Positions 1 through 64,000 of a stretch of DNA of 64,000 nt are shown in pieces. The position numbers were made by a program, and so were the translations under genes. The stretch is from contig JAUJNT010000004.1 in assembly GCA_030448005.1 (NCBI GenBank), positions 78,070-142,069 of the forward strand. The letters run 5' to 3'. Numbering within the stretch: position 1 is the first letter of the stretch; the number at the start of each line of letters is the position of its first letter. The notes under the pieces are model-generated. The model ran no database searches. It was not told where the DNA came from and saw nothing but the letters and a program-made list of their open reading frames with translations. The DNA is from Thermoleophilaceae bacterium. GTDB taxonomy: Bacteria; Actinomycetota; Thermoleophilia; Solirubrobacterales; Thermoleophilaceae.

Positions 1-136
1 AGTGGATCGCGCTTCACCGAAGTGGACGAGGACGAGGCCACGCATCTACCCAGCTCCGGAAGCTGGTCAGATGGTAATCCCGGCGGGCCGGAGATCGCCT
101 TCGGTGGCCCTGGGGCGAGCACCTCCCCCGCCGCCC

Positions 137-1198
137 TCAGCGCAGATAGATCGGGTTGGAGAGGATCCAGGTGCGCTGTGCCCCGAAGGCCTCAAGGCGA
201 GCCTCCACGCGATAGACCCCGGGGCCCGGCGCCCGCTCGACGAGCGCCTGCCCCGCGGAGCGGGCAAGCTCCCGCCCGTCACGCAGCAGGCGCATCTGCG
301 CCCGGCGGGGCAGCGACACGTGCAGGTCCCAATCGCCGGAATGGGCGGGCGCCTCCGCGCCCATCGGGAGCTCCGCGCCCTCCCACGAGGCGTGAAACCG
401 GAAGCCACGCGCCGGCGCAAACGCGTGGGCCGCGATGTAGCAGCGGCCCTCGCGTAGGGCGGTGTAGACCTGCCGGCTGTCGTGCTCGAGGTCGCCGGTC
501 AGGGGCTCCTCCGTCAGCAGGTGGGTTCGCAGCTGGCGAAAGGAGCGCGCGTACCCCATGACGCGGATCACGCGCCCGCGGACCCGCTTGCCGAACTGGT
601 GGGCGTCGAGGCCTCCTATCCCAACCACGCGTCGCCTCGCACCGAGGCGATCCCACTCCTCGAGGTTGCGCCGGGGCGGGTGGGTCACGTAGCGCTCGGG
701 ACGCGCGATGAAGCGCAGCGCCTCTCGCAGGCTCGCCACGGTCTGGCCGTTGTCGCTGAGAAAGCTCCAGACCTCGATGCCGTCGAGGCAGTCGAGGTCC
801 TCCCACCTCATCGAGACGCCCAGCGAGCCGTAGCGGCTGAAGCGCTGCGATCCCTCGGAGAAGGGGTGTGCGGCCACGCCGAGCCCTCCTGCGTCGCGCA
901 CCGCCTGTGCGATCTGCGCCGGGCCGAGCCCGGCGTGGCGGATCGCGCCGGGGGTGTCGAACGCAAGCATGTGGTTGCGATCGGGGGGCGAGATCTCGTG
1001 ACCTACCAGTACGAGCACAGAGCCGTGGTAGCCCTCCTCGCCCCGGCGGCGCGCCGCGAGGCTGTCGTGGTCGGTGAGCAGGACCACCTCGGCGCCCTCC
1101 CGCTCGGCCGCGCGCGCGATCTCGGACACGGTGCCCGTGCCATCCGAGTAGGTGGAGTGCACGTGCACGACGCAGGAGAGATCGTGGAGCTCCGGCAC
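137..1198 (-). CDS. PHP-domain metal-dependent hydrolase
   Basis: Predicted cytoplasmic PHP-superfamily phosphoesterase of about 353 residues. The N-terminus carries HVHSTYSDG, the first metal-binding HxH motif of the family, followed by LLTDHDS and, later, VAAHPFSEG and GIGGLDAHQFG, which supply further metal ligands. The family (CehA/McbA-like and histidinol-phosphatase-like proteins) uses a trinuclear metal site; the substrate cannot be read from the sequence. I prefer the GTG at 1198 because a TAGGCT -10-like hexamer (1211-1206) lies 7 bases before it. An ATG at 1222 in the same frame would add eight residues but would put that hexamer inside the gene. It is transcribed divergently from the MBL-fold gene. 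Family confident, start moderate, substrate unknown. Confidence 0.85.
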   Translation of the reverse strand: MPELHDLSCVVHVHSTYSDGTGTVSEIARAAEREGAEVVLLTDHDSLAARRRGEEGYHGSVLVLVGHEISPPDRNHMLAFDTPGAIRHAGLGPAQIAQAVRDAGGLGVAAHPFSEGSQRFSRYGSLGVSMRWEDLDCLDGIEVWSFLSDNGQTVASLREALRFIARPERYVTHPPRRNLEEWDRLGARRRVVGIGGLDAHQFGKRVRGRVIRVMGYARSFRQLRTHLLTEEPLTGDLEHDSRQVYTALREGRCYIAAHAFAPARGFRFHASWEGAELPMGAEAPAHSGDWDLHVSLPRRAQMRLLRDGRELARSAGQALVERAPGPGVYRVEARLEAFGAQRTWILSNPIYLR

Positions 1199-1205
1199 GC
1201 GACCG

Positions 1206-1215
1206 AGCCTAGCTT
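1206..1215. promoter_or_regulatory. Overlapping divergent -10-like hexamers
   Basis: TAGGCT on the minus strand and TAGCTT on the plus strand overlap here, between the PHP hydrolase and the MBL-fold gene. The minus hexamer sits 7 bases before the preferred GTG of the PHP gene, as in a leaderless promoter. The plus hexamer would give the MBL gene a leader of roughly 20 bases. No convincing -35 is visible on either side. This is inference from hexamer and spacing only. Confidence 0.35.
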
Positions 1216-1239
1216 TCCGCATGGGTACCCTTCCCGCCG

Positions 1240-2349
1240 ATGGCGGCCGTCGAGAACCCGGAGCCCGTGGGCCTGCGCCCCTTCCACGAGTTCGACGAGG
1301 CCAACGCCACCTGGCCGCGAGGGGACCGGCTCGAGGCCATCCGAACCGCGGCGGATGACTTTCGCCGGCGCTTCAAGGGGCAGGGCCAGGTCCGCGCGGT
1401 CCGCACGGTCGATCTGGTGAGCGCCGGCTATCCCACCCGCTACGCCTTCGGCGGCGCGGCCCGCGGAGGCCCGAACCCCTACGTGAACATCCTGAACCGC
1501 CTGGTGGTCGTGCAGTTCGAGGACTTCGAGGGACGCCCGCGCACGCTCTGCTGGGAGCCGACGGTGCCGGAGGGCTCGAGCGAGGCCCCGTTCTACGCGC
1601 AGCTGATCGAGCGCTACGGCGAGTGGCTCTCCCAAAACGTGCTGGCCAACCGGTACAACACGGTCGAGGGGGCGCTCTCGCAGTGCGGCCTGACCCCCGG
1701 CGACGTGGACTTCGTGGCCTTCGACCACCTGCACGTCCAGGACATGCGGATCCTCATGGGCACGACGCGGCCGGTGGAGGGCGAGTACGAGCCGCGCAAG
1801 CCGGTCTTCCCCAATGCCAGCTTCCTATGCCAGCGCAAGGAAGTGGACACACTGCGCTCGCCGCACCCGATGCAGTGGGCGTGGTATGTGCCCGGCGGGA
1901 TGGACCACGTGATCGAGGACAACCTGGTGCTGATCGACGGTGACGTCGAGCTTGGGGTCGGCATCGCGCTCGTTTCCACCCCGGGCCACACGGACGGCAA
2001 CCAGTCGCTCGTGGTGAACACGCCCGACGGGGTGTGGGTGTCCTCCGAGAACGGCGTGGCGGCCGACAACTGGCATCCGCACCTGTCCAAGATCCCGGGG
2101 GTGCGCAAGGAGGCGGAGCTGATGGGCCGCGAGGTGATTCTCAACTCCAACACGCTCGAGGACTCGATCGATCAGTACGACTCGATGGTCAAGGAGAAGG
2201 CCCTGGCGGACCCCAACCGTGCCGATCCCCGCTGGATGAACGTCTTTCCCTCTTCGGAGCTGCCCGCGTGGAAGCGCCAGTGGCCGATCGTGCCGAGCTT
2301 CACCTACGGGGGCATGAACTACGGCAGTATCGAGCCGGCCGCCTCCTAG
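1240..2349 (+). CDS. MBL-fold metallo-hydrolase-like protein
   Basis: A 369-residue protein with a metallo-beta-lactamase-like core. DHLHVQD at about residues 161-167 is a variant of the HxHxDH zinc motif that keeps HxH and an aspartate but not the final histidine. [11 protein letters not shown] near residue 248 matches the second metal-ligand region. The N-terminal 120 residues and a long C-terminal tail, unusually rich in tryptophan, proline and asparagine, fall outside the core fold. A hydrolase of unknown substrate, or a non-catalytic relative because of the altered motif. It is followed after 53 bases by aconitase but shows no sign of co-translation. Confidence 0.7.
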
Positions 2350-2402
2350 GCCGTGGCCGCGGGGCACCTCGTCGCATAAGTCCCCCTAGTAGCGTTCTCG
2401 CG

Positions 2403-5228
<2,826 letters not shown>

Positions 5229-5242
5229 GAGAATGGCCCACG

Positions 5243-6016
5243 CTACCGGCCCTTGAAGTGGGGCCGGCGCTTCTCGAGGAAGGCCCGCATTCCCTCGACG
5301 CGGTCCTCGGTGGCCATCGACAGCTCGTACAGGCGCCGCTCCTGGGCAAGCCCCGCCTCGAGCCCGGTCTCCTCGGCGGCGAGCACCGCCTGCTTTGCGA
5401 GCCGCGCCGCGATCGGCGGGCGGCGGGCCACCACCTGCGCCAGCTCGAGCGCCTGGGGGAGCCACTTGCGCTTCCGGGCCATCTGGTTCACGAGCCCGAG
5501 CGCCAGCGCCTCCTCGGCGTGGATGCGCCGGCCGGTGAGGATCAGCTCCATCGCTCGCTGCCTTCCCACCACGCGCGCGATGCGCTGCGTGGCCCCGCCG
5601 CCGGGAATGATCCCCAGCAGGATCTCCGGCTGGCCGAACTCGGCGGTCTCGCTGGCCACCACCAGGTCGCAGAGGAGGGCGAGCTCACAGCCACCCCCGA
5701 GGGCATAGCCCGAGACGGCGGCGATGAGAGGGGTCCCGCAGCCCGCCATGCGCGCCCAGAAGCGAGCCGAAGGTTGCAGGAGCGCGTCCCCGAAGCTCCG
5801 CTCGGCCATCACCCGGATGTCGTTCCCCGCTGCAAAGAAGTCATCCCCGCCCGCGATCACGATGCACTTGATCCCCGGGTCCGCGTCCCAGCGCTCCACC
5901 AGGGCCGCCAGTTGCTCCATCAGGTCGGGGGAGAGCGCGTTGCGCTCCTCCGGGCGGTTAAGGCGAGCGACCGCCACGCCCCCGTCCAGCTCCCCGAGGA
6001 CCGGATCCTCTGTCAC
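5243..6016 (-). CDS. Enoyl-CoA hydratase/isomerase family protein
   Basis: A 257-residue crotonase-fold enzyme, probably in beta-oxidation or a related acyl-CoA pathway. The oxyanion-hole segments are present: FFAAGNDIRVMAE (residues near 60-72) and SGYALGGGCELALLCD (near 103-118). The catalytic-glutamate region reads EFGQPEILLGIIPGGGATQR. The usual A-G-A-D-I appears as A-G-N-D-I. Both glutamates expected of a hydratase appear to be kept (GGGCE and QPEILLG), but substrate and exact reaction cannot be fixed. Convergent with acnA, leaving 14 bases between stops. Confidence 0.88.
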   Translation of the reverse strand: MTEDPVLGELDGGVAVARLNRPEERNALSPDLMEQLAALVERWDADPGIKCIVIAGGDDFFAAGNDIRVMAERSFGDALLQPSARFWARMAGCGTPLIAAVSGYALGGGCELALLCDLVVASETAEFGQPEILLGIIPGGGATQRIARVVGRQRAMELILTGRRIHAEEALALGLVNQMARKRKWLPQALELAQVVARRPPIAARLAKQAVLAAEETGLEAGLAQERRLYELSMATEDRVEGMRAFLEKRRPHFKGR

Positions 6017-6175
6017 GACACCATCGCGTTCGCGGCGGTGACCGAGCGGCCGGTGATGGGCAAGGGAGCCCCGCCGCGTGAAGCGTGGGTGTCCACCACC
6101 ATGACGGCTGATCGTACCCGCCGGCGCTTCGGTGTCCGCGGCCTTCCCCGGCCGGGCCGGCGCGCCCGCCGCTTC

Positions 6176-6181
6176 TAGACT
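6176..6181 (+). promoter_or_regulatory. -10 hexamer TAGACT of a probable leaderless promoter
   Basis: TAGACT stands exactly 6 bases before the GTG start of the small membrane protein, with no Shine-Dalgarno sequence in between. The same spacing recurs at other genes here (7443, 46276, 54196). No clear -35 is visible. Confidence 0.4.
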
Positions 6182-6187
6182 CGCGTC

Positions 6188-6580
6188 GTGGACGAGTTCG
6201 GGCTGTTCGTGTTCTTCGCCCTGGTAGTGCTCGTCCTCATCTTCCTGGCGATCGGCAGGTACTACCCGGGCTCGGGTGCCGAGCAGGTGGACTGGCGCCC
6301 TACCCGCTCTCCGGGGCTCGAGGCGGAGCTCGAGCTGGAGGACGTCGACCAGATGATCGAGGCCCAGAACGAGCGCCGCCGGGCGTCAGGGCGCGCGGAG
6401 ATCACCGAGCAAGACGTGCACGCGAAGGTGCGGGCCGACGAGCGCTGGCGCAGGGAGCAGGCCGACCGGTACGCCCAGGGGCCCTCTCTCACGATGACGA
6501 CGTGGAAGCCTGAAACGGCGACTGCGCGCCTCCCGAGGGTTCAGCCGCGGCACCGCGACGCCAACTTTAGGTTCCCCTGA
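6188..6580 (+). CDS. Small single-pass membrane protein, unknown function
   Basis: I do not recognise a named family. The 130-residue product has one hydrophobic helix right after the start (residues 6-22, FVFFALVVLVLIFLAIG), then an acidic and charged cytoplasmic region rich in Glu, Arg and Gln with coiled-coil character (DQMIEAQNERRRASG, ADERWRREQADRYAQ). The start is a GTG 6 bases after a TAGACT hexamer, suggesting a leaderless message. The last 30 residues are of lower complexity. A strong hairpin follows 45 bases after the stop. Confidence 0.7.
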   Translation: MDEFGLFVFFALVVLVLIFLAIGRYYPGSGAEQVDWRPTRSPGLEAELELEDVDQMIEAQNERRRASGRAEITEQDVHAKVRADERWRREQADRYAQGPSLTMTTWKPETATARLPRVQPRHRDANFRFP

Positions 6581-6624
6581 GGTGGAGGTCCCATCATCCT
6601 CGGAGCAGGAACCCCTCCAGCCGT

Positions 6625-6658
6625 ACGCGACCCCGGAGCCTCTGGCCCGGGGTCGCGT
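6625..6658 (+). terminator. Strong hairpin without U-tract
   Basis: Perfect 12-bp inverted repeat ACGCGACCCCGG / CCGGGGTCGCGT around a 10-base loop. It lies 45 bases after the stop of the small membrane protein gene. No T-run follows, as is common for actinobacterial terminators; it could also act as a transcript-stabilising end. Confidence 0.65.
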
Positions 6659-6707
6659 CAGTTATGGGGGGTCACTGCGGTCCGATGGGGTCGCTGCGGT
6701 CCGCCCG

Positions 6708-6744
6708 AGCCCGACTGGCTGCGACTGGTCTGCCGCCGTGGCCC
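6708..6744 (+). repeat. 37-bp direct repeat, copy 1
   Basis: Copy of a 37-bp segment found again at 7425-7461 with one mismatch (G at 6726, A at 7442). The core reads CTGCCGCCGTGGCCC. The second copy spans the promoter hexamer and start codon of the downstream Rossmann-type gene, so this copy looks like a duplicated 5' end left on the far side of an inserted or rearranged segment. Confidence 0.75.
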
Positions 6745-6781
6745 ACCTCCGCTCGCGTCTCGGTGCGGGGCCTCAGCCGAC

Positions 6782-7291
6782 CTAAGGGCTCAGGAGGGCC
6801 CGGGCCGGCGCGGAAGATGACGCCGCCTGGAAGCTCTCGGTGCGCTCGACCGCGTTCCTCCAGGCCGGCACCGTTCGATAGGTCCCTTCCTGGTCGGGCG
6901 AGGCGCCACAGCTCCCAGCTAAGCCGGCCACGCCCCAGATGGTTGCCTCGGGGAGTCGGGCGAGCATGGGTGAAAGGAGAAATACGATGTCCAGCCGCAA
7001 CTGCTCCATGCCGAGGTATTCGCCGTCCGTGTCGGTGAAGGAGAGTTGCCGCAGGAAGCCGACGACGTACGCGCTCGATCCGGCGTCGGGGGAAGGACCC
7101 CGGCTTCAGCTCCGCCATGCCTGCCTGAAAGAGCACCAGATCCTCGTCCTGGTAGGGATCGAGATCGGCGATCGGGCGCTCGGCGTACTCGCAGAACGCT
7201 CGCCACAGCGCGAGGAACTCGGGCTCTCCAGCGTCGCTCCGTGTGCGTCGAGCGTTTCCTCCAGCACGCGCTTGGCCTCGCTCGCGAGCAT
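6782..7291 (-). pseudogene. Frameshifted gene of unknown function
   Basis: Three consecutive reading frames join into one plausible protein of about 168 residues. The first part starts MLASEAKRVLEETLDAHG (ATG at 7291). The middle, after a shift near 7235, reads FLALWRAFCEYAERPIADLD and LVLFQAGMAELKPG. The end, after a shift near a CCCCC run around 7095, reads SSAYVVGFLRQLSFTDTDG and IVFLLSPMLARLPEATIWG. Codon use and continuity show that it was or is one gene. I do not recognise the family. It lies between two 37-bp direct repeats, so either real decay or sequence errors are possible. Confidence 0.55.
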
Positions 7292-7424
7292 CGGGGAAGC
7301 GCCCGTGTCGCCTGTCTCGTTCAGAAGTCCTCGATGATGGTCGCCGCGGGTCTGAAGGTCGGGAGCGGAGTTGGCTTGCCACGTCAGTGTGGCACCTGGT
7401 TGTCCTCCAAGCGGCCCCTGAGCC

Positions 7425-7461
7425 AGCCCGACTGGCTGCGACTAGTCTGCCGCCGTGGCCC
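7425..7461 (+). repeat. 37-bp direct repeat, copy 2
   Basis: Second copy of the segment at 6708-6744, 717 bp downstream, one mismatch. It includes TAGTCT (7443-7448), 6 bases before the GTG start at 7455, so the repeat carries the promoter -10 and start codon of the following gene. Confidence 0.75.
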
Positions 7462-7945
7462 GAATCCTGATCGTCGGCTGTGGGTGCCGCGGCCGGGAGC
7501 TGGCGACGGCTCTTGTCGAGGAGGGCCATCGGGTGCGCGGCACCACCCGGGAGCCGGACCGCCTCGAGGTCATCGAGTCGGTCTGCGGGGAGGCGGCGCT
7601 GGCAGATCCCGACCTGCTCGGGACGCTGCTGCCCCTGCTCGAAGGAGTGAGCGTCGTCTGCTGGCTGATGGGGAGCGCCGGCGGCCCCGCCGACTCGGTA
7701 GCCGCCCTGCTGCGGGCCGCGGCTGGCCTCGCTGCTCGCCAAGCTCGTGGACACGCCCGTCCGGGGCCTGGTCTACGAGGCGGCCGGCACGGTTGCCGCC
7801 CCGCTGCTCTCGGAGGGGGGTCATCGCTCGTGCCGCGGCGGTCACCTACCGGATGCCCGTGCAGGTGGTCGAGCAGCACCCGAAGGACCCACCCGCGTGG
7901 GTGAACGCGATGCGGTCGGCCGTGGAATTCGTCCTCAGCGCGTGA
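7455..7945 (+). pseudogene. Frameshifted NAD(P)-binding Rossmann-fold protein
   Basis: The start (GTG) gives ARILIVGCGCRGRELATAL and VEEGHRVRGTTREPDRL, a classical nucleotide-binding N-terminus like that of NAD-dependent epimerases and saccharopine-reductase-like proteins. A shift near 7720 is needed to reach LASLLAKLVDTPVRGLVYEA. A second, in a run of G at about 7814-7820, reaches VIARAAAVTYRMPVQVVEQ and the C-terminus ending AVEFVLSA. Joined, it gives a protein of about 163 residues. The G-run shift looks like a base-count error; the gene may be intact in the organism. TAGTCT lies 6 bases before the start. Confidence 0.6.
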
Positions 7946-7961
7946 GCCGCAGCGGCGCTGA

Positions 7962-9554
7962 TCAGCCGCCGAGGGCGAGCACGCCGGCGAGCGCGGCGAT
8001 CACGACCGCCACCGATAGCACTGCCACGAGCGGCCCGATGGCGGTCCAGACGCTCTCGCTCTCGAGCGACCGGTGCGCCGCCATAGACGGACGCCGAGCG
8101 TCGCTGCTCCAGGGGTTTGGCGTGGCGGCCGGTGGCGGGAAGGCGGGCACCCGCGGGCGCGGTGGGCCTGAGCTCGACGGTGCGGGCGAATGCGGTGCCG
8201 ACGGCGCGTCGGTCGGCGGAATCGAAGGCACCGTCGGCGCGGCCGCCGGAGGGTCCAGGGGAACGGGCGGCACTGGCGCTGGAGGCGCGGCACGCAGCGG
8301 CGGGGGCGGTGCGGCTCCAAGCGGAGGTGAGGGCCTGAGCGCCGGACGCGGGGACGGGTCGGCCGAGAGTGGTGTGCGCGGGGGCGAGGGCGCCGCGGGG
8401 GTCCAGAGCGTTGCCGAGGGTCGCCGCCGGGCGGTGGGCACGGCCGCAGCCGGTCGCTCCTCGCGCCCGGGCGGCGGCTGCTCGACTTGTGCCGGCGGGT
8501 GCTCGGCGGGCGAGGCCGGCGGGTCCTCGAGTGCCGGGGCCTTTTGCTCGGCCGGTGGCTCCTCGGCGGCGGCCGGTGGCTCCTCGGGGGCGGCCGGTGG
8601 CTCCTCGGCGGCGGCCGGCGGCTCCTCCGCTCGAGTCAGCTCTTCCTCTGGTTCGCCCGCCGGCTCCTCGTCCTGGGCCCGAGCCGGCTCGAGTCGGATC
8701 GGCTCCTCCTGGCGCTCGGCTTGCGGCTGCTCCAGTTGGGCCGGCTGCACCTCGGGCTCGCCGGACTGCCCCTCCAGTTGGGCGGGTTGGGCCTCGGGCT
8801 CGCCGGACTCTCCCTGGAGCTGGGCGGGCTGGGCGTCGGGCTCGCCGGACTGCCCCTCGAGTTGGGCCGGCCGGGCGTTGGGCTCGCCGGGCTGCCCCTC
8901 GAGCTGAGCCGGCTGGGCCTCGGCGGGGGGCAGCGCGTCCTGCGAGGAATCCGGGGAGGGCAGCGCCTCCGGTTCGACAGCGGCGGGCAGGATCGGCGTC
9001 TCGACTGCGCGGAGCACAGGGGGCCCGGAGGGTGATTCCGCCTCAACATCCGTCTTGACCTCCCCCACAGGTGGCGCGCTGTCCGGCTCAGGCTCGGCGG
9101 CTGACTGTGCCTCGACGAAGCCGGCCACCAGCGAATCTTGGGACTGCGCGAGGCGGCGCTCGTGCTCGACGCAGCGCCCGCAGTTGGCCAGGTGCACTTC
9201 GAGCCGTGCGGGGCCGGGATCCTCGAGCGCGTCGTCGAGCCGGTCGGAGATCAGGCGCTCGGCCCGCTCACACCAGCCGCTGCCCGGAAGCGGGTACAGC
9301 CTCCGCCGCAGGGCCTTGCGGCCGCGGGCGAGCGCCTCGGCGAGGTCCTCGCCCGACAGGCCGGCGACCTCTTCCGGTTCGGAGGCGGTGCCGACCTCCT
9401 TGCGGGAGAGCCCGACCAGCGCCACCATGGCAAGCGCTCCCGCGGCCCGCCCGTCCAGGCCCGGCAGCTCCCGCGTGACGTAGCGGAAGGCCTCAGCCGG
9501 GGCTATCGGTCCCGGAGGGCGCGAGGGAACCGGCCGAAGCGGAGCTCGTTCCAT
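7962..9554 (-). CDS. Anti-sigma-factor-like protein with zinc finger, repeat-rich linker and C-terminal membrane helix
   Basis: About 530 residues. The N-terminal region (residues 15-85) resembles sigma region 4-like helices. Next comes HLANCGRCVEHERRL near residue 130, an HxxxCxxC zinc finger of the anti-sigma (zf-HC2) type. A long Pro/Glu-rich linker contains about five copies of a 14-15 residue unit (PAQLEGQSGEP, encoded at roughly 8720-8920) and several EEPPAA units (8560-8640). A single hydrophobic helix (LVAVLSVAVVIAALAGVLAL) ends the protein. Probably a membrane-tethered regulator that holds a sigma factor. No sigma gene is adjacent. The start overlaps the end of the YbdK-like gene by 62 bases, so a later start is possible. 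Confidence 0.6.
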   Translation of the reverse strand: MERAPLRPVPSRPPGPIAPAEAFRYVTRELPGLDGRAAGALAMVALVGLSRKEVGTASEPEEVAGLSGEDLAEALARGRKALRRRLYPLPGSGWCERAERLISDRLDDALEDPGPARLEVHLANCGRCVEHERRLAQSQDSLVAGFVEAQSAAEPEPDSAPPVGEVKTDVEAESPSGPPVLRAVETPILPAAVEPEALPSPDSSQDALPPAEAQPAQLEGQPGEPNARPAQLEGQSGEPDAQPAQLQGESGEPEAQPAQLEGQSGEPEVQPAQLEQPQAERQEEPIRLEPARAQDEEPAGEPEEELTRAEEPPAAAEEPPAAPEEPPAAAEEPPAEQKAPALEDPPASPAEHPPAQVEQPPPGREERPAAAVPTARRRPSATLWTPAAPSPPRTPLSADPSPRPALRPSPPLGAAPPPPLRAAPPAPVPPVPLDPPAAAPTVPSIPPTDAPSAPHSPAPSSSGPPRPRVPAFPPPAATPNPWSSDARRPSMAAHRSLESESVWTAIGPLVAVLSVAVVIAALAGVLALGG

Positions 9555-10689
9555 CACGGTCAGGATAGCCCTCGCTGCAGAACTGCTCGGCGAGGGTCCG
9601 GACCAGGCCCTTGAGACGGTCGCCGCGCCGCGCGAGGTCGAGCTGGCGCAGCGCACCCGTGTGCTCTCCCATCCTCGGGATGGGGGCCAGCTCCCGCTCG
9701 CAGCCGAGCGCCTCGGCGTGGGGGAGGCACGCGTCCAGCAGGCTCCGGAGCTGCTCGCGAGCGGGCACGCGGCGCTCGGTCACCGGGTCGATCAGCTCGG
9801 CGTTCATGCCGTCGCGCGCGGCGAGGAAACGGTTCTCGTCCAGCACCTCCTGCGCGGCCACGAGCCGGTCGGGCAAGTAGCCCTCCACGATCTCGAGGCG
9901 GGCGATGCACTGAACGAGCGCGGCCAGGGCGGTCGTCTCGGCCACGGTGGTCTGGGCGTCGAGGATCCGTACCTCCACCGTGCCGAGGGGCGGCTGGGGC
10001 CTGACGTCCCACCACAGGAAGGTGGGGTCAGGGAACGCGTCGCATCGCATCAGGAGGCCCACGGTCTCGGCCCAGTCGGCGTAGCTCTCGAAGGCGCGCG
10101 GGATCCCGACCCGGGGGAAGGCCTGGAAGAGCGGCGTGCGCGCGGAGCCCAGGCCGGTGTCCCGGCCCTGCCAGAAGGGCGAGTTCACCGACAGCGCGAG
10201 CAGCAGCGGCAGGTGGCCCCGGATGCGGTTGGCCAGGCGCAGGCCGTCCTCCGGGTCCTCGACGCCCACGTGCACGTGCAGGGCGAAGGTGGGCTCGCGG
10301 CGCGCAAGCTCGCGCATGGAGCCGTACACCAGCTTGTATCGCTCGCCAGTGGATACCACCGTCTCGTGCCAGACGGTCGAGGGGTGGGTGGCCGCGCTGG
10401 CGCACGCCAGCCCCATCGGGACGAGCTCGTCCTCCAGCATGCGGCGCAGGCCCAGGAGCTCGCGGCCGAGGCCGCCAGCGCGCTCGTGCACCGTCGTGCT
10501 GAGCTCGAGGACAGAGCGGTGGGTCTCCGGGGTGACGCGCTCGGAGAGCTCCTCGGACAGCATGGGAAGCACCCGGTCGATCTGCTGGGCCAGCGACCAG
10601 TCGTGCGGGTTGAGGAGCATCACCTCCTCCTCGACGCCAAGCGTGTACTCGCGGCCGCGCCTCCAGGTCGCCCAATCGGGAAGCGTCAT
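9493..10689 (-). CDS. YbdK-like carboxylate-amine ligase (GCS2 family)
   Basis: A 398-residue member of the glutamate-cysteine ligase 2 family, which joins a carboxylate, classically the gamma-carboxyl of glutamate, to an amine with ATP. Diagnostic segments are YTLGVEEEVMLLNP at the N-terminus, FALHVHVGVEDPEDGLR near residue 135, LSVNSPFWQGRDTGLGSART near 165-185, and WWDVRPQPPLGTVEVRILD near 225. The start ATG overlaps the stop of the glutamine-amidotransferase gene (ATGA), so the two are translationally coupled. With the ATP-grasp gene upstream it forms a three-gene amidoligase operon. True substrates are unknown; glutathione synthesis is not implied. Confidence 0.85.
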   Translation of the reverse strand: MTLPDWATWRRGREYTLGVEEEVMLLNPHDWSLAQQIDRVLPMLSEELSERVTPETHRSVLELSTTVHERAGGLGRELLGLRRMLEDELVPMGLACASAATHPSTVWHETVVSTGERYKLVYGSMRELARREPTFALHVHVGVEDPEDGLRLANRIRGHLPLLLALSVNSPFWQGRDTGLGSARTPLFQAFPRVGIPRAFESYADWAETVGLLMRCDAFPDPTFLWWDVRPQPPLGTVEVRILDAQTTVAETTALAALVQCIARLEIVEGYLPDRLVAAQEVLDENRFLAARDGMNAELIDPVTERRVPAREQLRSLLDACLPHAEALGCERELAPIPRMGEHTGALRQLDLARRGDRLKGLVRTLAEQFCSEGYPDRDGTSSASAGSLAPSGTDSPG

Positions 10690-11456
10690 GCCGCCCGCCT
10701 CCCTGCGGCGCGCGCCTCGAAGGCGATGGCGGCGCCCACCAGCCAGGCGAACAGGGCCGCCTGCGAGCGCCGCTCGGTCAGCAACTCGGCGTGCCACTGG
10801 ACGCCCAGCAGGTAGTCGCGGCCGGGCGCCTCGATCCCCTCGATCACGCCGTCGGGAGACCATGCCACCGCGCGCAGGCCGGTGCCGAGGCGGTTCACCG
10901 CCTGGTGATGGAAGGAGTTCACCCGCGCTCGTGTGCGCCCCATCGTTCGCGCCAGCCGGCTGCCGCGAGCGATCGTCACGCCGTGCGTGACCGCGCTGCC
11001 GGCCGCGTCCTGTCGGTGATCGATGGTCACCCCCGGCCGGTCGGGAAGGTGCTGGTGGAGGCTGCCGCCGCGCGCGACGTTGAGTGCCTGAGCGCCGCGG
11101 CATATGGCCAGTATCGGAAGCCCGCGCGCATCGGCGCAGCGGGCGAGCTCCAGCTCGAAGCGGTCGAGCTCTGGCTCGACTGGCCCCAGCTCGGGGTGCC
11201 GGCGCTCACGGTATGCGCTCGGATCGAGGTCCGGGCCGCCCGAGAGGCAGACTCCGGACAGGCGGTCGAGCATGGGCTCCACCGCATCGAGGTCGAGGGG
11301 AGGCATTACCACGGGTAGGCCGCCGGCCACCTCGACCGCATGCAGGTAGGTCAGCCCGAGCGCCATCTCCCGGCGGGGCGGCTCGCCCTGGGGGATCTGG
11401 AGTACCTGCTCGCCCACGCGGACCTCGGAGGTGGTCACCCCGATGAGCGGCCTCAT
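10686..11456 (-). CDS. Class I glutamine amidotransferase-like hydrolase (gamma-glutamyl-GABA hydrolase type)
   Basis: About 256 residues of the peptidase C26 / PuuD type, which cleaves gamma-glutamyl amide bonds. The nucleophile elbow is PILAICRGAQALNVARGG; the catalytic His-Glu region is LLGVQWHAELL near the end, where the motif H-A-E keeps the expected His and Glu. The N-terminus MRPLIGVTTSEV is typical. The ATG overlaps the proposed TGA of the upstream ATP-grasp gene and its own stop overlaps the YbdK start, giving a tightly coupled operon. In this setting it may process or recycle a gamma-glutamyl product made by the two ligases. Confidence 0.85.
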   Translation of the reverse strand: MRPLIGVTTSEVRVGEQVLQIPQGEPPRREMALGLTYLHAVEVAGGLPVVMPPLDLDAVEPMLDRLSGVCLSGGPDLDPSAYRERRHPELGPVEPELDRFELELARCADARGLPILAICRGAQALNVARGGSLHQHLPDRPGVTIDHRQDAAGSAVTHGVTIARGSRLARTMGRTRARVNSFHHQAVNRLGTGLRAVAWSPDGVIEGIEAPGRDYLLGVQWHAELLTERRSQAALFAWLVGAAIAFEARAAGRRAA

Positions 11457-12871
11457 GCCGGCACCCATGTCCTTGCCGCCGCCGTTCTGGGAGCTGTTCA
11501 CCACGAGCGATCCAGGCTCGAAGGCCACCCGCGTCAGCCCGCCTGGCACGGTCCGCGCGTTGTGGTGCGCGCCGATCACGAACGGGCGCAGGTCCACGTG
11601 GCGCGGCTCGAGACGGCCGTCGCACAGCGTGGGGTGGGTGGACAGCGTCTCCATCTCCTGGGCGATCCAGGTGTCGGGCTCGTCTCTCACCCGCGCGCGG
11701 CGGCCCGCCGATCCTCCTCGGAGGCGTGCGGGCACACCACCACGCCCGCACCGCCGTGGCCCGTGCGTGGCTTGATCACGAGCTCTCCCAGGCGCGGCAG
11801 CAGTTCCTCGAGGGCCTCGGGGTCGCCGGGATCGTAGGTGCGCACGGAGGGCACGAGCGGCTCCTCGCCGAGGTAGAAGCGCACCATCTCCTCCACATAG
11901 GCGTGCACGAGCTTGTCGTCGGCCAGCCCGGCGCCGAGCGGATTCACCACCGCAAGCTTCTCGCGCCGGCACGGGGCGAGAAGCGCCTCTACGAGCCAGG
12001 TCGCCCTGCCGTCGCCGTCGCGCAAGCGGTCCTCGTCGGTGCGGCGGTAGACCACCTGCAGCTCGCGCGTGCCGTCGCTGTCGAGCCGGGCGTGCAACCG
12101 CCCCCGGCGCACGAACAGGTCCTCGGGCGAGACGATCGGCACCCCCAGCCGCTCCGCGATCCGGCGGTGCTCCCACCAGGCGCTGTTGCCCGGGCCGTCG
12201 GAGAGAAGCGCGATCGACGGGTCGCTTCCGGCGTCGGGGGCCGCTTCGCGCAGTGCAGCCGCGAGCAGGTCGAACGCCTCATCGGGCTCGCGCAGGCCGG
12301 CCGCCGGCGCCCACGGGATCTTGCCATCCAGCGCCCGGCGCGCGGCGCCCATGTATGCCATGCCCGAAGGGGTGCGCATGTTGTCCTCGAGCACCCTGAG
12401 CGATCCGTCGGCGCAGCGCACGAGGTCTAGCCCCGCCACGCATCCGGACAGCGGCACCGACACGCCGCGCATCCATGGCTCGAAGCTTGCCGATGACTCG
12501 ATCACCCGTCCCGGCACCCGCCCGGCGGCCACGATCTCGCGGTCGCCGTACGCGTCGGCCAGAAAAGAGCCCAGTGCCCGGACGCGCTGTGCCAGCCCGC
12601 GCTCGAGGAGATCCCACTCGTGCGCTTCGATCAGGCGGGGAACCGGGTCCAGGCGGAATGGCTGGTCGTCTCCGAACACCACCCCGGCGGCCTGCGTCGC
12701 GGCTGCAACGGACCGGTCGAGCTCCTCCAGGTCGAGCTCTGCGAGCGCGTCGAGCAGGCCCTTGTAGGCCGGGCGGGGGGCGCCGGCGGAGGCGAAGCCC
12801 TCGTCCCACGCGCCGGCCGGCCGATATTCCTCTACGGCTGAGCATCGGGATGAGTGGGCCGCGCCGCGCAC
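11453..12871 (-). pseudogene. Circularly permuted ATP-grasp protein, frameshifted
   Basis: The family (COG2308-like) is predicted to make peptide or amide bonds in operons with amidoligases and amidotransferases. Visible family segments: VRVLEDNMRTPSGMAYMG-like stretch near residue 165-180, PWAPAAGLREPDEAFDLL, LAVVNPLGAGLADDKLVHAY, and LVIKPRTGHGGAGVVV. A one-base shift in a GGG run near 11690 is needed to continue into DTWIAQEMETLSTHPTLCDG and FEPGSLVVNSSQNGGGKD. A second irregularity just before 11456 would restore the usual C-terminal KDTWV ending with a TGA overlapping the next ATG. Without it the frame runs on into the amidotransferase. The GTG at 12871 is a tentative start. Sequence error is as likely as decay. 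Confidence 0.65.
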
Positions 12872-13004
12872 CCCATCGAGACTAAAGGCCTGGCGGGCCG
12901 CCGGCCTCTGCCAGAGGGCCAAACTGACCCGCCGATATGTCGACCAGGCGGCGGGGTCTAACATGCGTAATCCCTACCAACTTTCACCCCTTAGGAGGGC
13001 ACCA

Positions 13005-13847
13005 GTGGCCGACTACGCGAAGGACGTACTGGTCGACACCCAGTGGGTCGAGGACCACCTGGGCGACGAGAGCGTCCGCATCGTCGAGGTGGACGAGAAC
13101 CCCGCGCTGTACGCCGAGGCGCACATCCCGGGGGCGATCGGCTTCGACTGGAGGAACGACCTGCAGGACCAGGTGAAGCGCGACTTCCTCGGCCCGGAGG
13201 AGTTCGGCGAGCTCTTCGGGAGCCGCGGCGTGTCCAACGATCACACGGTGGTGCTCTACGGCGACCGCAACAACTGGTTCGCTGCCTACACCTACTGGTA
13301 CCTCAAGTACTACGGCGACCACGACGTGAAGCTGATGAACGGCCCGCGCGAGAAGTGGATCTCCGAGGGCAGGCCGACCACCACCGACGCGCCGGACCAC
13401 CCCGCCACCACCTTCACCGCGCAGCCGGGCGATGACTCGATCCGCGCGATGCGCGATGAGGTGCGCGCCGCTCTCGAGGCCCCGACCGCGCTCGTTGACG
13501 TTCGCTCGCCCCAGGAGTACTCGGGTGAGCTGATCGCCATGGCCGGCTACGAGCAGGAGGGCGCCCAGCGCGCCGGTCACATCCCGGGGGCAGCCTCGGT
13601 GCCGTGGGCCCAGGCCGTCCAGGAGGACGGCACCTTCAAGTCAGCTGACGAGCTACGGGATCTCTACACCGGCAAGGGCGTGCTGAACGGCAACGACGTG
13701 ATCGCCTACTGCCGGATCGGCGAGCGCTCGGCGCACACCTGGTTCGTGCTGCACGAGCTGCTCGGCGAGGACCATGTGAAGAACTACGACGGCTCCTGGA
13801 CGGAGTGGGGCAACATGGTGAACGTGCCGATCGAGAAGGACGTCTGA
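13005..13847 (+). CDS. Two-domain rhodanese sulfurtransferase
   Basis: A 280-residue thiosulfate/3-mercaptopyruvate sulfurtransferase. It has two rhodanese domains (residues about 5-125 and 155-278); the second carries the active-site cysteine in VIAYCRIGERSAHTWFVL. The first domain has AHIPGAIGFDWRNDLQD and lacks the cysteine, as usual. The loop CRIGER resembles thiosulfate sulfurtransferases of the CysA/SseA type in actinobacteria. The GTG start has an AGGAGG site at 12993-12998, 6 bases upstream, and is preferred over the ATG at 12963. Convergent with the NUDIX gene. Confidence 0.92.
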   Translation: MADYAKDVLVDTQWVEDHLGDESVRIVEVDENPALYAEAHIPGAIGFDWRNDLQDQVKRDFLGPEEFGELFGSRGVSNDHTVVLYGDRNNWFAAYTYWYLKYYGDHDVKLMNGPREKWISEGRPTTTDAPDHPATTFTAQPGDDSIRAMRDEVRAALEAPTALVDVRSPQEYSGELIAMAGYEQEGAQRAGHIPGAASVPWAQAVQEDGTFKSADELRDLYTGKGVLNGNDVIAYCRIGERSAHTWFVLHELLGEDHVKNYDGSWTEWGNMVNVPIEKDV

Positions 13848-13868
13848 AAGCGCGGCCGCCCTTCCCGG

Positions 13869-14435
13869 TCAGAGCAGGGGCGCCACCCGCCGCAGCAGGT
13901 GCTCGAGGATCCTCGCGGTGGCGCCCCACACGAAGTGCCCTCTCACCGTGTAGGTGGGCGTCCTGATCGGCACGCCCCTGCGGATCAGCCGCTTGTGCTC
14001 GTATCCGTGCACGAGGTCTGCGAGCGAGAGCTCGAGCACCTCCGCCACCTCGGTCTCCTGCGGGCGCCAGAAGTGCCCCGCCTGGATCACCCCCACGAAC
14101 GGGAAGATCCGGTAGCCGGTCACGAACGTGCCCACGGGCGGCAGTGCCCCCACCAGCTCCACGTCGGCCCCGGCCAGGCCGATCTCCTCGTCTGCCTCTC
14201 TCAGCGCGGTCTCGCGCAGGTCCTCGTCCGGGCTGTCCTGCCGGCCTCCGGGAAAGGAGATCTCACCGGCGTGGCGGCGTAGGTCCGCCCTGCGCTCGGT
14301 GAGCACCGCCACGAGGGCGCCCGCCTCCAGGTAGAGCGGCACGAGCACGGCCGCGTCGGTTCTCCCGGGGGCGTCCATCGCGGCGGCATCCTCCGGTGCG
14401 AGCAGCACCTGACGGAGTTGATCGGAGGTCACCAC
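13869..14435 (-). CDS. NUDIX hydrolase, CoA pyrophosphatase type
   Basis: A 188-residue NUDIX hydrolase. The NUDIX box is complete: GGRQDSPDEDLRETALREA followed by DEEIGL. The preceding HAGEISFPGGR matches the CoA/acetyl-CoA pyrophosphatase signature (NudL/YeaB group). The probable reaction is cleavage of CoA to 4'-phosphopantetheine and 3',5'-ADP. The start is a GTG followed at once by a second GTG; a TAATAG-like hexamer lies just upstream, suggesting a short or absent leader. Confidence 0.88.
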   Translation of the reverse strand: MVTSDQLRQVLLAPEDAAAMDAPGRTDAAVLVPLYLEAGALVAVLTERRADLRRHAGEISFPGGRQDSPDEDLRETALREADEEIGLAGADVELVGALPPVGTFVTGYRIFPFVGVIQAGHFWRPQETEVAEVLELSLADLVHGYEHKRLIRRGVPIRTPTYTVRGHFVWGATARILEHLLRRVAPLL

Positions 14436-14504
14436 CGCGCCTATTATCGGCCGGGTGTGCGCGCTCGCACCCTGCTCGGATCGGTCTGCTGGAAGCGCGC
14501 CCGC

Positions 14505-14901
14505 TCAGATGAGCTCGAGGCGCTCCTCGAACATGACCTCGCCCTCGAGTGTGCGATGCACGGGGGCACTTGGCCACGATCTGCATGAGCTTCTCGCGCT
14601 GTTCCTCGGGCAGCTCCTTGGGCAGCCGGACCGCCATCCGGAAGCTCGTGGGCGAGCCGCGCTGGGCCGGCTCGTAGTCCACCTCCACCACCACGTCGCC
14701 GATGTCCCAGCCCCTGCGATTGGCGTACATCTCCATCGTCACGGCGCTGCAGGAGGCCAGGCTCGCCGCCAGCAGCTCCTGCGGGTTGGGCCCTTCGTCG
14801 GATCCTCCGTGGTCGCGCGGCTCGTCGGCTGTGACCTCGTGCCCTCCAACCTGGATCGAGTGCTTCAGCGTTCCGTTGGAGCGCCGTGCGATCGCTTTCA
14901 T
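14505..14901 (-). pseudogene. OsmC family protein, one frameshift in a C run
   Basis: OsmC/Ohr-type peroxiredoxin-like protein. The first part reads KAIARRSNGTLKHSIQVGGH, GPNPQELLAASLASCSAVTM with the first conserved cysteine, and DIGDVVVEVDYEPAQRG. A run of five C (14562-14566 on the minus strand) carries one base too many. Removing it changes the end to KCPVHRTLEGEVMFEERLEL then a stop at 14505, which supplies the second conserved cysteine. The repaired protein is about 131 residues, the family length. Most likely a functional gene with a homopolymer error. The ATG lies 1 base after the stop of the cobalamin adenosyltransferase. Confidence 0.8.
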
Positions 14902-14902
14902 C

Positions 14903-15457
14903 TCATCCTCTCCCCTTGAACAGCTCCGGTTCGTCCTCATCGGCAAATCGGGCCATCGCGTACACGGCGTCCGAGGCCCGGTTGAGGTAGGTGAGCACCG
15001 TGTCGTCAGGGAGCTCGCCGGCATCTCTCAGGGCGCTCACCCGGCGCTCGGCGCGCCGCACCGCCGTGCGGGCCACGTCAAGCCGCGCCGACAGCTCGTT
15101 GCCGCCCGGGATCACGAACTTGGGCGGCAGGTTCACCCGCTCCATGTAGCGGTCGATGTCGGTCTCGAGGCGCTCCACCATCGCCGGCGTCACCCTGGAC
15201 ACGCCGTCCTCCAGGCGCCCCGAGGCCTCGGGCGCCGTGGCAAGCTCGGCGCCCGCAACGAACAGCTCCTCCTGGATCCGCAGGATGTCGGTGTAGAGCT
15301 CTCCTCCTCGGGTGGCGACCGCCCGGCAGACGCCGAGCTCCGAGGCGGCTTCGTCGACCGACCCGTAGGCCTCGGGCCGTCCCGATGACTTCACGACACG
15401 CCCCCCGTACCAGAGGCCGGTGGTGCCGTCGTCGCCCTTGCGCGTGTAGATCTTCAT
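14903..15457 (-). CDS. Cob(I)yrinic acid a,c-diamide adenosyltransferase, PduO type
   Basis: A 184-residue ATP:cob(I)alamin adenosyltransferase that makes adenosylcobalamin. The N-terminal ATP-binding loop KIYTRKGDDGTTGLWYGGR is the PduO hallmark; SVDEAASELGVCRA, FVIPGGNELSARLDVART and AVRRAERRVSAL follow in family order. The start ATG overlaps the DUF1015 stop (ATGA), and OsmC follows 1 base after its own stop, so the three genes are probably co-transcribed. Confidence 0.93.
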   Translation of the reverse strand: MKIYTRKGDDGTTGLWYGGRVVKSSGRPEAYGSVDEAASELGVCRAVATRGGELYTDILRIQEELFVAGAELATAPEASGRLEDGVSRVTPAMVERLETDIDRYMERVNLPPKFVIPGGNELSARLDVARTAVRRAERRVSALRDAGELPDDTVLTYLNRASDAVYAMARFADEDEPELFKGRG

Positions 15458-16722
15458 TCGAGCACGTTGAATACCAGGCCGGTGGGGATCTTCGGGTGGA
15501 AGTACGTGGACTTGGGCGGCATCGACTCGCCCGCCTCGGCCACCTCCCGCACGTGCTCCACCGGCGTGGCGCGCATGAAGAACCCCGCGTCGGCGCGGCC
15601 CGAGCTCACGGCGTCGTGGGCGTCGTCGAAGCTCTTCGAGTAGCCCAGCCCGCGAAGGTGGGAGATGTCGTCGTCGCTCATGCCGAGGGCCCCCTTGAGG
15701 ATGATCGCCTCGAGCACCGCCGTGTCAAGGCGCCGGTAGGGCTCGGGCATGCCCTCGAGGGCGGCGTCCGCGATCGCTTGGTCCTTCAGGGTCAGGAGGT
15801 AGGGCTGGCGGTGGAAGCTGTCCATGTAGCCGAGCTGCACGCCCTTGCCCTCCCCGCTCGGCTCGAGCTCCTCTCGAGAGACCTCTGTCACCTCGAAGTC
15901 GCGCCTGACCGCCTCGCGGATGGCCGACTGCCTGGCAGGGTCGTCCTTCAACCCCGTCAGCAGGCGGTGGGTGGGGAACACCATCAGCCCGGGGTCGGTG
16001 AGGGCACAGAGGAGCATCAGCACGTAGCGGTGCTCGCCCTCGCCGCCGACCTCCTCGGCGTATACGCGGGCGGTCTCGTAGCGGTGGTGACCGTCGGCTA
16101 TCAGCAGCTCGGCGTCCGACAGGGCGGCCTGCAGCGAGGTCACGGCTGCCGGCTCGGCGATTCGCCACAGGATGTTCGAGGTGCCCTCGTGGTCGCTCGC
16201 CCGGGTGAAGGGCTCGCCCGCGGCCGCGGCATCGATGGCGCCGGTGGCATCGCCGGAGGGGTCGGGAAAGAGGCTGAAGATGGGGGAGAGGTTGGCGCGG
16301 GTGGCCCGCGTGAGGCGAAGCCTGTCCTCCTTCGGCCCCGGGTGGGTGCGCTCGTGGGGGCGGATCCGGCCCCGCCCGTACTCCTCCACGCGCACGCGCG
16401 CGAAGAAGCCGCGCCGGGTGCGCTCGCTGCCGTCGGGCGCCACGTAGCGCTGCTCGAGTGCCCAGAAGGCGGGCTCTGACTCGCGGGCCAGGATGCCCTG
16501 CGTGCGCCAGGAGTGAAATGTCTCGCCTGCGTGCGCGTAGGGATCCAAGTCGGCCGGGGGGCGCGGGAGGTCGATCTCGACGACGTTGAAGGGGCTCTTT
16601 GCCAGCAGATCGGCGCGCAGGGCGTCGTCAATCACGTCGTAGGGGGGCGCGATCACCGCCTCGAGCGAGCCCACCGAAGAGGGGTCGTATCGAAGCGTCA
16701 GGAGCGGCTGGACGTCGGCCAT
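15454..16722 (-). CDS. DUF1015 family protein
   Basis: A 422-residue protein of the widespread DUF1015 family, whose biochemical role I cannot state. Typical family features are AVIAPPYDVIDDALRADLLA near the N-terminus, YGRGRIRPHERTHPGPKEDR, LLIADGHHRYETARVYAEE and the C-terminal MPPKSTYFHPKIPTGLVF. Several invariant His, Asp and Lys residues suggest an enzyme. Translationally coupled to the downstream adenosyltransferase. The promoter region is shared with the divergent molybdopterin oxidoreductase. Confidence 0.88.
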   Translation of the reverse strand: MADVQPLLTLRYDPSSVGSLEAVIAPPYDVIDDALRADLLAKSPFNVVEIDLPRPPADLDPYAHAGETFHSWRTQGILARESEPAFWALEQRYVAPDGSERTRRGFFARVRVEEYGRGRIRPHERTHPGPKEDRLRLTRATRANLSPIFSLFPDPSGDATGAIDAAAAGEPFTRASDHEGTSNILWRIAEPAAVTSLQAALSDAELLIADGHHRYETARVYAEEVGGEGEHRYVLMLLCALTDPGLMVFPTHRLLTGLKDDPARQSAIREAVRRDFEVTEVSREELEPSGEGKGVQLGYMDSFHRQPYLLTLKDQAIADAALEGMPEPYRRLDTAVLEAIILKGALGMSDDDISHLRGLGYSKSFDDAHDAVSSGRADAGFFMRATPVEHVREVAEAGESMPPKSTYFHPKIPTGLVFNVLE

Positions 16723-16788
16723 CGCGAGCCGGACCCTACCGTCCCGTCGCGAGGCAGAGCCCCAGGCGCCGGCGCGCGTCCGGCGCGC

Positions 16789-16817
16789 TTGACACCTCCC
16801 CACCCAGGCGGTACCAC
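16789..16817 (+). promoter_or_regulatory. Sigma-70-like promoter, probably leaderless
   Basis: TTGACA (16789-16794), a 17-bp spacer and TACCAC (16812-16817), with only 7 bases before the GTG start of the molybdopterin oxidoreductase. The perfect -35 and ideal spacing make this the best promoter in the window; the transcript would begin at or next to the start codon. Confidence 0.65.
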
Positions 16818-16824
16818 CAGTCAG

Positions 16825-18870
16825 GTGGCCACTCAGATACGTGCGGCGTGCCCACACGACTGCCCCGACACGTGCGCGATGCTCGTGACGGTCGAGGACG
16901 GGCGCGCCACGGAGGTGGCCGGCAACCCCGACCAGCCGGTCACCGCGGGCTTCCTGTGCGGCAAGGTCTCGAACTACCTCGATCGCGTGTACTCCGATCA
17001 ACGGCTCCTCCACCCGCTGATCCGCGCGGGCGGCAAAGGGGAGGGACGGTTCCGGCGAGCGTCGTGGGACGAGGCGCTCGACCGGGTGGCGGAGGGCCTC
17101 CACGCCGCCATCGAGGCTCACGGCGGCCAGTCGATCCTGCCCTACAGCTATGCAGGCACTCAGGGGCTGATCCAGCGCGACCTCATGAGCGCCCGCGTGA
17201 TGAACGCGCTGGGCGCCACCGATCTCGAGCGGACGATCTGCGCCACGGCGGGGATCACCGGCGTGAGCGCCACGCACGGCATCTCGCCCGAGGTCGACCC
17301 CGAGCGGTGGCCCAAGGCGCGCACGATCCTCGTGTGGGGCTGGAACCCGATGTCCACGGCGCCTCACCTCTGGCGCCTGTTGCTAGAGGCGCGGCGCAAC
17401 GGTGCTCGGCTCGTGGTGGTCGACCCCTTCCGCAGCCGCACCGCCCGTGTGGCCGACGAGCACCTGTCGCCGCTGCCCGGCACCGACGGGGCGCTGGCGC
17501 TCGGGATGATGCGCGCGGTGGTGGACGCCGGCCTCCAGGACGAGGAGTGGTGCCGCGCGCATACCACCGGTTACGACGAGCTGCTCGCCCGGCTCGAGGA
17601 CTATCCGGTGGAGCACTGCGCTTCCCTGTGCGGCGTCGAGCGGGAGGCGATCGTGCGCGTGGCGTGCGACTTCGCGCGCGACAGCCCCTCGCTGCTGCGT
17701 CTGGGGCTGGGCGGCCAGCGCCACCGGGGCGCCCCGATCGCCTACCGGACGATCGCCTGCCTGCCCGCGCTCGTGGGCGCCTGGCGACACGAGGGCGGCG
17801 GCTGCTCCTACATCCCCACCGCCACCGCCGCCGCGGTCTCCGATGTTCCGCTCCAGCGCAGCGACCTGCGGCCTTCGGAGGTCCGCCGGATCAACATGGC
17901 CCAGCTCGGTGAGGTCCTGACCGATGAGGGACTAGACCCGCCCGTCGCGGCGCTCGTCTGCTGGAACTCGAACCCCGCACAGATCGCTCCCGACCAGACC
18001 CGCGTGCTGGAAGGGTTGCGCCGCGATGACCTCTTCACCGTCGTGCTCGAGCAGTTCATCACGGACACGGCCGCCCACGCCGATGTCGTGCTGCCCGCCA
18101 CGACCCAGCTCGAGCACCTGGACCTCATCTTCTCCTGGGGGCACCACTACTACACCCTCAGCAGGCCCGCGATAGAGCCGCTCGGGGAGGCCAAGCCGAA
18201 CACGGAGACCTTCCGGCTGATCGCCTCGCGGATGGGCCTGGACGACCCTTGTTTCTCGGAGAGCGACTCCCAGCTGCTGGAGGCGCTCCTCGAGGGCGCG
18301 TCCGGGTCCATCGAGCTCGACGAGCTGCTCACGACGGGCTTTGCCAAGGTCGACCTCGGCCAGGGCCCGACCCCTCACGCCGAGGGCGGCTTTAGCACCG
18401 CCGACGGCCGTCTCGCTCTCGAGACGCGCTGGCTTCATGACGCCGGCGTGGACCCGCTGCCCCACTACGACCCGCCGGCCGAGGTGGCGGATGAGGCGCT
18501 TGCGGTGCGCTACCCGCTCGCGATGATCACGCCGAAGACCCACCTCTTCCTCAACTCCACCTTCGCAAACCAGCGTCGCCAGCACGGCGCCCAGCCCGAG
18601 CCGTTCGTCGTGATCCACCCCGTGGACGCCGCCGCCCGCGGACTCGCCGAGGGCGACCGTGCGCGGGTGTTCAACGATCGTGGTTCGTTTGTCTGTCCGG
18701 TGCGTGTCTCGGACGACGCACGGCCCGGCGTGCTCGTGGCGCCGATGGGATGGTGGAGCGGCGACTACGAGGGCGGGGTGGGGGGTCAGGTCACGACCTC
18801 GCAGCGGCTGACCTCGCTTGGCAACGCGCCGACGTTCAACGACAACCGGGTGGAGGCGGAGCGGGCCTGA
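16825..18870 (+). CDS. Molybdopterin-dependent oxidoreductase with N-terminal [4Fe-4S] domain
   Basis: A 681-residue member of the DMSO-reductase superfamily. The N-terminus has CPHDCPDTCAM and then FLCGK, the four cysteines of the [4Fe-4S] domain. Cofactor-binding stretches follow (ILVWGWNPMSTAPHLWRL, VVVDPFRSRTARVADEHL, LVCWNSNPAQIAPDQTRVL). The C-terminal domain includes HPVDAAARGLAEGDRARVFN and VLVAPMGWWSGDYEGG. No twin-arginine signal is visible, so it is probably cytoplasmic. Substrate unknown; these short single-subunit forms are often annotated only as oxidoreductases. All codons are ordinary: there is no in-frame TGA, so it is not a selenoprotein. Confidence 0.87.
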   Translation: MATQIRAACPHDCPDTCAMLVTVEDGRATEVAGNPDQPVTAGFLCGKVSNYLDRVYSDQRLLHPLIRAGGKGEGRFRRASWDEALDRVAEGLHAAIEAHGGQSILPYSYAGTQGLIQRDLMSARVMNALGATDLERTICATAGITGVSATHGISPEVDPERWPKARTILVWGWNPMSTAPHLWRLLLEARRNGARLVVVDPFRSRTARVADEHLSPLPGTDGALALGMMRAVVDAGLQDEEWCRAHTTGYDELLARLEDYPVEHCASLCGVEREAIVRVACDFARDSPSLLRLGLGGQRHRGAPIAYRTIACLPALVGAWRHEGGGCSYIPTATAAAVSDVPLQRSDLRPSEVRRINMAQLGEVLTDEGLDPPVAALVCWNSNPAQIAPDQTRVLEGLRRDDLFTVVLEQFITDTAAHADVVLPATTQLEHLDLIFSWGHHYYTLSRPAIEPLGEAKPNTETFRLIASRMGLDDPCFSESDSQLLEALLEGASGSIELDELLTTGFAKVDLGQGPTPHAEGGFSTADGRLALETRWLHDAGVDPLPHYDPPAEVADEALAVRYPLAMITPKTHLFLNSTFANQRRQHGAQPEPFVVIHPVDAAARGLAEGDRARVFNDRGSFVCPVRVSDDARPGVLVAPMGWWSGDYEGGVGGQVTTSQRLTSLGNAPTFNDNRVEAERA

Positions 18871-18924
18871 GTCCGTCCGGCAGAAGCCAGGTTTCGGCGC
18901 GTAGACGCCGGGCACGAGAACGGC

Positions 18925-19908
18925 ATGACAGCCCGCGACCTCGGCGAGCAGCTCACCAAGTACCTCACCGACGTCCACTCGATCGAACTGCAGGCGCTCG
19001 CGCAGCTCGAGCGGGCGCCCGAGATCGCCGGCGCCGAGAGACTCGCCGACGTCTTCGCGGGGCATCTCGAGGAGACTCGCGAGCAGGAACGCCTCGTCCG
19101 AGCGACGCTCGAGGGTCGCGGCGCGGACACCTCGACGCTCAAGGACATCGCCGGGCGCGTCGGGGGCTGGGCCATGATCGCCTTCGCTCGCCTGAACCCC
19201 GACACTCCGGGCAAGCTCACGGCTCACGCGTTCTCATATGAGCACATGGAGCTGGCGGCCTACGAGCTGCTCGCGCGGGCGGCCGAGCGCGCCGGCGACC
19301 GACAGGTGGCAGAGATGGCCCGGGTCATCGGGGGTGAGGAGCACGCGATGGCGGAGCGCCTCGCGGCCTGCTTCGACGAGGCGGTGGAGGCGTCGCTGCG
19401 CGCGAAGGATGCGCACGACCTCGGCGCAGAGCTGGTCGGCTACCTGCGTGACGCCCATGCGATCGAGGCGCAGGCGGTTCAGCTGCTCGCCACTGCGCCG
19501 GCGATCGCCGGCTGCGATCCCCTCGCCGACGTCCTCCGCGGCCACCTCGAAGAGACGCGCGAGCAGCAGCGCCTGGTCGACGAGCGGCTGAGCGCCCACG
19601 GCTCCGGACCGTCCCGCTTGCAGAGCACCGGCATGCGCCTCGGCGGCCTCAACATCGGCGCCTTCTTCGCCGCCATGCCCGATACGCCGGTGAAGCTCGC
19701 CGGCTTCTCCTTTGCCTTCGAGCACCTCGAGATCGCCGCCTACGAGCTGCTGCGGCAGGTGGCCGAGCGGGCCGGCGACCCCGAGACGGTGGCCCTCTCC
19801 GACCGGGTCCTCCGCGAGGAGCGCGCCGCCGCAGAGCGCATCGCCGGCACGTGGGATGCCGCGATGGACGCGGCGCTCGAGCACCTCGGCGTCGCCTCCG
19901 GCACGTAG
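18925..19908 (+). CDS. Tandem-duplicated DUF892 ferritin-like protein
   Basis: A 327-residue protein made of two copies of the YciE/YciF-type (DUF892) four-helix domain, about residues 1-155 and 160-325. Matching pairs show the duplication: LTKYLTDVHSIELQALAQLE with LVGYLRDAHAIEAQAVQLLA, LADVFAGHLEETREQERLV with LADVLRGHLEETREQQRLV, and SYEHMELAAYELLARAAERA with AFEHLEIAAYELLRQVAERA. The conserved Glu and His residues are those expected for a di-iron site. Probably linked to stress; precise role unknown. The two halves probably arose by internal gene duplication. Confidence 0.85.
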   Translation: MTARDLGEQLTKYLTDVHSIELQALAQLERAPEIAGAERLADVFAGHLEETREQERLVRATLEGRGADTSTLKDIAGRVGGWAMIAFARLNPDTPGKLTAHAFSYEHMELAAYELLARAAERAGDRQVAEMARVIGGEEHAMAERLAACFDEAVEASLRAKDAHDLGAELVGYLRDAHAIEAQAVQLLATAPAIAGCDPLADVLRGHLEETREQQRLVDERLSAHGSGPSRLQSTGMRLGGLNIGAFFAAMPDTPVKLAGFSFAFEHLEIAAYELLRQVAERAGDPETVALSDRVLREERAAAERIAGTWDAAMDAALEHLGVASGT

Positions 19909-19982
19909 GACACAACGGTCCAGGGGCTCGGCACGGCATAACCTCCGCGCGCGGGGTTCCGGAGGGTAGACTCCGCGCTCCA

Positions 19983-20056
19983 CGGGGCGTGGCGAAGTCT
20001 GGTATCGCGTTCGGTTTGGGGCCGAAAGATCCCCGGTTCAAATCCGGGCGCCCCGA
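19983..20056 (+). tRNA. tRNA-Pro (anticodon TGG)
   Basis: Complete cloverleaf. The acceptor CGGGGCG pairs with CGCCCCG. The anticodon stem TTCGG/CCGAA holds the loop TTTGGGG, giving anticodon TGG for CCA/CCN proline codons. The T arm is CCCGG-TTCAAAT-CCGGG. The 3' CCA is not encoded. Confidence 0.93.
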
Positions 20057-20226
20057 TTCCTGAGTCCAAAGCCCTCGCTGGTAGCGGTCGCTGGAGGCGC
20101 CGTGACGCGTTGAAGGGCGAAGCAGCCCGAGCTCGGCTGCCAAAGGCGACCAAAGCTCTACTGCCGCCGTTTGAGCGCGGCCAAGCTCCGGACGTCCGCC
20201 GCCGCGACCGGCCATCATTCGCGGCG

Positions 20227-20300
20227 GCCCCCGTAGCTCAGCGGATCAGAGCGAGGGACTTCTAATCCCTAGGTCGCAGGTTCGAATCCTGCCGGGGGCG
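20227..20300 (+). tRNA. tRNA-Arg (anticodon TCT)
   Basis: Complete cloverleaf. The acceptor GCCCCCG pairs with CGGGGGC. The anticodon stem AGGGA/TCCCT holds the loop CTTCTAA, giving anticodon TCT, which reads AGA arginine codons. The T arm contains GGTTCGAATCC. No encoded CCA. The 170 bp between the two tRNAs show nothing recognisable. Confidence 0.93.
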
Positions 20301-20580
20301 CTGGGAAAAAGCGCTGCAACGAACCGGCTCGCGTCACACCCCATCCGGCTGAGATCTGGCCGATGCGGAGGTCAGGCCACCCCCTGTGTCGTTGGGCCTT
20401 AGTGAGCGACCGGCGACCGTGCCGTCCGAAGCCCGGGCGCTATCGCTCAGGTGGTACCGCGTTGCGCCGGTCCGGCCATCGAAGACAAGGCCCCGGCCAG
20501 GCACTCAGGGCATCGCTCCCTATATATACCCCGGGAGGGTGTAGCGTGGTCGCATCGATCACCCGGCCAGGAGGCCTCCG

Positions 20581-21020
20581 ATGAACGCATCGACACGCCA
20601 CTTCGCACGTCACTACCTCGAACTGCTCGTCGCCATGTTTGTCGGCATGGCCGTCCTTGGGCTTCCCGTCGGCCTAGGCCTGAGTGCGCTCGGCATGAGC
20701 TCGTCCGAGCTTCAGACGAGGCACCTGCGCTGTTGCTGCTCGTCATGGCGTTCACCATGACGGTGCCTATGGTCGCGCGGATGCGCTACCGGGGGCACGG
20801 CTGGCCGGCGTCCGCCGAAATGGCCGCCGCCATGTTCGTTCCGACGTTCGGCGTCATCGCGCTCCTGTGGGTCGGCAGCGTCGATGACCTCGGAGCGCTG
20901 CTTGTCCTCGAGCACGTCGCGATGCTGCTGGGTATGCTGGTCGCAATGCTGCATCGCCGCGAGGAGTACTCCAGCGTCGGGCACGGGCGCGGCCGGTCTC
21001 AGCAGGAGGTAGCGGCATAA
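20581..21020 (+). pseudogene. Frameshifted small multi-spanning membrane protein
   Basis: The ATG has an AGGAGG site 6 bases upstream (20569-20574). The first frame reads HFARHYLELLVAMFVGMAVL and GLPVGLGLSALGMSSSEL, a first membrane helix. After a shift near 20715 the next frame gives DEAPALLLLVMAFTMTVPM, AEMAAAMFVPTFGVIALLW and LVLEHVAMLLGMLVAMLHRR, further helices. Joined, it is about 146 residues with four hydrophobic segments. I do not recognise a function. The preceding 280 bp after tRNA-Arg hold no gene; an AT-rich TATATATA at 20521-20528 stands out and may belong to a promoter. Confidence 0.55.
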
Positions 21021-21191
21021 CGCGCCGTGTCGCCATCGGCGGTCCCCGCGGTGTCACGCTCGTGAGCGGGTTGACGCCACCGGTGGCCTTCGGGCGAGGG
21101 ACAGGAAGAGCTCATCGACCTAGGCCCTCGGCAAGCAGTGCTCGGTTCAGCGTCGGTCCCTCCCTCGCAAAGGACTCTCTGTCCCCGACGG

Positions 21192-21760
21192 TCAGGCCTC
21201 GTGTCCCGGCTCGATGCGCCTCGCGCGGTGGAATGTGAACTCCGCCTGAGGAACCTCGTGCTGCACCTCTACCGGATCGAGCAGGAAGCCGAGGTGATCT
21301 CCTAGAGGGAGCCGCTCGAGCACCGAGCCGACGAACCAGTTGCGGCACTCGCAGAGGATTGGCACTTCGGCGGGGCCCTCGCGCCAGTCGCAGGATGCGA
21401 ACTTGTCGAGCTCGTCTCCCGTTTTGCCCCCGAAGAGCTCGGCGAGGGCCGTGGCTGTGGAGGGCACGAAGTGGCCTGCCAGCGCCTGCGCCGTGCTCGC
21501 TGCGCGGTAGTGCAGTTGGCCTTCGAGATGCACACGAGCATGCGAGGGGGGTCGATGCTGCACTGGGTGGCGAACCCCACGAGGCATCCGGCCGGCTCCC
21601 CTGCCTCGGAGCGCGTCGTGACGATCGACTCGCGTCGCCGCGAGCTTCTGGTCGTGGCGGTTGGCGCCCTCGTGCGCGATACTGACATCGGGTAGTCGAG
21701 GTCGCCGACCAGGCTGTTGAACCTGGTGCGGACGTCGCCGTCGGCGCTCATGACACGCAT
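21192..21760 (-). pseudogene. Flavin reductase-like FMN-binding protein, frameshifted
   Basis: The first frame reads TRFNSLVGDLDYPMSVS and GEPAGCLVGFATQCSIDPPR followed by MLVCISKANCT, the split-barrel flavin-reductase signature. A one-base loss near 21509 must be repaired to continue as YRAASTAQALAGHFVPSTA, then ILCECRNWFVGSVLERLPLG and EVQHEVPQAEFTFHRARR. An unusual Arg/Thr-rich stretch between DYPMSVS and VTTRSEAG may hide a further pair of shifts. The intact family protein would bind FMN and reduce it or serve a partner oxygenase. Confidence 0.6.
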
Positions 21761-21987
21761 TCCGCACTTAGCGCCGGACGCAATGGCGACGCGACGAGCG
21801 GGTCGCCGGAAGAGCTCGACAGTCCGGCCTCGTGCAGGGTTGGAGGGTGTGCATCGGTTCTCCTATCGGGTAGCCGGCCGGTCGGCGCGCCATGCCGGTG
21901 AGCGCCACGAACTCCTAGCGGGCGGGGAATCGTCCCGTATCGCCGCACGAGCACGTGTGACAATGGCGGGCACGCGGAGGGAGCGAG

Positions 21988-22539
21988 GTGACGAGGACAG
22001 GTGTAGCGGTGACAATGGTCGTGGCGAGCCTCGTGCTGCCCGGCTGCGGAGGGGACGATGACGAGGTAAAGCGCGAGCCCCGTCCACGCGCCGCTGAAGC
22101 CCGAAAGGGGGCTCCGGCGAAGTCAGGTGAGACTTCGACGAAACCAGTGTTTCTTCGAAAGGCGGATGCGCTTTGCGCCGAGGCCAAACGACAGGTTGCC
22201 CCGATCGCCGTCGCCGTCGCAGCGAAGGTCGCGCGCGAGGATGCAGCCGGCGTGGCGGCCGAGCTGAGGAAGGCGCTCCCGATCGCCGATCGGCTCCTCG
22301 GCAGGATGCGTGCGCTCACACCGCCGAAGGGAGACGAGGCCATCGTCGATGAGTTCCTCGACACCATTGCGAAGCAGAGGGGACGCATTCGCCCCATGGT
22401 GGAGGCACTCGAAGCGGAGGACATATCGTCCATTGAAGTCCTCGTGGAGGAGCTGAGGCAAGGTAACCGGCGCGCCCAGCGTCTAGCCCAGGGCTACGGG
22501 TTCACGAAGTGCGGCCCGGTGGGCTTGCCCGCGCGCTGA
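21988..22539 (+). CDS. Putative lipoprotein, unknown function
   Basis: A 183-residue protein with a short signal peptide ending in the lipobox LVLPGCGG, so it is probably lipid-anchored at the outer face of the membrane. After a charged, low-complexity spacer (residues 25-55) comes a helical domain with FLRKADALCAEAKRQVAPIA and ending YGFTKCG; the two cysteines outside the lipobox could form a disulfide. I recognise only the general architecture. The GTG start has GGAGGGAGCGAGG upstream. Confidence 0.75.
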   Translation: MTRTGVAVTMVVASLVLPGCGGDDDEVKREPRPRAAEARKGAPAKSGETSTKPVFLRKADALCAEAKRQVAPIAVAVAAKVAREDAAGVAAELRKALPIADRLLGRMRALTPPKGDEAIVDEFLDTIAKQRGRIRPMVEALEAEDISSIEVLVEELRQGNRRAQRLAQGYGFTKCGPVGLPAR

Positions 22540-22583
22540 CCCGGAGCCGACCGTAGCGTCGCCGCACTCGCTCCGACTTGAAC

Positions 22584-22690
22584 ACTCATACGGGACCTCC
22601 ATGAGCTCCACCGCGTCGCCGATGAGGCCATGTACCGCGCCAAGGGGGCGCCCGCGCGGATCGCTTCCGGCGGGCGCCCGTCCTCTGCCG
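22584..22690 (+). pseudogene. C-terminal remnant of a GGDEF domain
   Basis: One frame reads DLHELHRVADEAMYRAKGAP, matching the C-terminal helix of diguanylate cyclase GGDEF domains (ADEALYRAK pattern). Nothing upstream encodes the catalytic GGDEF motif, and there is no start codon. Probably a decayed fragment. Evidence is one short motif. Confidence 0.45.
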
Positions 22691-22693
22691 CGG

Positions 22694-23296
22694 TTACCGG
22701 CGCTTGCGCTCGACCACTCCACAGGCAGAGCGACTGCCCGAGTCGCCCGTCTTCAACGTCTCCTCGTCTGGCCCGGTGGTGGTGCCCGACGTGTAGCGAC
22801 TCGGGATGTTCGCGAGGTTGTCGCGCCCGGCGTGGATCATGATCGCGCTGCCGTCTTCCGCCACCAGCTCGCTGATCTTGAAGAAGTCGGTCACGAACGC
22901 GGCACGGGCCTTCCCGTCGCCTGTGGCAAGCAGCGGCGGCAAGTCCCCGGCGTGCCCTCCGTGGGTCTGATCGGCTTGCTTGTGGTGCCCGCCGGCGCTC
23001 GTGAAGGCGGGCGGCTCGCAAAGACCCTTCTCGTGAACGTGGAAGCCGTGAAAGCCCGGCTGGAGCCCGCGCGCCCGTACCATCACGACGACCTTGCCGT
23101 TGCGGCGCTCGCGCAGTCGCACCTTCCCCACCGTGCGCCCGTCGGAGCTCTTGAGCGAGGCGTGAGCCACCGTCCTCGCGCGCTTTCCATTCCCGTTGCC
23201 CTTCCCGTTGCTGCCGCTTTGTGCCGTGGCCACCAGCGCGAGCCCCAGCACCGTCAGGGCAGCCGCGGGCAGCAGGTATGCGATCCGTCTTCTCAC
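22694..23296 (-). CDS. sodC: Secreted Cu/Zn superoxide dismutase
   Basis: A 200-residue exported SodC-type enzyme that removes superoxide outside the membrane. The N-terminus RRRIAYLLPAAALTVLGLAL is a signal peptide or anchor, then a Gly/Asn/Lys-rich spacer. Metal-ligand motifs are complete: GFHGFHVHEKGLCEPP, GGHHKQADQTHGGHAGDLPP, and IMIHAGRDNLANIP. The disulfide partner is in SRSACGVVE near the C-terminus. Its presence implies exposure to oxygen, notable because a normally anaerobic type of reductase operon lies 14 kb away. Confidence 0.92.
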   Translation of the reverse strand: MRRRIAYLLPAAALTVLGLALVATAQSGSNGKGNGNGKRARTVAHASLKSSDGRTVGKVRLRERRNGKVVVMVRARGLQPGFHGFHVHEKGLCEPPAFTSAGGHHKQADQTHGGHAGDLPPLLATGDGKARAAFVTDFFKISELVAEDGSAIMIHAGRDNLANIPSRYTSGTTTGPDEETLKTGDSGSRSACGVVERKRR

Positions 23297-23410
23297 GTCT
23301 CCTCCGTTTCAGGTTGGTCCTCCAACCAGCTTTCCGTCATCGCCCCGGCCATGCCCCGACCCGACCGTCGGCGCGCCAACCGATGGCCAAGAGCGACTGC
23401 CTCGGGCGCG

Positions 23411-23980
23411 TCAGGCGACGGCGCGCGGGACCGTGCCGCAGGCCGCTTCGAGCCCGACGAGCGCCCCGTGCTGAAGGCGCTCTACCGCGGCGAAGACCGC
23501 CTCCGACGCCGCGAGGGTCGAACCCCCGCAGGCCTCGGCGACCAGCCGGACGCAGTAGTCGAGCTGGTGCGCATCGGCGCAGGTGTAATGGACGCAGACG
23601 TCGGTGAGGAAGCCGCAGACGATGACGGTGCGCACGCCGAGGCCCCGCAGGAGCAGGTCGAGGTCGGTCGCGAAGAACGCGCTGTAGCGGCGCTTGCGAA
23701 TCAGGTGCTCCCCGGCGCGGGGTTGAAAGTCGGGCAGCAGGCTGACGCCCGATGTGCCCTCGACGCAGTGGACGGGCTCTTCGCCGTCGAGCTCACGGCC
23801 GAAGTCGATGAGGTCGGGGCGGTGGACCTCCTGCGTCACGACGATAGGTAGGCCGGCGGCGCGCGCCGCTTGCACCAGTCGCGCCATGGCGGACAGCGCG
23901 GGCTCGGGCCCGCCTTCGACCATTGGCATGAAGTCCGCCTGCGGGTCGATGACCAGCAGCGCGGCGGCGTCGCCGATCAC
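23411..23980 (-). CDS. Isochorismatase-family cysteine hydrolase
   Basis: A 189-residue member of the isochorismatase/nicotinamidase fold. The catalytic triad is visible: Asp in ALLVIDPQADF, Lys in HLIRKRRYSAFFATDLD, and Cys in CGFLTDVCVHYTCADA. Such enzymes hydrolyse amide bonds, including those of biuret, ureidoacrylate and nicotinamide. The GTG start (GGAGGAGG just upstream) overlaps the stop of the APC permease gene, so it is co-translated with it. In a nitrogen-scavenging locus with urea or guanidine carboxylase and allophanate hydrolase, an amide or ureide amidohydrolase is the best guess; substrate not determinable. Confidence 0.87.
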   Translation of the reverse strand: MIGDAAALLVIDPQADFMPMVEGGPEPALSAMARLVQAARAAGLPIVVTQEVHRPDLIDFGRELDGEEPVHCVEGTSGVSLLPDFQPRAGEHLIRKRRYSAFFATDLDLLLRGLGVRTVIVCGFLTDVCVHYTCADAHQLDYCVRLVAEACGGSTLAASEAVFAAVERLQHGALVGLEAACGTVPRAVA

Positions 23981-25413
23981 GAGGCCTCCTCCGCGACGCC
24001 CTCCGGGATCCGCATCGGCCGGGCTGAGCGACCCATCGCACCCCTCACGACAACGCCGGCCAGCGCCACGATGACCACCATCAGGGCCGCGCCATAGTTG
24101 ACGTACCAGGGGGCGTCGGGTAGCCGCGGCCAGGCGATGTTGACAATCTCGAACGTCAGCCAGGCGGCGGCCGCCGCGTTCAGGGCAAGGCCCAGGCGCC
24201 CGACGTTCCAGACGCCCGGGGCCCACGTGCGGAGTAAGCGCGAGCGCAGGGCGCAGAAGACGGGGAACGCGAAGGAGATGTAGAAGCCCACCGTGGCCAT
24301 CGAGATGAGCGTCGCGTAGGCGTCCTTGCTCAGGGCAAGCAGCAGCATCGCTGCGGCGGCCAGCGCCGAGGTGGCGATCGCGTTGCGAGGCAGGCTGTCC
24401 CGGCCCGACAGTCTCCCGAGCCAGCCTGCGGCAGGCAGCTGCTGGTCGCGGCCGAGCGCGAAGAGCACCCGGGACACGGCGGCCTGCACCGCGGCGATGC
24501 CGGCGATGAAGGCCAGGACCACCATGGCGAACAGAGGCTTGGCGATGCCCGCGCCGAGCTGTGCGGTCACAGTGCTCGCTATTGGGTCGGCCACGCCGCC
24601 GGTGATAGCGGCCCCGAGGTCGGGAACGGCCAGGATCAGGCCGAGCGCCGCGTACATCACGATCAGCGCGACGATCACCAGCGAGAGGACGATCGCCTTC
24701 GGCACCTGGCGGCGCGGATCCTCGACCTCCTCGGCGATGTCGCCGGCGCTCTCGAAGCCGATGAAGCTCCAGCCGATCAGCGCGACGGCGGCGAGCATGG
24801 GCGCCAGCGCCACGCCTTCGCCGGCCGGCCCGTCGAACACCGCCGACAGGGGCTGCTCGCGAAAGAAGAACAGCAGGATCGTGCCTATCACCACGCTGCC
24901 TACGAGCTCGGCGGTGATCGAGATCGCCACGAAGGCCTTCAGCGCCCGTGCGCCGAGGAGGTTGACGCACGTCGCCGCCACGAGGATGAGGGCGGAGAGA
25001 CCCAGCAGGACCCCGGTGCTCGGCGCATCGATTCCCACCAGGCCCGTCAGGAAGGGTGCGGCGGCGTAGCACTGGGCTGTCACGAGCACGATCAGCGTCC
25101 AGAGGTAGGCCCAGCCGGCGGCCCAGCCGGCCTTAGGTCCCGCGAGCTTCTGCGTCCACTTGTAGAGCCCCCCGGTCAGGGGCCAGACCGAGGCGAGCTC
25201 CGCGAGCACGACCGCGACGAGCAACTGCCCTCCCAGCACGATCGAGAAGCCGAGCCAGAACGACGGCCCCGCGGCCCCCAGCGCGAGCGCGAAGATCGTG
25301 TAGAGGCCGATGATCGGCGAGATGAACGCGAAGGCGAGCGAGAACGCCGAGCGGAAGGTGAACTCCCGCTTCAGCCCGCCCTGCGCAGGACGTGGAGTGA
25401 GGGCAGCAGCCAT
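23977..25413 (-). CDS. APC-superfamily amino acid/amine permease
   Basis: A 478-residue inner-membrane transporter with about 12 hydrophobic segments. The N-terminal region reads FTFRSAFSLAFAFISPIIGL and FALALGAAGPSFWLGFSIVL. Also present are the GWSFIGFESAGDIAEEVEDP segment characteristic of amino acid-polyamine-organocation transporters, and SVVIGTILLFFFREQPLSAV. Probable cargo is an amine, amino acid or guanidino compound feeding the adjacent catabolic genes. Upstream lies the 37-bp element shared with the UAAP1 operon; the GntR regulator is divergent. Confidence 0.88.
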   Translation of the reverse strand: MAAALTPRPAQGGLKREFTFRSAFSLAFAFISPIIGLYTIFALALGAAGPSFWLGFSIVLGGQLLVAVVLAELASVWPLTGGLYKWTQKLAGPKAGWAAGWAYLWTLIVLVTAQCYAAAPFLTGLVGIDAPSTGVLLGLSALILVAATCVNLLGARALKAFVAISITAELVGSVVIGTILLFFFREQPLSAVFDGPAGEGVALAPMLAAVALIGWSFIGFESAGDIAEEVEDPRRQVPKAIVLSLVIVALIVMYAALGLILAVPDLGAAITGGVADPIASTVTAQLGAGIAKPLFAMVVLAFIAGIAAVQAAVSRVLFALGRDQQLPAAGWLGRLSGRDSLPRNAIATSALAAAAMLLLALSKDAYATLISMATVGFYISFAFPVFCALRSRLLRTWAPGVWNVGRLGLALNAAAAAWLTFEIVNIAWPRLPDAPWYVNYGAALMVVIVALAGVVVRGAMGRSARPMRIPEGVAEEAS

Positions 25414-25443
25414 AGGTCATACTTTTGCCCGGGGCCGCCCTGG

Positions 25444-25480
25444 TGTCTTTGGCCCAGTGGCGAAAGCTGCTTGTACAGTC
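25444..25480 (-). promoter_or_regulatory. 37-bp regulatory element, copy upstream of the permease operon
   Basis: Read on the minus strand, this matches 26296-26332 at 26 of 37 positions: shared blocks GTACAA, CTTT and the 12-base GGGCCAAAGACA in the same order and spacing. An imperfect inverted repeat CTTTGG..CGAAAG lies inside it (25447-25466). It ends 30 bases before the permease ATG. The likeliest reader is the adjacent GntR/UTRA regulator, as a combined promoter and operator. Confidence 0.6.
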
Positions 25481-25545
25481 GGTCCAGCCAGGGCCGAAGC
25501 CAGCCGGCCTCCGCCGTCCGCCACGGGGTGTCCTAGGCTCCCCTC

Positions 25546-26259
25546 ATCGCCGCCCTCTCCGAGCACACGCGTGAACTCCTGCTGCGGGCGATCCGGGCGG
25601 GCCAGTTCGAGGATGGGCGCCTGCCCCCCGAGGCCGAGCTGGCCGAGCGCCTGGGCGTGAGCCGCACCACCCTGCGGGCCGCGCTGCAGCCGCTCGAGGC
25701 CGACGGCCTGATCTCGCGCCGTCGCCGCCACGGGACCTTCGTGAACGGCCATGTGCTGCGCACCTCGATGCGCCTCAACCGGCTCGTAGCGTTCACCGAG
25801 CTGATCGAGCAGTGCGGCCACGAGCCGTCGGTCGACCACCAGCGGCAACGAGTGGGGGTGCCCGACGCCGCCGTGGCGGACACGCTCGGTGTAGGCGCCG
25901 GTGAGGAGTGCCTGATGGTCCAGCGGACGCTGTGCGCGGATCGCGATCCGGTGATCACGATGCTCGACACCGTCCCCCTGTCGGGGCTCGATCGCGCGCC
26001 GGCGGAGGTCGAGGAGGCGGACTCCACCTTCGCCTTCCTGGCCGTCAACGGTGCCCGGGGCGTCGACTACGCAACCTCGGAGGTGGTTCCCCGCGTGGCC
26101 GGGGACGGCATCCCCGAGGGGCTCGACCTGCCGCCCGGGACGCCGTACATCGAGCTGCTGGAGACGATGTACTCGCGCGAGCACGAGCCGGTCGCCGTGT
26201 CGCGGGTGAGCGTGAACGACATGGTGGTGCGGCTCTCGCTGCTTCGCCGCGGGCTGTAG
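25546..26259 (+). CDS. GntR/HutC-family transcriptional regulator (start uncertain)
   Basis: A winged helix (ELAERLGVSRTTLRAALQPL, then EADGLISRRRRHGTFVNG) is followed by a UTRA effector-binding domain (TVPLSGLDRAPAEVEEADS through IELLETMYSREHEPVAVSR), total about 237 residues. UTRA domains bind small ligands such as amino acids or sugars. The helix-turn-helix coding frame is open back to 25537 but has no ATG, GTG or TTG before the GTG at 25657, which would delete half of the DNA-binding domain. I mark the ATC at 25546, where the family N-terminus begins; a sequence error or rare start is likely. It probably controls the flanking operons through the two 37-bp elements. Confidence 0.75.
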   Translation: MAALSEHTRELLLRAIRAGQFEDGRLPPEAELAERLGVSRTTLRAALQPLEADGLISRRRRHGTFVNGHVLRTSMRLNRLVAFTELIEQCGHEPSVDHQRQRVGVPDAAVADTLGVGAGEECLMVQRTLCADRDPVITMLDTVPLSGLDRAPAEVEEADSTFAFLAVNGARGVDYATSEVVPRVAGDGIPEGLDLPPGTPYIELLETMYSREHEPVAVSRVSVNDMVVRLSLLRRGL

Positions 26260-26295
26260 CGCCGCCTCTGGATCAAGCGCCTACGCAAGTCGACA

Positions 26296-26332
26296 GGCCG
26301 TACAACGCACTTTGGACGGCGGGCCAAAGACA
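26296..26332 (+). promoter_or_regulatory. 37-bp regulatory element, copy upstream of the UAAP1 operon
   Basis: Partner of the element at 25444-25480, oriented toward UAAP1 as that one is toward the permease. It holds a perfect inverted repeat CTTTGG-8 bp-CCAAAG (26310-26329) and ends 29 bases before the ATG, against 30 at the permease. The same position relative to both start codons suggests a shared promoter/operator for one regulon. Confidence 0.62.
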
Positions 26333-26361
26333 GGCGCCCGCCCCAGCGTCACGGTAATGGT

Positions 26362-27216
26362 ATGACCAATCCGAGCGCTCTCCCCGGCGGCACGGAGACC
26401 ACCCATGCCGCCCGCGACCACGCGCGTGCCCAGGCAGGCGCCAGCGCAGAGGCGATGCCGGTGCTGCCCGCCGGCGCTTGGCCCACACCGCCCGCCGGCG
26501 TCAGGGCCGACGAGTTGGTCTGGGCGGAGACCGTGGCGGGCGGGGGCTACACGTCCAAGGTGCTGGCGCGCGGCACGACGCTGCGCCTGACCGACACCCG
26601 GGGCGATGCCTGCGCGCACGTGCTGCTCTTCAACGCCGACCAGCCGTGGGAGCGCCTCAATGTGGCGGACACGGTGAAGATCCCGTGGCAGGCCTACCTC
26701 GGCCCCGGCCACCCGCTGCTGAGCGACCAAGGCCGCGTGCTCGCCACCCTGGTCACCGACACCGGCAGCGCCCACGACGCGCTGTGTGGCACCTCGCCCG
26801 CGGCTACCAACGCCGCCCGCTACGGGGACGGCGCCGCGGGCGGACCGACGCCATCGGGCCGCGCCCTGTTCGCCCTGGCGGGCGCCAAGCAGGGCCTGGG
26901 CCCGCGCGACATCCCGCCGTCGGTCTCCTTCTTCAAGGCGGTGCGGGTGGACGAGGACGGTGGCAGCCTCGAGTACCACGGGTCGGCCGGACCGGGGGAG
27001 TACGTCGAGCTGCGGGCGGAGCTGAAGCTGGTGGTGCTGATCGCAAACGTGCCGCACCCGCTCGACCCGCGAGAGGAGTACGCCTGCTCGGCGCTGGAGG
27101 TGCTCGCCTGGCGCGGGTCGCCCACGGGCCCGCACGATCCGCTGTGGAGCTCGAGCCCCGAGCTCGAGCGCGCACTGCTCAACACCGCCGACTACGCCGA
27201 AGCCAGGGGGGCATGA
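26362..27216 (+). CDS. Urea amidolyase-associated protein UAAP1 (DUF1989; possible carboxyguanidine deiminase subunit)
   Basis: A 284-residue DUF1989 protein. Conserved stretches: TLRLTDTRGDACAHVLLFNA, RLNVADTVKIPWQAYLGPGH, VLATLVTDTGSAHDALCGTS and a C-terminal VLIANVPHPLDPRE. It pairs with the next gene, as UAAP1/UAAP2 always do beside urea carboxylase. In recent work such pairs were shown to be carboxyguanidine deiminases (CgdAB) acting between guanidine carboxylase and allophanate hydrolase; I infer the same possibility here from gene order. The stop overlaps the next start (ATGA). Confidence 0.87.
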   Translation: MTNPSALPGGTETTHAARDHARAQAGASAEAMPVLPAGAWPTPPAGVRADELVWAETVAGGGYTSKVLARGTTLRLTDTRGDACAHVLLFNADQPWERLNVADTVKIPWQAYLGPGHPLLSDQGRVLATLVTDTGSAHDALCGTSPAATNAARYGDGAAGGPTPSGRALFALAGAKQGLGPRDIPPSVSFFKAVRVDEDGGSLEYHGSAGPGEYVELRAELKLVVLIANVPHPLDPREEYACSALEVLAWRGSPTGPHDPLWSSSPELERALLNTADYAEARGA

Positions 27217-27815
27217 TGGACACCGAGGTGATCGACGCGCGCCGGCCGTGGTCGGGGATCGTGCCCGCCGGCCACTTCCTCTCGATCGAGGACCTGGAGG
27301 GAAACCAGGCGGTTGACTGCCTGCTCTACAACGCGGCGGACACGGCCGAGCGCTACAGCGCACCCGACACGATCGTCGGCCAGGCCGGCATCTTCCTGAC
27401 CGCGGGCAGCGTCCTGCGCACGAGTGAGGGCAGGTCGCTGATGACCATCGTTTCCGACGACGTCGGCCGCCACGACACGATCGGCGGCGCGTGCTCGAAG
27501 GAGTCCAACACGCTCCGCTACGGCCACCACACCCACCACCAGCACGCGTGCGTGGAGAACTTCCTGGCCGAGGGGGCGCGCTGGGGGCTCGGCAAGCGCG
27601 ACCTCGTCTCCAACGTCAACTGGTTCATGAACGTGCCCGTGGAGCCCGACGGCACGCTCGGGATCGTCGACGGTCTCTCCGCCCAGGGCTACGTCGTGAC
27701 CATGCGGGCGGAGATCGACACGCTCGTGCTGATCTCCAACTGCCCTCAGGTCAACAACCCCTGCAACGGCTTCGACCCGACGCCGGTGCGGGTCACGATC
27801 GAACCCGGCGCGTGA
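27213..27815 (+). CDS. Urea amidolyase-associated protein UAAP2 (DUF1989)
   Basis: A 200-residue DUF1989 partner of UAAP1. It has FLSIEDLEGNQAVDCLLYNA, GQAGIFLTAGSVLRTSEGRS, RHDTIGGACSKESNTLRYGH, and the histidine-rich YGHHTHHQHACVENF, likely metal-binding. The C-terminal LVLISNCPQVNNPCNGFDPT is typical of the second subunit. Two consecutive ATG codons are possible starts; the first overlaps the UAAP1 stop. Its own stop overlaps the carboxylase GTG. Probably forms a heteromeric deiminase with UAAP1. Confidence 0.88.
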   Translation: MMDTEVIDARRPWSGIVPAGHFLSIEDLEGNQAVDCLLYNAADTAERYSAPDTIVGQAGIFLTAGSVLRTSEGRSLMTIVSDDVGRHDTIGGACSKESNTLRYGHHTHHQHACVENFLAEGARWGLGKRDLVSNVNWFMNVPVEPDGTLGIVDGLSAQGYVVTMRAEIDTLVLISNCPQVNNPCNGFDPTPVRVTIEPGA

Positions 27816-30800
27816 GCTTCGACACCCTGCTCGTAGCCAACCGCGGCGAGATCGCCTGCCGGATCATCCGGACGGCGGCGGCGATGGACCTGCGCACCGT
27901 CGCCGTGTTCTCCGAGCCCGATCGCGGCTCCCCGCACGTGGGCATGGCCGACGAAGCGGTGCACGTCGGGCCCGCTCCAGCGCGGGAGAGCTACCTGCGA
28001 ACCGAGGCCCTGATCGACGCGGCGCGCTCCACCGGCGCCGGCGCCGTACATCCCGGCTATGGGCTGCTGAGCGAGGACGCAGCCTTCGCCCGCGCCGTCG
28101 AGGACGCCGGCCTGGTCTTCGTCGGCCCCACCCCGCGCCAGCTGGAGCTGTTCGGGGCCAAGGACTCGGCGCGGCGGCTGGCCCGTGAGGCGGGCATGCC
28201 ACCGGCGCCGGGGACCGACGTGCTGTCGGGTCTCGAGGAGGCGCTGCAGACAGCCGAGGGAATCGGCTATCCGGTGATGCTCAAGGCTACCGGCGGGGGA
28301 GGGGGCATCGGGCTGGCGCCGTGCCGGACGCCCGCCGAGCTGGCCGGCGCCTTCGAGCGCGTAGGTCGCGTGGCCGAGGCCAGCTTTGCCAGCGGCGGCG
28401 TCTTCCTGGAGCGCTACATCGAGCAGGGCCGCCACGTCGAGGTGCAGATCTTCGGCGACGGCGAGGGCCGCTGTCTCGCGCTGGGCGACCGCGACTGCAC
28501 GCTCCAGCGCCGCCATCAAAAGGTGATCGAGGAGACGCCCGCCCCCGCGCTGCCGAACGCGGTGCGCGAGCGCCTGGCCGCGTTGGCCACGGGGCTGGCG
28601 GAGATGGTCGGCTACCGCTCGGCCGGCACGGTCGAGTTCATCTATGACCGCGAGCGCGAGGAGGCGTCCTTCCTCGAGGTCAACGCCCGCCTCCAGGTCG
28701 AGCACCCGGTCACCGAGGAGGTAATGGGGATCGACCTGGTCGAGTGGATGCTCCGCCTGGCGCGCGGCGATGCCTCCATGTTCGACGGCGCCCCGCCGCT
28801 CCCCCAGGGCCACGCCGTCGAGGCGCGGGTCTACGCCGAGGACCCCGCCCACGACCATCGCCCCAGCGCCGGGCTGCTCACCGAGGTGGCGCTGCCCTCC
28901 GGGGTACGGATCGACGGTTGGGTCGAGGCCGGCACCGAGGTCACGGCCGCCTATGACCCGCTGCTCTTCAAGGCGATCGCCTCGGGTCCCGACCGCCCCA
29001 CGGCGCTCGACCGGCTGGCCGCTGCGCTCGAGGAGACGCGCGTCGGAGGCATCGCCACGAACCTCGGTCTGCTGCGGGCGGCGCTGCGAGACGACGCATT
29101 CCGGGCTGCTCGCCACACCATCTCCACGCTGACCGGCGTGTGCGACCAGGAGCCGCGCATCGACGTGGTACGCGCCGGCACGATGACGACGGTGCAGGAC
29201 TGGCCGGGGCGCACCGGCCACTGGCAGGTTGGCGTGCCGCCATCTGGGGCGATGGACGATCGCTCCCTGCGGCTGGGCAACCGCGCGCTGGGCAACCCCG
29301 AGGGCGCGTCGGGGCTCGAATGCATGCTCGAGGGTCCGATCCTGCGCTTCAGCGCCGCCACCCGCGTGTGCGTCTGCGGGGCGGAGGCGCCTGTGACGGT
29401 CGACGGGGAGCCGGCCACTGCGTGGGAGCCCTTCGAGGTGCCGGCCGGTGCGACGCTCGAGGTCGGTGCCCCGCCGCATGCGGGCCTGCGGACATACGTG
29501 CTGGTGGCCGGGGCGATCGACGTGCCGAGCTACCTGGGCAGCGCCGCCACCTTCACGCTCGGGGGATTGGGCGGCCACGGCGGACGAGCGCTGCGCCCGG
29601 GCGACGTCCTCGCCCCCGGCAAGCCCAGCGGGAGCGGAGTGGCGCCGGTACCCCCGGCCGACCGCCCGCGGCTCACCAATTCCTGGGAGATCGCGGTAAC
29701 CGAGGGGCCTCACGCCGCGCCCGAGTTCTTCACGCGCGAGGACCTCGAGGTGTTCTACGCCACGAGCTGGGAGGTGCACTTCAACTCCGCGCGCACCGGC
29801 GTGCGCCTGATGGGTCCGCGGCCGTCGTGGGCCCGCGAGGACGGCGGCGAGGCGGGCCTGCATCCCTCCAACATCCACGACACCCCGTACAGCGTGGGCT
29901 CGGTGGACTTCACCGGCGACGTACCGATCCTGCTCGGTCCCGACGGCCCCAGCCTCGGCGGCTTCGTGTGCCCCGCCACCGTGGTCACCGCCGAGCGGTG
30001 GAAGCTCGGCCAGCTGCGCCCCGGGGACAGCGTCCGCTTCGAAGCCGTGTCGGAGGCCGGCGCCTCGCAGCTGCGGGGGTCGTGGACCGCGGCCCGGCCG
30101 GCCGGCCTTGTCGCAGGGGAGGGCGACGATGGCGTGCTGGGAAGGCTGCAGGCGCGCGGAGAGGACCCCGAGGTCACCTGGCGCCGCTGCGGCGACGACA
30201 ACCTGCTCGTGGAGTACGGTCCGATGACGCTCGACCTCGGCCTGCGGATGCGCGTGCACGCGCTGGCCGAGCGGCTGGCGGCAGAGGAGCTGGAGGGCGT
30301 GGCCGACCTCACGCCCGGCATCCGCTCGCTCCAGCTCAAGCTCGACCCCGACATCCTGTCGGTGCGCCGTGCGCTGGACGTGGTTCGCTCGCTCGAGGAG
30401 GAGCTTCCGGCCACCGGCGAGCTGGCGGTGCCCAGCCGCGTGGTCCACCTGCCGCTGAGCTGGGACGACCCGTCCACGCGACTGGCCACCGAGCGCTACA
30501 TGGCGGGCGTGCGCCCGGACGCGCCGTGGTGTCCGTGGAACATCGAGTTCATCCGCCGGATGAATGGCCTGGACTCGGTGCAGGACGTCCGCGACATCGT
30601 CTTCGACGCCGACTACCTCGTGCTGGGCCTTGGCGACGTTTACCTGGGCGCTCCGGTCGCCACGCCGCTCGATCCGAGCCACCGCCTGGTCACCACGAAG
30701 TACAACCCGGCCAGGACCTGGACACCGGAGAACGCCGTGGGCATTGGCGGCGCCTACCTGTGCATCTACGGCATGGAGGGACCAGGCGGCTACCAGTTCG

Positions 30801-31399
30801 TCGGCCGCACCACCCAGGTCTGGAGCCGCCATCGCACCGGCGGCCCCTTCGAGCCCGGATCTCCCTGGCTGCTGCGCTTCTTCGACCGCATCCGCTGGCA
30901 CCCCGTGGGGCCCGACGAGCTGATGGAGATGCGCGGCGAGCTGGCCGCCGGCCGGCTCGACATCGCCACCGAGGAGGGCACCTTCACCCTGGCCGAGCAC
31001 CGGCGCTTCCTGGAGCGCGAGGCGGACGGGATAGCCGCCTTCCGCGAACGCCAGAGCGAGGCGTTCGGGGCCGAGCGCCGCGCCTGGGCCGCGGCCGGGG
31101 AGTTCGAGCCGCGGCCCGAGCCCCAGGCGGCCGGGCCGGGGGCCAACGGAAAGGTCGACGTGCCCGAGGGCGGGGTACTGGTCGAGGCCCCCGTGTCTGC
31201 CAGCGTGTGGCAGATCGACGTCGCGCCCGGCGACACCGTGGACTCCGGCCAGCGGCTGCTGACCCTGGAGGCCATGAAGATGGAGACGGCGCTGGAGTCG
31301 CCGGTCAGCGGGGAGGTGGTGGACGTGCTGGTGGGCGTGGGCGACCAGGTGGTGTCGGGCTCGGGCATGGTCGTGGTGGCCGCGCGGGAGGGTGGATGA
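27812..31399 (+). CDS. Urea carboxylase or guanidine carboxylase (biotin-dependent)
   Basis: A 1,195-residue multi-domain enzyme that uses ATP and bicarbonate to carboxylate urea to allophanate, or guanidine to carboxyguanidine. Domain order: biotin carboxylase (about 1-445, LLVANRGEIACRIIRTAAAM; MLKATGGGGGIGLAP; FLEVNARLQVEHPVTEEVMG), KipA/AHS2-like carboxyltransferase part (448-770), KipI/AHS1-like part (785-1000), then a biotinyl domain with LEAMKMETAL, biotinylated K1156. The length is normal for the family. The GTG start overlaps the UAAP2 stop. The substrate cannot be decided by eye; the flanking DUF1989 pair favours guanidine. Confidence 0.93.
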   Translation: MSFDTLLVANRGEIACRIIRTAAAMDLRTVAVFSEPDRGSPHVGMADEAVHVGPAPARESYLRTEALIDAARSTGAGAVHPGYGLLSEDAAFARAVEDAGLVFVGPTPRQLELFGAKDSARRLAREAGMPPAPGTDVLSGLEEALQTAEGIGYPVMLKATGGGGGIGLAPCRTPAELAGAFERVGRVAEASFASGGVFLERYIEQGRHVEVQIFGDGEGRCLALGDRDCTLQRRHQKVIEETPAPALPNAVRERLAALATGLAEMVGYRSAGTVEFIYDREREEASFLEVNARLQVEHPVTEEVMGIDLVEWMLRLARGDASMFDGAPPLPQGHAVEARVYAEDPAHDHRPSAGLLTEVALPSGVRIDGWVEAGTEVTAAYDPLLFKAIASGPDRPTALDRLAAALEETRVGGIATNLGLLRAALRDDAFRAARHTISTLTGVCDQEPRIDVVRAGTMTTVQDWPGRTGHWQVGVPPSGAMDDRSLRLGNRALGNPEGASGLECMLEGPILRFSAATRVCVCGAEAPVTVDGEPATAWEPFEVPAGATLEVGAPPHAGLRTYVLVAGAIDVPSYLGSAATFTLGGLGGHGGRALRPGDVLAPGKPSGSGVAPVPPADRPRLTNSWEIAVTEGPHAAPEFFTREDLEVFYATSWEVHFNSARTGVRLMGPRPSWAREDGGEAGLHPSNIHDTPYSVGSVDFTGDVPILLGPDGPSLGGFVCPATVVTAERWKLGQLRPGDSVRFEAVSEAGASQLRGSWTAARPAGLVAGEGDDGVLGRLQARGEDPEVTWRRCGDDNLLVEYGPMTLDLGLRMRVHALAERLAAEELEGVADLTPGIRSLQLKLDPDILSVRRALDVVRSLEEELPATGELAVPSRVVHLPLSWDDPSTRLATERYMAGVRPDAPWCPWNIEFIRRMNGLDSVQDVRDIVFDADYLVLGLGDVYLGAPVATPLDPSHRLVTTKYNPARTWTPENAVGIGGAYLCIYGMEGPGGYQFVGRTTQVWSRHRTGGPFEPGSPWLLRFFDRIRWHPVGPDELMEMRGELAAGRLDIATEEGTFTLAEHRRFLEREADGIAAFRERQSEAFGAERRAWAAAGEFEPRPEPQAAGPGANGKVDVPEGGVLVEAPVSASVWQIDVAPGDTVDSGQRLLTLEAMKMETALESPVSGEVVDVLVGVGDQVVSGSGMVVVAAREGG

Positions 31400-31460
31400 C
31401 GGCTGCCGGGAGCGGCGGATGACGGCTGCCGGGAGCGGCGGATGAGCGCCGGGCAGCGGC
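31394..31460 (+). repeat. 23-bp tandem repeat at a gene junction
   Basis: Two exact 23-bp units (GGATGACGGCTGCCGGGAGC plus GGC) at 31394-31416 and 31417-31439, then a degenerate third unit, each bringing an ATGA. The array covers the carboxylase stop and the start region of allophanate hydrolase. It places several ATG codons in a row, so the hydrolase start is not certain. It probably arose by slippage or unequal duplication. Confidence 0.75.
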
Positions 31461-33211
31461 GTATGACGGCCGGCCAGCGCGTCGCGGCTGCCTTCGAGCG
31501 GATCGCGGCGGTCGACCGCCCGGAGGTGTGGATCGCGCTCCGTCCGCGCGAGGAGGCGATGAGCGAGGCCACGCAGATCGATGCGCGAGTCGCCGCCGGG
31601 AAGGACTTGCCGCTGGCCGGACGCACACTGGCGGTGAAGGACAACATCGACGTCGGCGGCCTGCCCACCACCGCCGGGTGCCCGGCCTTCGCCTACCACC
31701 CAAGTGCCGACGCCCCCGTGGTGGCTCGCCTGCGAGCGGCCGGCGCGGTGGTGGTCGGCAAGACCAACATGGACCAGTTCGCCACCGGACTGGTCGGAAC
31801 CAGGACCCCCTACGGTGCAGTGCGCGACGCCCGCCGGCCCGCCTACGTCTCGGGTGGCTCGAGCGCCGGCTCGGCGGTGGCCGTGGCTCTCGGCATGTCC
31901 GACCTGGCGCTGGGTACCGACACCGCAGGGTCGGGCCGGGTGCCCGCGGCGTTCGGAGGCATCGTGGGGCTCAAGCCCACCCGCGGGCTGGTGCCGAACG
32001 TGGGCGTGGTGCCGGCGTGCCGGACGCTGGACTGCGTGACGGTGTTCGCCCCCGGTCTGGCGGAGGCCGAGGAGGCGATGGCGGTGATGGCGGCGAGCGG
32101 CGTGGTGGCAGGCCTCGAGCCGAGCGGAAGCGAAGCGGCAATCATCGCGGGACCCGCAAACGAGCCGGCCGATCCCCGCGCGCGTGCGTGGCCGTCCGAC
32201 GCCCCGCTGGGAGCCCCGCCCTCACCCCGGGTGGCAGTGCCCCGCGAGCTGCCCGAGCTGGGCGAAACAGAAGTCGAAGCCTTCCGGGCGGCGTGCGCCC
32301 GCCTGTCAGCGGCCGGCGCCCGGCTGGTGGAGGTCGACCCGGCCCCGTTCCTGGAGGCGGCGCAGTTGCTCTACGGCGGCGGCTTCGCGGCCGAGCGCTA
32401 CCAGGGCGTGGGCCACTTCGTGGACGACCATGCCGACGAGGTCGATCCAGTGGTGGGCTCGATCATCCAGGCGGCTGGGCGCATTCCCGCCTACGCGCTG
32501 GTGGCGGACGGCAAGCGCCTGGACGAGCTGCGCCTGGAGGCCCTGACCGCGCTGGAGGGCTGCGACGCGCTGCTGGTCCCCACGGCGCCCTTCCAGCCAA
32601 CGCTGGAGGCGGTGGCCGCCGACCCGGTTGGGGTGAACAGCCGCCTGGGCACCTACACCAACTTCTGCAACCTCTTCGACCTGAGCGCCGCATCCGTGCC
32701 CGCCGGGCGGGCGGGAGAGGCCGAGTTCGGGGTGACGGTGCTGGCGCGGCCGTTCGCCGACCGTATCGCCTGCGATGTTGCGCGCCTGCTCGCCGACGGA
32801 CCCCCTCCCGTCCGGGTCGCCGGGCCGCCGGCGACCGAGCTGATGGTGGTGGGCGCCCATCTGACCGGCCAGCCGCTGAACCACCAGCTCACGGGGCGCG
32901 GGGCGCGGCTGGTCGGCCTCGCGCGCACCGCGCCGGAGTACCGCCTCTACGCGCTCGACACCGAGCCGCCCAAGCCGGGACTTGTGCGAGTGGCCGACGG
33001 CGGCGCAGCCGTCGAGGGCGAGCTCTGGGCGCTGCCCCCCGCCGCCCTCGGAACGCTCCTCGCCGGGCTCCCCACACCCATGACCCTCGGCCGCGTGCAA
33101 CTTCACGACGGCCGCGCGGTCACCGGTTTCTTGTGCGAGGGCGTGGCCACCGAGGGGGCGCTCGACATCACCGCCTCCGGGAAGTGGGTGGCTTACCTGC
33201 AGGGGGCGTGA
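31442..33211 (+). CDS. atzF: Allophanate hydrolase
   Basis: A 589-residue amidase-signature enzyme that hydrolyses allophanate to ammonia and CO2. The Ser-cisSer-Lys triad is in LAVKDNIDVGGLPTTAG (Lys) and YVSGGSSAGSAVAVALG with DTAGSGRVPAAFGGIVGLKP (serines). After the amidase core (about 1-450), the C-terminal domain typical of AtzF/Dur1 runs from VAGPPATELMVVGAHLTGQP to the end, including GRVQLHDGRAVTGFLCEG. It follows the carboxylase by 42 bases, in one operon. Several in-frame ATG codons sit in the 23-bp repeat array; the one at 31442 is used here, the one at 31463 is an alternative. Confidence 0.93.
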   Translation: MSAGQRRMTAGQRVAAAFERIAAVDRPEVWIALRPREEAMSEATQIDARVAAGKDLPLAGRTLAVKDNIDVGGLPTTAGCPAFAYHPSADAPVVARLRAAGAVVVGKTNMDQFATGLVGTRTPYGAVRDARRPAYVSGGSSAGSAVAVALGMSDLALGTDTAGSGRVPAAFGGIVGLKPTRGLVPNVGVVPACRTLDCVTVFAPGLAEAEEAMAVMAASGVVAGLEPSGSEAAIIAGPANEPADPRARAWPSDAPLGAPPSPRVAVPRELPELGETEVEAFRAACARLSAAGARLVEVDPAPFLEAAQLLYGGGFAAERYQGVGHFVDDHADEVDPVVGSIIQAAGRIPAYALVADGKRLDELRLEALTALEGCDALLVPTAPFQPTLEAVAADPVGVNSRLGTYTNFCNLFDLSAASVPAGRAGEAEFGVTVLARPFADRIACDVARLLADGPPPVRVAGPPATELMVVGAHLTGQPLNHQLTGRGARLVGLARTAPEYRLYALDTEPPKPGLVRVADGGAAVEGELWALPPAALGTLLAGLPTPMTLGRVQLHDGRAVTGFLCEGVATEGALDITASGKWVAYLQGA

Positions 33212-33325
33212 GCGCCGGCGGCTGGTGCCGGGGCCACCCCTCCGTGCGGGCTGGAGGGCCACGAGGTCGGTTGGCGTGGCCGGGAGGGCGGTGGTACGGT
33301 GGAGCGTCAACCGAAGGAGGGTGCC

Positions 33326-34150
33326 GTGTCGTCGACCACTTCGGATTCCGAGCTCAAGGCGCGCCATCGCTCGATGTGGGCGGCGGGCGATTACCCGTCC
33401 ATGGTCGAGACGTTCTTGCTGCCGCTGGGGCCAAGGCTCGTCGAGGCGTGCGGCATCGGCCCGGGAATGGCTGTCCTCGACGTCGCCGCCGGGACCGGCA
33501 ACGCCTCGATACCAGCGGCGCGGGCCGGCGCGGAGGTCACGGCCAGCGACCTGACGCCCGAGCTTCTCGAGGCGGGCCGTCGCCGGGCCGAGGGCGAAGG
33601 GCTCGCGCTCGAATGGGTCGAAGCCGACGCCGAGCACCTGCCCTTCGACGACCAGTCCTTCGACGTCGTCATGTCGTCGATCGGGGCGATGTTCGCCCCG
33701 CATCACCAGGAAGTCGCGAACGAGCTCGTGCGCGTGTGCCGTCCGGGCGGCACGATCGGGCTGCTGAGCTGGACCCCGGAAGGCATGCTCGGTGCGCTGT
33801 TTCGGACAATGGGGCCGTTCGCCCCGCCGCCCCCACCGGGCGCACAACCTCCGCCGCTGTGGGGCAGCGAGGCGCACCTGAACGACCTGTTCGGCGCCGG
33901 CGTCGACTTCCGCACGCTGAAGCGCGAGGTGCTGGAGATCACCGCCTTCGAGCGTCCGCGCGACTACGGCGAGCACTTCAAGGCGCGCTACGGTCCGACG
34001 ATCGCCGCCCTGGCGAATGCGCGCCGCAGCGGGCGCGAGGCCGAGTTCAACGACGCGCTGAACCGGTTCTGCGACGAGTGGAACCGCGGCACGCCCGACC
34101 GAGCGCGCTTCGAGAAGGAATACCTGCTCGCCGTGGGCACGCGGGCCTGA
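33326..34150 (+). CDS. Class I SAM-dependent methyltransferase
   Basis: A 274-residue methyltransferase of the Methyltransf_11/UbiE-like type. Motif I is MAVLDVAAGTGNASIPAARA; the acidic loop of motif II is EVTASDLTPELLEAG; motif post-I is WVEADAEHLPFDDQSFDVVM; then VRVCRPGGTIGLLSWTPEG. The substrate is unknown. The GTG start is fixed by GAAGGAGG at 33313-33320, 5 bases upstream. It stands alone, 114 bases after allophanate hydrolase, and is followed by a small hairpin. Confidence 0.88.
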   Translation: MSSTTSDSELKARHRSMWAAGDYPSMVETFLLPLGPRLVEACGIGPGMAVLDVAAGTGNASIPAARAGAEVTASDLTPELLEAGRRRAEGEGLALEWVEADAEHLPFDDQSFDVVMSSIGAMFAPHHQEVANELVRVCRPGGTIGLLSWTPEGMLGALFRTMGPFAPPPPPGAQPPPLWGSEAHLNDLFGAGVDFRTLKREVLEITAFERPRDYGEHFKARYGPTIAALANARRSGREAEFNDALNRFCDEWNRGTPDRARFEKEYLLAVGTRA

Positions 34151-34161
34151 CGAAGAGTTGT

Positions 34162-34178
34162 GCGGCCACTCTGGCCGC
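34162..34178 (+). terminator. Small GC hairpin after the methyltransferase
   Basis: GCGGCC-ACTCT-GGCCGC, 6-bp perfect stem, 11 bases after the stop codon and without a T-run. It may be a weak terminator; in such GC-rich DNA it could be chance. Confidence 0.35.
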
Positions 34179-34281
34179 CGCACGCGGCGTTCATCCGCGC
34201 GCTGCTCGTTCCGGCAGTGATGCAACTGCGCGCCGGCTCCGCTCGTGCTCGTCGCGACCGCAGTGCCTAACCTACGCCGGC

Positions 34282-35415
34282 ATGGGCCAGGCGGCGGGCA
34301 ATCCGGTCATAGGGATTAGTGGGTCCTACGGTGGGTTGAACGTCGGCGACGAGGCGATCCTCACAGCGATCGTGCAGGAGCTCCGGGGCCGCATGCCGGG
34401 TGTGGAGCTCATCATCTTCTCGCGCGATGCCGAGCACACCCGCGCACAGCACGACGTCGATCGGGTCATCGCTCGCGATTCGATACGGCGCGAGCTCATC
34501 GACGAGATCGAGCGGCTCGATCTCCTCCTGCTCGGCGGCGGTGGCATCCTGTACGACCGCGAATCCGAGCCGTACCTGCACGTCGCACGGCTCGCCCAGG
34601 ACACGGGCGTGCCGACCGCGACGTATGCGATCGGGGTAGGACCGCTCGAGCGGCCAAGTGAGCGCAATGCGGTGGCGGAGGCGCTCGGGCGAATGGAATG
34701 CATCACGGTGCGCGACGCTTCGGCCAAGCAGCTCCTCGAGGAGATCGGCGTCGAGCGCGAGGCGCTCGTCACCGCCGATCCAGCGCTCCTCCTCCAACCG
34801 CAGGACTTCGGCGACGACGACCTGCTCCTGGAGGGCGTGCGCAAGGAGCGGCCGCTCGTAGGGCTGTCGGTGCGGGAACCCGGTGGTGCGGCCGAGCACC
34901 TAGAGCCCGGCGTCTACCACCGGCTCTTGGCCGACGCCGCCGACTTCATCGTCGCGCGCTTCGGGGCCGATGTGCTCTTCGTCCCGATGGAGCGCCAGGA
35001 CATCGGGCAGTCCCACCGCGTGGCGGCCGCCATGGCGATGCCGGAACGGGCATCGGTGCTGAGGGCATCGTATGAGCCGCGACGTGTGCTCGGGCTGATG
35101 CACCATCTCGACATGGCGGTGGGGATGCGTCTGCACTTCCTGCTCTTCGCCGCGCTGGCGAACGTGCCGCTGATGCCCCTGCCGTACGCGTCCAAGGTCT
35201 CGGCGCTGCTTGACCGCCTCGGTGTGCCCGTGCCGCCGCCCAGGAAGCGCGAGCACGGCGGCGACCTGCTCGCCAGGATCGACCAGCTCTGGGACGAGCG
35301 GGACGAGCAGCGAGACTTGCTCCGATCCAGGATCCCTGAGCTGCAGGAGTGCGCCAGCCGCAGCGCGACGGCCATAACGGAGGTGCTGACCGATGCCACC
35401 GCTGGGCCGGCCTGA
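34282..35415 (+). CDS. Polysaccharide pyruvyl transferase family protein (CsaB-like)
   Basis: A 377-residue protein of the polysaccharide pyruvyl transferase family, which moves pyruvate from PEP to cell-wall sugars. N-terminal IGISGSYGGLNVGDEAILTA and LDLLLLGGGGILYDRESEPY are diagnostic, with CITVRDASAKQLLEEIG, VGLSVREPGG, and the late MHHLDMAVGMRLHFLLFAAL. The last 60 residues are helical and acidic. ATG is chosen because TAACCT lies 8 bases upstream and the family N-terminus begins here. Possible role: surface polysaccharide modification. The stop overlaps the presumed start of the FAD oxidoreductase. Confidence 0.87.
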   Translation: MGQAAGNPVIGISGSYGGLNVGDEAILTAIVQELRGRMPGVELIIFSRDAEHTRAQHDVDRVIARDSIRRELIDEIERLDLLLLGGGGILYDRESEPYLHVARLAQDTGVPTATYAIGVGPLERPSERNAVAEALGRMECITVRDASAKQLLEEIGVEREALVTADPALLLQPQDFGDDDLLLEGVRKERPLVGLSVREPGGAAEHLEPGVYHRLLADAADFIVARFGADVLFVPMERQDIGQSHRVAAAMAMPERASVLRASYEPRRVLGLMHHLDMAVGMRLHFLLFAALANVPLMPLPYASKVSALLDRLGVPVPPPRKREHGGDLLARIDQLWDERDEQRDLLRSRIPELQECASRSATAITEVLTDATAGPA

Positions 35416-36844
35416 GCACAGGAGCACCGTCCGGTTGCCCCGCGCACGGCGACGGTCGCCGCCGAGGCCGATGTGCTCGTGGTCGGCGGCGGCCCGGCAG
35501 GCCTCGGCGCCGCCGTCGGAGCGGCGCGCGCGGGCGCCGACGTCGTGCTCGTCGAGCGGTACGGGTTCCTCGGCGGCAACGCGACCGCGTCGCTCGTGAT
35601 GCCGCTCATGTCGTTCCACAACGAGGTGCGGGCCGCCCGCGCGGCAGACCCGGCTGCAGAGGTGCGGATCATGCCAACAGATCACGGCCCCGGCGAGCCG
35701 GTCGTCGCCGGGCCGCTGCAGGAACTGCTCGACAGGCTCGTGCGGTCCGGCGGCGCTGTGTCGCACCTCCCCAGAGACCGGCTACACGGTCCCCTTCGAC
35801 CCCGAGCAGTACAAGCTCGCCATGCTCGACATGCTCGACGCTGCCGGTGTGCGGTACCTGTTCCACGCGTTCGCCAGCGGGGTCGCCGACGACGCCGTGG
35901 TGTTCGAGAGCAAGTCGGGCCCGCTTGCGATCCCGGCCACGGTGGTGGTCGACTGCACGGGCGACGGCGACGTGGCGGCGGCTGCCGGCGCCGACTTCGA
36001 GGTCGGCCGCGAGGAGGACGGCCTGACCCAGCCGATGACGCTGATGTTCCGGATGGTCGAGTTCGACCGGGGACGCTTTGCCGACTACGTCCGAGAGCAT
36101 CCGGATCAGTGGCGGGGAGTCCTCGGCCTATGGGACCTCGTCGCCCGGGCACAGGCGGCAGGCGAGCTCGAATTGCCTCGCGAGGACATCCTGTTCTTTG
36201 CCACCCCGCACGCGCGCGAGGTGAGCGTGAACAGCACTCGCACCAATCCGGGCCCGGCGATCGACACCTGGGCCCTGACTGCCGCCGAGTGGGCCAGCCG
36301 GCGCCAGATGCGTCAGATCGTGCGCTTCCTGCGCGAGTGGGTGCCCGGGTTCGAGGACGCCTATGCAGCCCAGAGCGGCACGGTCATCGGCGTGCGCGAG
36401 ACGCGCCGCGTGGTAGGCGAGTACATGCTGACCGGCGAGGACGTCCTTCAGGCGCGCGCGTTCGACGACGCGGTCGCGCGCGGCTCCTATCCGATCGACA
36501 TCCACAACCCACGCGGCGAGGGCACCGTGCTGAAGCGGCTACCGCCGGGCACCGCCTATGACATCCCGCTGCGCTGCCTGATCCCGCGGTCGACCGATCG
36601 TCTCCTCGTTGGCGGCCGCTGCATCTCGGGAACCCACGAGGCACACTCCTCCTACCGCGTCACGCCGATCGCGATGGCCACCGGGCACGCGGCCGGTGTC
36701 TGCGCGGCGCTCGCCTCGTCGAGCGATCTTCCGCCGCGCGAGGTGCCACACACCGATGTCCAGCAAGAGCTGCTGCGCCAGCGGGCGAGCCTGCGACCGG
36801 AGCTCGCACAGCGCCTCACCGAGCCTGAGCCCGATCGTCGTTGA
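35393..36844 (+). pseudogene. FAD-dependent oxidoreductase (FAD_oxidored type), frameshifted
   Basis: Family PF12831-like flavoprotein. The first part has DVLVVGGGPAGLGAAVGAAR and VLVERYGFLGGNATASLVMP. A shift near 35770 is needed to pass into SPETGYTVPFDPEQYKLAML and on through VVVDCTGDGDVAAAAGADFE to LLVGGRCISGTHEAHSSYRV and the end. The whole would be about 480 residues, the family length. The N-terminal region between 35393 and 35473 may also be shifted, since the best frame has no start codon before GTG at 35473. Substrate unknown. Sequence errors or decay are both possible. Confidence 0.65.
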
Positions 36845-36947
36845 CCGCGACGTTGCATCGCTTCTCGGGCGACCGTTCGGGCTGAAGCTCACGCCCCTGC
36901 CGGCTGGGCCTTGGGGGTGACGCTCAGGGTCGATCTCGTCGAAAGCC

Positions 36948-37734
36948 TCAGCGGCGCAGGCGGATGGCGTTCATGTCGTTCTCGACGATCTCGTCGGCGC
37001 GCGCGATCAGGTCCTCGATGTCGTCGTGCTCGGCGTGGATGTACCTGCCAGTCAGTCGGTCGGCGCGACCGGAGGCGAGCGCGCGGACGAGCTGGGGCGC
37101 GAGCGCGGGCGGTGTCCACGGAGCGTCGTCTCCCAGCTTCTCCGTCAGCGCGGTGCGGACCAGTCCGGGACTGATCGTGAAGACCGCGATGCCGTGCTGC
37201 TTGAGCTGACCGGCGAGCACCTCACCGAAACGGTGCAAGGCGGCTTTGCTGGGACCGTAGGCGGTGCCGCCCGCCTTGCCCGGCGTCACCGGCAAGTGGG
37301 CGCCCCCGCTGCCGACGTTGACGATCCGCCCACCCCCGCGCGCCCGACCATTCCACGCAGGACCCGTTGGCAGCACAGGTAGGCCCCTAGCATGTTGATC
37401 TCGAAGACCCGCCACCACTCGCCGGCGTCGCCGTCCTCCCAGATCGGCGGCGCACCCGGCTGGACGCCGATGCCGGCGTTGTTGACCAGGAGGTCGATCG
37501 CGCCGACCTCGCGCTCGGTGTCCTCGACCATCCGCCTGACCGACGCCTCGTCTGAGACGTCCACCTCGAGCGCAAGGCCGCCGACCTCCTGTGCCACCCG
37601 CTCGACCTGCTCACGCGTCCGCGCCGCAACGGCAACCTGCATCCCCGCTTGGGCGAGCTCGCGTGCGATATTCGCCCCGATCCCGCGACCGCCGCCGGTG
37701 ACGAGCGCGACCTGGCCGAGAACTGATCCGCCAC
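36948..37734 (-). pseudogene. Short-chain dehydrogenase/reductase, frameshifted
   Basis: SDR with glycine-rich motif in GQVALVTGGGRGIGANIARE and the LVNNAGIGVQPG motif, then the catalytic Tyr-Lys as TAYGPSKAALHRFGEVLAGQ. One shift near 37717 separates the GTG start (ADQFS) from GQVALVTGG, and a second near 37335 separates QRVLRGMVGR from GGGRIVNVGSGGAHLPVTPG. Repaired, it is about 262 residues. The start is the base right after the grdA stop, so it is the last gene of the reductase operon. It might act on a product or carrier of that pathway; no substrate is evident. Confidence 0.7.
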
Positions 37735-38208
37735 CTACCCGTCGGCCCCCTCCGGCTTCTGCTCGCGCATGCCCTTCACGGCAACGGCTATCTCCTCGCC
37801 CTCGAGCACGTCGGCCATTACGCCGATCTGGTCCTCCCAGACCTCGTCGTCGATCTGGCTTCGGAACTCCGGCTCGAGTGCGTGATACACGGAGAGGCCC
37901 AACTGGGCCTCGGCCAAGGCGCCTGCATAGGTGGGATCGCCGAGCACCACTGTCTCGGCGGCGATCTCAGCGCTCTCCGGGTCCGGCGCTCCAAGGACCA
38001 CGACCAACTGTTCGGGTCCGTGCTCGTCGGCGAGGCGCTTGATCGTTTCCTGGCTATTCAGGTCCATGGCCCCCGAGGCCGTTCAGACGAAGCACTCCGT
38101 TGACGCGAAGGCCACGTTTCCGCCCGCGCTCTTCACGCACGCGGCGATCGCGGGACCTGCTATTCCGTCGCGCTCGCCGAGCACGACGATCTGCTTGCCG
38201 TCGAACAT
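37735..38208 (-). CDS. grdA: Glycine/sarcosine/betaine reductase selenoprotein A
   Basis: GrdA is the small selenoprotein that takes the carboxymethyl group from component B as a Se-carboxymethyl intermediate. The N-terminal half reads MFDGKQIVVLGERDGIAGPA and FASTECFV, then a TGA at 38085-38083, then TASGAMDLNSQETIKRLADE, exactly the family context C-F-V-Sec-T-A-x-G-A-M-D-L. Read as selenocysteine (U42), the protein is 157 residues, the usual length, ending after DQIGVMADVLEGEEIAVAVK. Neither half alone is a protein of any known family. It starts 6 bases after the thioredoxin stop and is followed directly by the SDR. A weak hairpin CCTG-AATAGC-CAGG lies 20 bases after the TGA. Confidence 0.95.
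38083..38085 (-). other. In-frame TGA read as selenocysteine in grdA
   Basis: TGA codon 42 of grdA, between the GTC and ACG codons in the C-F-V-U-T-A context that is invariant in this family as I know it. Decoding needs SelB, tRNA-Sec and a SECIS hairpin; none of the Sec machinery genes is in the window. Confidence 0.93.
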
Positions 38209-38213
38209 GGGTG

Positions 38214-38558
38214 CTAGCTCACCTCCTCCTTCATCTCGTCGAGGCTCTTGTCGAGCCAGGCGTTCAGTTCCGCGGGGCTGATCGTGGAGGCCGACAGGCG
38301 CGCGAGCTCCTCGCCGTCGCGCATCAGCAGGAAGGTGGGGAGCCCGTGAACGCCCAACTTGATGCAGACCCGTCGGGCCTTCGGCGCCTCGAGCTTCACC
38401 ACCTTCAGCTTGTCCGCGCGGGCGTCGGCCAGCTTCTCGACGTGGGGCATGAGCGCCAGGCACGGCTGGCAGTCGGGGCCCCACACGTCCACCAGCGTCG
38501 TGCCGCTCTCCACGAGCTCGTCGAAGTTCTCTCGCGTCGCCTCGGTCAGTCCCGCCAC
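38214..38558 (-). CDS. Thioredoxin of the reductase operon
   Basis: A 114-residue thioredoxin with a non-standard active site: W26-G-P-D-C30-Q-P-C33, rather than WCGPC. The WGPxCxPC form is what I remember from thioredoxins encoded inside clostridial grd operons. The cis-proline is in GVHGLPTFLLMRDGEELARL. The probable role is to reduce the oxidised selenoprotein after turnover. The GTG start is 4 bases after the grdC stop, and grdA follows 5 bases after its own stop. No thioredoxin reductase gene accompanies it. Confidence 0.93.
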   Translation of the reverse strand: MAGLTEATRENFDELVESGTTLVDVWGPDCQPCLALMPHVEKLADARADKLKVVKLEAPKARRVCIKLGVHGLPTFLLMRDGEELARLSASTISPAELNAWLDKSLDEMKEEVS

Positions 38559-38562
38559 CTGG

Positions 38563-39999
38563 TCATCCTCCCACTCCGTCGTTTCGCTCGAGTATCACGC
38601 TCATGCCGTCTGACTGCTCTGACATCCGTCCGAGGAAGAGCGAGCCCTTCGCGATCAGCTGCACCCGCCTGGCCTCGCCGCTCACCAGCCGCGCCCGCGC
38701 GTGGGGGAGGTAGCAGAGCGCCGAGGCGATGTGTCCCTGCGTCGGCGCGAAGCCCGGCATGCCGCGCCCTTCGACGAACTCGCCGATCTCCCCGCGTGCG
38801 AGGTCGCCGCGGCGCACCGCCAGCGCGGCCAGCGTCTTGTAGTTGCGCTCGGGCACGTTGCCCGAGCCCTGCGGCTCGGTGATCTCGGGGTTGTGGAGCT
38901 CGGTGGCGTAGTCGTCGACGTCGAGCATCCCCAGCCCAATCCGGTCGAGCGGCGCGATCGCGAGCGCCTCCATGACCTTCGGGTTTGAGGAGCCGGCGGC
39001 CACCGGGTGGCGCCCGACCGAGTCCAGGCGCACGCGCGGGGAGACGCCGTCGTCTGCCTCCACGAGCACCGCGGAGCCGCCGAGCACGTCCTCGAGCACC
39101 GGCATGTCGTGCTTGAGGTGGCCCTGGAACTTCATGCCGAGCTTGGGCAGCGAGCCGCCCGCCACCACCACCACGCGGCGAAACACGCCCGAGGCCACGA
39201 GGCTCCCGGCCACCACGAGCGCCGGCACGGGCGCGGCGCAGAAGTTCTTGACGTCCATCCCCGAGGCCTCGCTCAGCCCCCCCGCGGCCGCCACGGCCTT
39301 GGCCAGGTTGCCGCCGCCGCGCTGGTAGCGGTCCCCGATCGCCTCCTCCCCCGCGCCGATCACGTAGTCAATCGAGTCCGCCTCGATCTCGTGGTCTGCC
39401 AGCAGGCGCAGCAGCGCGAGCACGCCGCTTGCCTTGCCCGCCAGGTTCTCGAGCAGCACCCGCGCGGTCAGCGCCTCATCGAACTCGTCGGCGCGACGGA
39501 TCGCCCCGGCCAGGCGGTCGCCGCCGACGTGCAGGGGGAGCGCACCCGGCTCGGCGGCCACGGCCTCGGCGTCACCTCCCGCGTCCGCCACGCGCTCGAG
39601 GTCGATGCGCTCGCCCAGCGGGTGGCCCGCGAGCTTGTCTATGACCGCGTCGGTGTCGCCGCCACCCAGCTTGATGAGGTCGAAGTCATCCACCGCCGCC
39701 ATCAGCCCGAGGAACTCGTCCTCTGGCATCAGCTCGCCGGCGCCCGCAAAGCGGCCCTCGCCGTCGGGCGCCGCCCCGATCCACGGCCGCTCGGGCAGAT
39801 CGCGCGGGTGACGGGCGCCGAGGAACGCCTGGTGGGGGGCGTAGGCTACCGCCTGCTCGAAGGTGCGCAGCGAGCCGAGGAAGCGCTCCTGCAGCTCGGG
39901 ATCGCGGGGGAGCTCGCGGGACGGCTTCGAGCCGTGGCGCGCCAAGCCGGGAACGTGGGCGAGGACGGCGCTCGTGCCTGAGATGACTGGGCCGGTCAT
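38563..39999 (-). CDS. grdC: Glycine/sarcosine/betaine reductase component C, beta subunit
   Basis: A 478-residue KAS III/thiolase-like protein that accepts the acetyl group from selenoprotein A as a thioester. Family stretches: PVISGTSAVLAHVPGLARHG, TFEQAVAYAPHQAFLGARHP, LMPEDEFLGLMAAVDDFDLI, and MDVKNFCAAPVPALVVAGSL with candidate cysteine C254. Later come KHDMPVLEDVLGGSAVLVEA and GFAPTQGHIASALCYLPHAR. ATG at 39999 is used; a TTG at 40014 in the same frame would overlap the grdB stop. The partner grdD (acetyl-phosphate-forming subunit) is not found here. Confidence 0.93.
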   Translation of the reverse strand: MTGPVISGTSAVLAHVPGLARHGSKPSRELPRDPELQERFLGSLRTFEQAVAYAPHQAFLGARHPRDLPERPWIGAAPDGEGRFAGAGELMPEDEFLGLMAAVDDFDLIKLGGGDTDAVIDKLAGHPLGERIDLERVADAGGDAEAVAAEPGALPLHVGGDRLAGAIRRADEFDEALTARVLLENLAGKASGVLALLRLLADHEIEADSIDYVIGAGEEAIGDRYQRGGGNLAKAVAAAGGLSEASGMDVKNFCAAPVPALVVAGSLVASGVFRRVVVVAGGSLPKLGMKFQGHLKHDMPVLEDVLGGSAVLVEADDGVSPRVRLDSVGRHPVAAGSSNPKVMEALAIAPLDRIGLGMLDVDDYATELHNPEITEPQGSGNVPERNYKTLAALAVRRGDLARGEIGEFVEGRGMPGFAPTQGHIASALCYLPHARARLVSGEARRVQLIAKGSLFLGRMSEQSDGMSVILERNDGVGG

Positions 40000-40006
40000 T
40001 GACTCG

Positions 40007-41305
40007 TCATTCAAGCGGATCGCCGTCGAACACGGTCGGCTCGGTGACCGGCGTGGCCAGCGCCTGCAGCGCGCGCTCGAGCAACTGCCTGCGCCAGGCC
40101 CGCTCTCCCTCGGCGCTCAGTGAGGGATCGCCGGTGGGGTAGGGGATGCCGCGCGTAGGCACGATCCGCGGGGCGCCCACCCGCTGGGCGATCGAGACGA
40201 GGTTGCAGAGCAGCACCGTTGGGATGCCCGCCCGCTCCAGCTCTTTGCTCAGCGTTGACCCGCAACGCGTGCCCGTTCCTCACGTGGCGGTCAGAATGGC
40301 CGCTTGGATCCTCGCCCCGTGCAGCTCCGCCGCCCACTCGAGGCCAAACCGCCGCGCATCCGCCACGGTGGTTCCGTTGCCGGTGGTGGCGAAGTACTCG
40401 GTGTGAAGGCCCCCGATCGCCCCCTCGCCCTCGAGCTGGCGGGCCGCGTCGAGCGGGAGGATGCGGTTGGGCTCGGCGTTTGCCCACTGCGTGGAGAAGC
40501 CGCCGTGCACCGACTCGAACTCGCCCGCCTCGACGGAGTCACGGCCCTCGAGCGAGTGGCGAATCCACTTGCTGGCCCGCGCCGACTCGAGCCGGTCGGG
40601 GTTGCCCGCGGGCACGAAGCCGCCCTCGGTGAGCAGCGCTATCAGCGCGTCGGAGGGGTCGCTCAGCGGCGCGGCGGGGGTCACCTGGTCGAAGTCCGGC
40701 AGGGGGATCTCCGTGGCGTCGCGATCGCCGCCGAGACGCCGGAGCACCAGGGCCACCGCACGCTCGGCCGCGCTGCGCTCGGCCATCCGGTTGGTGCGAG
40801 CCACGGGGCCGATCCGCCCGTCCTCCGCGGTCAGCTCCGCGCCTGCCGCGAGCTTGCGTGCCGCGGCGGCGAGGCGCTCGAGCGAAGGGCCCATCTGGCG
40901 GGCGGTGGCGCCGCTCTCGATCACCGGGATACCCGCGGCCTCCGCCAGCCCCGGGTTGTCCGGGCTCATGGCTGCCACCGCCGGAAGCCCCGCTTCGGTG
41001 GCGGCGGCGAGGATCCGCGCGCAGGCCAGGCCGTAGCGCCCGCTCGTGAAGGCGGGGCCCGCAACCAGCAGCTCGGCTCCGGCCTCGCGCGCCTGCTCGA
41101 CCAGCGCCGCCGCGAACTCCGTGTGCCCCGACGCGTAGTCGTCGCCGCAGAAGGCGGTCCCGATCAGCTCGTGCTCGTCGCCCAGGAGCGCCGCCAAGCG
41201 CCTTCCCGGTCCGACCGCCCCCTCGCGCAGCTCGGGGCCGGCTCCGGCGGCATCCTCGCCGCCGACCCCCGCGAAGAACTGGTTGAGATAGTGGACGATG
41301 CGCAT
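40007..41305 (-). CDS. grdB: Glycine/sarcosine/betaine reductase component B selenoprotein
   Basis: GrdB/F/H-family selenoprotein, 432 residues including one Sec, the expected size. It starts MRIVHYLNQFFAGVGGEDAA and contains YASGHTEFAAALVEQAREAG and AMSPDNPGLAEAAGIPVIES. At codon 342 an in-frame TGA (40282-40280) follows IQAAILTAT and is followed by GTGTRCGSTLSKELERAGIP, then RIVPTRGIPYPTGDPSLSAE to the end. That is the family context for selenocysteine. The ATG overlaps the TGA stop of the GrdE-like gene by one base. Which of glycine, sarcosine or betaine it uses cannot be told. From memory, clostridial GrdB has U-G-T-C; here it is U-G-T-G. Confidence 0.94.
40252..40268 (-). promoter_or_regulatory. 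SECIS-like hairpin after the grdB TGA
   Basis: A perfect 6-bp stem GCGTTG/CAACGC with a five-base loop CGGGT begins 11 bases after the selenocysteine TGA, so the loop starts 17 bases downstream. Bacterial SECIS elements have a small G-bearing apical loop at about this distance. It is coding sequence at the same time. Function inferred, not tested. Confidence 0.6.
40280..40282 (-). other. In-frame TGA read as selenocysteine in grdB
   Basis: TGA codon 342 of grdB in the context LTAT-U-GTGTRCG. Translation upstream and downstream is continuous family sequence in one frame, which argues against a simple nonsense mutation. A stable hairpin follows at the right distance. Confidence 0.93.
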
Positions 41306-42576
41306 CAGGCCGCCTCGTGGCAGGTGAGCCTGCCCCAGCCGAGCGGGTTGAGCGCGCAGTAGACGGCGGCCGCGGGCAGCTCGAGCTCGTCGGTCGCGGG
41401 GCGGTCCTCGAGCAGGGCGATCTGCTCGCGGCCGATGGCTCGGTCGCACGCCGGCAACACCAGCCGCTCGTCGTAGTTGCCGGCGCTCACCATCGCGGTG
41501 GCGCGGCTCGGCGGGACCACGAGCGACGGGCCCGTGCCGTCGCGCCCGGCCATCTCGGCAAAGATGCCCACCGCCGTCACGCCCTCCCGCTCGAGGCCGT
41601 CCATCTTGAGCGATACGTCGGCATCGGCGTTGCCGCCGCCCTCCTTGGTGAGGATGGCGGCGTCGACCCCCAGCGACGCGCAGAGCCGGGCCGCGTGGGC
41701 CGAGACCATCTCCTTCGCGCCCTGCTCGATTGGCTCCGGGCACAGCACGAGCGCTGCCAGCCAGAGCTCATCGCACGCGCGTACGGCAGCTACCACGGGG
41801 TGGGTCTGATGCAGGAAGGTGGGGTTCTTGAGCGCGGGGTGGCCGTACTGGCCGCTGACCACCGCGCCGTCGTCGAGCTCGTTCGGGGAGATCGTGGTGG
41901 GCAGCCCGCCGGACAGGCTGCGCCCGTAGACAAACACGTCCTTGAACCTGCCCTGGGTCTGGATGTTGGTGACCACGGCCACGCGGGCGCGCCCGTCGGG
42001 GGCCGGGCCGGCCGGGTCGGCAAGCTCCTCGACCGCGTCGGGCTCGGTGTCGAGCGCCGCGTCGGCCAGGTGCACGGCAAGGCGCAGCACCCCGCGGCGA
42101 ACCGCGGCCTCCACGTCCTCCCAGGAGGCTTCGGGCGCGGGCTCGAACTCCAGCACGAGGTTGTGGGTGCCGGCGAGCGGGGACAGGGGCGCCACCGGGC
42201 CCGACATGTCGATGACGGCCTCCTGCGCGCGCGGGAGATACCCGGCGGCGAGCACAGCGGCGCCGCGCAGGATATGGGTCTCGCCCCGCCCCGGCGGCAT
42301 GGCAGCGCCGACGAAGCCCGGAAAGACGCCGCCGCCGCCCGCTCCCTTCGTGCACGGCTGAACGGCGTCGAGCGCGCCCACGATCCGCGCCGAGTCCCCC
42401 GGGGACGCGCACGCGAGGGCAACCCGGGCAAGCGCGGGATCGGCCAGGAGCTCGGAGGCCTCGGCCTCCGAGACGGTCAGCCGGCCTTGCTCGAGGCTCG
42501 TGCGATCCCCGAGCGTCAACTCATTGACATCGTGGACGAGGCGGCGTAGCCCCGGCCCGGCCCCTCCTTCGTTCAT
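41305..42576 (-). CDS. grdE: Component B alpha/beta-like subunit of glycine/sarcosine/betaine reductase (GrdE/GrdG type)
   Basis: A 423-residue homolog of the GrdE proprotein, close to the family length. It has NELTLGDRTSLEQGRLTVSE, GGGVFPGFVGAAMPPGRGET, QEAVIDMSGPVAPLSPLAG, ILTKEGGGNADADVSLKMDG and EMAGRDGTGPSLVVPPSRAT, all in family order. In clostridial GrdE a cysteine in a G-N-C-V-S-A-C-D-K-N-P-T-Y context is cut to make the pyruvoyl group that binds the amine. The aligned stretch here is VVSGQYGHPALKNPTFLHQT, without cysteine (comparison from memory). So substrate activation may differ. First strong gene of the operon; its ATG overlaps the stop of a possible 62-codon leader gene. Confidence 0.9.
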   Translation of the reverse strand: MNEGGAGPGLRRLVHDVNELTLGDRTSLEQGRLTVSEAEASELLADPALARVALACASPGDSARIVGALDAVQPCTKGAGGGGVFPGFVGAAMPPGRGETHILRGAAVLAAGYLPRAQEAVIDMSGPVAPLSPLAGTHNLVLEFEPAPEASWEDVEAAVRRGVLRLAVHLADAALDTEPDAVEELADPAGPAPDGRARVAVVTNIQTQGRFKDVFVYGRSLSGGLPTTISPNELDDGAVVSGQYGHPALKNPTFLHQTHPVVAAVRACDELWLAALVLCPEPIEQGAKEMVSAHAARLCASLGVDAAILTKEGGGNADADVSLKMDGLEREGVTAVGIFAEMAGRDGTGPSLVVPPSRATAMVSAGNYDERLVLPACDRAIGREQIALLEDRPATDELELPAAAVYCALNPLGWGRLTCHEAA

Positions 42577-42761
42577 CGATCCCTCGTTCGTCCGTCCAAT
42601 CGCATGCTCCGCGACGGCGAAGTATCGCTGTTCGCGATTTTCGGCGCTCGCCCCGCAACCGGCGCCTCGGTGATCGGCCCAGTGGAGAGCCTCGGCCCGG
42701 CCGCGCCTGAAGCTGCCCCCAACGCATGGTGTCCGTCGAAAATCGGCGACCCCTCGCTCAT
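42573..42761 (-). CDS. Possible small leader gene of the reductase operon
   Basis: A 62-codon frame starting MSEGSPIFDGHHALGAASG, with AGGAGG 10 bases before its ATG, and a TGA that overlaps the GrdE-like ATG (ATGA), the coupling used elsewhere in this operon. The product is Ala/Gly/Pro/Arg-rich and matches nothing I know; it is not recognisably GrdX. Codon bias is not strong. It could be a real small protein, or chance. Confidence 0.3.
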   Translation of the reverse strand: MSEGSPIFDGHHALGAASGAAGPRLSTGPITEAPVAGRAPKIANSDTSPSRSMRLDGRTRDR

Positions 42762-42793
42762 GTGCCTGTCGCCTCCTGCCGAGGACAAACCTG

Positions 42794-43279
42794 ATGACGG
42801 GGTTGATAGAGCGGTTCGTGGAGTTCATGAATGCCACGCCCGGAGTACCGCTGAGCCTGCTGCTGTTCGCGCTCACCGCCCCACCCGTGACGCTGCTTCA
42901 CGAGTGTGGCCATGCGCTGGCGGCCAGCTACCGGGTCGGGAAGGCCGAGATCCATCTGAACTTCGCTCCGGATCCGCGGCGACCGCAGGGGCTCTGCGTC
43001 TACGACGCTTCGCGCGCCACACGCTTCGACACCGTGATCATCGCGCTGGCAGGGCCCGCGGCGTCGGCCCTCGGGGCTTTTCTGTCATGGAGCCTCCTCC
43101 AGCACGCGGGATCCGACGGCTTCTGGCGAGACGTGTGCTCGATCCTGCTCATCGCGAACGTGGGAGCTGTGGTGCTCAACCTACTGCCGCTGCGGTTGAC
43201 GGAGAGCCGCAAAGAGGGCGCGGCGGTCTTGTGGCTCGACGGCAGGGTTGCGCTCGACGCCCTGCGAGGAAGGGCCTGA
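42794..43279 (+). CDS. M50-like zinc metalloprotease membrane protein
   Basis: A 161-residue integral membrane protein. The zinc motif is H36-E37-C-G-H40 inside a hydrophobic helix (APPVTLLHECGHALAAS), followed by FDTVIIALAGPAASALGAFL and a C-terminal LLIANVGAVVLNLLPLRLTE. The N-x-L-P-L segment near residue 135 is a variant of the third-ligand NPDG/LDG motif of site-2 proteases; no clear metal-binding Asp follows. These compact forms are common in actinobacteria, with unknown targets. Divergent from the reductase operon. Confidence 0.75.
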   Translation: MTGLIERFVEFMNATPGVPLSLLLFALTAPPVTLLHECGHALAASYRVGKAEIHLNFAPDPRRPQGLCVYDASRATRFDTVIIALAGPAASALGAFLSWSLLQHAGSDGFWRDVCSILLIANVGAVVLNLLPLRLTESRKEGAAVLWLDGRVALDALRGRA

Positions 43280-43316
43280 CGAGCCCGGCCGCCTGCCGCC
43301 CGCGCGGAGGTAGGGC

Positions 43317-44167
43317 TCAGCCCTTGCTGCGATACAGGTAGACCGTGAGCGGCGCGAAGACGATCGTCAGCGCGGCGGTCGCCGCCAGCACTATGGCGAT
43401 CTCGCCGGCCTCGGCCGTGCCGGCCATCAGTCCGCGCGATGCGCTCACCAGGTGCGAGATTGGGTTGGCGTCGACGAAGGCCTCGAGCGCGCGCGGCAAC
43501 GTCTTCGGGTCCACGAACACGTTGCTCAGGAAGGTGAGCGGGAAGATCCCCATGAAGCCCGCGTTCATGACGGCGTTGGGAGAGCGCATGAGGAGGCCGA
43601 CGCAGGTGAACACCCATGAGAGGCCGAAGGCGAAGACCACCACGAGCGCCAGCGCCGCGAGCACACCGAGGAGGCCGGCCTCCGGGCGGTAGCCCAGCAC
43701 CACGCCCAGCACGATGATCACCGTGCCGGCGAGCAGGTAGCGCACGCTGTCTCCCAGGAGTGCGCCTACGAGAGGCGCGGGGCGCCAGATCGGGAGCGAC
43801 CGGAAGCGGTCGACGACGCCCTTGGTCAGGTCGGTGTTCAGGGCGATGCCGGAGTACACGGTTGTGAACAGCACCGACATCACGAGGATTCCGGGCAGGA
43901 TGTACTGCAGGTACTCGCCGGTCGATCCCTCGATGGCACCGCCGAACAGATAGGTGAACATGAGGACGAACATCACCGGCGTGATCGTCACGTCGAGCAG
44001 TTGCTCGGGGACGTGCCTGACCTTCAGCATCCCGCGCCACCCAAAGGTGAGGGCGGCCGACAGCGCGCTCGCCCGCGGCGGGCGCGGGGTGGAGGAGAGC
44101 GCCTTGCGAAGCGCCGCATCCTCGGCCGTGGCGGCCCCGCCGGGAGCTCCCGTGGTGGGTGTCGGGC

Positions 44168-44171
<4 letters not shown>
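43317..44171 (-). CDS. ABC-2 type exporter permease (DrrB-like)
   Basis: A 284-residue membrane protein with about six helices of the ABC-2 permease type. It contains [60 protein letters not shown], the hallmark of DrrB-like exporters, and [20 protein letters not shown]. The N-terminal 30 residues are Ala/Pro-rich and cytoplasmic. The start ATG overlaps the stop of the ATPase gene. Together they should export a hydrophobic compound such as a drug or lipid. Confidence 0.9.
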
Positions 44172-45196
<1,025 letters not shown>

Positions 45197-45225
45197 TGTC
45201 GCTGAGACCACGGCCGGGCCGAGAA

Positions 45226-46269
45226 CTAATCGGCCGATAGCCGGCGCGGCTCGACCCAGCGGCGCTCGGAGCCGGCTGCGTAGACCGCGTCGAGCAGCGC
45301 CTGCACCCGCAGGCCCTCGGCGAGCGATGGGTCGGGCGGGGCGCCCTCCCGGATCGCCGCCCAGAACCTCCGCGCCACTTGCGCGAAAGCGTCCTTCGAG
45401 TCCGCCTCGAGTGGCCCCTCGCAGCGGAGCTCCTCGCCGGCACGACCCCACCAGAGCCGCCGCTCCGCGTCGAGCCGCACGGTGCCGGCGTCCCCGTGCA
45501 CCTCGACCACGTCGCCACGCTTGTGCCGGGCGGTGGACAGGAGCGTGAGGACCGCGATGCCGCCGCCGGCAAAGCGCAGCAGCAGCGCGTAGGTGTCCTC
45601 CGCGGTCACGCGTCGCTCGTTTCCATCACCGTCGACGCGCTTGGGCACACCGACCTCGGTCGCGGCCGCCACCGCCTCGACATCGCCAAAGGCCGCGAGC
45701 ACCAGATCGAGGTCGTGCACGCCGTAGCCCTGCAGCCGGCCACCCCCCATGTCGGCGTCCTGCACCCAGGTGAAGGGGCGCGACCCGGGCTCGGCATGGT
45801 CGTCGTGGACGAGCGACACGGAGATCATCCGCGGTCTGCCGACCACCTCGCGAACGCGCTCGAGCAGCCTCGCGCGGGTCGCTTGCAGGCGGCGGCCGTA
45901 GTTGACCGCGCCGACCACGCCCGCGGCCTCGATGGCGCCGGTCAGACGCAGCGCCTCGTCGAGATCGGCCGCCAGCGGCTTCTCGCAGAGCACGTGCAGT
46001 CCGCGCCTGGCCGCGTCGATCGCGACCTCCGCGTGCATCGTCACCGGGGTGGCCACGTGCACCGCCTCGAGTCCGGGGTGCCCGAGCAGCGCGTCGAAGT
46101 CGGCGGTCCCTAGCTCCAGCCCGGCGTCGGCGGCCAGCTCCCGCGCGCGCTCCGCTCGCCGTGACCAGATCGCCACCGGGTCGAACTCGGGCAGCTGCGA
46201 GAGCACCGGCAGGGAGACCTTGGTGCCATACCCCCCGCCGATCACCGCGATCTTGACCGGGTTCGCCAC
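45226..46269 (-). CDS. Gfo/Idh/MocA family oxidoreductase
   Basis: A 347-residue NAD(P)-dependent oxidoreductase. The Rossmann motif is [20 protein letters not shown]; the family E-K-P lysine is in [20 protein letters not shown]; the C-terminal half carries [20 protein letters not shown] with the conserved His-Asp region. The sugar or inositol-like substrate is unknown. The GTG start is chosen because TATCCT lies exactly 6 bases upstream, as at several leaderless genes here. Divergent from the giant secreted protein gene. Confidence 0.88.
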
Positions 46270-46275
46270 ACGCCC

Positions 46276-46281
46276 AGGATA
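46276..46281 (-). promoter_or_regulatory. -10 hexamer TATCCT of a probable leaderless promoter
   Basis: TATCCT on the minus strand with 6 bases before the GTG start of the Gfo/Idh/MocA gene and no Shine-Dalgarno site. Close to the actinobacterial TANNNT consensus. Confidence 0.45.
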
Positions 46282-46441
46282 CGGGGCGATCGGCCCGCTC
46301 TGAGCGGCGCCTCCATCGGCGTCTGCAAGGTTCCCTCCACCTAGCCAGTACCGCGCACGAGTGCTAGCGTGCCAAGCGCATCCTCCAGCCGCTTCTGGCC
46401 GTGCTCTCCGTGGGGGGCCGGTTCGGCAAGCGATGGAGAGC

Positions 46442-49400
46442 ATGATGCGGACAAGCGAGGGAGGCGGGACGGTGGCGAGCGTAGGCCTTTCCGCGGGTGC
46501 ACCGGGGGCGGTCGGAAGAAGAGGCATGGAATGGGCGTTCGCGCTGGCGGCAGCCCTGGGCTGCCTCGCCGCGGCATCGGCCGGATGGCTGGCGGACTTC
46601 CGGGACGGCCCGGGCCCCGCCGCGCCGGCGAAGGCAGACGCGCGTCAGATGCTGTCGGCAATGCCGCTGCGGTTCGAGGTCAATCGCGGACAGGTGGACG
46701 GCCAGGTCGACTTCGTCGCCCGCGGCGCGGGCTATGAGGTTTCGCTGTCACATCGGGGGGCGGCGATCGGGCTGGACCGTGGAGGCCGGCGCGCGGTGGT
46801 AGGGATGTCGGTGCTCGGGGCCAACGAGCGCGCGCGGGCTGCGAGCGTGGGGCGGGTGGCCGGGGTCAGCAACTATCTGGTCGGCTCAGACCCGCGCGGT
46901 TGGAAGCGCAACGTCCCGTCGTTTGAGCGTGTGCGCTACGACGGTGTCTATCCGGGGATCGACATGGTCTACCGCGGCAGCGGCAAGCGGCTCGAGTACG
47001 ACTTCCTGGTCGCCCCGGGCGCCGATCCGCGCGACATCGCGCTGCGCTTCACGGGCGGGCGGGTGTCGCTGGCCGCCAACGGCGACCTTCTGGTGCACGC
47101 CCGCGGCGGCACCCTGCGCGAGAAGCGCCCGTTCGCGTACCAGCGCATCGGCGGCGCGAGGCGTAGGGTCGAGAGCCGCTTCGTCCTGGAGCCCCGAGGC
47201 CGCGCGACCTTCCGGGTGGGTGACTACGACCGCTCCAAGCCGCTGGTCATCGACCCGGTGCTCGCCTACTCGACCTACATCGGTGGCGGGGCTCAGGGCG
47301 AAGGGTCCGGCGGCCCGGGCGGCGAGTCGGGGGAGGGCGTCGCCGTGGACGGCTCCGGCAGCGCCTACGTCGTGGGCAGCACGAACGCGACCGCGCCGAC
47401 TGCGTACCCGACCAAGGGTGCGATCCAGGGTGCGAACGGCGGCGGCATCGACGCCGTCGTCACCAAGCTCAACCCGGCCGGCGACGACATTGTCTACTCG
47501 ACCTATCTCGGCGGCGGGGGCGCCGACCGCGCCTTCGCCGTCGCGGTGGACTCCGACGGGGAGGCGTCCGTGACCGGCCAGACGGCGTCGACCGGGGCGA
47601 CGCCGTTTCCGACGAAGAACGCCATCCAGCCCGCCAACGCCGGCAGCAACGACGTGTTCGTGGCCAAGCTGAACGCGGCCGGCGACGACCTTGTCTACTC
47701 GACCCATCTCGGCGGCACGGGGTCCGACCGCTCGTTCGGCATCGCGCTGGACTCCACCGGCGCGCCGTACGTGGCCGGCTACACCGACTCGGCCAACTTC
47801 CCCACCCGTGGTGCGGTGGACGCCAGCCATAACGGAGGCGACGACGCGTTCGTCGCCAAGCTCGCAGCCGACGGCTCGGCCCTCGCCTTCTCCACCTATC
47901 TCGGCGGGAGCGCCGCCGACGGCGCCGAGGCGATCGCCGTGAACGAGGCCACCGGCGACGCCTACGTGTCCGGCGGTACCGCCTCAGCCGGCTTCCCCGT
48001 AACCCCGAATGCGCTCCAGACGACGCGCTCTGCGGGGGCGGAGAACATCATGGACGGCTTCGTATCCCGCGTCAACGCCGACGGCTCGGCCCTCGAGTAC
48101 TCGACCTTCCTGGGCGGCTCGGGTCGCGACCAGGCCTCTGGCGTCGCCGTGGACTCGGGCGGCGAGGCCTACGTGACGGGCGCGACCAGCTCGGACGACT
48201 TTCCGCTTGAGGCTCCGCTTCAGGGCACGCGCGCGTCGGTCTCCACGATCGATGACGCCTTTGTCACGAAGCTGAACGCCGCCGGGTCGGCCGCCACCTA
48301 CTCCACGTTCCTCGGCGGCCGCGAGATCGACGAGGGCAGCTCGATCGCCGTCGACTCGACCGGCGCGGCGTACGTGGGCGGCACCTCCGACGGGTTCGGC
48401 GACTTCCCGTTGATAAACCCGATCGGGCAGGGGAGCGGCAACCAGGACGCGCTCCTCGTCAAGCTCAACCCGGCAGGCTCGGCGGCGGAGTACTCGACTC
48501 TCCTCGGCGGCAGCGACGGGGACATCGGCAAAGCCATCGCCGTGGATCCTGCCGGCAACGCGTATCTCGTCGGCCAGGCCAACGCCTATGCCTCCCCGCC
48601 CGGCAACTTCCCGACGACCGGCAACGCCTTCCAGGCCCGGGCGCCCGGCGGGTCGGAGGTGTTCGTGGCCAAGGTCGTCGCGGCGCCCGCGTCCCCGCTC
48701 GTGACCTCGCTGCGCTCGCGCAGCGGCCCAGCGACGGGCGGCACGAAGGTGACGATCAGCGGGAACGGCTTGGGCGGCGCCACCGCGGTGAAGTTCGGCG
48801 ACACGCCGGCGGCCCGCTTCACCGTCGACTCCGACACCCAGATCACCGCCGTCAGCCCCGCGCACGACCTTGGCAAGACGACCGTCACGGTGACCACGCC
48901 GGCCGGCACCACGCCGGCCAACCCGGTCGCGACGTTCGAGTACGCCGAGGGCACGTGGACCCAGACCGGCTCGCCGGGGGACGCGCACTTCTCGGCTCCG
49001 CTGGTCCTCCTCGCCGACGGGCGGGTCCTGCTGCCAAGCGGCGAGGCCACGAGGGGCGGCCCGACGATTGGCTCGTCGGAGATCTACGACCCCAAGACCC
49101 GGTCGTGGACCAAGACGGACGACATGGCTACCTCGCGCCACACCCACACCGCCACGCTGCTCGAGGGTCCCGCCTGCCGGAGCGCGGCGCCGCCGAGCTA
49201 CTGCGGCAAGGTGCTCGTCACCGGCGGCTTCGCCCTCGGTGTGACGACGAGCGCGCAGCCGGTGCTCGACAGCGCCGAGCTCTATGACCCCAAGACCGGC
49301 ACGTGGACCGACGCGGGCGCCATGACCGCCCGCCGAGCGCTCCACGCCGCGATCCTGCTGGACGGTCCCCCCTGCCGCACTGGCTCCGCACCGGAGTACT

Positions 49401-51052
49401 GCGGCAAGGTGCTCGTCGTCGGCGGGCGGACGTGCGACAGGCCGTCCCCGGGTGCCTGCACGAGTGCGCAGCGGACGAACACCGCCGAGCTCTACGACCC
49501 GGCCACCGGGATGTGGACGAGGACGGAGAGCATGTTGAAGCAGCGCTACAACTTCGACATTGCCACCCTCCCCGACGGCACCGTGCTGGCCGCCGGAGGG
49601 TTCGGCACCGGCCCCACCTCGGCCGAGGTCTATGACCCCGCAGGGGGCGGGTGGAGCGAGACCGGGTCACTGCGGTCGCGCACCCGTGCAAGCGCGGCGC
49701 GGCTCCCGGATGGCCGCGTGCTCGCGGCGAGCGGGTTTGGCGCTAACAACACGGCCGACATCTACGATCCCGCCACTAGGCAGTGGACCCCCGCCGCCGA
49801 TATGAAGACGTCGTACCGCTTCAACTACCACTACGCGACGCTGCCCTCGGGCAAGGTGCTCTTCGCGGGTGGCAGCAGCGGAGGCGACACCTCCGAGGCC
49901 TACGATCCCTCCAAGAACGAGTGGGTTTCGACCGGACTGCTGAACTTCTCGTACGGCACCGCTGCCGGGCTCGGGTATACCGTGCGGACGGTCGTCCTGT
50001 CCAGCGAGCCCGACAGGTTCGAGGCCGACTCGGCGGTCTGCGGCAACGACTGCGGCAAGCTCCTGATGGCCGGCAACACGGACTACAAGACCGCCGAGCT
50101 CTACACGCCAGAGCCGAGGATCGACTCGCTGAGCCCGTCGGCCGGCGGGCGGGGCACGTCTGTCCGCATCACCGGTCAGGGCTTCACCCACGACGTGAGG
50201 GCGGTGCTGTTCGGCAGCCAGCCGGCGGTGAGCTTCAGGGTGGACTCCTATGGCCAGATCACGGCGGTCGCGCCGACGGGCAGCGGGCCGGTGAGGGTCA
50301 CCGTCGTCAACGAGGGTGGCAGGGCGACCTCTGCCGGGTCGTTCACTCTCGAGGCTTCTGCGACTCCGCCGGGGCGAGAGTCGGCCTCGTTCCCGGGTTG
50401 TCCGACGTTGACTGCGAACGTGATCCGTGGCACGGCGGCGGCGAACTCGATCACCGGCACGACGGGGGCCGATCGGATCTTTGCCGGTACGGGTAATGAC
50501 GTGGTGGATGCTCTTGCGGGCAACGACTGCGTGGATCTCGGGACGGGCAGTGACCGGGGCCAGGGCGGTCTTGGCGATGACCTGTTGGTGTCGGGAACGG
50601 GCAGGGACCGGGTGAGCGGCAGCTCTGGCAATGACCGGATCCGCGGCAACGCGGGCAACGACCGCCTCGACGGCGGCCGGGGCAGCGACCGGGTGCTGGG
50701 CGACGCGGGCAACGACACGTTGCTCGGGAGCTTCGGAAATGACCGTCTGCTTGGTGTGAGCGGAAGGGATCGGATCAGCGGTAGCCGCGGGCGTGACCGG
50801 ATCGCCGGCGGCGCTGGTAACGACCGGATCTCCGGTGGAAGCAGCGGCGATCGGATCGCGGGCGGCTCTGGCGGTGACCGCATCAGCGGCAACTCGGGCG
50901 GTGACCGGCTAAGCGGCAACTCGGGCAACGACCGGATCACCTCGCTCGATAACTCACGTGATCGCGTGAACTGCGGAACCGGCCGTGACAGGGTCCTTGC
51001 CGACCGCAAGGACGTCGTCTCCCGCAACTGCGAACGCGTCCGGCGGCGATGA
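46442..51052 (+). CDS. Giant secreted repeat protein (DUF7948-like, SBBP, IPT/TIG, Kelch, RTX-like)
   Basis: About 1,536 residues. A hydrophobic segment near residues 25-48 (EWAFALAAALGCLAAASAG) should serve for export. Next is a beta-rich domain with LRFEVNRGQVDGQVDFVARG and YPGIDMVYRGSGKRLEYDFL (60-275), about eight SBBP beta-propeller repeats (STYLGG, VAVD, FVAKLN; 275-740), an IPT/TIG domain (745-835), Kelch-type repeats (AELYDPKTGTWT; 840-1215), a second IPT/TIG (1225-1310), and a C-terminal array of glycine- and aspartate-rich nonapeptide units such as GNDRISGGS (1325-1510). Probably a cell-surface or released adhesin- or enzyme-like protein, Ca-binding inferred. GGAGAG lies just before the two ATG codons at 46442 and 46445. 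Confidence 0.85.
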   Translation: MMRTSEGGGTVASVGLSAGAPGAVGRRGMEWAFALAAALGCLAAASAGWLADFRDGPGPAAPAKADARQMLSAMPLRFEVNRGQVDGQVDFVARGAGYEVSLSHRGAAIGLDRGGRRAVVGMSVLGANERARAASVGRVAGVSNYLVGSDPRGWKRNVPSFERVRYDGVYPGIDMVYRGSGKRLEYDFLVAPGADPRDIALRFTGGRVSLAANGDLLVHARGGTLREKRPFAYQRIGGARRRVESRFVLEPRGRATFRVGDYDRSKPLVIDPVLAYSTYIGGGAQGEGSGGPGGESGEGVAVDGSGSAYVVGSTNATAPTAYPTKGAIQGANGGGIDAVVTKLNPAGDDIVYSTYLGGGGADRAFAVAVDSDGEASVTGQTASTGATPFPTKNAIQPANAGSNDVFVAKLNAAGDDLVYSTHLGGTGSDRSFGIALDSTGAPYVAGYTDSANFPTRGAVDASHNGGDDAFVAKLAADGSALAFSTYLGGSAADGAEAIAVNEATGDAYVSGGTASAGFPVTPNALQTTRSAGAENIMDGFVSRVNADGSALEYSTFLGGSGRDQASGVAVDSGGEAYVTGATSSDDFPLEAPLQGTRASVSTIDDAFVTKLNAAGSAATYSTFLGGREIDEGSSIAVDSTGAAYVGGTSDGFGDFPLINPIGQGSGNQDALLVKLNPAGSAAEYSTLLGGSDGDIGKAIAVDPAGNAYLVGQANAYASPPGNFPTTGNAFQARAPGGSEVFVAKVVAAPASPLVTSLRSRSGPATGGTKVTISGNGLGGATAVKFGDTPAARFTVDSDTQITAVSPAHDLGKTTVTVTTPAGTTPANPVATFEYAEGTWTQTGSPGDAHFSAPLVLLADGRVLLPSGEATRGGPTIGSSEIYDPKTRSWTKTDDMATSRHTHTATLLEGPACRSAAPPSYCGKVLVTGGFALGVTTSAQPVLDSAELYDPKTGTWTDAGAMTARRALHAAILLDGPPCRTGSAPEYCGKVLVVGGRTCDRPSPGACTSAQRTNTAELYDPATGMWTRTESMLKQRYNFDIATLPDGTVLAAGGFGTGPTSAEVYDPAGGGWSETGSLRSRTRASAARLPDGRVLAASGFGANNTADIYDPATRQWTPAADMKTSYRFNYHYATLPSGKVLFAGGSSGGDTSEAYDPSKNEWVSTGLLNFSYGTAAGLGYTVRTVVLSSEPDRFEADSAVCGNDCGKLLMAGNTDYKTAELYTPEPRIDSLSPSAGGRGTSVRITGQGFTHDVRAVLFGSQPAVSFRVDSYGQITAVAPTGSGPVRVTVVNEGGRATSAGSFTLEASATPPGRESASFPGCPTLTANVIRGTAAANSITGTTGADRIFAGTGNDVVDALAGNDCVDLGTGSDRGQGGLGDDLLVSGTGRDRVSGSSGNDRIRGNAGNDRLDGGRGSDRVLGDAGNDTLLGSFGNDRLLGVSGRDRISGSRGRDRIAGGAGNDRISGGSSGDRIAGGSGGDRISGNSGGDRLSGNSGNDRITSLDNSRDRVNCGTGRDRVLADRKDVVSRNCERVRRR
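50470..50940 (+). repeat. RTX-like nonapeptide-encoding repeat array
   Basis: A run of about 17 degenerate 27-bp units encoding G-x-D-R-[IVL]-x-G-x-x, for example RIRGNAGNDRLDGG, RISGGSSGDRIAGG, RISGNSGGDRLSGN. Compared with classic RTX (GGxGxDxLx), the Asp is often followed by Arg, so calcium affinity is uncertain. The tail ends with a cysteine pair (VNCGTGRDRV and SRNCERV). Confidence 0.7.
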
Positions 51053-51206
51053 GGCGCAGGTAGCCAGGCGCTGGGAACCATGAGGTGAGGCGGTCGGCAT
51101 GCCCGGCCGCGAGCAGCACGCAGGCGGCCTCGGGCTCGCGACGGGACTCCGGGAGCGGGCCGGGTCGAGCGGTTTGCCTCCGGGATCGGTGGGTAGGGCG
51201 CACCTC

Positions 51207-51584
51207 ATGCCAGGACCATCTCCAGAGCAGCCCAGCGACGCCCCGCGCGAGCCGGAGCGCAAGAAGACCGGTCAGCCGAAGACCGCCCCTCCGGGCACGG
51301 CGGTGAGCGGCTTTCCGGAGCCGCCGGGGCCGGGGTCCACCGACCCCTCTGAGCCCCCTCACCACGATCTTAGTAATCCGGTCGGCGAGCCGGATCCCAC
51401 CGAGTGGCCCGATCCCTACGACCAGCGCGAGGATCCTCGCGATCCGCCGGATCCCGACGGGTTGCCCTTCGGGGAGGAGCCCCACGCTCCTACCGGGGCC
51501 ACCAGCACGAGCGAGCCGCATCCCTCACAGGACCCCGAGGCCATCAAGACGGACCCGCCGGAAAAGGACAGACTCGATGACTGA
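51207..51584 (+). CDS. Proline-rich acidic low-complexity protein
   Basis: A 125-residue product almost entirely of Pro, Asp, Glu, Ser, Gly and charged residues (EPPGPGSTDPSEPPHHDL, DQREDPRDPPDPDGLPFGEE), predicted disordered, with no signal peptide. The GC codon pattern supports coding, and the composition resembles the small acidic protein at 53056 on the other side of the aldehyde dehydrogenase. I cannot assign a function. It ends 15 bases before the dehydrogenase start. An ATG at 51099 in the same frame would lengthen it by 36 residues. Confidence 0.55.
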   Translation: MPGPSPEQPSDAPREPERKKTGQPKTAPPGTAVSGFPEPPGPGSTDPSEPPHHDLSNPVGEPDPTEWPDPYDQREDPRDPPDPDGLPFGEEPHAPTGATSTSEPHPSQDPEAIKTDPPEKDRLDD

Positions 51585-51599
51585 GGGCGCAGGCGCAGG

Positions 51600-53066
51600 G
51601 TGACGGTCCTCGAGCGCGGCGTCCGCCCTCACCTGATCGCGGGGTCGGCTCGCGGGGCCACCGGTCCGGAGACGATCGACGTGATCGATCCCGCCACCGG
51701 TGAGACCATCGCAACGATCCCCGCCGGCGGCCCGGACGATGCCGACGCCGCGGTTGGCGCAGCCAGAGCCGCCGCCCCCGGCTGGGCCGGCCGGGACCCG
51801 GCCGAGCGCGGCGAGCTGCTCAAGGCCTCGGCGCGCGCGCTGCGGGGGGCGGTGAACGAGCTCGCGGAGATCCAGACGCGCGAGAACGGCAAGCCCCTGG
51901 CCGACTCGGCTGCCGGAGTGGAGGCCGGGATCGGTGCGATCGAGCAGTACGCCGAGATCGGGCCGCTTCACCGCGGCGCTGCGCTGGCGGGCTCATGGAA
52001 CGCGCTCGACACGATGGTTCCCGAGCCACGCGGCGTTGCGGCGTTGATCGTGCCGTGGAACGACCCGGTTGCCATCGCCTGTGGCCAGATAGCGGCGGCG
52101 CTCGTGACAGGAAACACGGCGGTCTTCAAGCCGTCCGAGCGCACGCCGCTATCGGGAGCCCGCCTGGTGGAGCTGATGGAGCTTCCACCCGGCGTGTTGA
52201 ACCTGCTGCTCGGCGACGGGCGCGCCGGACAAGCCTTGGTGGAGCACCCCGACGTCGACATCGCGCTTCACACCGGCTCGGTCGAGACCGGCCGGCAGAT
52301 AGCCGTTAGCTGCGGGTCCGTGCTCGGCAGGAAGGCGCTGCTCGAGCTCGGCGGGAAGGATGCCCTCGTGATCGACGAGGGGGTCGATCCCGCTTGGGCC
52401 GCCGAGCAGGCGGCCTCCGGCGCGTTTGCCAATGCCGGACAGGTCTGCACCTCGGTCGAGCGGATCTACGTGCACCACTCGCTGGCCGAGGCGTTCATCG
52501 AGGCGCTCGTGGGCGAGGCCCAGTCGATCGCGGTCGGCAACGGCCTTGACCCGGGCACGCAGATGGGGCCGCTCGTGGACGACCGGCAGGTGGAGGTGGT
52601 GCACCGCCAGGTGAGCGAGGCCGCGGCGGCCGGAGCGCGTGTCCTGACAGGCGGTGAGCCGCGCGACGCGCCGGGAAGCTTCTATCCCCCTACGGTCATG
52701 ACGGAGGTCGAGGGCTCCATGGCCATCATGCGCGAGGAGACCTTCGGCCCTGTCGCCCCCGTGCAGGTGGTGAGCTCCTTCGACGAGGGACTCGAGCTGG
52801 CGTCGGCCACCGACTACGGCCTGGCGGCCTCCGTGCTCACCCCCTCGCAGGTGAACGCCCAGCGGGCCTGTCGCGAGCTGCAGGTCGGCACCGTGAAGAT
52901 CAACAGCGTCTGGGGCGGAGCGCCCGGCGGGGGCGCAGAGCCGCGCGGCGTCAGCGGCAGCGGTTTCGGCTACGGCCCCGAGCTGCTCGACGAGCTGACG
53001 CAAACCAAGGTGATCCACATAGAGCCCGCGCCGCCGGCGGAGGGAGGGGCAACCGATGCACGATGA
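51600..53066 (+). CDS. NAD(P)-dependent aldehyde dehydrogenase
   Basis: A 488-residue aldehyde dehydrogenase oxidising an aldehyde to the acid. Family points: VAALIVPWNDPVAIACGQIA, TAVFKPSERTPLSGARLVEL, HTGSVETGRQIAVSCG, catalytic Glu in KALLELGGKDALVID and catalytic Cys in GAFANAGQVCTSVERIYVHH. Then come the EETFGPVAPVQVV region and YGLAASVLT. Substrate unresolved among semialdehydes, betaine aldehyde and others. The GTG start overlaps no neighbour; the stop overlaps the next small gene by 11 bases. Confidence 0.9.
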   Translation: MTVLERGVRPHLIAGSARGATGPETIDVIDPATGETIATIPAGGPDDADAAVGAARAAAPGWAGRDPAERGELLKASARALRGAVNELAEIQTRENGKPLADSAAGVEAGIGAIEQYAEIGPLHRGAALAGSWNALDTMVPEPRGVAALIVPWNDPVAIACGQIAAALVTGNTAVFKPSERTPLSGARLVELMELPPGVLNLLLGDGRAGQALVEHPDVDIALHTGSVETGRQIAVSCGSVLGRKALLELGGKDALVIDEGVDPAWAAEQAASGAFANAGQVCTSVERIYVHHSLAEAFIEALVGEAQSIAVGNGLDPGTQMGPLVDDRQVEVVHRQVSEAAAAGARVLTGGEPRDAPGSFYPPTVMTEVEGSMAIMREETFGPVAPVQVVSSFDEGLELASATDYGLAASVLTPSQVNAQRACRELQVGTVKINSVWGGAPGGGAEPRGVSGSGFGYGPELLDELTQTKVIHIEPAPPAEGGATDAR

Positions 53067-53313
53067 GCCAGAGAACGAGGGCGACGCAGGACTCGGCGCA
53101 GCGCCGCAGGGAACCTCCGAGGAGGGCCGCCCTGACGTAGAGCAGGACCCGGACGCCGACGACACGCTCGGCGGCGGGCAGCACCACACCGGCGCGGGCG
53201 CCGCGGAAGAGCCACAAGGGACCGGCGCTGTCACTGACGACCCCGAGCAGTCCGACCCCGAGTCCGGCGCGGCCGCGGATCAGTCCGAGCGCCCGGACGC
53301 AGGGCACGCCTGA
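53056..53313 (+). CDS. Small acidic, disordered protein
   Basis: 85 residues, strongly acidic (DEPENEGDAGLG, DVEQDPDADDTLGGGQHH), no hydrophobic segment, probably unfolded. GGAGGGAGGGG just upstream and the 11-base overlap with the aldehyde dehydrogenase support translation. Unknown role. Confidence 0.55.
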   Translation: MHDEPENEGDAGLGAAPQGTSEEGRPDVEQDPDADDTLGGGQHHTGAGAAEEPQGTGAVTDDPEQSDPESGAAADQSERPDAGHA

Positions 53314-53379
53314 GGCGCCGCCAACGGCTTTGCCGGGGCGCTTGACCGCTGGCCCTGGCTGGGGCAAACGCGCCCTTCG

Positions 53380-54147
53380 TCAGTGGATCGGTGGGGCGGC
53401 GCGTTCCGCGGCCTCGAGCCTGAAGACCCAGAAGTCGCGCTTCATCACCGGCACGGACACGTTGTGGACGGGCGTGGTCCCGATCGCTCCCTCGAAGGAG
53501 CCCGCATGTGCATGGCCGTGCAACACGAGGTCCGGCTCGTGCTCGCGAATCGGATCCGCCAGGCGTGAGCTGCCGAGAAAGGTATGGATGCCCGGCGGCT
53601 CGCCCGCCAGGGTCTCCTCGATCGGGGCGTAGTGGAGCAGGACTATCCGCACCGGACAGTGGGCCACGGCGGTGAGCCCGCGTCCGATCGCATCCACCTC
53701 CTCCGAGGTCTCGCGGTAGACCTCGCGCAGCAGCGGCTCCCCGAAGTCCGGTAGATGCGAGCCCGCGAAGCCGCCGACGAAACCCTTCGCTCCGACCACT
53801 CCCACCTCGATCCCGTCCACCTGGAAGATCTCCGACGCACGCTCGAGCACGATGACCCCGGCCTCTGTGAGCGCCGCGGAGAGCTCCTCTGCGCGCGCGC
53901 AGTGGAAGTCGTGGTTACCGAGCACGGCCACAACGGGCACCTCGAGCCCCGCGCACGCGTCCGCGAGGAAAGCGGCCTGCGCCGGCTCGCCGTGAGTGGT
54001 CAGGTCCCCCGCGAGCAGGATCAGGTCGGCCTCCGGCGCTATGGCCACGAACGCCTCCTTGACGTGCTCGGCGTTTGCCTCGCGGCAGTGGAGGTCTCCG
54101 GCGGCGGCCACGCGCACGCAGTCACGCTCTTCGGCAGCGTCGTTCAC
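53380..54147 (-). CDS. Calcineurin-like metallophosphoesterase
   Basis: A 255-residue two-metal phosphoesterase. The blocks are in order: AAAGDLHC (D-x-H), LILLAGDLTTHGEPAQA (G-D), VVAVLGNHDFHCARAEEL (G-N-H-D), IVLLHYAPIEETLAG (H) and LVLHGHAHAGSFEGAIG (G-H-x-H). No signal peptide, so probably cytoplasmic. Substrate may be a nucleotide, nucleic acid or phosphoester; not determinable. Divergent from the nucleotidyltransferase-like gene. Confidence 0.9.
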   Translation of the reverse strand: MNDAAEERDCVRVAAAGDLHCREANAEHVKEAFVAIAPEADLILLAGDLTTHGEPAQAAFLADACAGLEVPVVAVLGNHDFHCARAEELSAALTEAGVIVLERASEIFQVDGIEVGVVGAKGFVGGFAGSHLPDFGEPLLREVYRETSEEVDAIGRGLTAVAHCPVRIVLLHYAPIEETLAGEPPGIHTFLGSSRLADPIREHEPDLVLHGHAHAGSFEGAIGTTPVHNVSVPVMKRDFWVFRLEAAERAAPPIH

Positions 54148-54207
54148 GGGCTCGCACTACCCCCGGGCCGGGGAATCGAAAACCGGCGGACCGGGTAGCC
54201 GTCACTC

Positions 54208-54828
54208 ATGGGCGAGGCAGAGCACGCCTTCGAGGACATCGTGGCGAGCATGAAGCGCTCGGTCGCCGCGCTTCGCCAGGAGGAGGTGCCCTTCCTGCTC
54301 GCCGGCAGCCTGGCGGTGTGGGCCCAGGGTGGGCCTGAGAAGCGCAAGGACCTTGACTTCATGGTCAAGCCGGAGGACGCCGAGCGGGCACTTGCGGCCC
54401 TCGAGGCGGCCGGCATGCGACCCGAGCGGCCACCGGAGGGGTGGCTGCTGAAGGCCTGGGACGGCGACATCGTGGTCGATCTCATCTTCGAGCCACGCGG
54501 CCTCGAGGTGAACGACGAGGTGATCGCCCGCGGCCGCGACCTTCATGTACTGGCGATGGACGTTCGCGTGATGGCCCTCGAGGATGTCCTGCACTCCAAG
54601 CTCGCCGCCCTCGACGAGCACAGTGCCGATCTCTCCGGGCTGATCGAGCTCGCGCGGGCCGTTCGCGAGCAGGTGGACTGGGAGGACGTTCGCAGGCGCA
54701 CGGAGGACTCTCCCTTCGCGCGCGGCTTCTTCGTGGTCCTGGAGGGGCTGGAAGTCCTCCCCGCGAGCGCGGCCGCTGCATCCAAGGGAAGGGAACCTGT
54801 GCCCGCTGACACTCCGCGCGGTTGGTAG
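54208..54828 (+). CDS. Nucleotidyltransferase-like protein (AbiEii/MNT-related)
   Basis: 206 residues. The N-terminal half has VPFLLAGSLAVWAQGGPEKR followed by KDLDFMVKPEDAERALAALE, a G-S-x(n)-D-x-D arrangement as in nucleotidyltransferases of the minimal or AbiEii kind, then WDGDIVVDLIFEP with a third acidic residue. The C-terminal half is helical. No partner antitoxin or HEPN gene is adjacent, so a toxin-antitoxin role is not supported. TAGCCG stands 6 bases before the ATG (54196-54201). Confidence 0.68.
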   Translation: MGEAEHAFEDIVASMKRSVAALRQEEVPFLLAGSLAVWAQGGPEKRKDLDFMVKPEDAERALAALEAAGMRPERPPEGWLLKAWDGDIVVDLIFEPRGLEVNDEVIARGRDLHVLAMDVRVMALEDVLHSKLAALDEHSADLSGLIELARAVREQVDWEDVRRRTEDSPFARGFFVVLEGLEVLPASAAAASKGREPVPADTPRGW

Positions 54829-54865
54829 GTGACAAACACATAGAGTTCCGTTAGGATCCCGCCCC

Positions 54866-54955
54866 GTGGTTACGGCAATTGTCATAGGCGCAGCAGTGGT
54901 GCTGGTCGCGGCTCTGGTGATCGCACGGGTCGCGCTCTCGGCCAACGGCCGATAG
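54866..54955 (+). CDS. Possible 29-residue membrane peptide
   Basis: A GTG start gives VVTAIVIGAAVVLVAALVIA followed by RVALSANGR, a single hydrophobic helix with a positive tail. TAGGAT (54852-54857) lies 8 bases before the GTG, matching the leaderless pattern seen elsewhere. Too short to be certain. Confidence 0.35.
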   Translation: MVTAIVIGAAVVLVAALVIARVALSANGR

Positions 54956-55111
54956 CGCAGCCCTGCAGAGGGTCATCGAGTAAGCCGCTCCGGCGGTCGT
55001 TCCCAGGCATCCCCGGCTCGCCGCATCGCACGTCGGTTGGCATCCCTTGCCCCCGGCTGACCGCACAGGTACTGTCCTCTTGCGCTCTTCGCACCCACGG
55101 AAGGAGCCTTG

Positions 55112-60394
<5,283 letters not shown>

Positions 60395-60399
60395 GCGCC

Positions 60400-62871
60400 A
60401 TGACGGTGGGCCGCAACGGGCGTGTGCTGCTGGTGGACGACGAGCCCGACAACCTGGTGGCGCTCACGGCCGTGCTCGAGCCACTCGGCCGTGAGCTCGT
60501 CAGCGCCTCATCGGGCGAGGAGGCGCTCAGGCTGCTCCTCAGGCAGGAGTTCGCGGTGATCCTGCTGGACGTGCGAATGCCCGGCCTGGACGGCTTCGAG
60601 ACGGCGGCGCTGATCAAGCAGCGCGAGCGCACGCGATACGTGCCGATCATCTTCGTGACGGCGGCCAGCGAGGACACCGAGCAGGTGTTCAGGGGCTACT
60701 CCCAGGGCGCGGTCGACTACCTGCTGAAGCCCTATGACCCGGCCGTGCTCAGGTCGAAGGTGGCGGTCTTCGTCGATCTGCACGAAAAGGACGCAGCCCT
60801 CAAGGAGAGCGAGCAGCGGTTCCGTACGGCCTTCGCCAATGCTCCCAGCGGCATGGCGCTGCTCTCGCCGGACGGACGCGTGACTCAGGCAAACCGGGCG
60901 CTGGCGGACATGCTCGGGTGCGCGCACGCCGATCTGGCCGGAAGCCCATGGGAATCGCTCATTCACCCCGACGAGCGCGCCGAGGACCGCGACGCCCGCT
61001 CAGAGCTCGCGGAGGGAACGCGCGCCGTCTACCGCACCGAGCGGCGCTGCCTCCACACGGAGGGGCGGGTGATCGTGGCCGCACTCAGCGTGTCGCCGAC
61101 CGGCGGCCAGGGTCAGGGCGGGCAGCAGCTGATAGCCCAGCTCGAGGATGTGACAGAGCGCCAGCGGGCCGAGCGCGAGCGGGCCGAGCGCCTGCGCGAA
61201 CAGGCTGCTCGCGCCGAGGCGGAGGCCATGGAGCAGATGGTGCGAAGCGTGCAGAGCGTCTCCGACGCCGCGCTGGCGCACCTGGCCCTCGATGACCTGC
61301 TGTCCGAGTTGCTCGATCGCATCGGCGAGATGCTCGGCGCGGATGCGGTGTCGATTTGGCTGAGGGAGGGCGGGGGAGAGGAGCTTGTCCTGTGCGCCAC
61401 ACGGCAGGGGGCGGGCTCGAAGAGCGGCGCGGCCACAGACCCGCGTACGGACTCGGGGGGGCCTGGGCAGGCGGAGTTTGCCGGCAGGGCACTGGCGGAG
61501 CTGGTGGCAAGGGAGCGCCGGCAGGTCGTGATCGGCGACCGGGAGGAAGGGGACCCCCCCTTCGTTCCTTCCCTCGAGGAAGATGGGATGGGTTCGCTGA
61601 TCGGTGTGCCCCTGATGGCCGAGGGCGAGGTCAGAGGCGTGGTGTGCGTGGGCTCGAGAACCGCGGGCCGCTTCGATGACAACGACGCCGCGTTGCTGGC
61701 GCTCGTAGCCGAGCGCGCCGCGCTGGCCATCGGCAACGCGAGCCTGTACGAACGGGAGCACAGGATCGTGGAGACGCTGCAGCGCTCGCTCCTGCCCGCA
61801 CGCATGCCGCAACTGCCGGGCATGTCGATCGCCGCGCGCTACCAACCGGGCGGGGCCGACGTGGGTGGAGACTGGTACGACGCGATCGAGCTCGACGGCG
61901 GCGGCGTGGGCCTTGCCATGGGAGATGTGGTGGGCCACGGAATCGAAGCCGCGGCCACGATGGGCGAGCTGCGCAACGCGCTGCGCGCATATGCGCTAGA
62001 CGGGTTGCGGCCCGGCCTGGTGCTCGCAAGGCTCGACCACCTCGTGGAGCAGCTTCAGGACGATCGGATGACCACCCTCACCTACGCGGTCATCGACCCG
62101 GACTGGACCGAGATGCGCTATGCCAGCGCGGGGCATCCACCGCCGCTGGTGCTCCGGCCCGACGGCTCCGCCGAGCTCCTGTGGGACGGGCGCTCGACGC
62201 CGCTCGGCGTGCGCAGCGGGGGGGAGTACGAGGAGGGAACGGTCAGGCTCGATGGGGGGTCGACCCTGCTGCTCTACACCGACGGGCTGGTGGAGGTGCC
62301 GGGAGAGGATCTTTTGGACGGCCTCGAGCGGCTGCGTGTGGCCGGACTGAGGGGCGACCCCGATCCGGACGTGCTCTGTGACCACGTGCTCGAGACGATG
62401 CTCGGTGACCGGGGGGCGAGTGACGACGTGGCGGTGCTGGCGTTCAGGACGATGCCACTCGCGCCGGAACTCCTGCGCTTGGAGCTTCCGAGCGATCTGT
62501 CCTCGCTCTGGTACGCGCGGCGGTTGCTTGGACGGTGGCTCGACCGGGCGGGCGCGAGCGAGAGGGAGGCACGGGAGATACAGCTGGCCGCGCACGAGGC
62601 ATGCGCCAACGCCGTCGAGCACGCCTACCGGTTCGGCGACTCCATCGTCGGGTTCGAGGCGGCCCTCGTGGACGGCGAGGTCACCCTCAAGATCACCGAC
62701 ACCGGGCAGTGGCGCGAGCCCGTGGACGTCGGGCGCGGCAGGGGTATCTCGCTGATGCAGGGCCTGATGGACACGGTCAGCGTGGACGGCGCCCACCGGG
62801 GTACCACGGTCGAGCTGACGCGGCGCTTGTATGGCGAGCCCGAGCCGGCGGGAGCGGCGCTCCCCAGGTGA
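60400..62871 (+). CDS. Response regulator with PAS, GAF, SpoIIE phosphatase and HATPase domains
   Basis: About 823 residues combining a partner-switching module with a receiver. Domains: REC (1-125) with phosphoacceptor D57 in VILLDVRMPGLDGFE; PAS (135-255, FRTAFANAPSGMALLSPDG); coiled coil (255-285); GAF (290-455); PP2C/SpoIIE phosphatase (465-690, ADVGGDWYDAIELDGGG and LAMGDVVGHGIEAAATMGE); C-terminal anti-sigma-like HATPase (700-815, QLAAHEACANAVEHAYRFG). It likely dephosphorylates an anti-sigma antagonist and may also bind a sigma factor. A TTG at 60391 overlaps the kinase stop (TTGA), an alternative start; the two genes form one signalling pair. Confidence 0.92.
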   Translation: MTVGRNGRVLLVDDEPDNLVALTAVLEPLGRELVSASSGEEALRLLLRQEFAVILLDVRMPGLDGFETAALIKQRERTRYVPIIFVTAASEDTEQVFRGYSQGAVDYLLKPYDPAVLRSKVAVFVDLHEKDAALKESEQRFRTAFANAPSGMALLSPDGRVTQANRALADMLGCAHADLAGSPWESLIHPDERAEDRDARSELAEGTRAVYRTERRCLHTEGRVIVAALSVSPTGGQGQGGQQLIAQLEDVTERQRAERERAERLREQAARAEAEAMEQMVRSVQSVSDAALAHLALDDLLSELLDRIGEMLGADAVSIWLREGGGEELVLCATRQGAGSKSGAATDPRTDSGGPGQAEFAGRALAELVARERRQVVIGDREEGDPPFVPSLEEDGMGSLIGVPLMAEGEVRGVVCVGSRTAGRFDDNDAALLALVAERAALAIGNASLYEREHRIVETLQRSLLPARMPQLPGMSIAARYQPGGADVGGDWYDAIELDGGGVGLAMGDVVGHGIEAAATMGELRNALRAYALDGLRPGLVLARLDHLVEQLQDDRMTTLTYAVIDPDWTEMRYASAGHPPPLVLRPDGSAELLWDGRSTPLGVRSGGEYEEGTVRLDGGSTLLLYTDGLVEVPGEDLLDGLERLRVAGLRGDPDPDVLCDHVLETMLGDRGASDDVAVLAFRTMPLAPELLRLELPSDLSSLWYARRLLGRWLDRAGASEREAREIQLAAHEACANAVEHAYRFGDSIVGFEAALVDGEVTLKITDTGQWREPVDVGRGRGISLMQGLMDTVSVDGAHRGTTVELTRRLYGEPEPAGAALPR

Positions 62872-62959
62872 AAACACCCGTGAGCGCCCGAGCTTCGCCG
62901 TGGAGCGCCGCGCCGCCGGCGGATGTAAAGTCATACTTGCAAGCGAAACGGAGGAATCA

Positions 62960-63220
62960 ATGAGCGACACCCCCGTCGAGGAGCTTCAGAAGTACGTCCA
63001 CGGCGTTCACTATCCGTCCCGGCGTGAAATCGTGGTCGAGGCAGCCCAGCGAAACGGCGCCCCCGACGGCGTGATCGAGAGGCTGAACCATCTCCTTCCG
63101 AGGGTCGCGGGCCCGCACGAGGTTCTCATCGCGCTGCGGCAGCCGCCCCACGAGAGCGCCTACCTGAGCCAGAATCGCTTCCGGACCGGGCCGGGAATGG
63201 GCCGAACCTCCATGTCGTAG
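62960..63220 (+). CDS. DUF2795 domain protein
   Basis: An 86-residue DUF2795 protein common in actinobacteria. It contains VEELQKYVHGVHYPSRREIV, then AAQRNGAPDGVIERLNHLLP. The ATG has GGAGGAATCA before it (strong Shine-Dalgarno). Role unknown. A second small gene follows at 63273. Confidence 0.82.
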   Translation: MSDTPVEELQKYVHGVHYPSRREIVVEAAQRNGAPDGVIERLNHLLPRVAGPHEVLIALRQPPHESAYLSQNRFRTGPGMGRTSMS

Positions 63221-63272
63221 TCCGCCGCCCCGCACGGGCTGGGTCGCTCCAGGGAGGCAGGAGGAGGAAGCG

Positions 63273-63602
63273 ATGAGGGTCTACGAGCCCACGCCGAGCA
63301 CAGGGGCCGCGACGATCAGGCAGTACGGAGAGCTCGCAGACCGCGGGGGCGACCCCGAGGCGGCTGCGCGAGCTTGGACGGACGCCGGCTTTGACGACGA
63401 GGCCACCGCCCAGTGGCTTGCGGCGCGCTGCTTCGATCCGCAGGCGGCGCGCGCGCTGGCAGATGCCGGAGTCACTGCTGCGCAGGCTGCCAAGCGCACC
63501 CGCGACGGCGGCGGGAACTACCTCGACACGATCGCCTTCAAGGTCGCAAACGGCGACCTCACGCCGCGCCAGGGCGCGGCGCGCACGCTGTCGAGTCGCT
63601 GA
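63273..63602 (+). CDS. Conserved-looking hypothetical protein
   Basis: 109 residues with a helical, alanine-rich core (ELADRGGDPEAAARAWTDAG, FDDEATAQWLAARCFDPQAA, RALADAGVTAAQAAKRTRDG). It resembles the small repeated helical segments used in regulators, but I do not recognise the family. GGAGGCAGGAGGAGG upstream gives a strong start. Confidence 0.65.
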   Translation: MRVYEPTPSTGAATIRQYGELADRGGDPEAAARAWTDAGFDDEATAQWLAARCFDPQAARALADAGVTAAQAAKRTRDGGGNYLDTIAFKVANGDLTPRQGAARTLSSR

Positions 63603-63659
63603 GGAGGGCTCGTGGGCCTGCTTGTCATGCGGCGGCCCGAGGCCAGGTGATCGGACGGG

Positions 63660-64000
63660 GTGGACCCGCGCGAGTCTGCTGCGTTCTGGAATGAGCGCTA
63701 CCGGGACGTCGACCGGCTGTGGTCTCCCAATCCGAACGCCCTGCTGGCCGAGCTGGCGGCTGGGATTGCGCCGGGCCGCGCTGTGGACCTCGGCGCCGGT
63801 GAGGGGCGAAACGCGATCTGGCTGGCAAAGAACGGGTGGAGCGTGACCGCCGTCGACGTCTCCGACGTGGGGCTGGAGCGAGCCGCCAGACGGGCAGCGG
63901 AGGAGGGGGTGGAGCTCGAATGCGTCGTTTCCGACTGGCGCGAGTATCGCGCTCCGTCGCCGTTGGACCTTGCGGTCATCGCCTTCATGCATCCCCGGCC
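63660..64000 (+). CDS. Class I SAM-dependent methyltransferase, cut by the window end
   Basis: N-terminal part only. GTG start, then ESAAFWNERYRDVDRLWSPN, motif I AVDLGAGEGRNAIWLAKNG and the acidic loop SVTAVDVSDVGLERAARRA, then WREYRAPSPLDLAVIAFMHP. The pattern resembles tellurite-resistance (TehB-like) methyltransferases. The rest lies beyond 64000. Not visibly linked to its neighbours. Confidence 0.8.
   Translation, partial: MDPRESAAFWNERYRDVDRLWSPNPNALLAELAAGIAPGRAVDLGAGEGRNAIWLAKNGWSVTAVDVSDVGLERAARRAAEEGVELECVVSDWREYRAPSPLDLAVIAFMHPR

What the first reader, a model, noticed from the sequence alone, without database searches (positions are those of the whole stretch)
41305..42576. GrdE-like subunit lacks the cysteine that should form the pyruvoyl cofactor
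In the clostridial proprotein, as I remember it, cleavage at a Cys in G-N-C-V-S-A-C-D-K-N-P-T-Y makes the pyruvoyl group that binds the substrate amine. Here the aligned segment is SGQYGHPALKNPTFLHQT: the flanks (D-G-A-V-V-S-G and K-N-P-T) match, but the cysteine region is replaced. A protein without that residue could not make the pyruvoyl group in the known way. It may act on betaine-like substrates without a primary amine, or on another substrate class, or use a different electrophile.
Basis: partly seen in the sequence, partly recalled or inferred. Interest (0 to 1): 0.75.

Follow-up and report, generated by a model that had tools for sequence, protein, structure and literature searches.

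The report
Pyruvoyl-free glycine-reductase-like system in soil Actinobacteria
A complete selenium-dependent operon related to glycine reductase, widespread in uncultured soil actinobacteria, has a substrate subunit that cannot form the pyruvoyl cofactor used for glycine, and lacks the usual acetyl-phosphate-making subunit, so it probably reduces a different small acid by a simpler route.

Summary
In detail: the GrdE-like protein (42576-41305, minus strand) reads SGQYGHPALKNPTF where pyruvoyl-forming GrdE/GrdG read SGNCVSACDK or SGNCVAPCDK; no cysteine is left there. It is not an isolated oddity: the same G-[Q/N]-[Y/F/L]-G-H-P segment occurs in the window plus 52 loci, nearly all uncultured Actinomycetota, in a conserved operon grdE-grdB(Sec)-grdC-(trx)-grdA(Sec). 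The genome has tRNA-Sec, SelA, SelB and SelD. Lack of the cysteine is itself known for betaine GrdI and fluoroacetate FarE, and I found it in several other lineages; in my tree the cysteine-bearing forms make up one group. New here: the clade is neither GrdI nor FarE; its GrdB also lacks the HGGxD aspartate (47/47), usually the STUG serine (41/47) and the first UxxC cysteine (47/47), whereas all 13 cysteine-bearing operons keep Asp and Ser; and no GrdD is encoded. Best reading: a pyruvoyl-independent protein B whose selenolate directly displaces the leaving group of some X-CH2-COO- substrate without a Schiff base, feeding GrdA and GrdC. Substrate and end product are unknown.

The parts
41305..42576 (-). 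grdE-like gene, protein B alpha subunit without pyruvoyl cysteine (423 aa)
   Evidence: PF09338 E 1.5e-89; translation
41814..41855 (-). codons for about SGQYGHPALKNPTF, the segment that replaces SGNCVSACDKNPTY
   Evidence: translation and alignment
40007..41305 (-). grdB-like selenoprotein gene; its ATG overlaps the grdE stop by one base
   Evidence: PF07355 E 1.8e-105; read with TGA=Sec
40280..40282 (-). in-frame TGA read as selenocysteine (TATUGTGTRCG)
   Evidence: frame stays open and homologous on both sides; Sec motif in 47 of 47 intact sequences
38563..40014 (-). grdC, component C beta subunit, with conserved C259, N391, H428 and clade-specific C434
   Evidence: NF040746 562.8 bits over cut-off 450; residue conservation
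38214..38558 (-). thioredoxin gene (CQPC)
   Evidence: PF00085 E 4e-17
37735..38208 (-). grdA, selenoprotein A
   Evidence: NF040748 213.7 bits over cut-off 130
38083..38085 (-). in-frame TGA read as selenocysteine in grdA (CFVUT)
   Evidence: conserved in 43 of 43 sequences

Best explanation
The operon encodes a selenium-dependent reductase built on the glycine reductase plan, in a pyruvoyl-independent form. The GrdE-like subunit stays uncleaved and acts as the structural and substrate-holding partner of GrdB. The GrdB selenolate directly attacks the alpha-carbon of an X-CH2-COO- substrate whose group X leaves without Schiff-base activation. The resulting carboxymethyl group passes to selenocysteine in GrdA and is reduced with the operon's thioredoxin; GrdC takes the acetyl group on its KAS III-like cysteine. 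As GrdD is absent, the acetyl group probably ends as acetyl-CoA or free acetate rather than acetyl phosphate. Shown: the gene set, the two Sec codons with full Sec machinery, the missing cysteine and the coordinated GrdB changes, their conservation, no GrdD in the genome. Inferred: no cleavage, direct displacement, carboxymethyl transfer, acetyl fate. The substrate is not identified; the loss of the GrdB Asp that the amine-type enzymes share argues mildly for a substrate without an ammonium group.
For: Window motif lacks any Cys. G-[Q/N]-[Y/F/L]-G-H-P in 53 of 53 clade sequences. Operon order grdE-grdB-grdC-(trx)-grdA conserved in most of about 50 MAG contigs. Sec in GrdB 47/47 intact and GrdA 43/43; tRNA-Sec, SelB, SelA, SelD in the genome. 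GrdA and GrdC pass curated equivalog cut-offs, so downstream chemistry should be carboxymethyl/acetyl. Co-variation: all 13 Cys-bearing operons have HGGYD and STUG in GrdB; the clade has Ser or Ala for the Asp in 47/47 and Ala for the STUG Ser in 41/47. Precedents without the cysteine: GrdI and FarE (PMC10838667; alignment). No GrdD in the genome or loci.
Against: No biochemical data; no conserved transporter or substrate gene flanks the operon. Betaine GrdH keeps the Asp (HAGFD) although GrdI is also pyruvoyl-free, and several other Cys-free lineages keep it too, so the Asp change need not report on the ammonium group. Neither GrdE nor GrdB has a solved relative that could place the active site.
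Confidence: 0.6

Rival explanations
1. It is a betaine reductase (GrdI/GrdH function) of soil actinobacteria: the quaternary amine leaves as trimethylamine, no pyruvoyl needed.
For: GrdI also lacks the cysteine; betaine is a common osmolyte.
Against: Window GrdE is not a sister of GrdI in the tree; GrdB scores 375 bits against the betaine GrdH model with cut-off 775; HAGFDP of GrdH is HGGFST here; no betaine transporter seen beside the operon, unlike E. gilvus.
Confidence: 0.15
2. It reduces glycine or sarcosine, with the carbonyl made by another residue or not needed at all.
For: The nearest NCBIfam models are sarcosine GrdG/GrdF; part of GrdB fits the published glycine motif TxGNxTxV (PMC9751293).
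Against: Scores far below cut-offs (197 of 780; 426 of 800); HGGxD of both published motifs is not met; the STUG Ser is Ala; no conserved Ser/Thr/Cys within SGQYGHP (S241 is G in L005 and L008).
Confidence: 0.12
3. It is a haloacetate reductase like FarE/FarB (fluoroacetate, chloroacetate).
For: FarE lacks both cysteines and FarB lacks the CxxC (PMC10838667); window GrdB also lacks the first cysteine after Sec.
Against: FarE model 118.5 of 675 bits; no antiporter or radical SAM gene recognised beside the operon.
Confidence: 0.1
4. The operon is decaying or non-functional (assembly artefact or relic).
For: The neighbouring short-chain dehydrogenase is split over two frames.
Against: Five intact genes, two conserved Sec codons, and strict motif conservation at 44-81% GrdE identity across many independent MAGs.
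Confidence: 0.03

Closest known systems
Betaine reductase protein B, GrdI/GrdH
   Same: GrdE-family subunit without pyruvoyl cysteine, paired with a Sec GrdB
   Different: different lineage; GrdH keeps HAGFD, STUG and UGTCTRC; the E. gilvus operon has GrdD and a BCCT transporter
Fluoroacetate reductase FarE/FarB of Cloacibacillus porcorum
   Same: no pyruvoyl cysteines; the GrdB partner lacks cysteine(s) after Sec (PMC10838667)
   Different: FarE model far below cut-off; far operon has an antiporter and a radical SAM gene
Glycine reductase GrdE/GrdB and sarcosine reductase GrdG/GrdF
   Same: family, gene pair, Sec, GrdA and GrdC
   Different: those keep SGNC..C, HGGYD and STUG; Bacillota operons with GrdC also have GrdD; the window lacks all of these
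D-proline reductase PrdA/PrdB
   Same: distant homologue; PrdA has a Cys at the aligned site
   Different: ring-opening chemistry without GrdA/GrdC; PrdA model 48 of 700 bits

Membership tests
Glycine/sarcosine/betaine reductase component B, GrdE family (PF09338) | curated Pfam score | tested here: met
   300.8 bits, cut-off 22.2
Pyruvoyl-forming GrdE/GrdG | Cys after SGN that becomes the pyruvoyl group | tested here: not met
   SGQYGHP in window and clade
Pyruvoyl-forming GrdE/GrdG | proprotein is cleaved | not testable with these tools
   needs protein
Glycine GrdB motif of PMC9751293 | AHGGxD[QTAP]...TxGNxTxV | tested here: not met
   VHGGFST...TTGNGTTV: second half met, first half not
Sarcosine GrdG/GrdF (NF040793, NF040794) | curated cut-off | tested here: not met
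   197.3 of 780; 426.3 of 800
Betaine GrdH (NF040795) | curated cut-off | tested here: not met
   375 of 775
Fluoroacetate FarE (NF053623) | curated cut-off | tested here: not met
   118.5 of 675
Selenoprotein GrdB | in-frame TGA at the active-site motif plus Sec machinery | tested here: met
Selenoprotein GrdB | bacterial SECIS hairpin after the TGA | tested here: inconclusive
   fold no better than shuffles for grdB, slightly better for grdA
Components A and C of glycine reductase | GrdA (NF040748) and GrdC (NF040746) cut-offs | tested here: met
   213.7 of 130; 562.8 of 450
Complete acetyl-phosphate-forming component C | GrdD (NF040747) present | tested here: not met
   no match in the genome or loci

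The most novel reading that the evidence does not exclude
A new substrate class of the glycine reductase superfamily: soil actinobacteria use a pyruvoyl-free, GrdD-free selenoenzyme to reduce a non-amine X-CH2-COO- compound straight to acetyl-CoA, with GrdC (extra invariant C434) taking over the acetyl step.
Probability: 0.25. Interest if true: 0.75.

Novelty: new variant of a known kind. Interest (0 to 1): 0.5.

Why it matters
Glycine-reductase chemistry is known mainly from fermenting anaerobes. Here a coherent, widely conserved variant sits in uncultured soil actinobacteria with selenocysteine machinery, without pyruvoyl site and without the acetyl-phosphate subunit. It gives a natural test of what the pyruvoyl group is for, and points to a selenium-dependent reduction in soils for which I found no description.

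Tried and rejected
Viral contigs: no relatives. Solved structures by sequence: none for GrdE or GrdB; Foldseek of the GrdE model (pLDDT 89): nothing below E 0.02. FarE identity for other Cys-free lineages: all far below cut-off. Conserved substrate gene in the flanks: none; mainly sel genes recur beside some operons. Rooting on PrdA: its branch is 6.5 changes per site, so the root is untrustworthy and the direction of the cysteine change is not decided. Pyruvoyl from a Ser in the segment: rejected, that Ser is Gly in two members. SECIS by simple folding: inconclusive. Papers on this operon in Thermoleophilia or Acidimicrobiia: none found in the library, which is not proof of absence.

Full report
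Observation. The gene at 42576-41305 (minus strand) encodes a 423-aa member of PF09338 (E 1.5e-89). It reads DDGAVVSGQYGHPALKNPTFLHQT. The reference pyruvoyl-forming sequences read SGNCVSACDKNPTY (Acetoanaerobium noterae GrdE) and SGNCVAPCDKVTTF (Peptoclostridium acidaminophilum GrdG). The pyruvoyl cysteine and its second cysteine are both absent.

Surroundings. The gene starts a tight minus-strand operon: grdE; grdB with an in-frame TGA at 40282-40280 (TATUGTGTRCG); grdC; thioredoxin; grdA with TGA at 38085-38083 (CFVUT). GrdA and GrdC pass the NCBIfam equivalog cut-offs. The genome (3.23 Mb, 96% complete) holds one PF09338, one PF07355 and one GrdA, a tRNA-Sec and SelB, SelA next to SelB and SelD. 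Reading both TGAs as selenocysteine is therefore well supported, although simple folding did not show a clear SECIS hairpin. No GrdD is found in the genome.

Relatives. A scan of genome contigs gave 53 loci, nearly all uncultured Actinomycetota (Thermoleophilia/Solirubrobacterales, Acidimicrobiia, Pseudonocardiales), plus one Dormibacterota, one Methylomirabilota and one distant Desulfobacterales. Apart from contigs cut short, most show grdE-grdB-grdC-(trx)-grdA, and none shows grdD; in a few no trx or grdA was detected. The GrdE segment is G-[Q/N]-[Y/F/L]-G-H-P in the window and 52 loci (one has A for the first G), never with a cysteine; the Desulfobacterales protein reads SGNYVIPSN. Selenocysteine is kept in 47 of 47 intact GrdB and 43 of 43 GrdA. 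Some loci have SelD-, SelA- and SelB-like genes beside the operon (named by me from the sequences), but no transporter or substrate gene recurs.

How widespread is the missing cysteine. PMC10838667 states that FarE (fluoroacetate) and GrdI (betaine) lack the cysteines, and the betaine-type sequences here (SGSFMPCSSKWSTY, beside GrdH) agree. Desulfobacterota and other Actinomycetota hold further forms without it. In a careful tree with the motif columns removed, the 12 cysteine-bearing GrdE/GrdG rows form one group (support 91/81) with GrdI next to it; the window clade is far away. So the cysteine marks one part of the family. Whether it was gained there or lost elsewhere is not settled, because the PrdA outgroup (which has a Cys at the aligned site) is too long a branch.

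Coordinated changes in GrdB. In all 13 operons with the GrdE cysteine, GrdB has HGGYD and STUG, and 12 of 13 have UGTC. In the window clade the Asp is Ser (36) or Ala (11) in 47 of 47, the Ser before T-U is Ala in 41 of 47, and the first cysteine after Sec is Gly in 47 of 47. The Ser of STUG was proposed in PMC10838667 as a possible formylglycine carbonyl source; it is Ala in the window, so that alternative electrophile is unlikely here. Betaine GrdH keeps Asp and Ser, so the clade differs from betaine reductase too. Other cysteine-free lineages vary at these positions, many keeping Asp. The cysteine-bearing forms are one clade, so this is one evolutionary contrast, not 13 independent ones.

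Mechanism. From established glycine reductase biochemistry (own knowledge; Andreesen 2004 as cited in PMC10838667), protein B delivers a carboxymethyl group to selenocysteine of GrdA, and component C makes acetyl phosphate. Since GrdA and GrdC are ordinary, the substrate is most likely of the form X-CH2-COO-. With no pyruvoyl, the selenolate of GrdB would displace X directly, as proposed for betaine or fluoroacetate. The GrdE His246, kept throughout the clade, could hold or protonate the leaving group (speculation). GrdC keeps a KAS III-like Cys259 with Asn391 and His428, and the clade has an invariant extra Cys434 (about 1 of 14 others). From memory, GrdD Cys359 carries the acetyl group in Eubacterium acidaminophilum; without GrdD, acetyl-CoA or acetate is the likelier product. 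GrdD is also not beside GrdC in the Desulfobacterota and other actinobacterial operons fetched, so that feature is wider than this clade; there it was tested only locally.

Structure. AlphaFold models of GrdE (pLDDT 89) and GrdB (86) were made; no solved relative was found for GrdE by fold or for either by sequence. No distances could be measured with the tools at hand.

Verdict. Lack of the cysteine alone is known. The coherent, conserved clade with its matching GrdB changes and missing GrdD in soil actinobacteria was not described in the papers I could search, and I rate it a new variant of a known kind.

Noticed in passing
36948-37642 (-): Short-chain dehydrogenase gene just after grdA is split over two frames (ORFs 37642-37286 and 37418-36948), by frameshift or assembly error.
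   Followed up: no
L124-L142 (Desulfobacterota and Actinomycetota): Many further GrdE-like lineages with other replacements of the pyruvoyl segment (GEYHWAAMRNPT, GDYHIAAMRVAT, ST---HTIRKMETY, GNYVVPANRTPT), with Sec GrdB; GrdD not adjacent. Several may be unnamed substrate classes.
   Followed up: partly
38563-40014 (-): GrdC of the clade has an invariant extra Cys434 near the conserved His428, nearly absent elsewhere.
   Followed up: partly
L038-L089 flanks: SelD-, SelA- and SelB-like genes lie beside the grd operon in several actinobacterial loci; a formate-dehydrogenase-like gene in about three.
   Followed up: partly
46361-51052 (+): 1563-aa repeat protein with SBBP-like, kelch-like and RTX-like GGxGxD repeats, judged by eye.
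   Followed up: no
35473-36844 (+): FAD-dependent oxidoreductase (PF12831) whose N-terminal part seems to lie in another frame than its C-terminal part.
   Followed up: no
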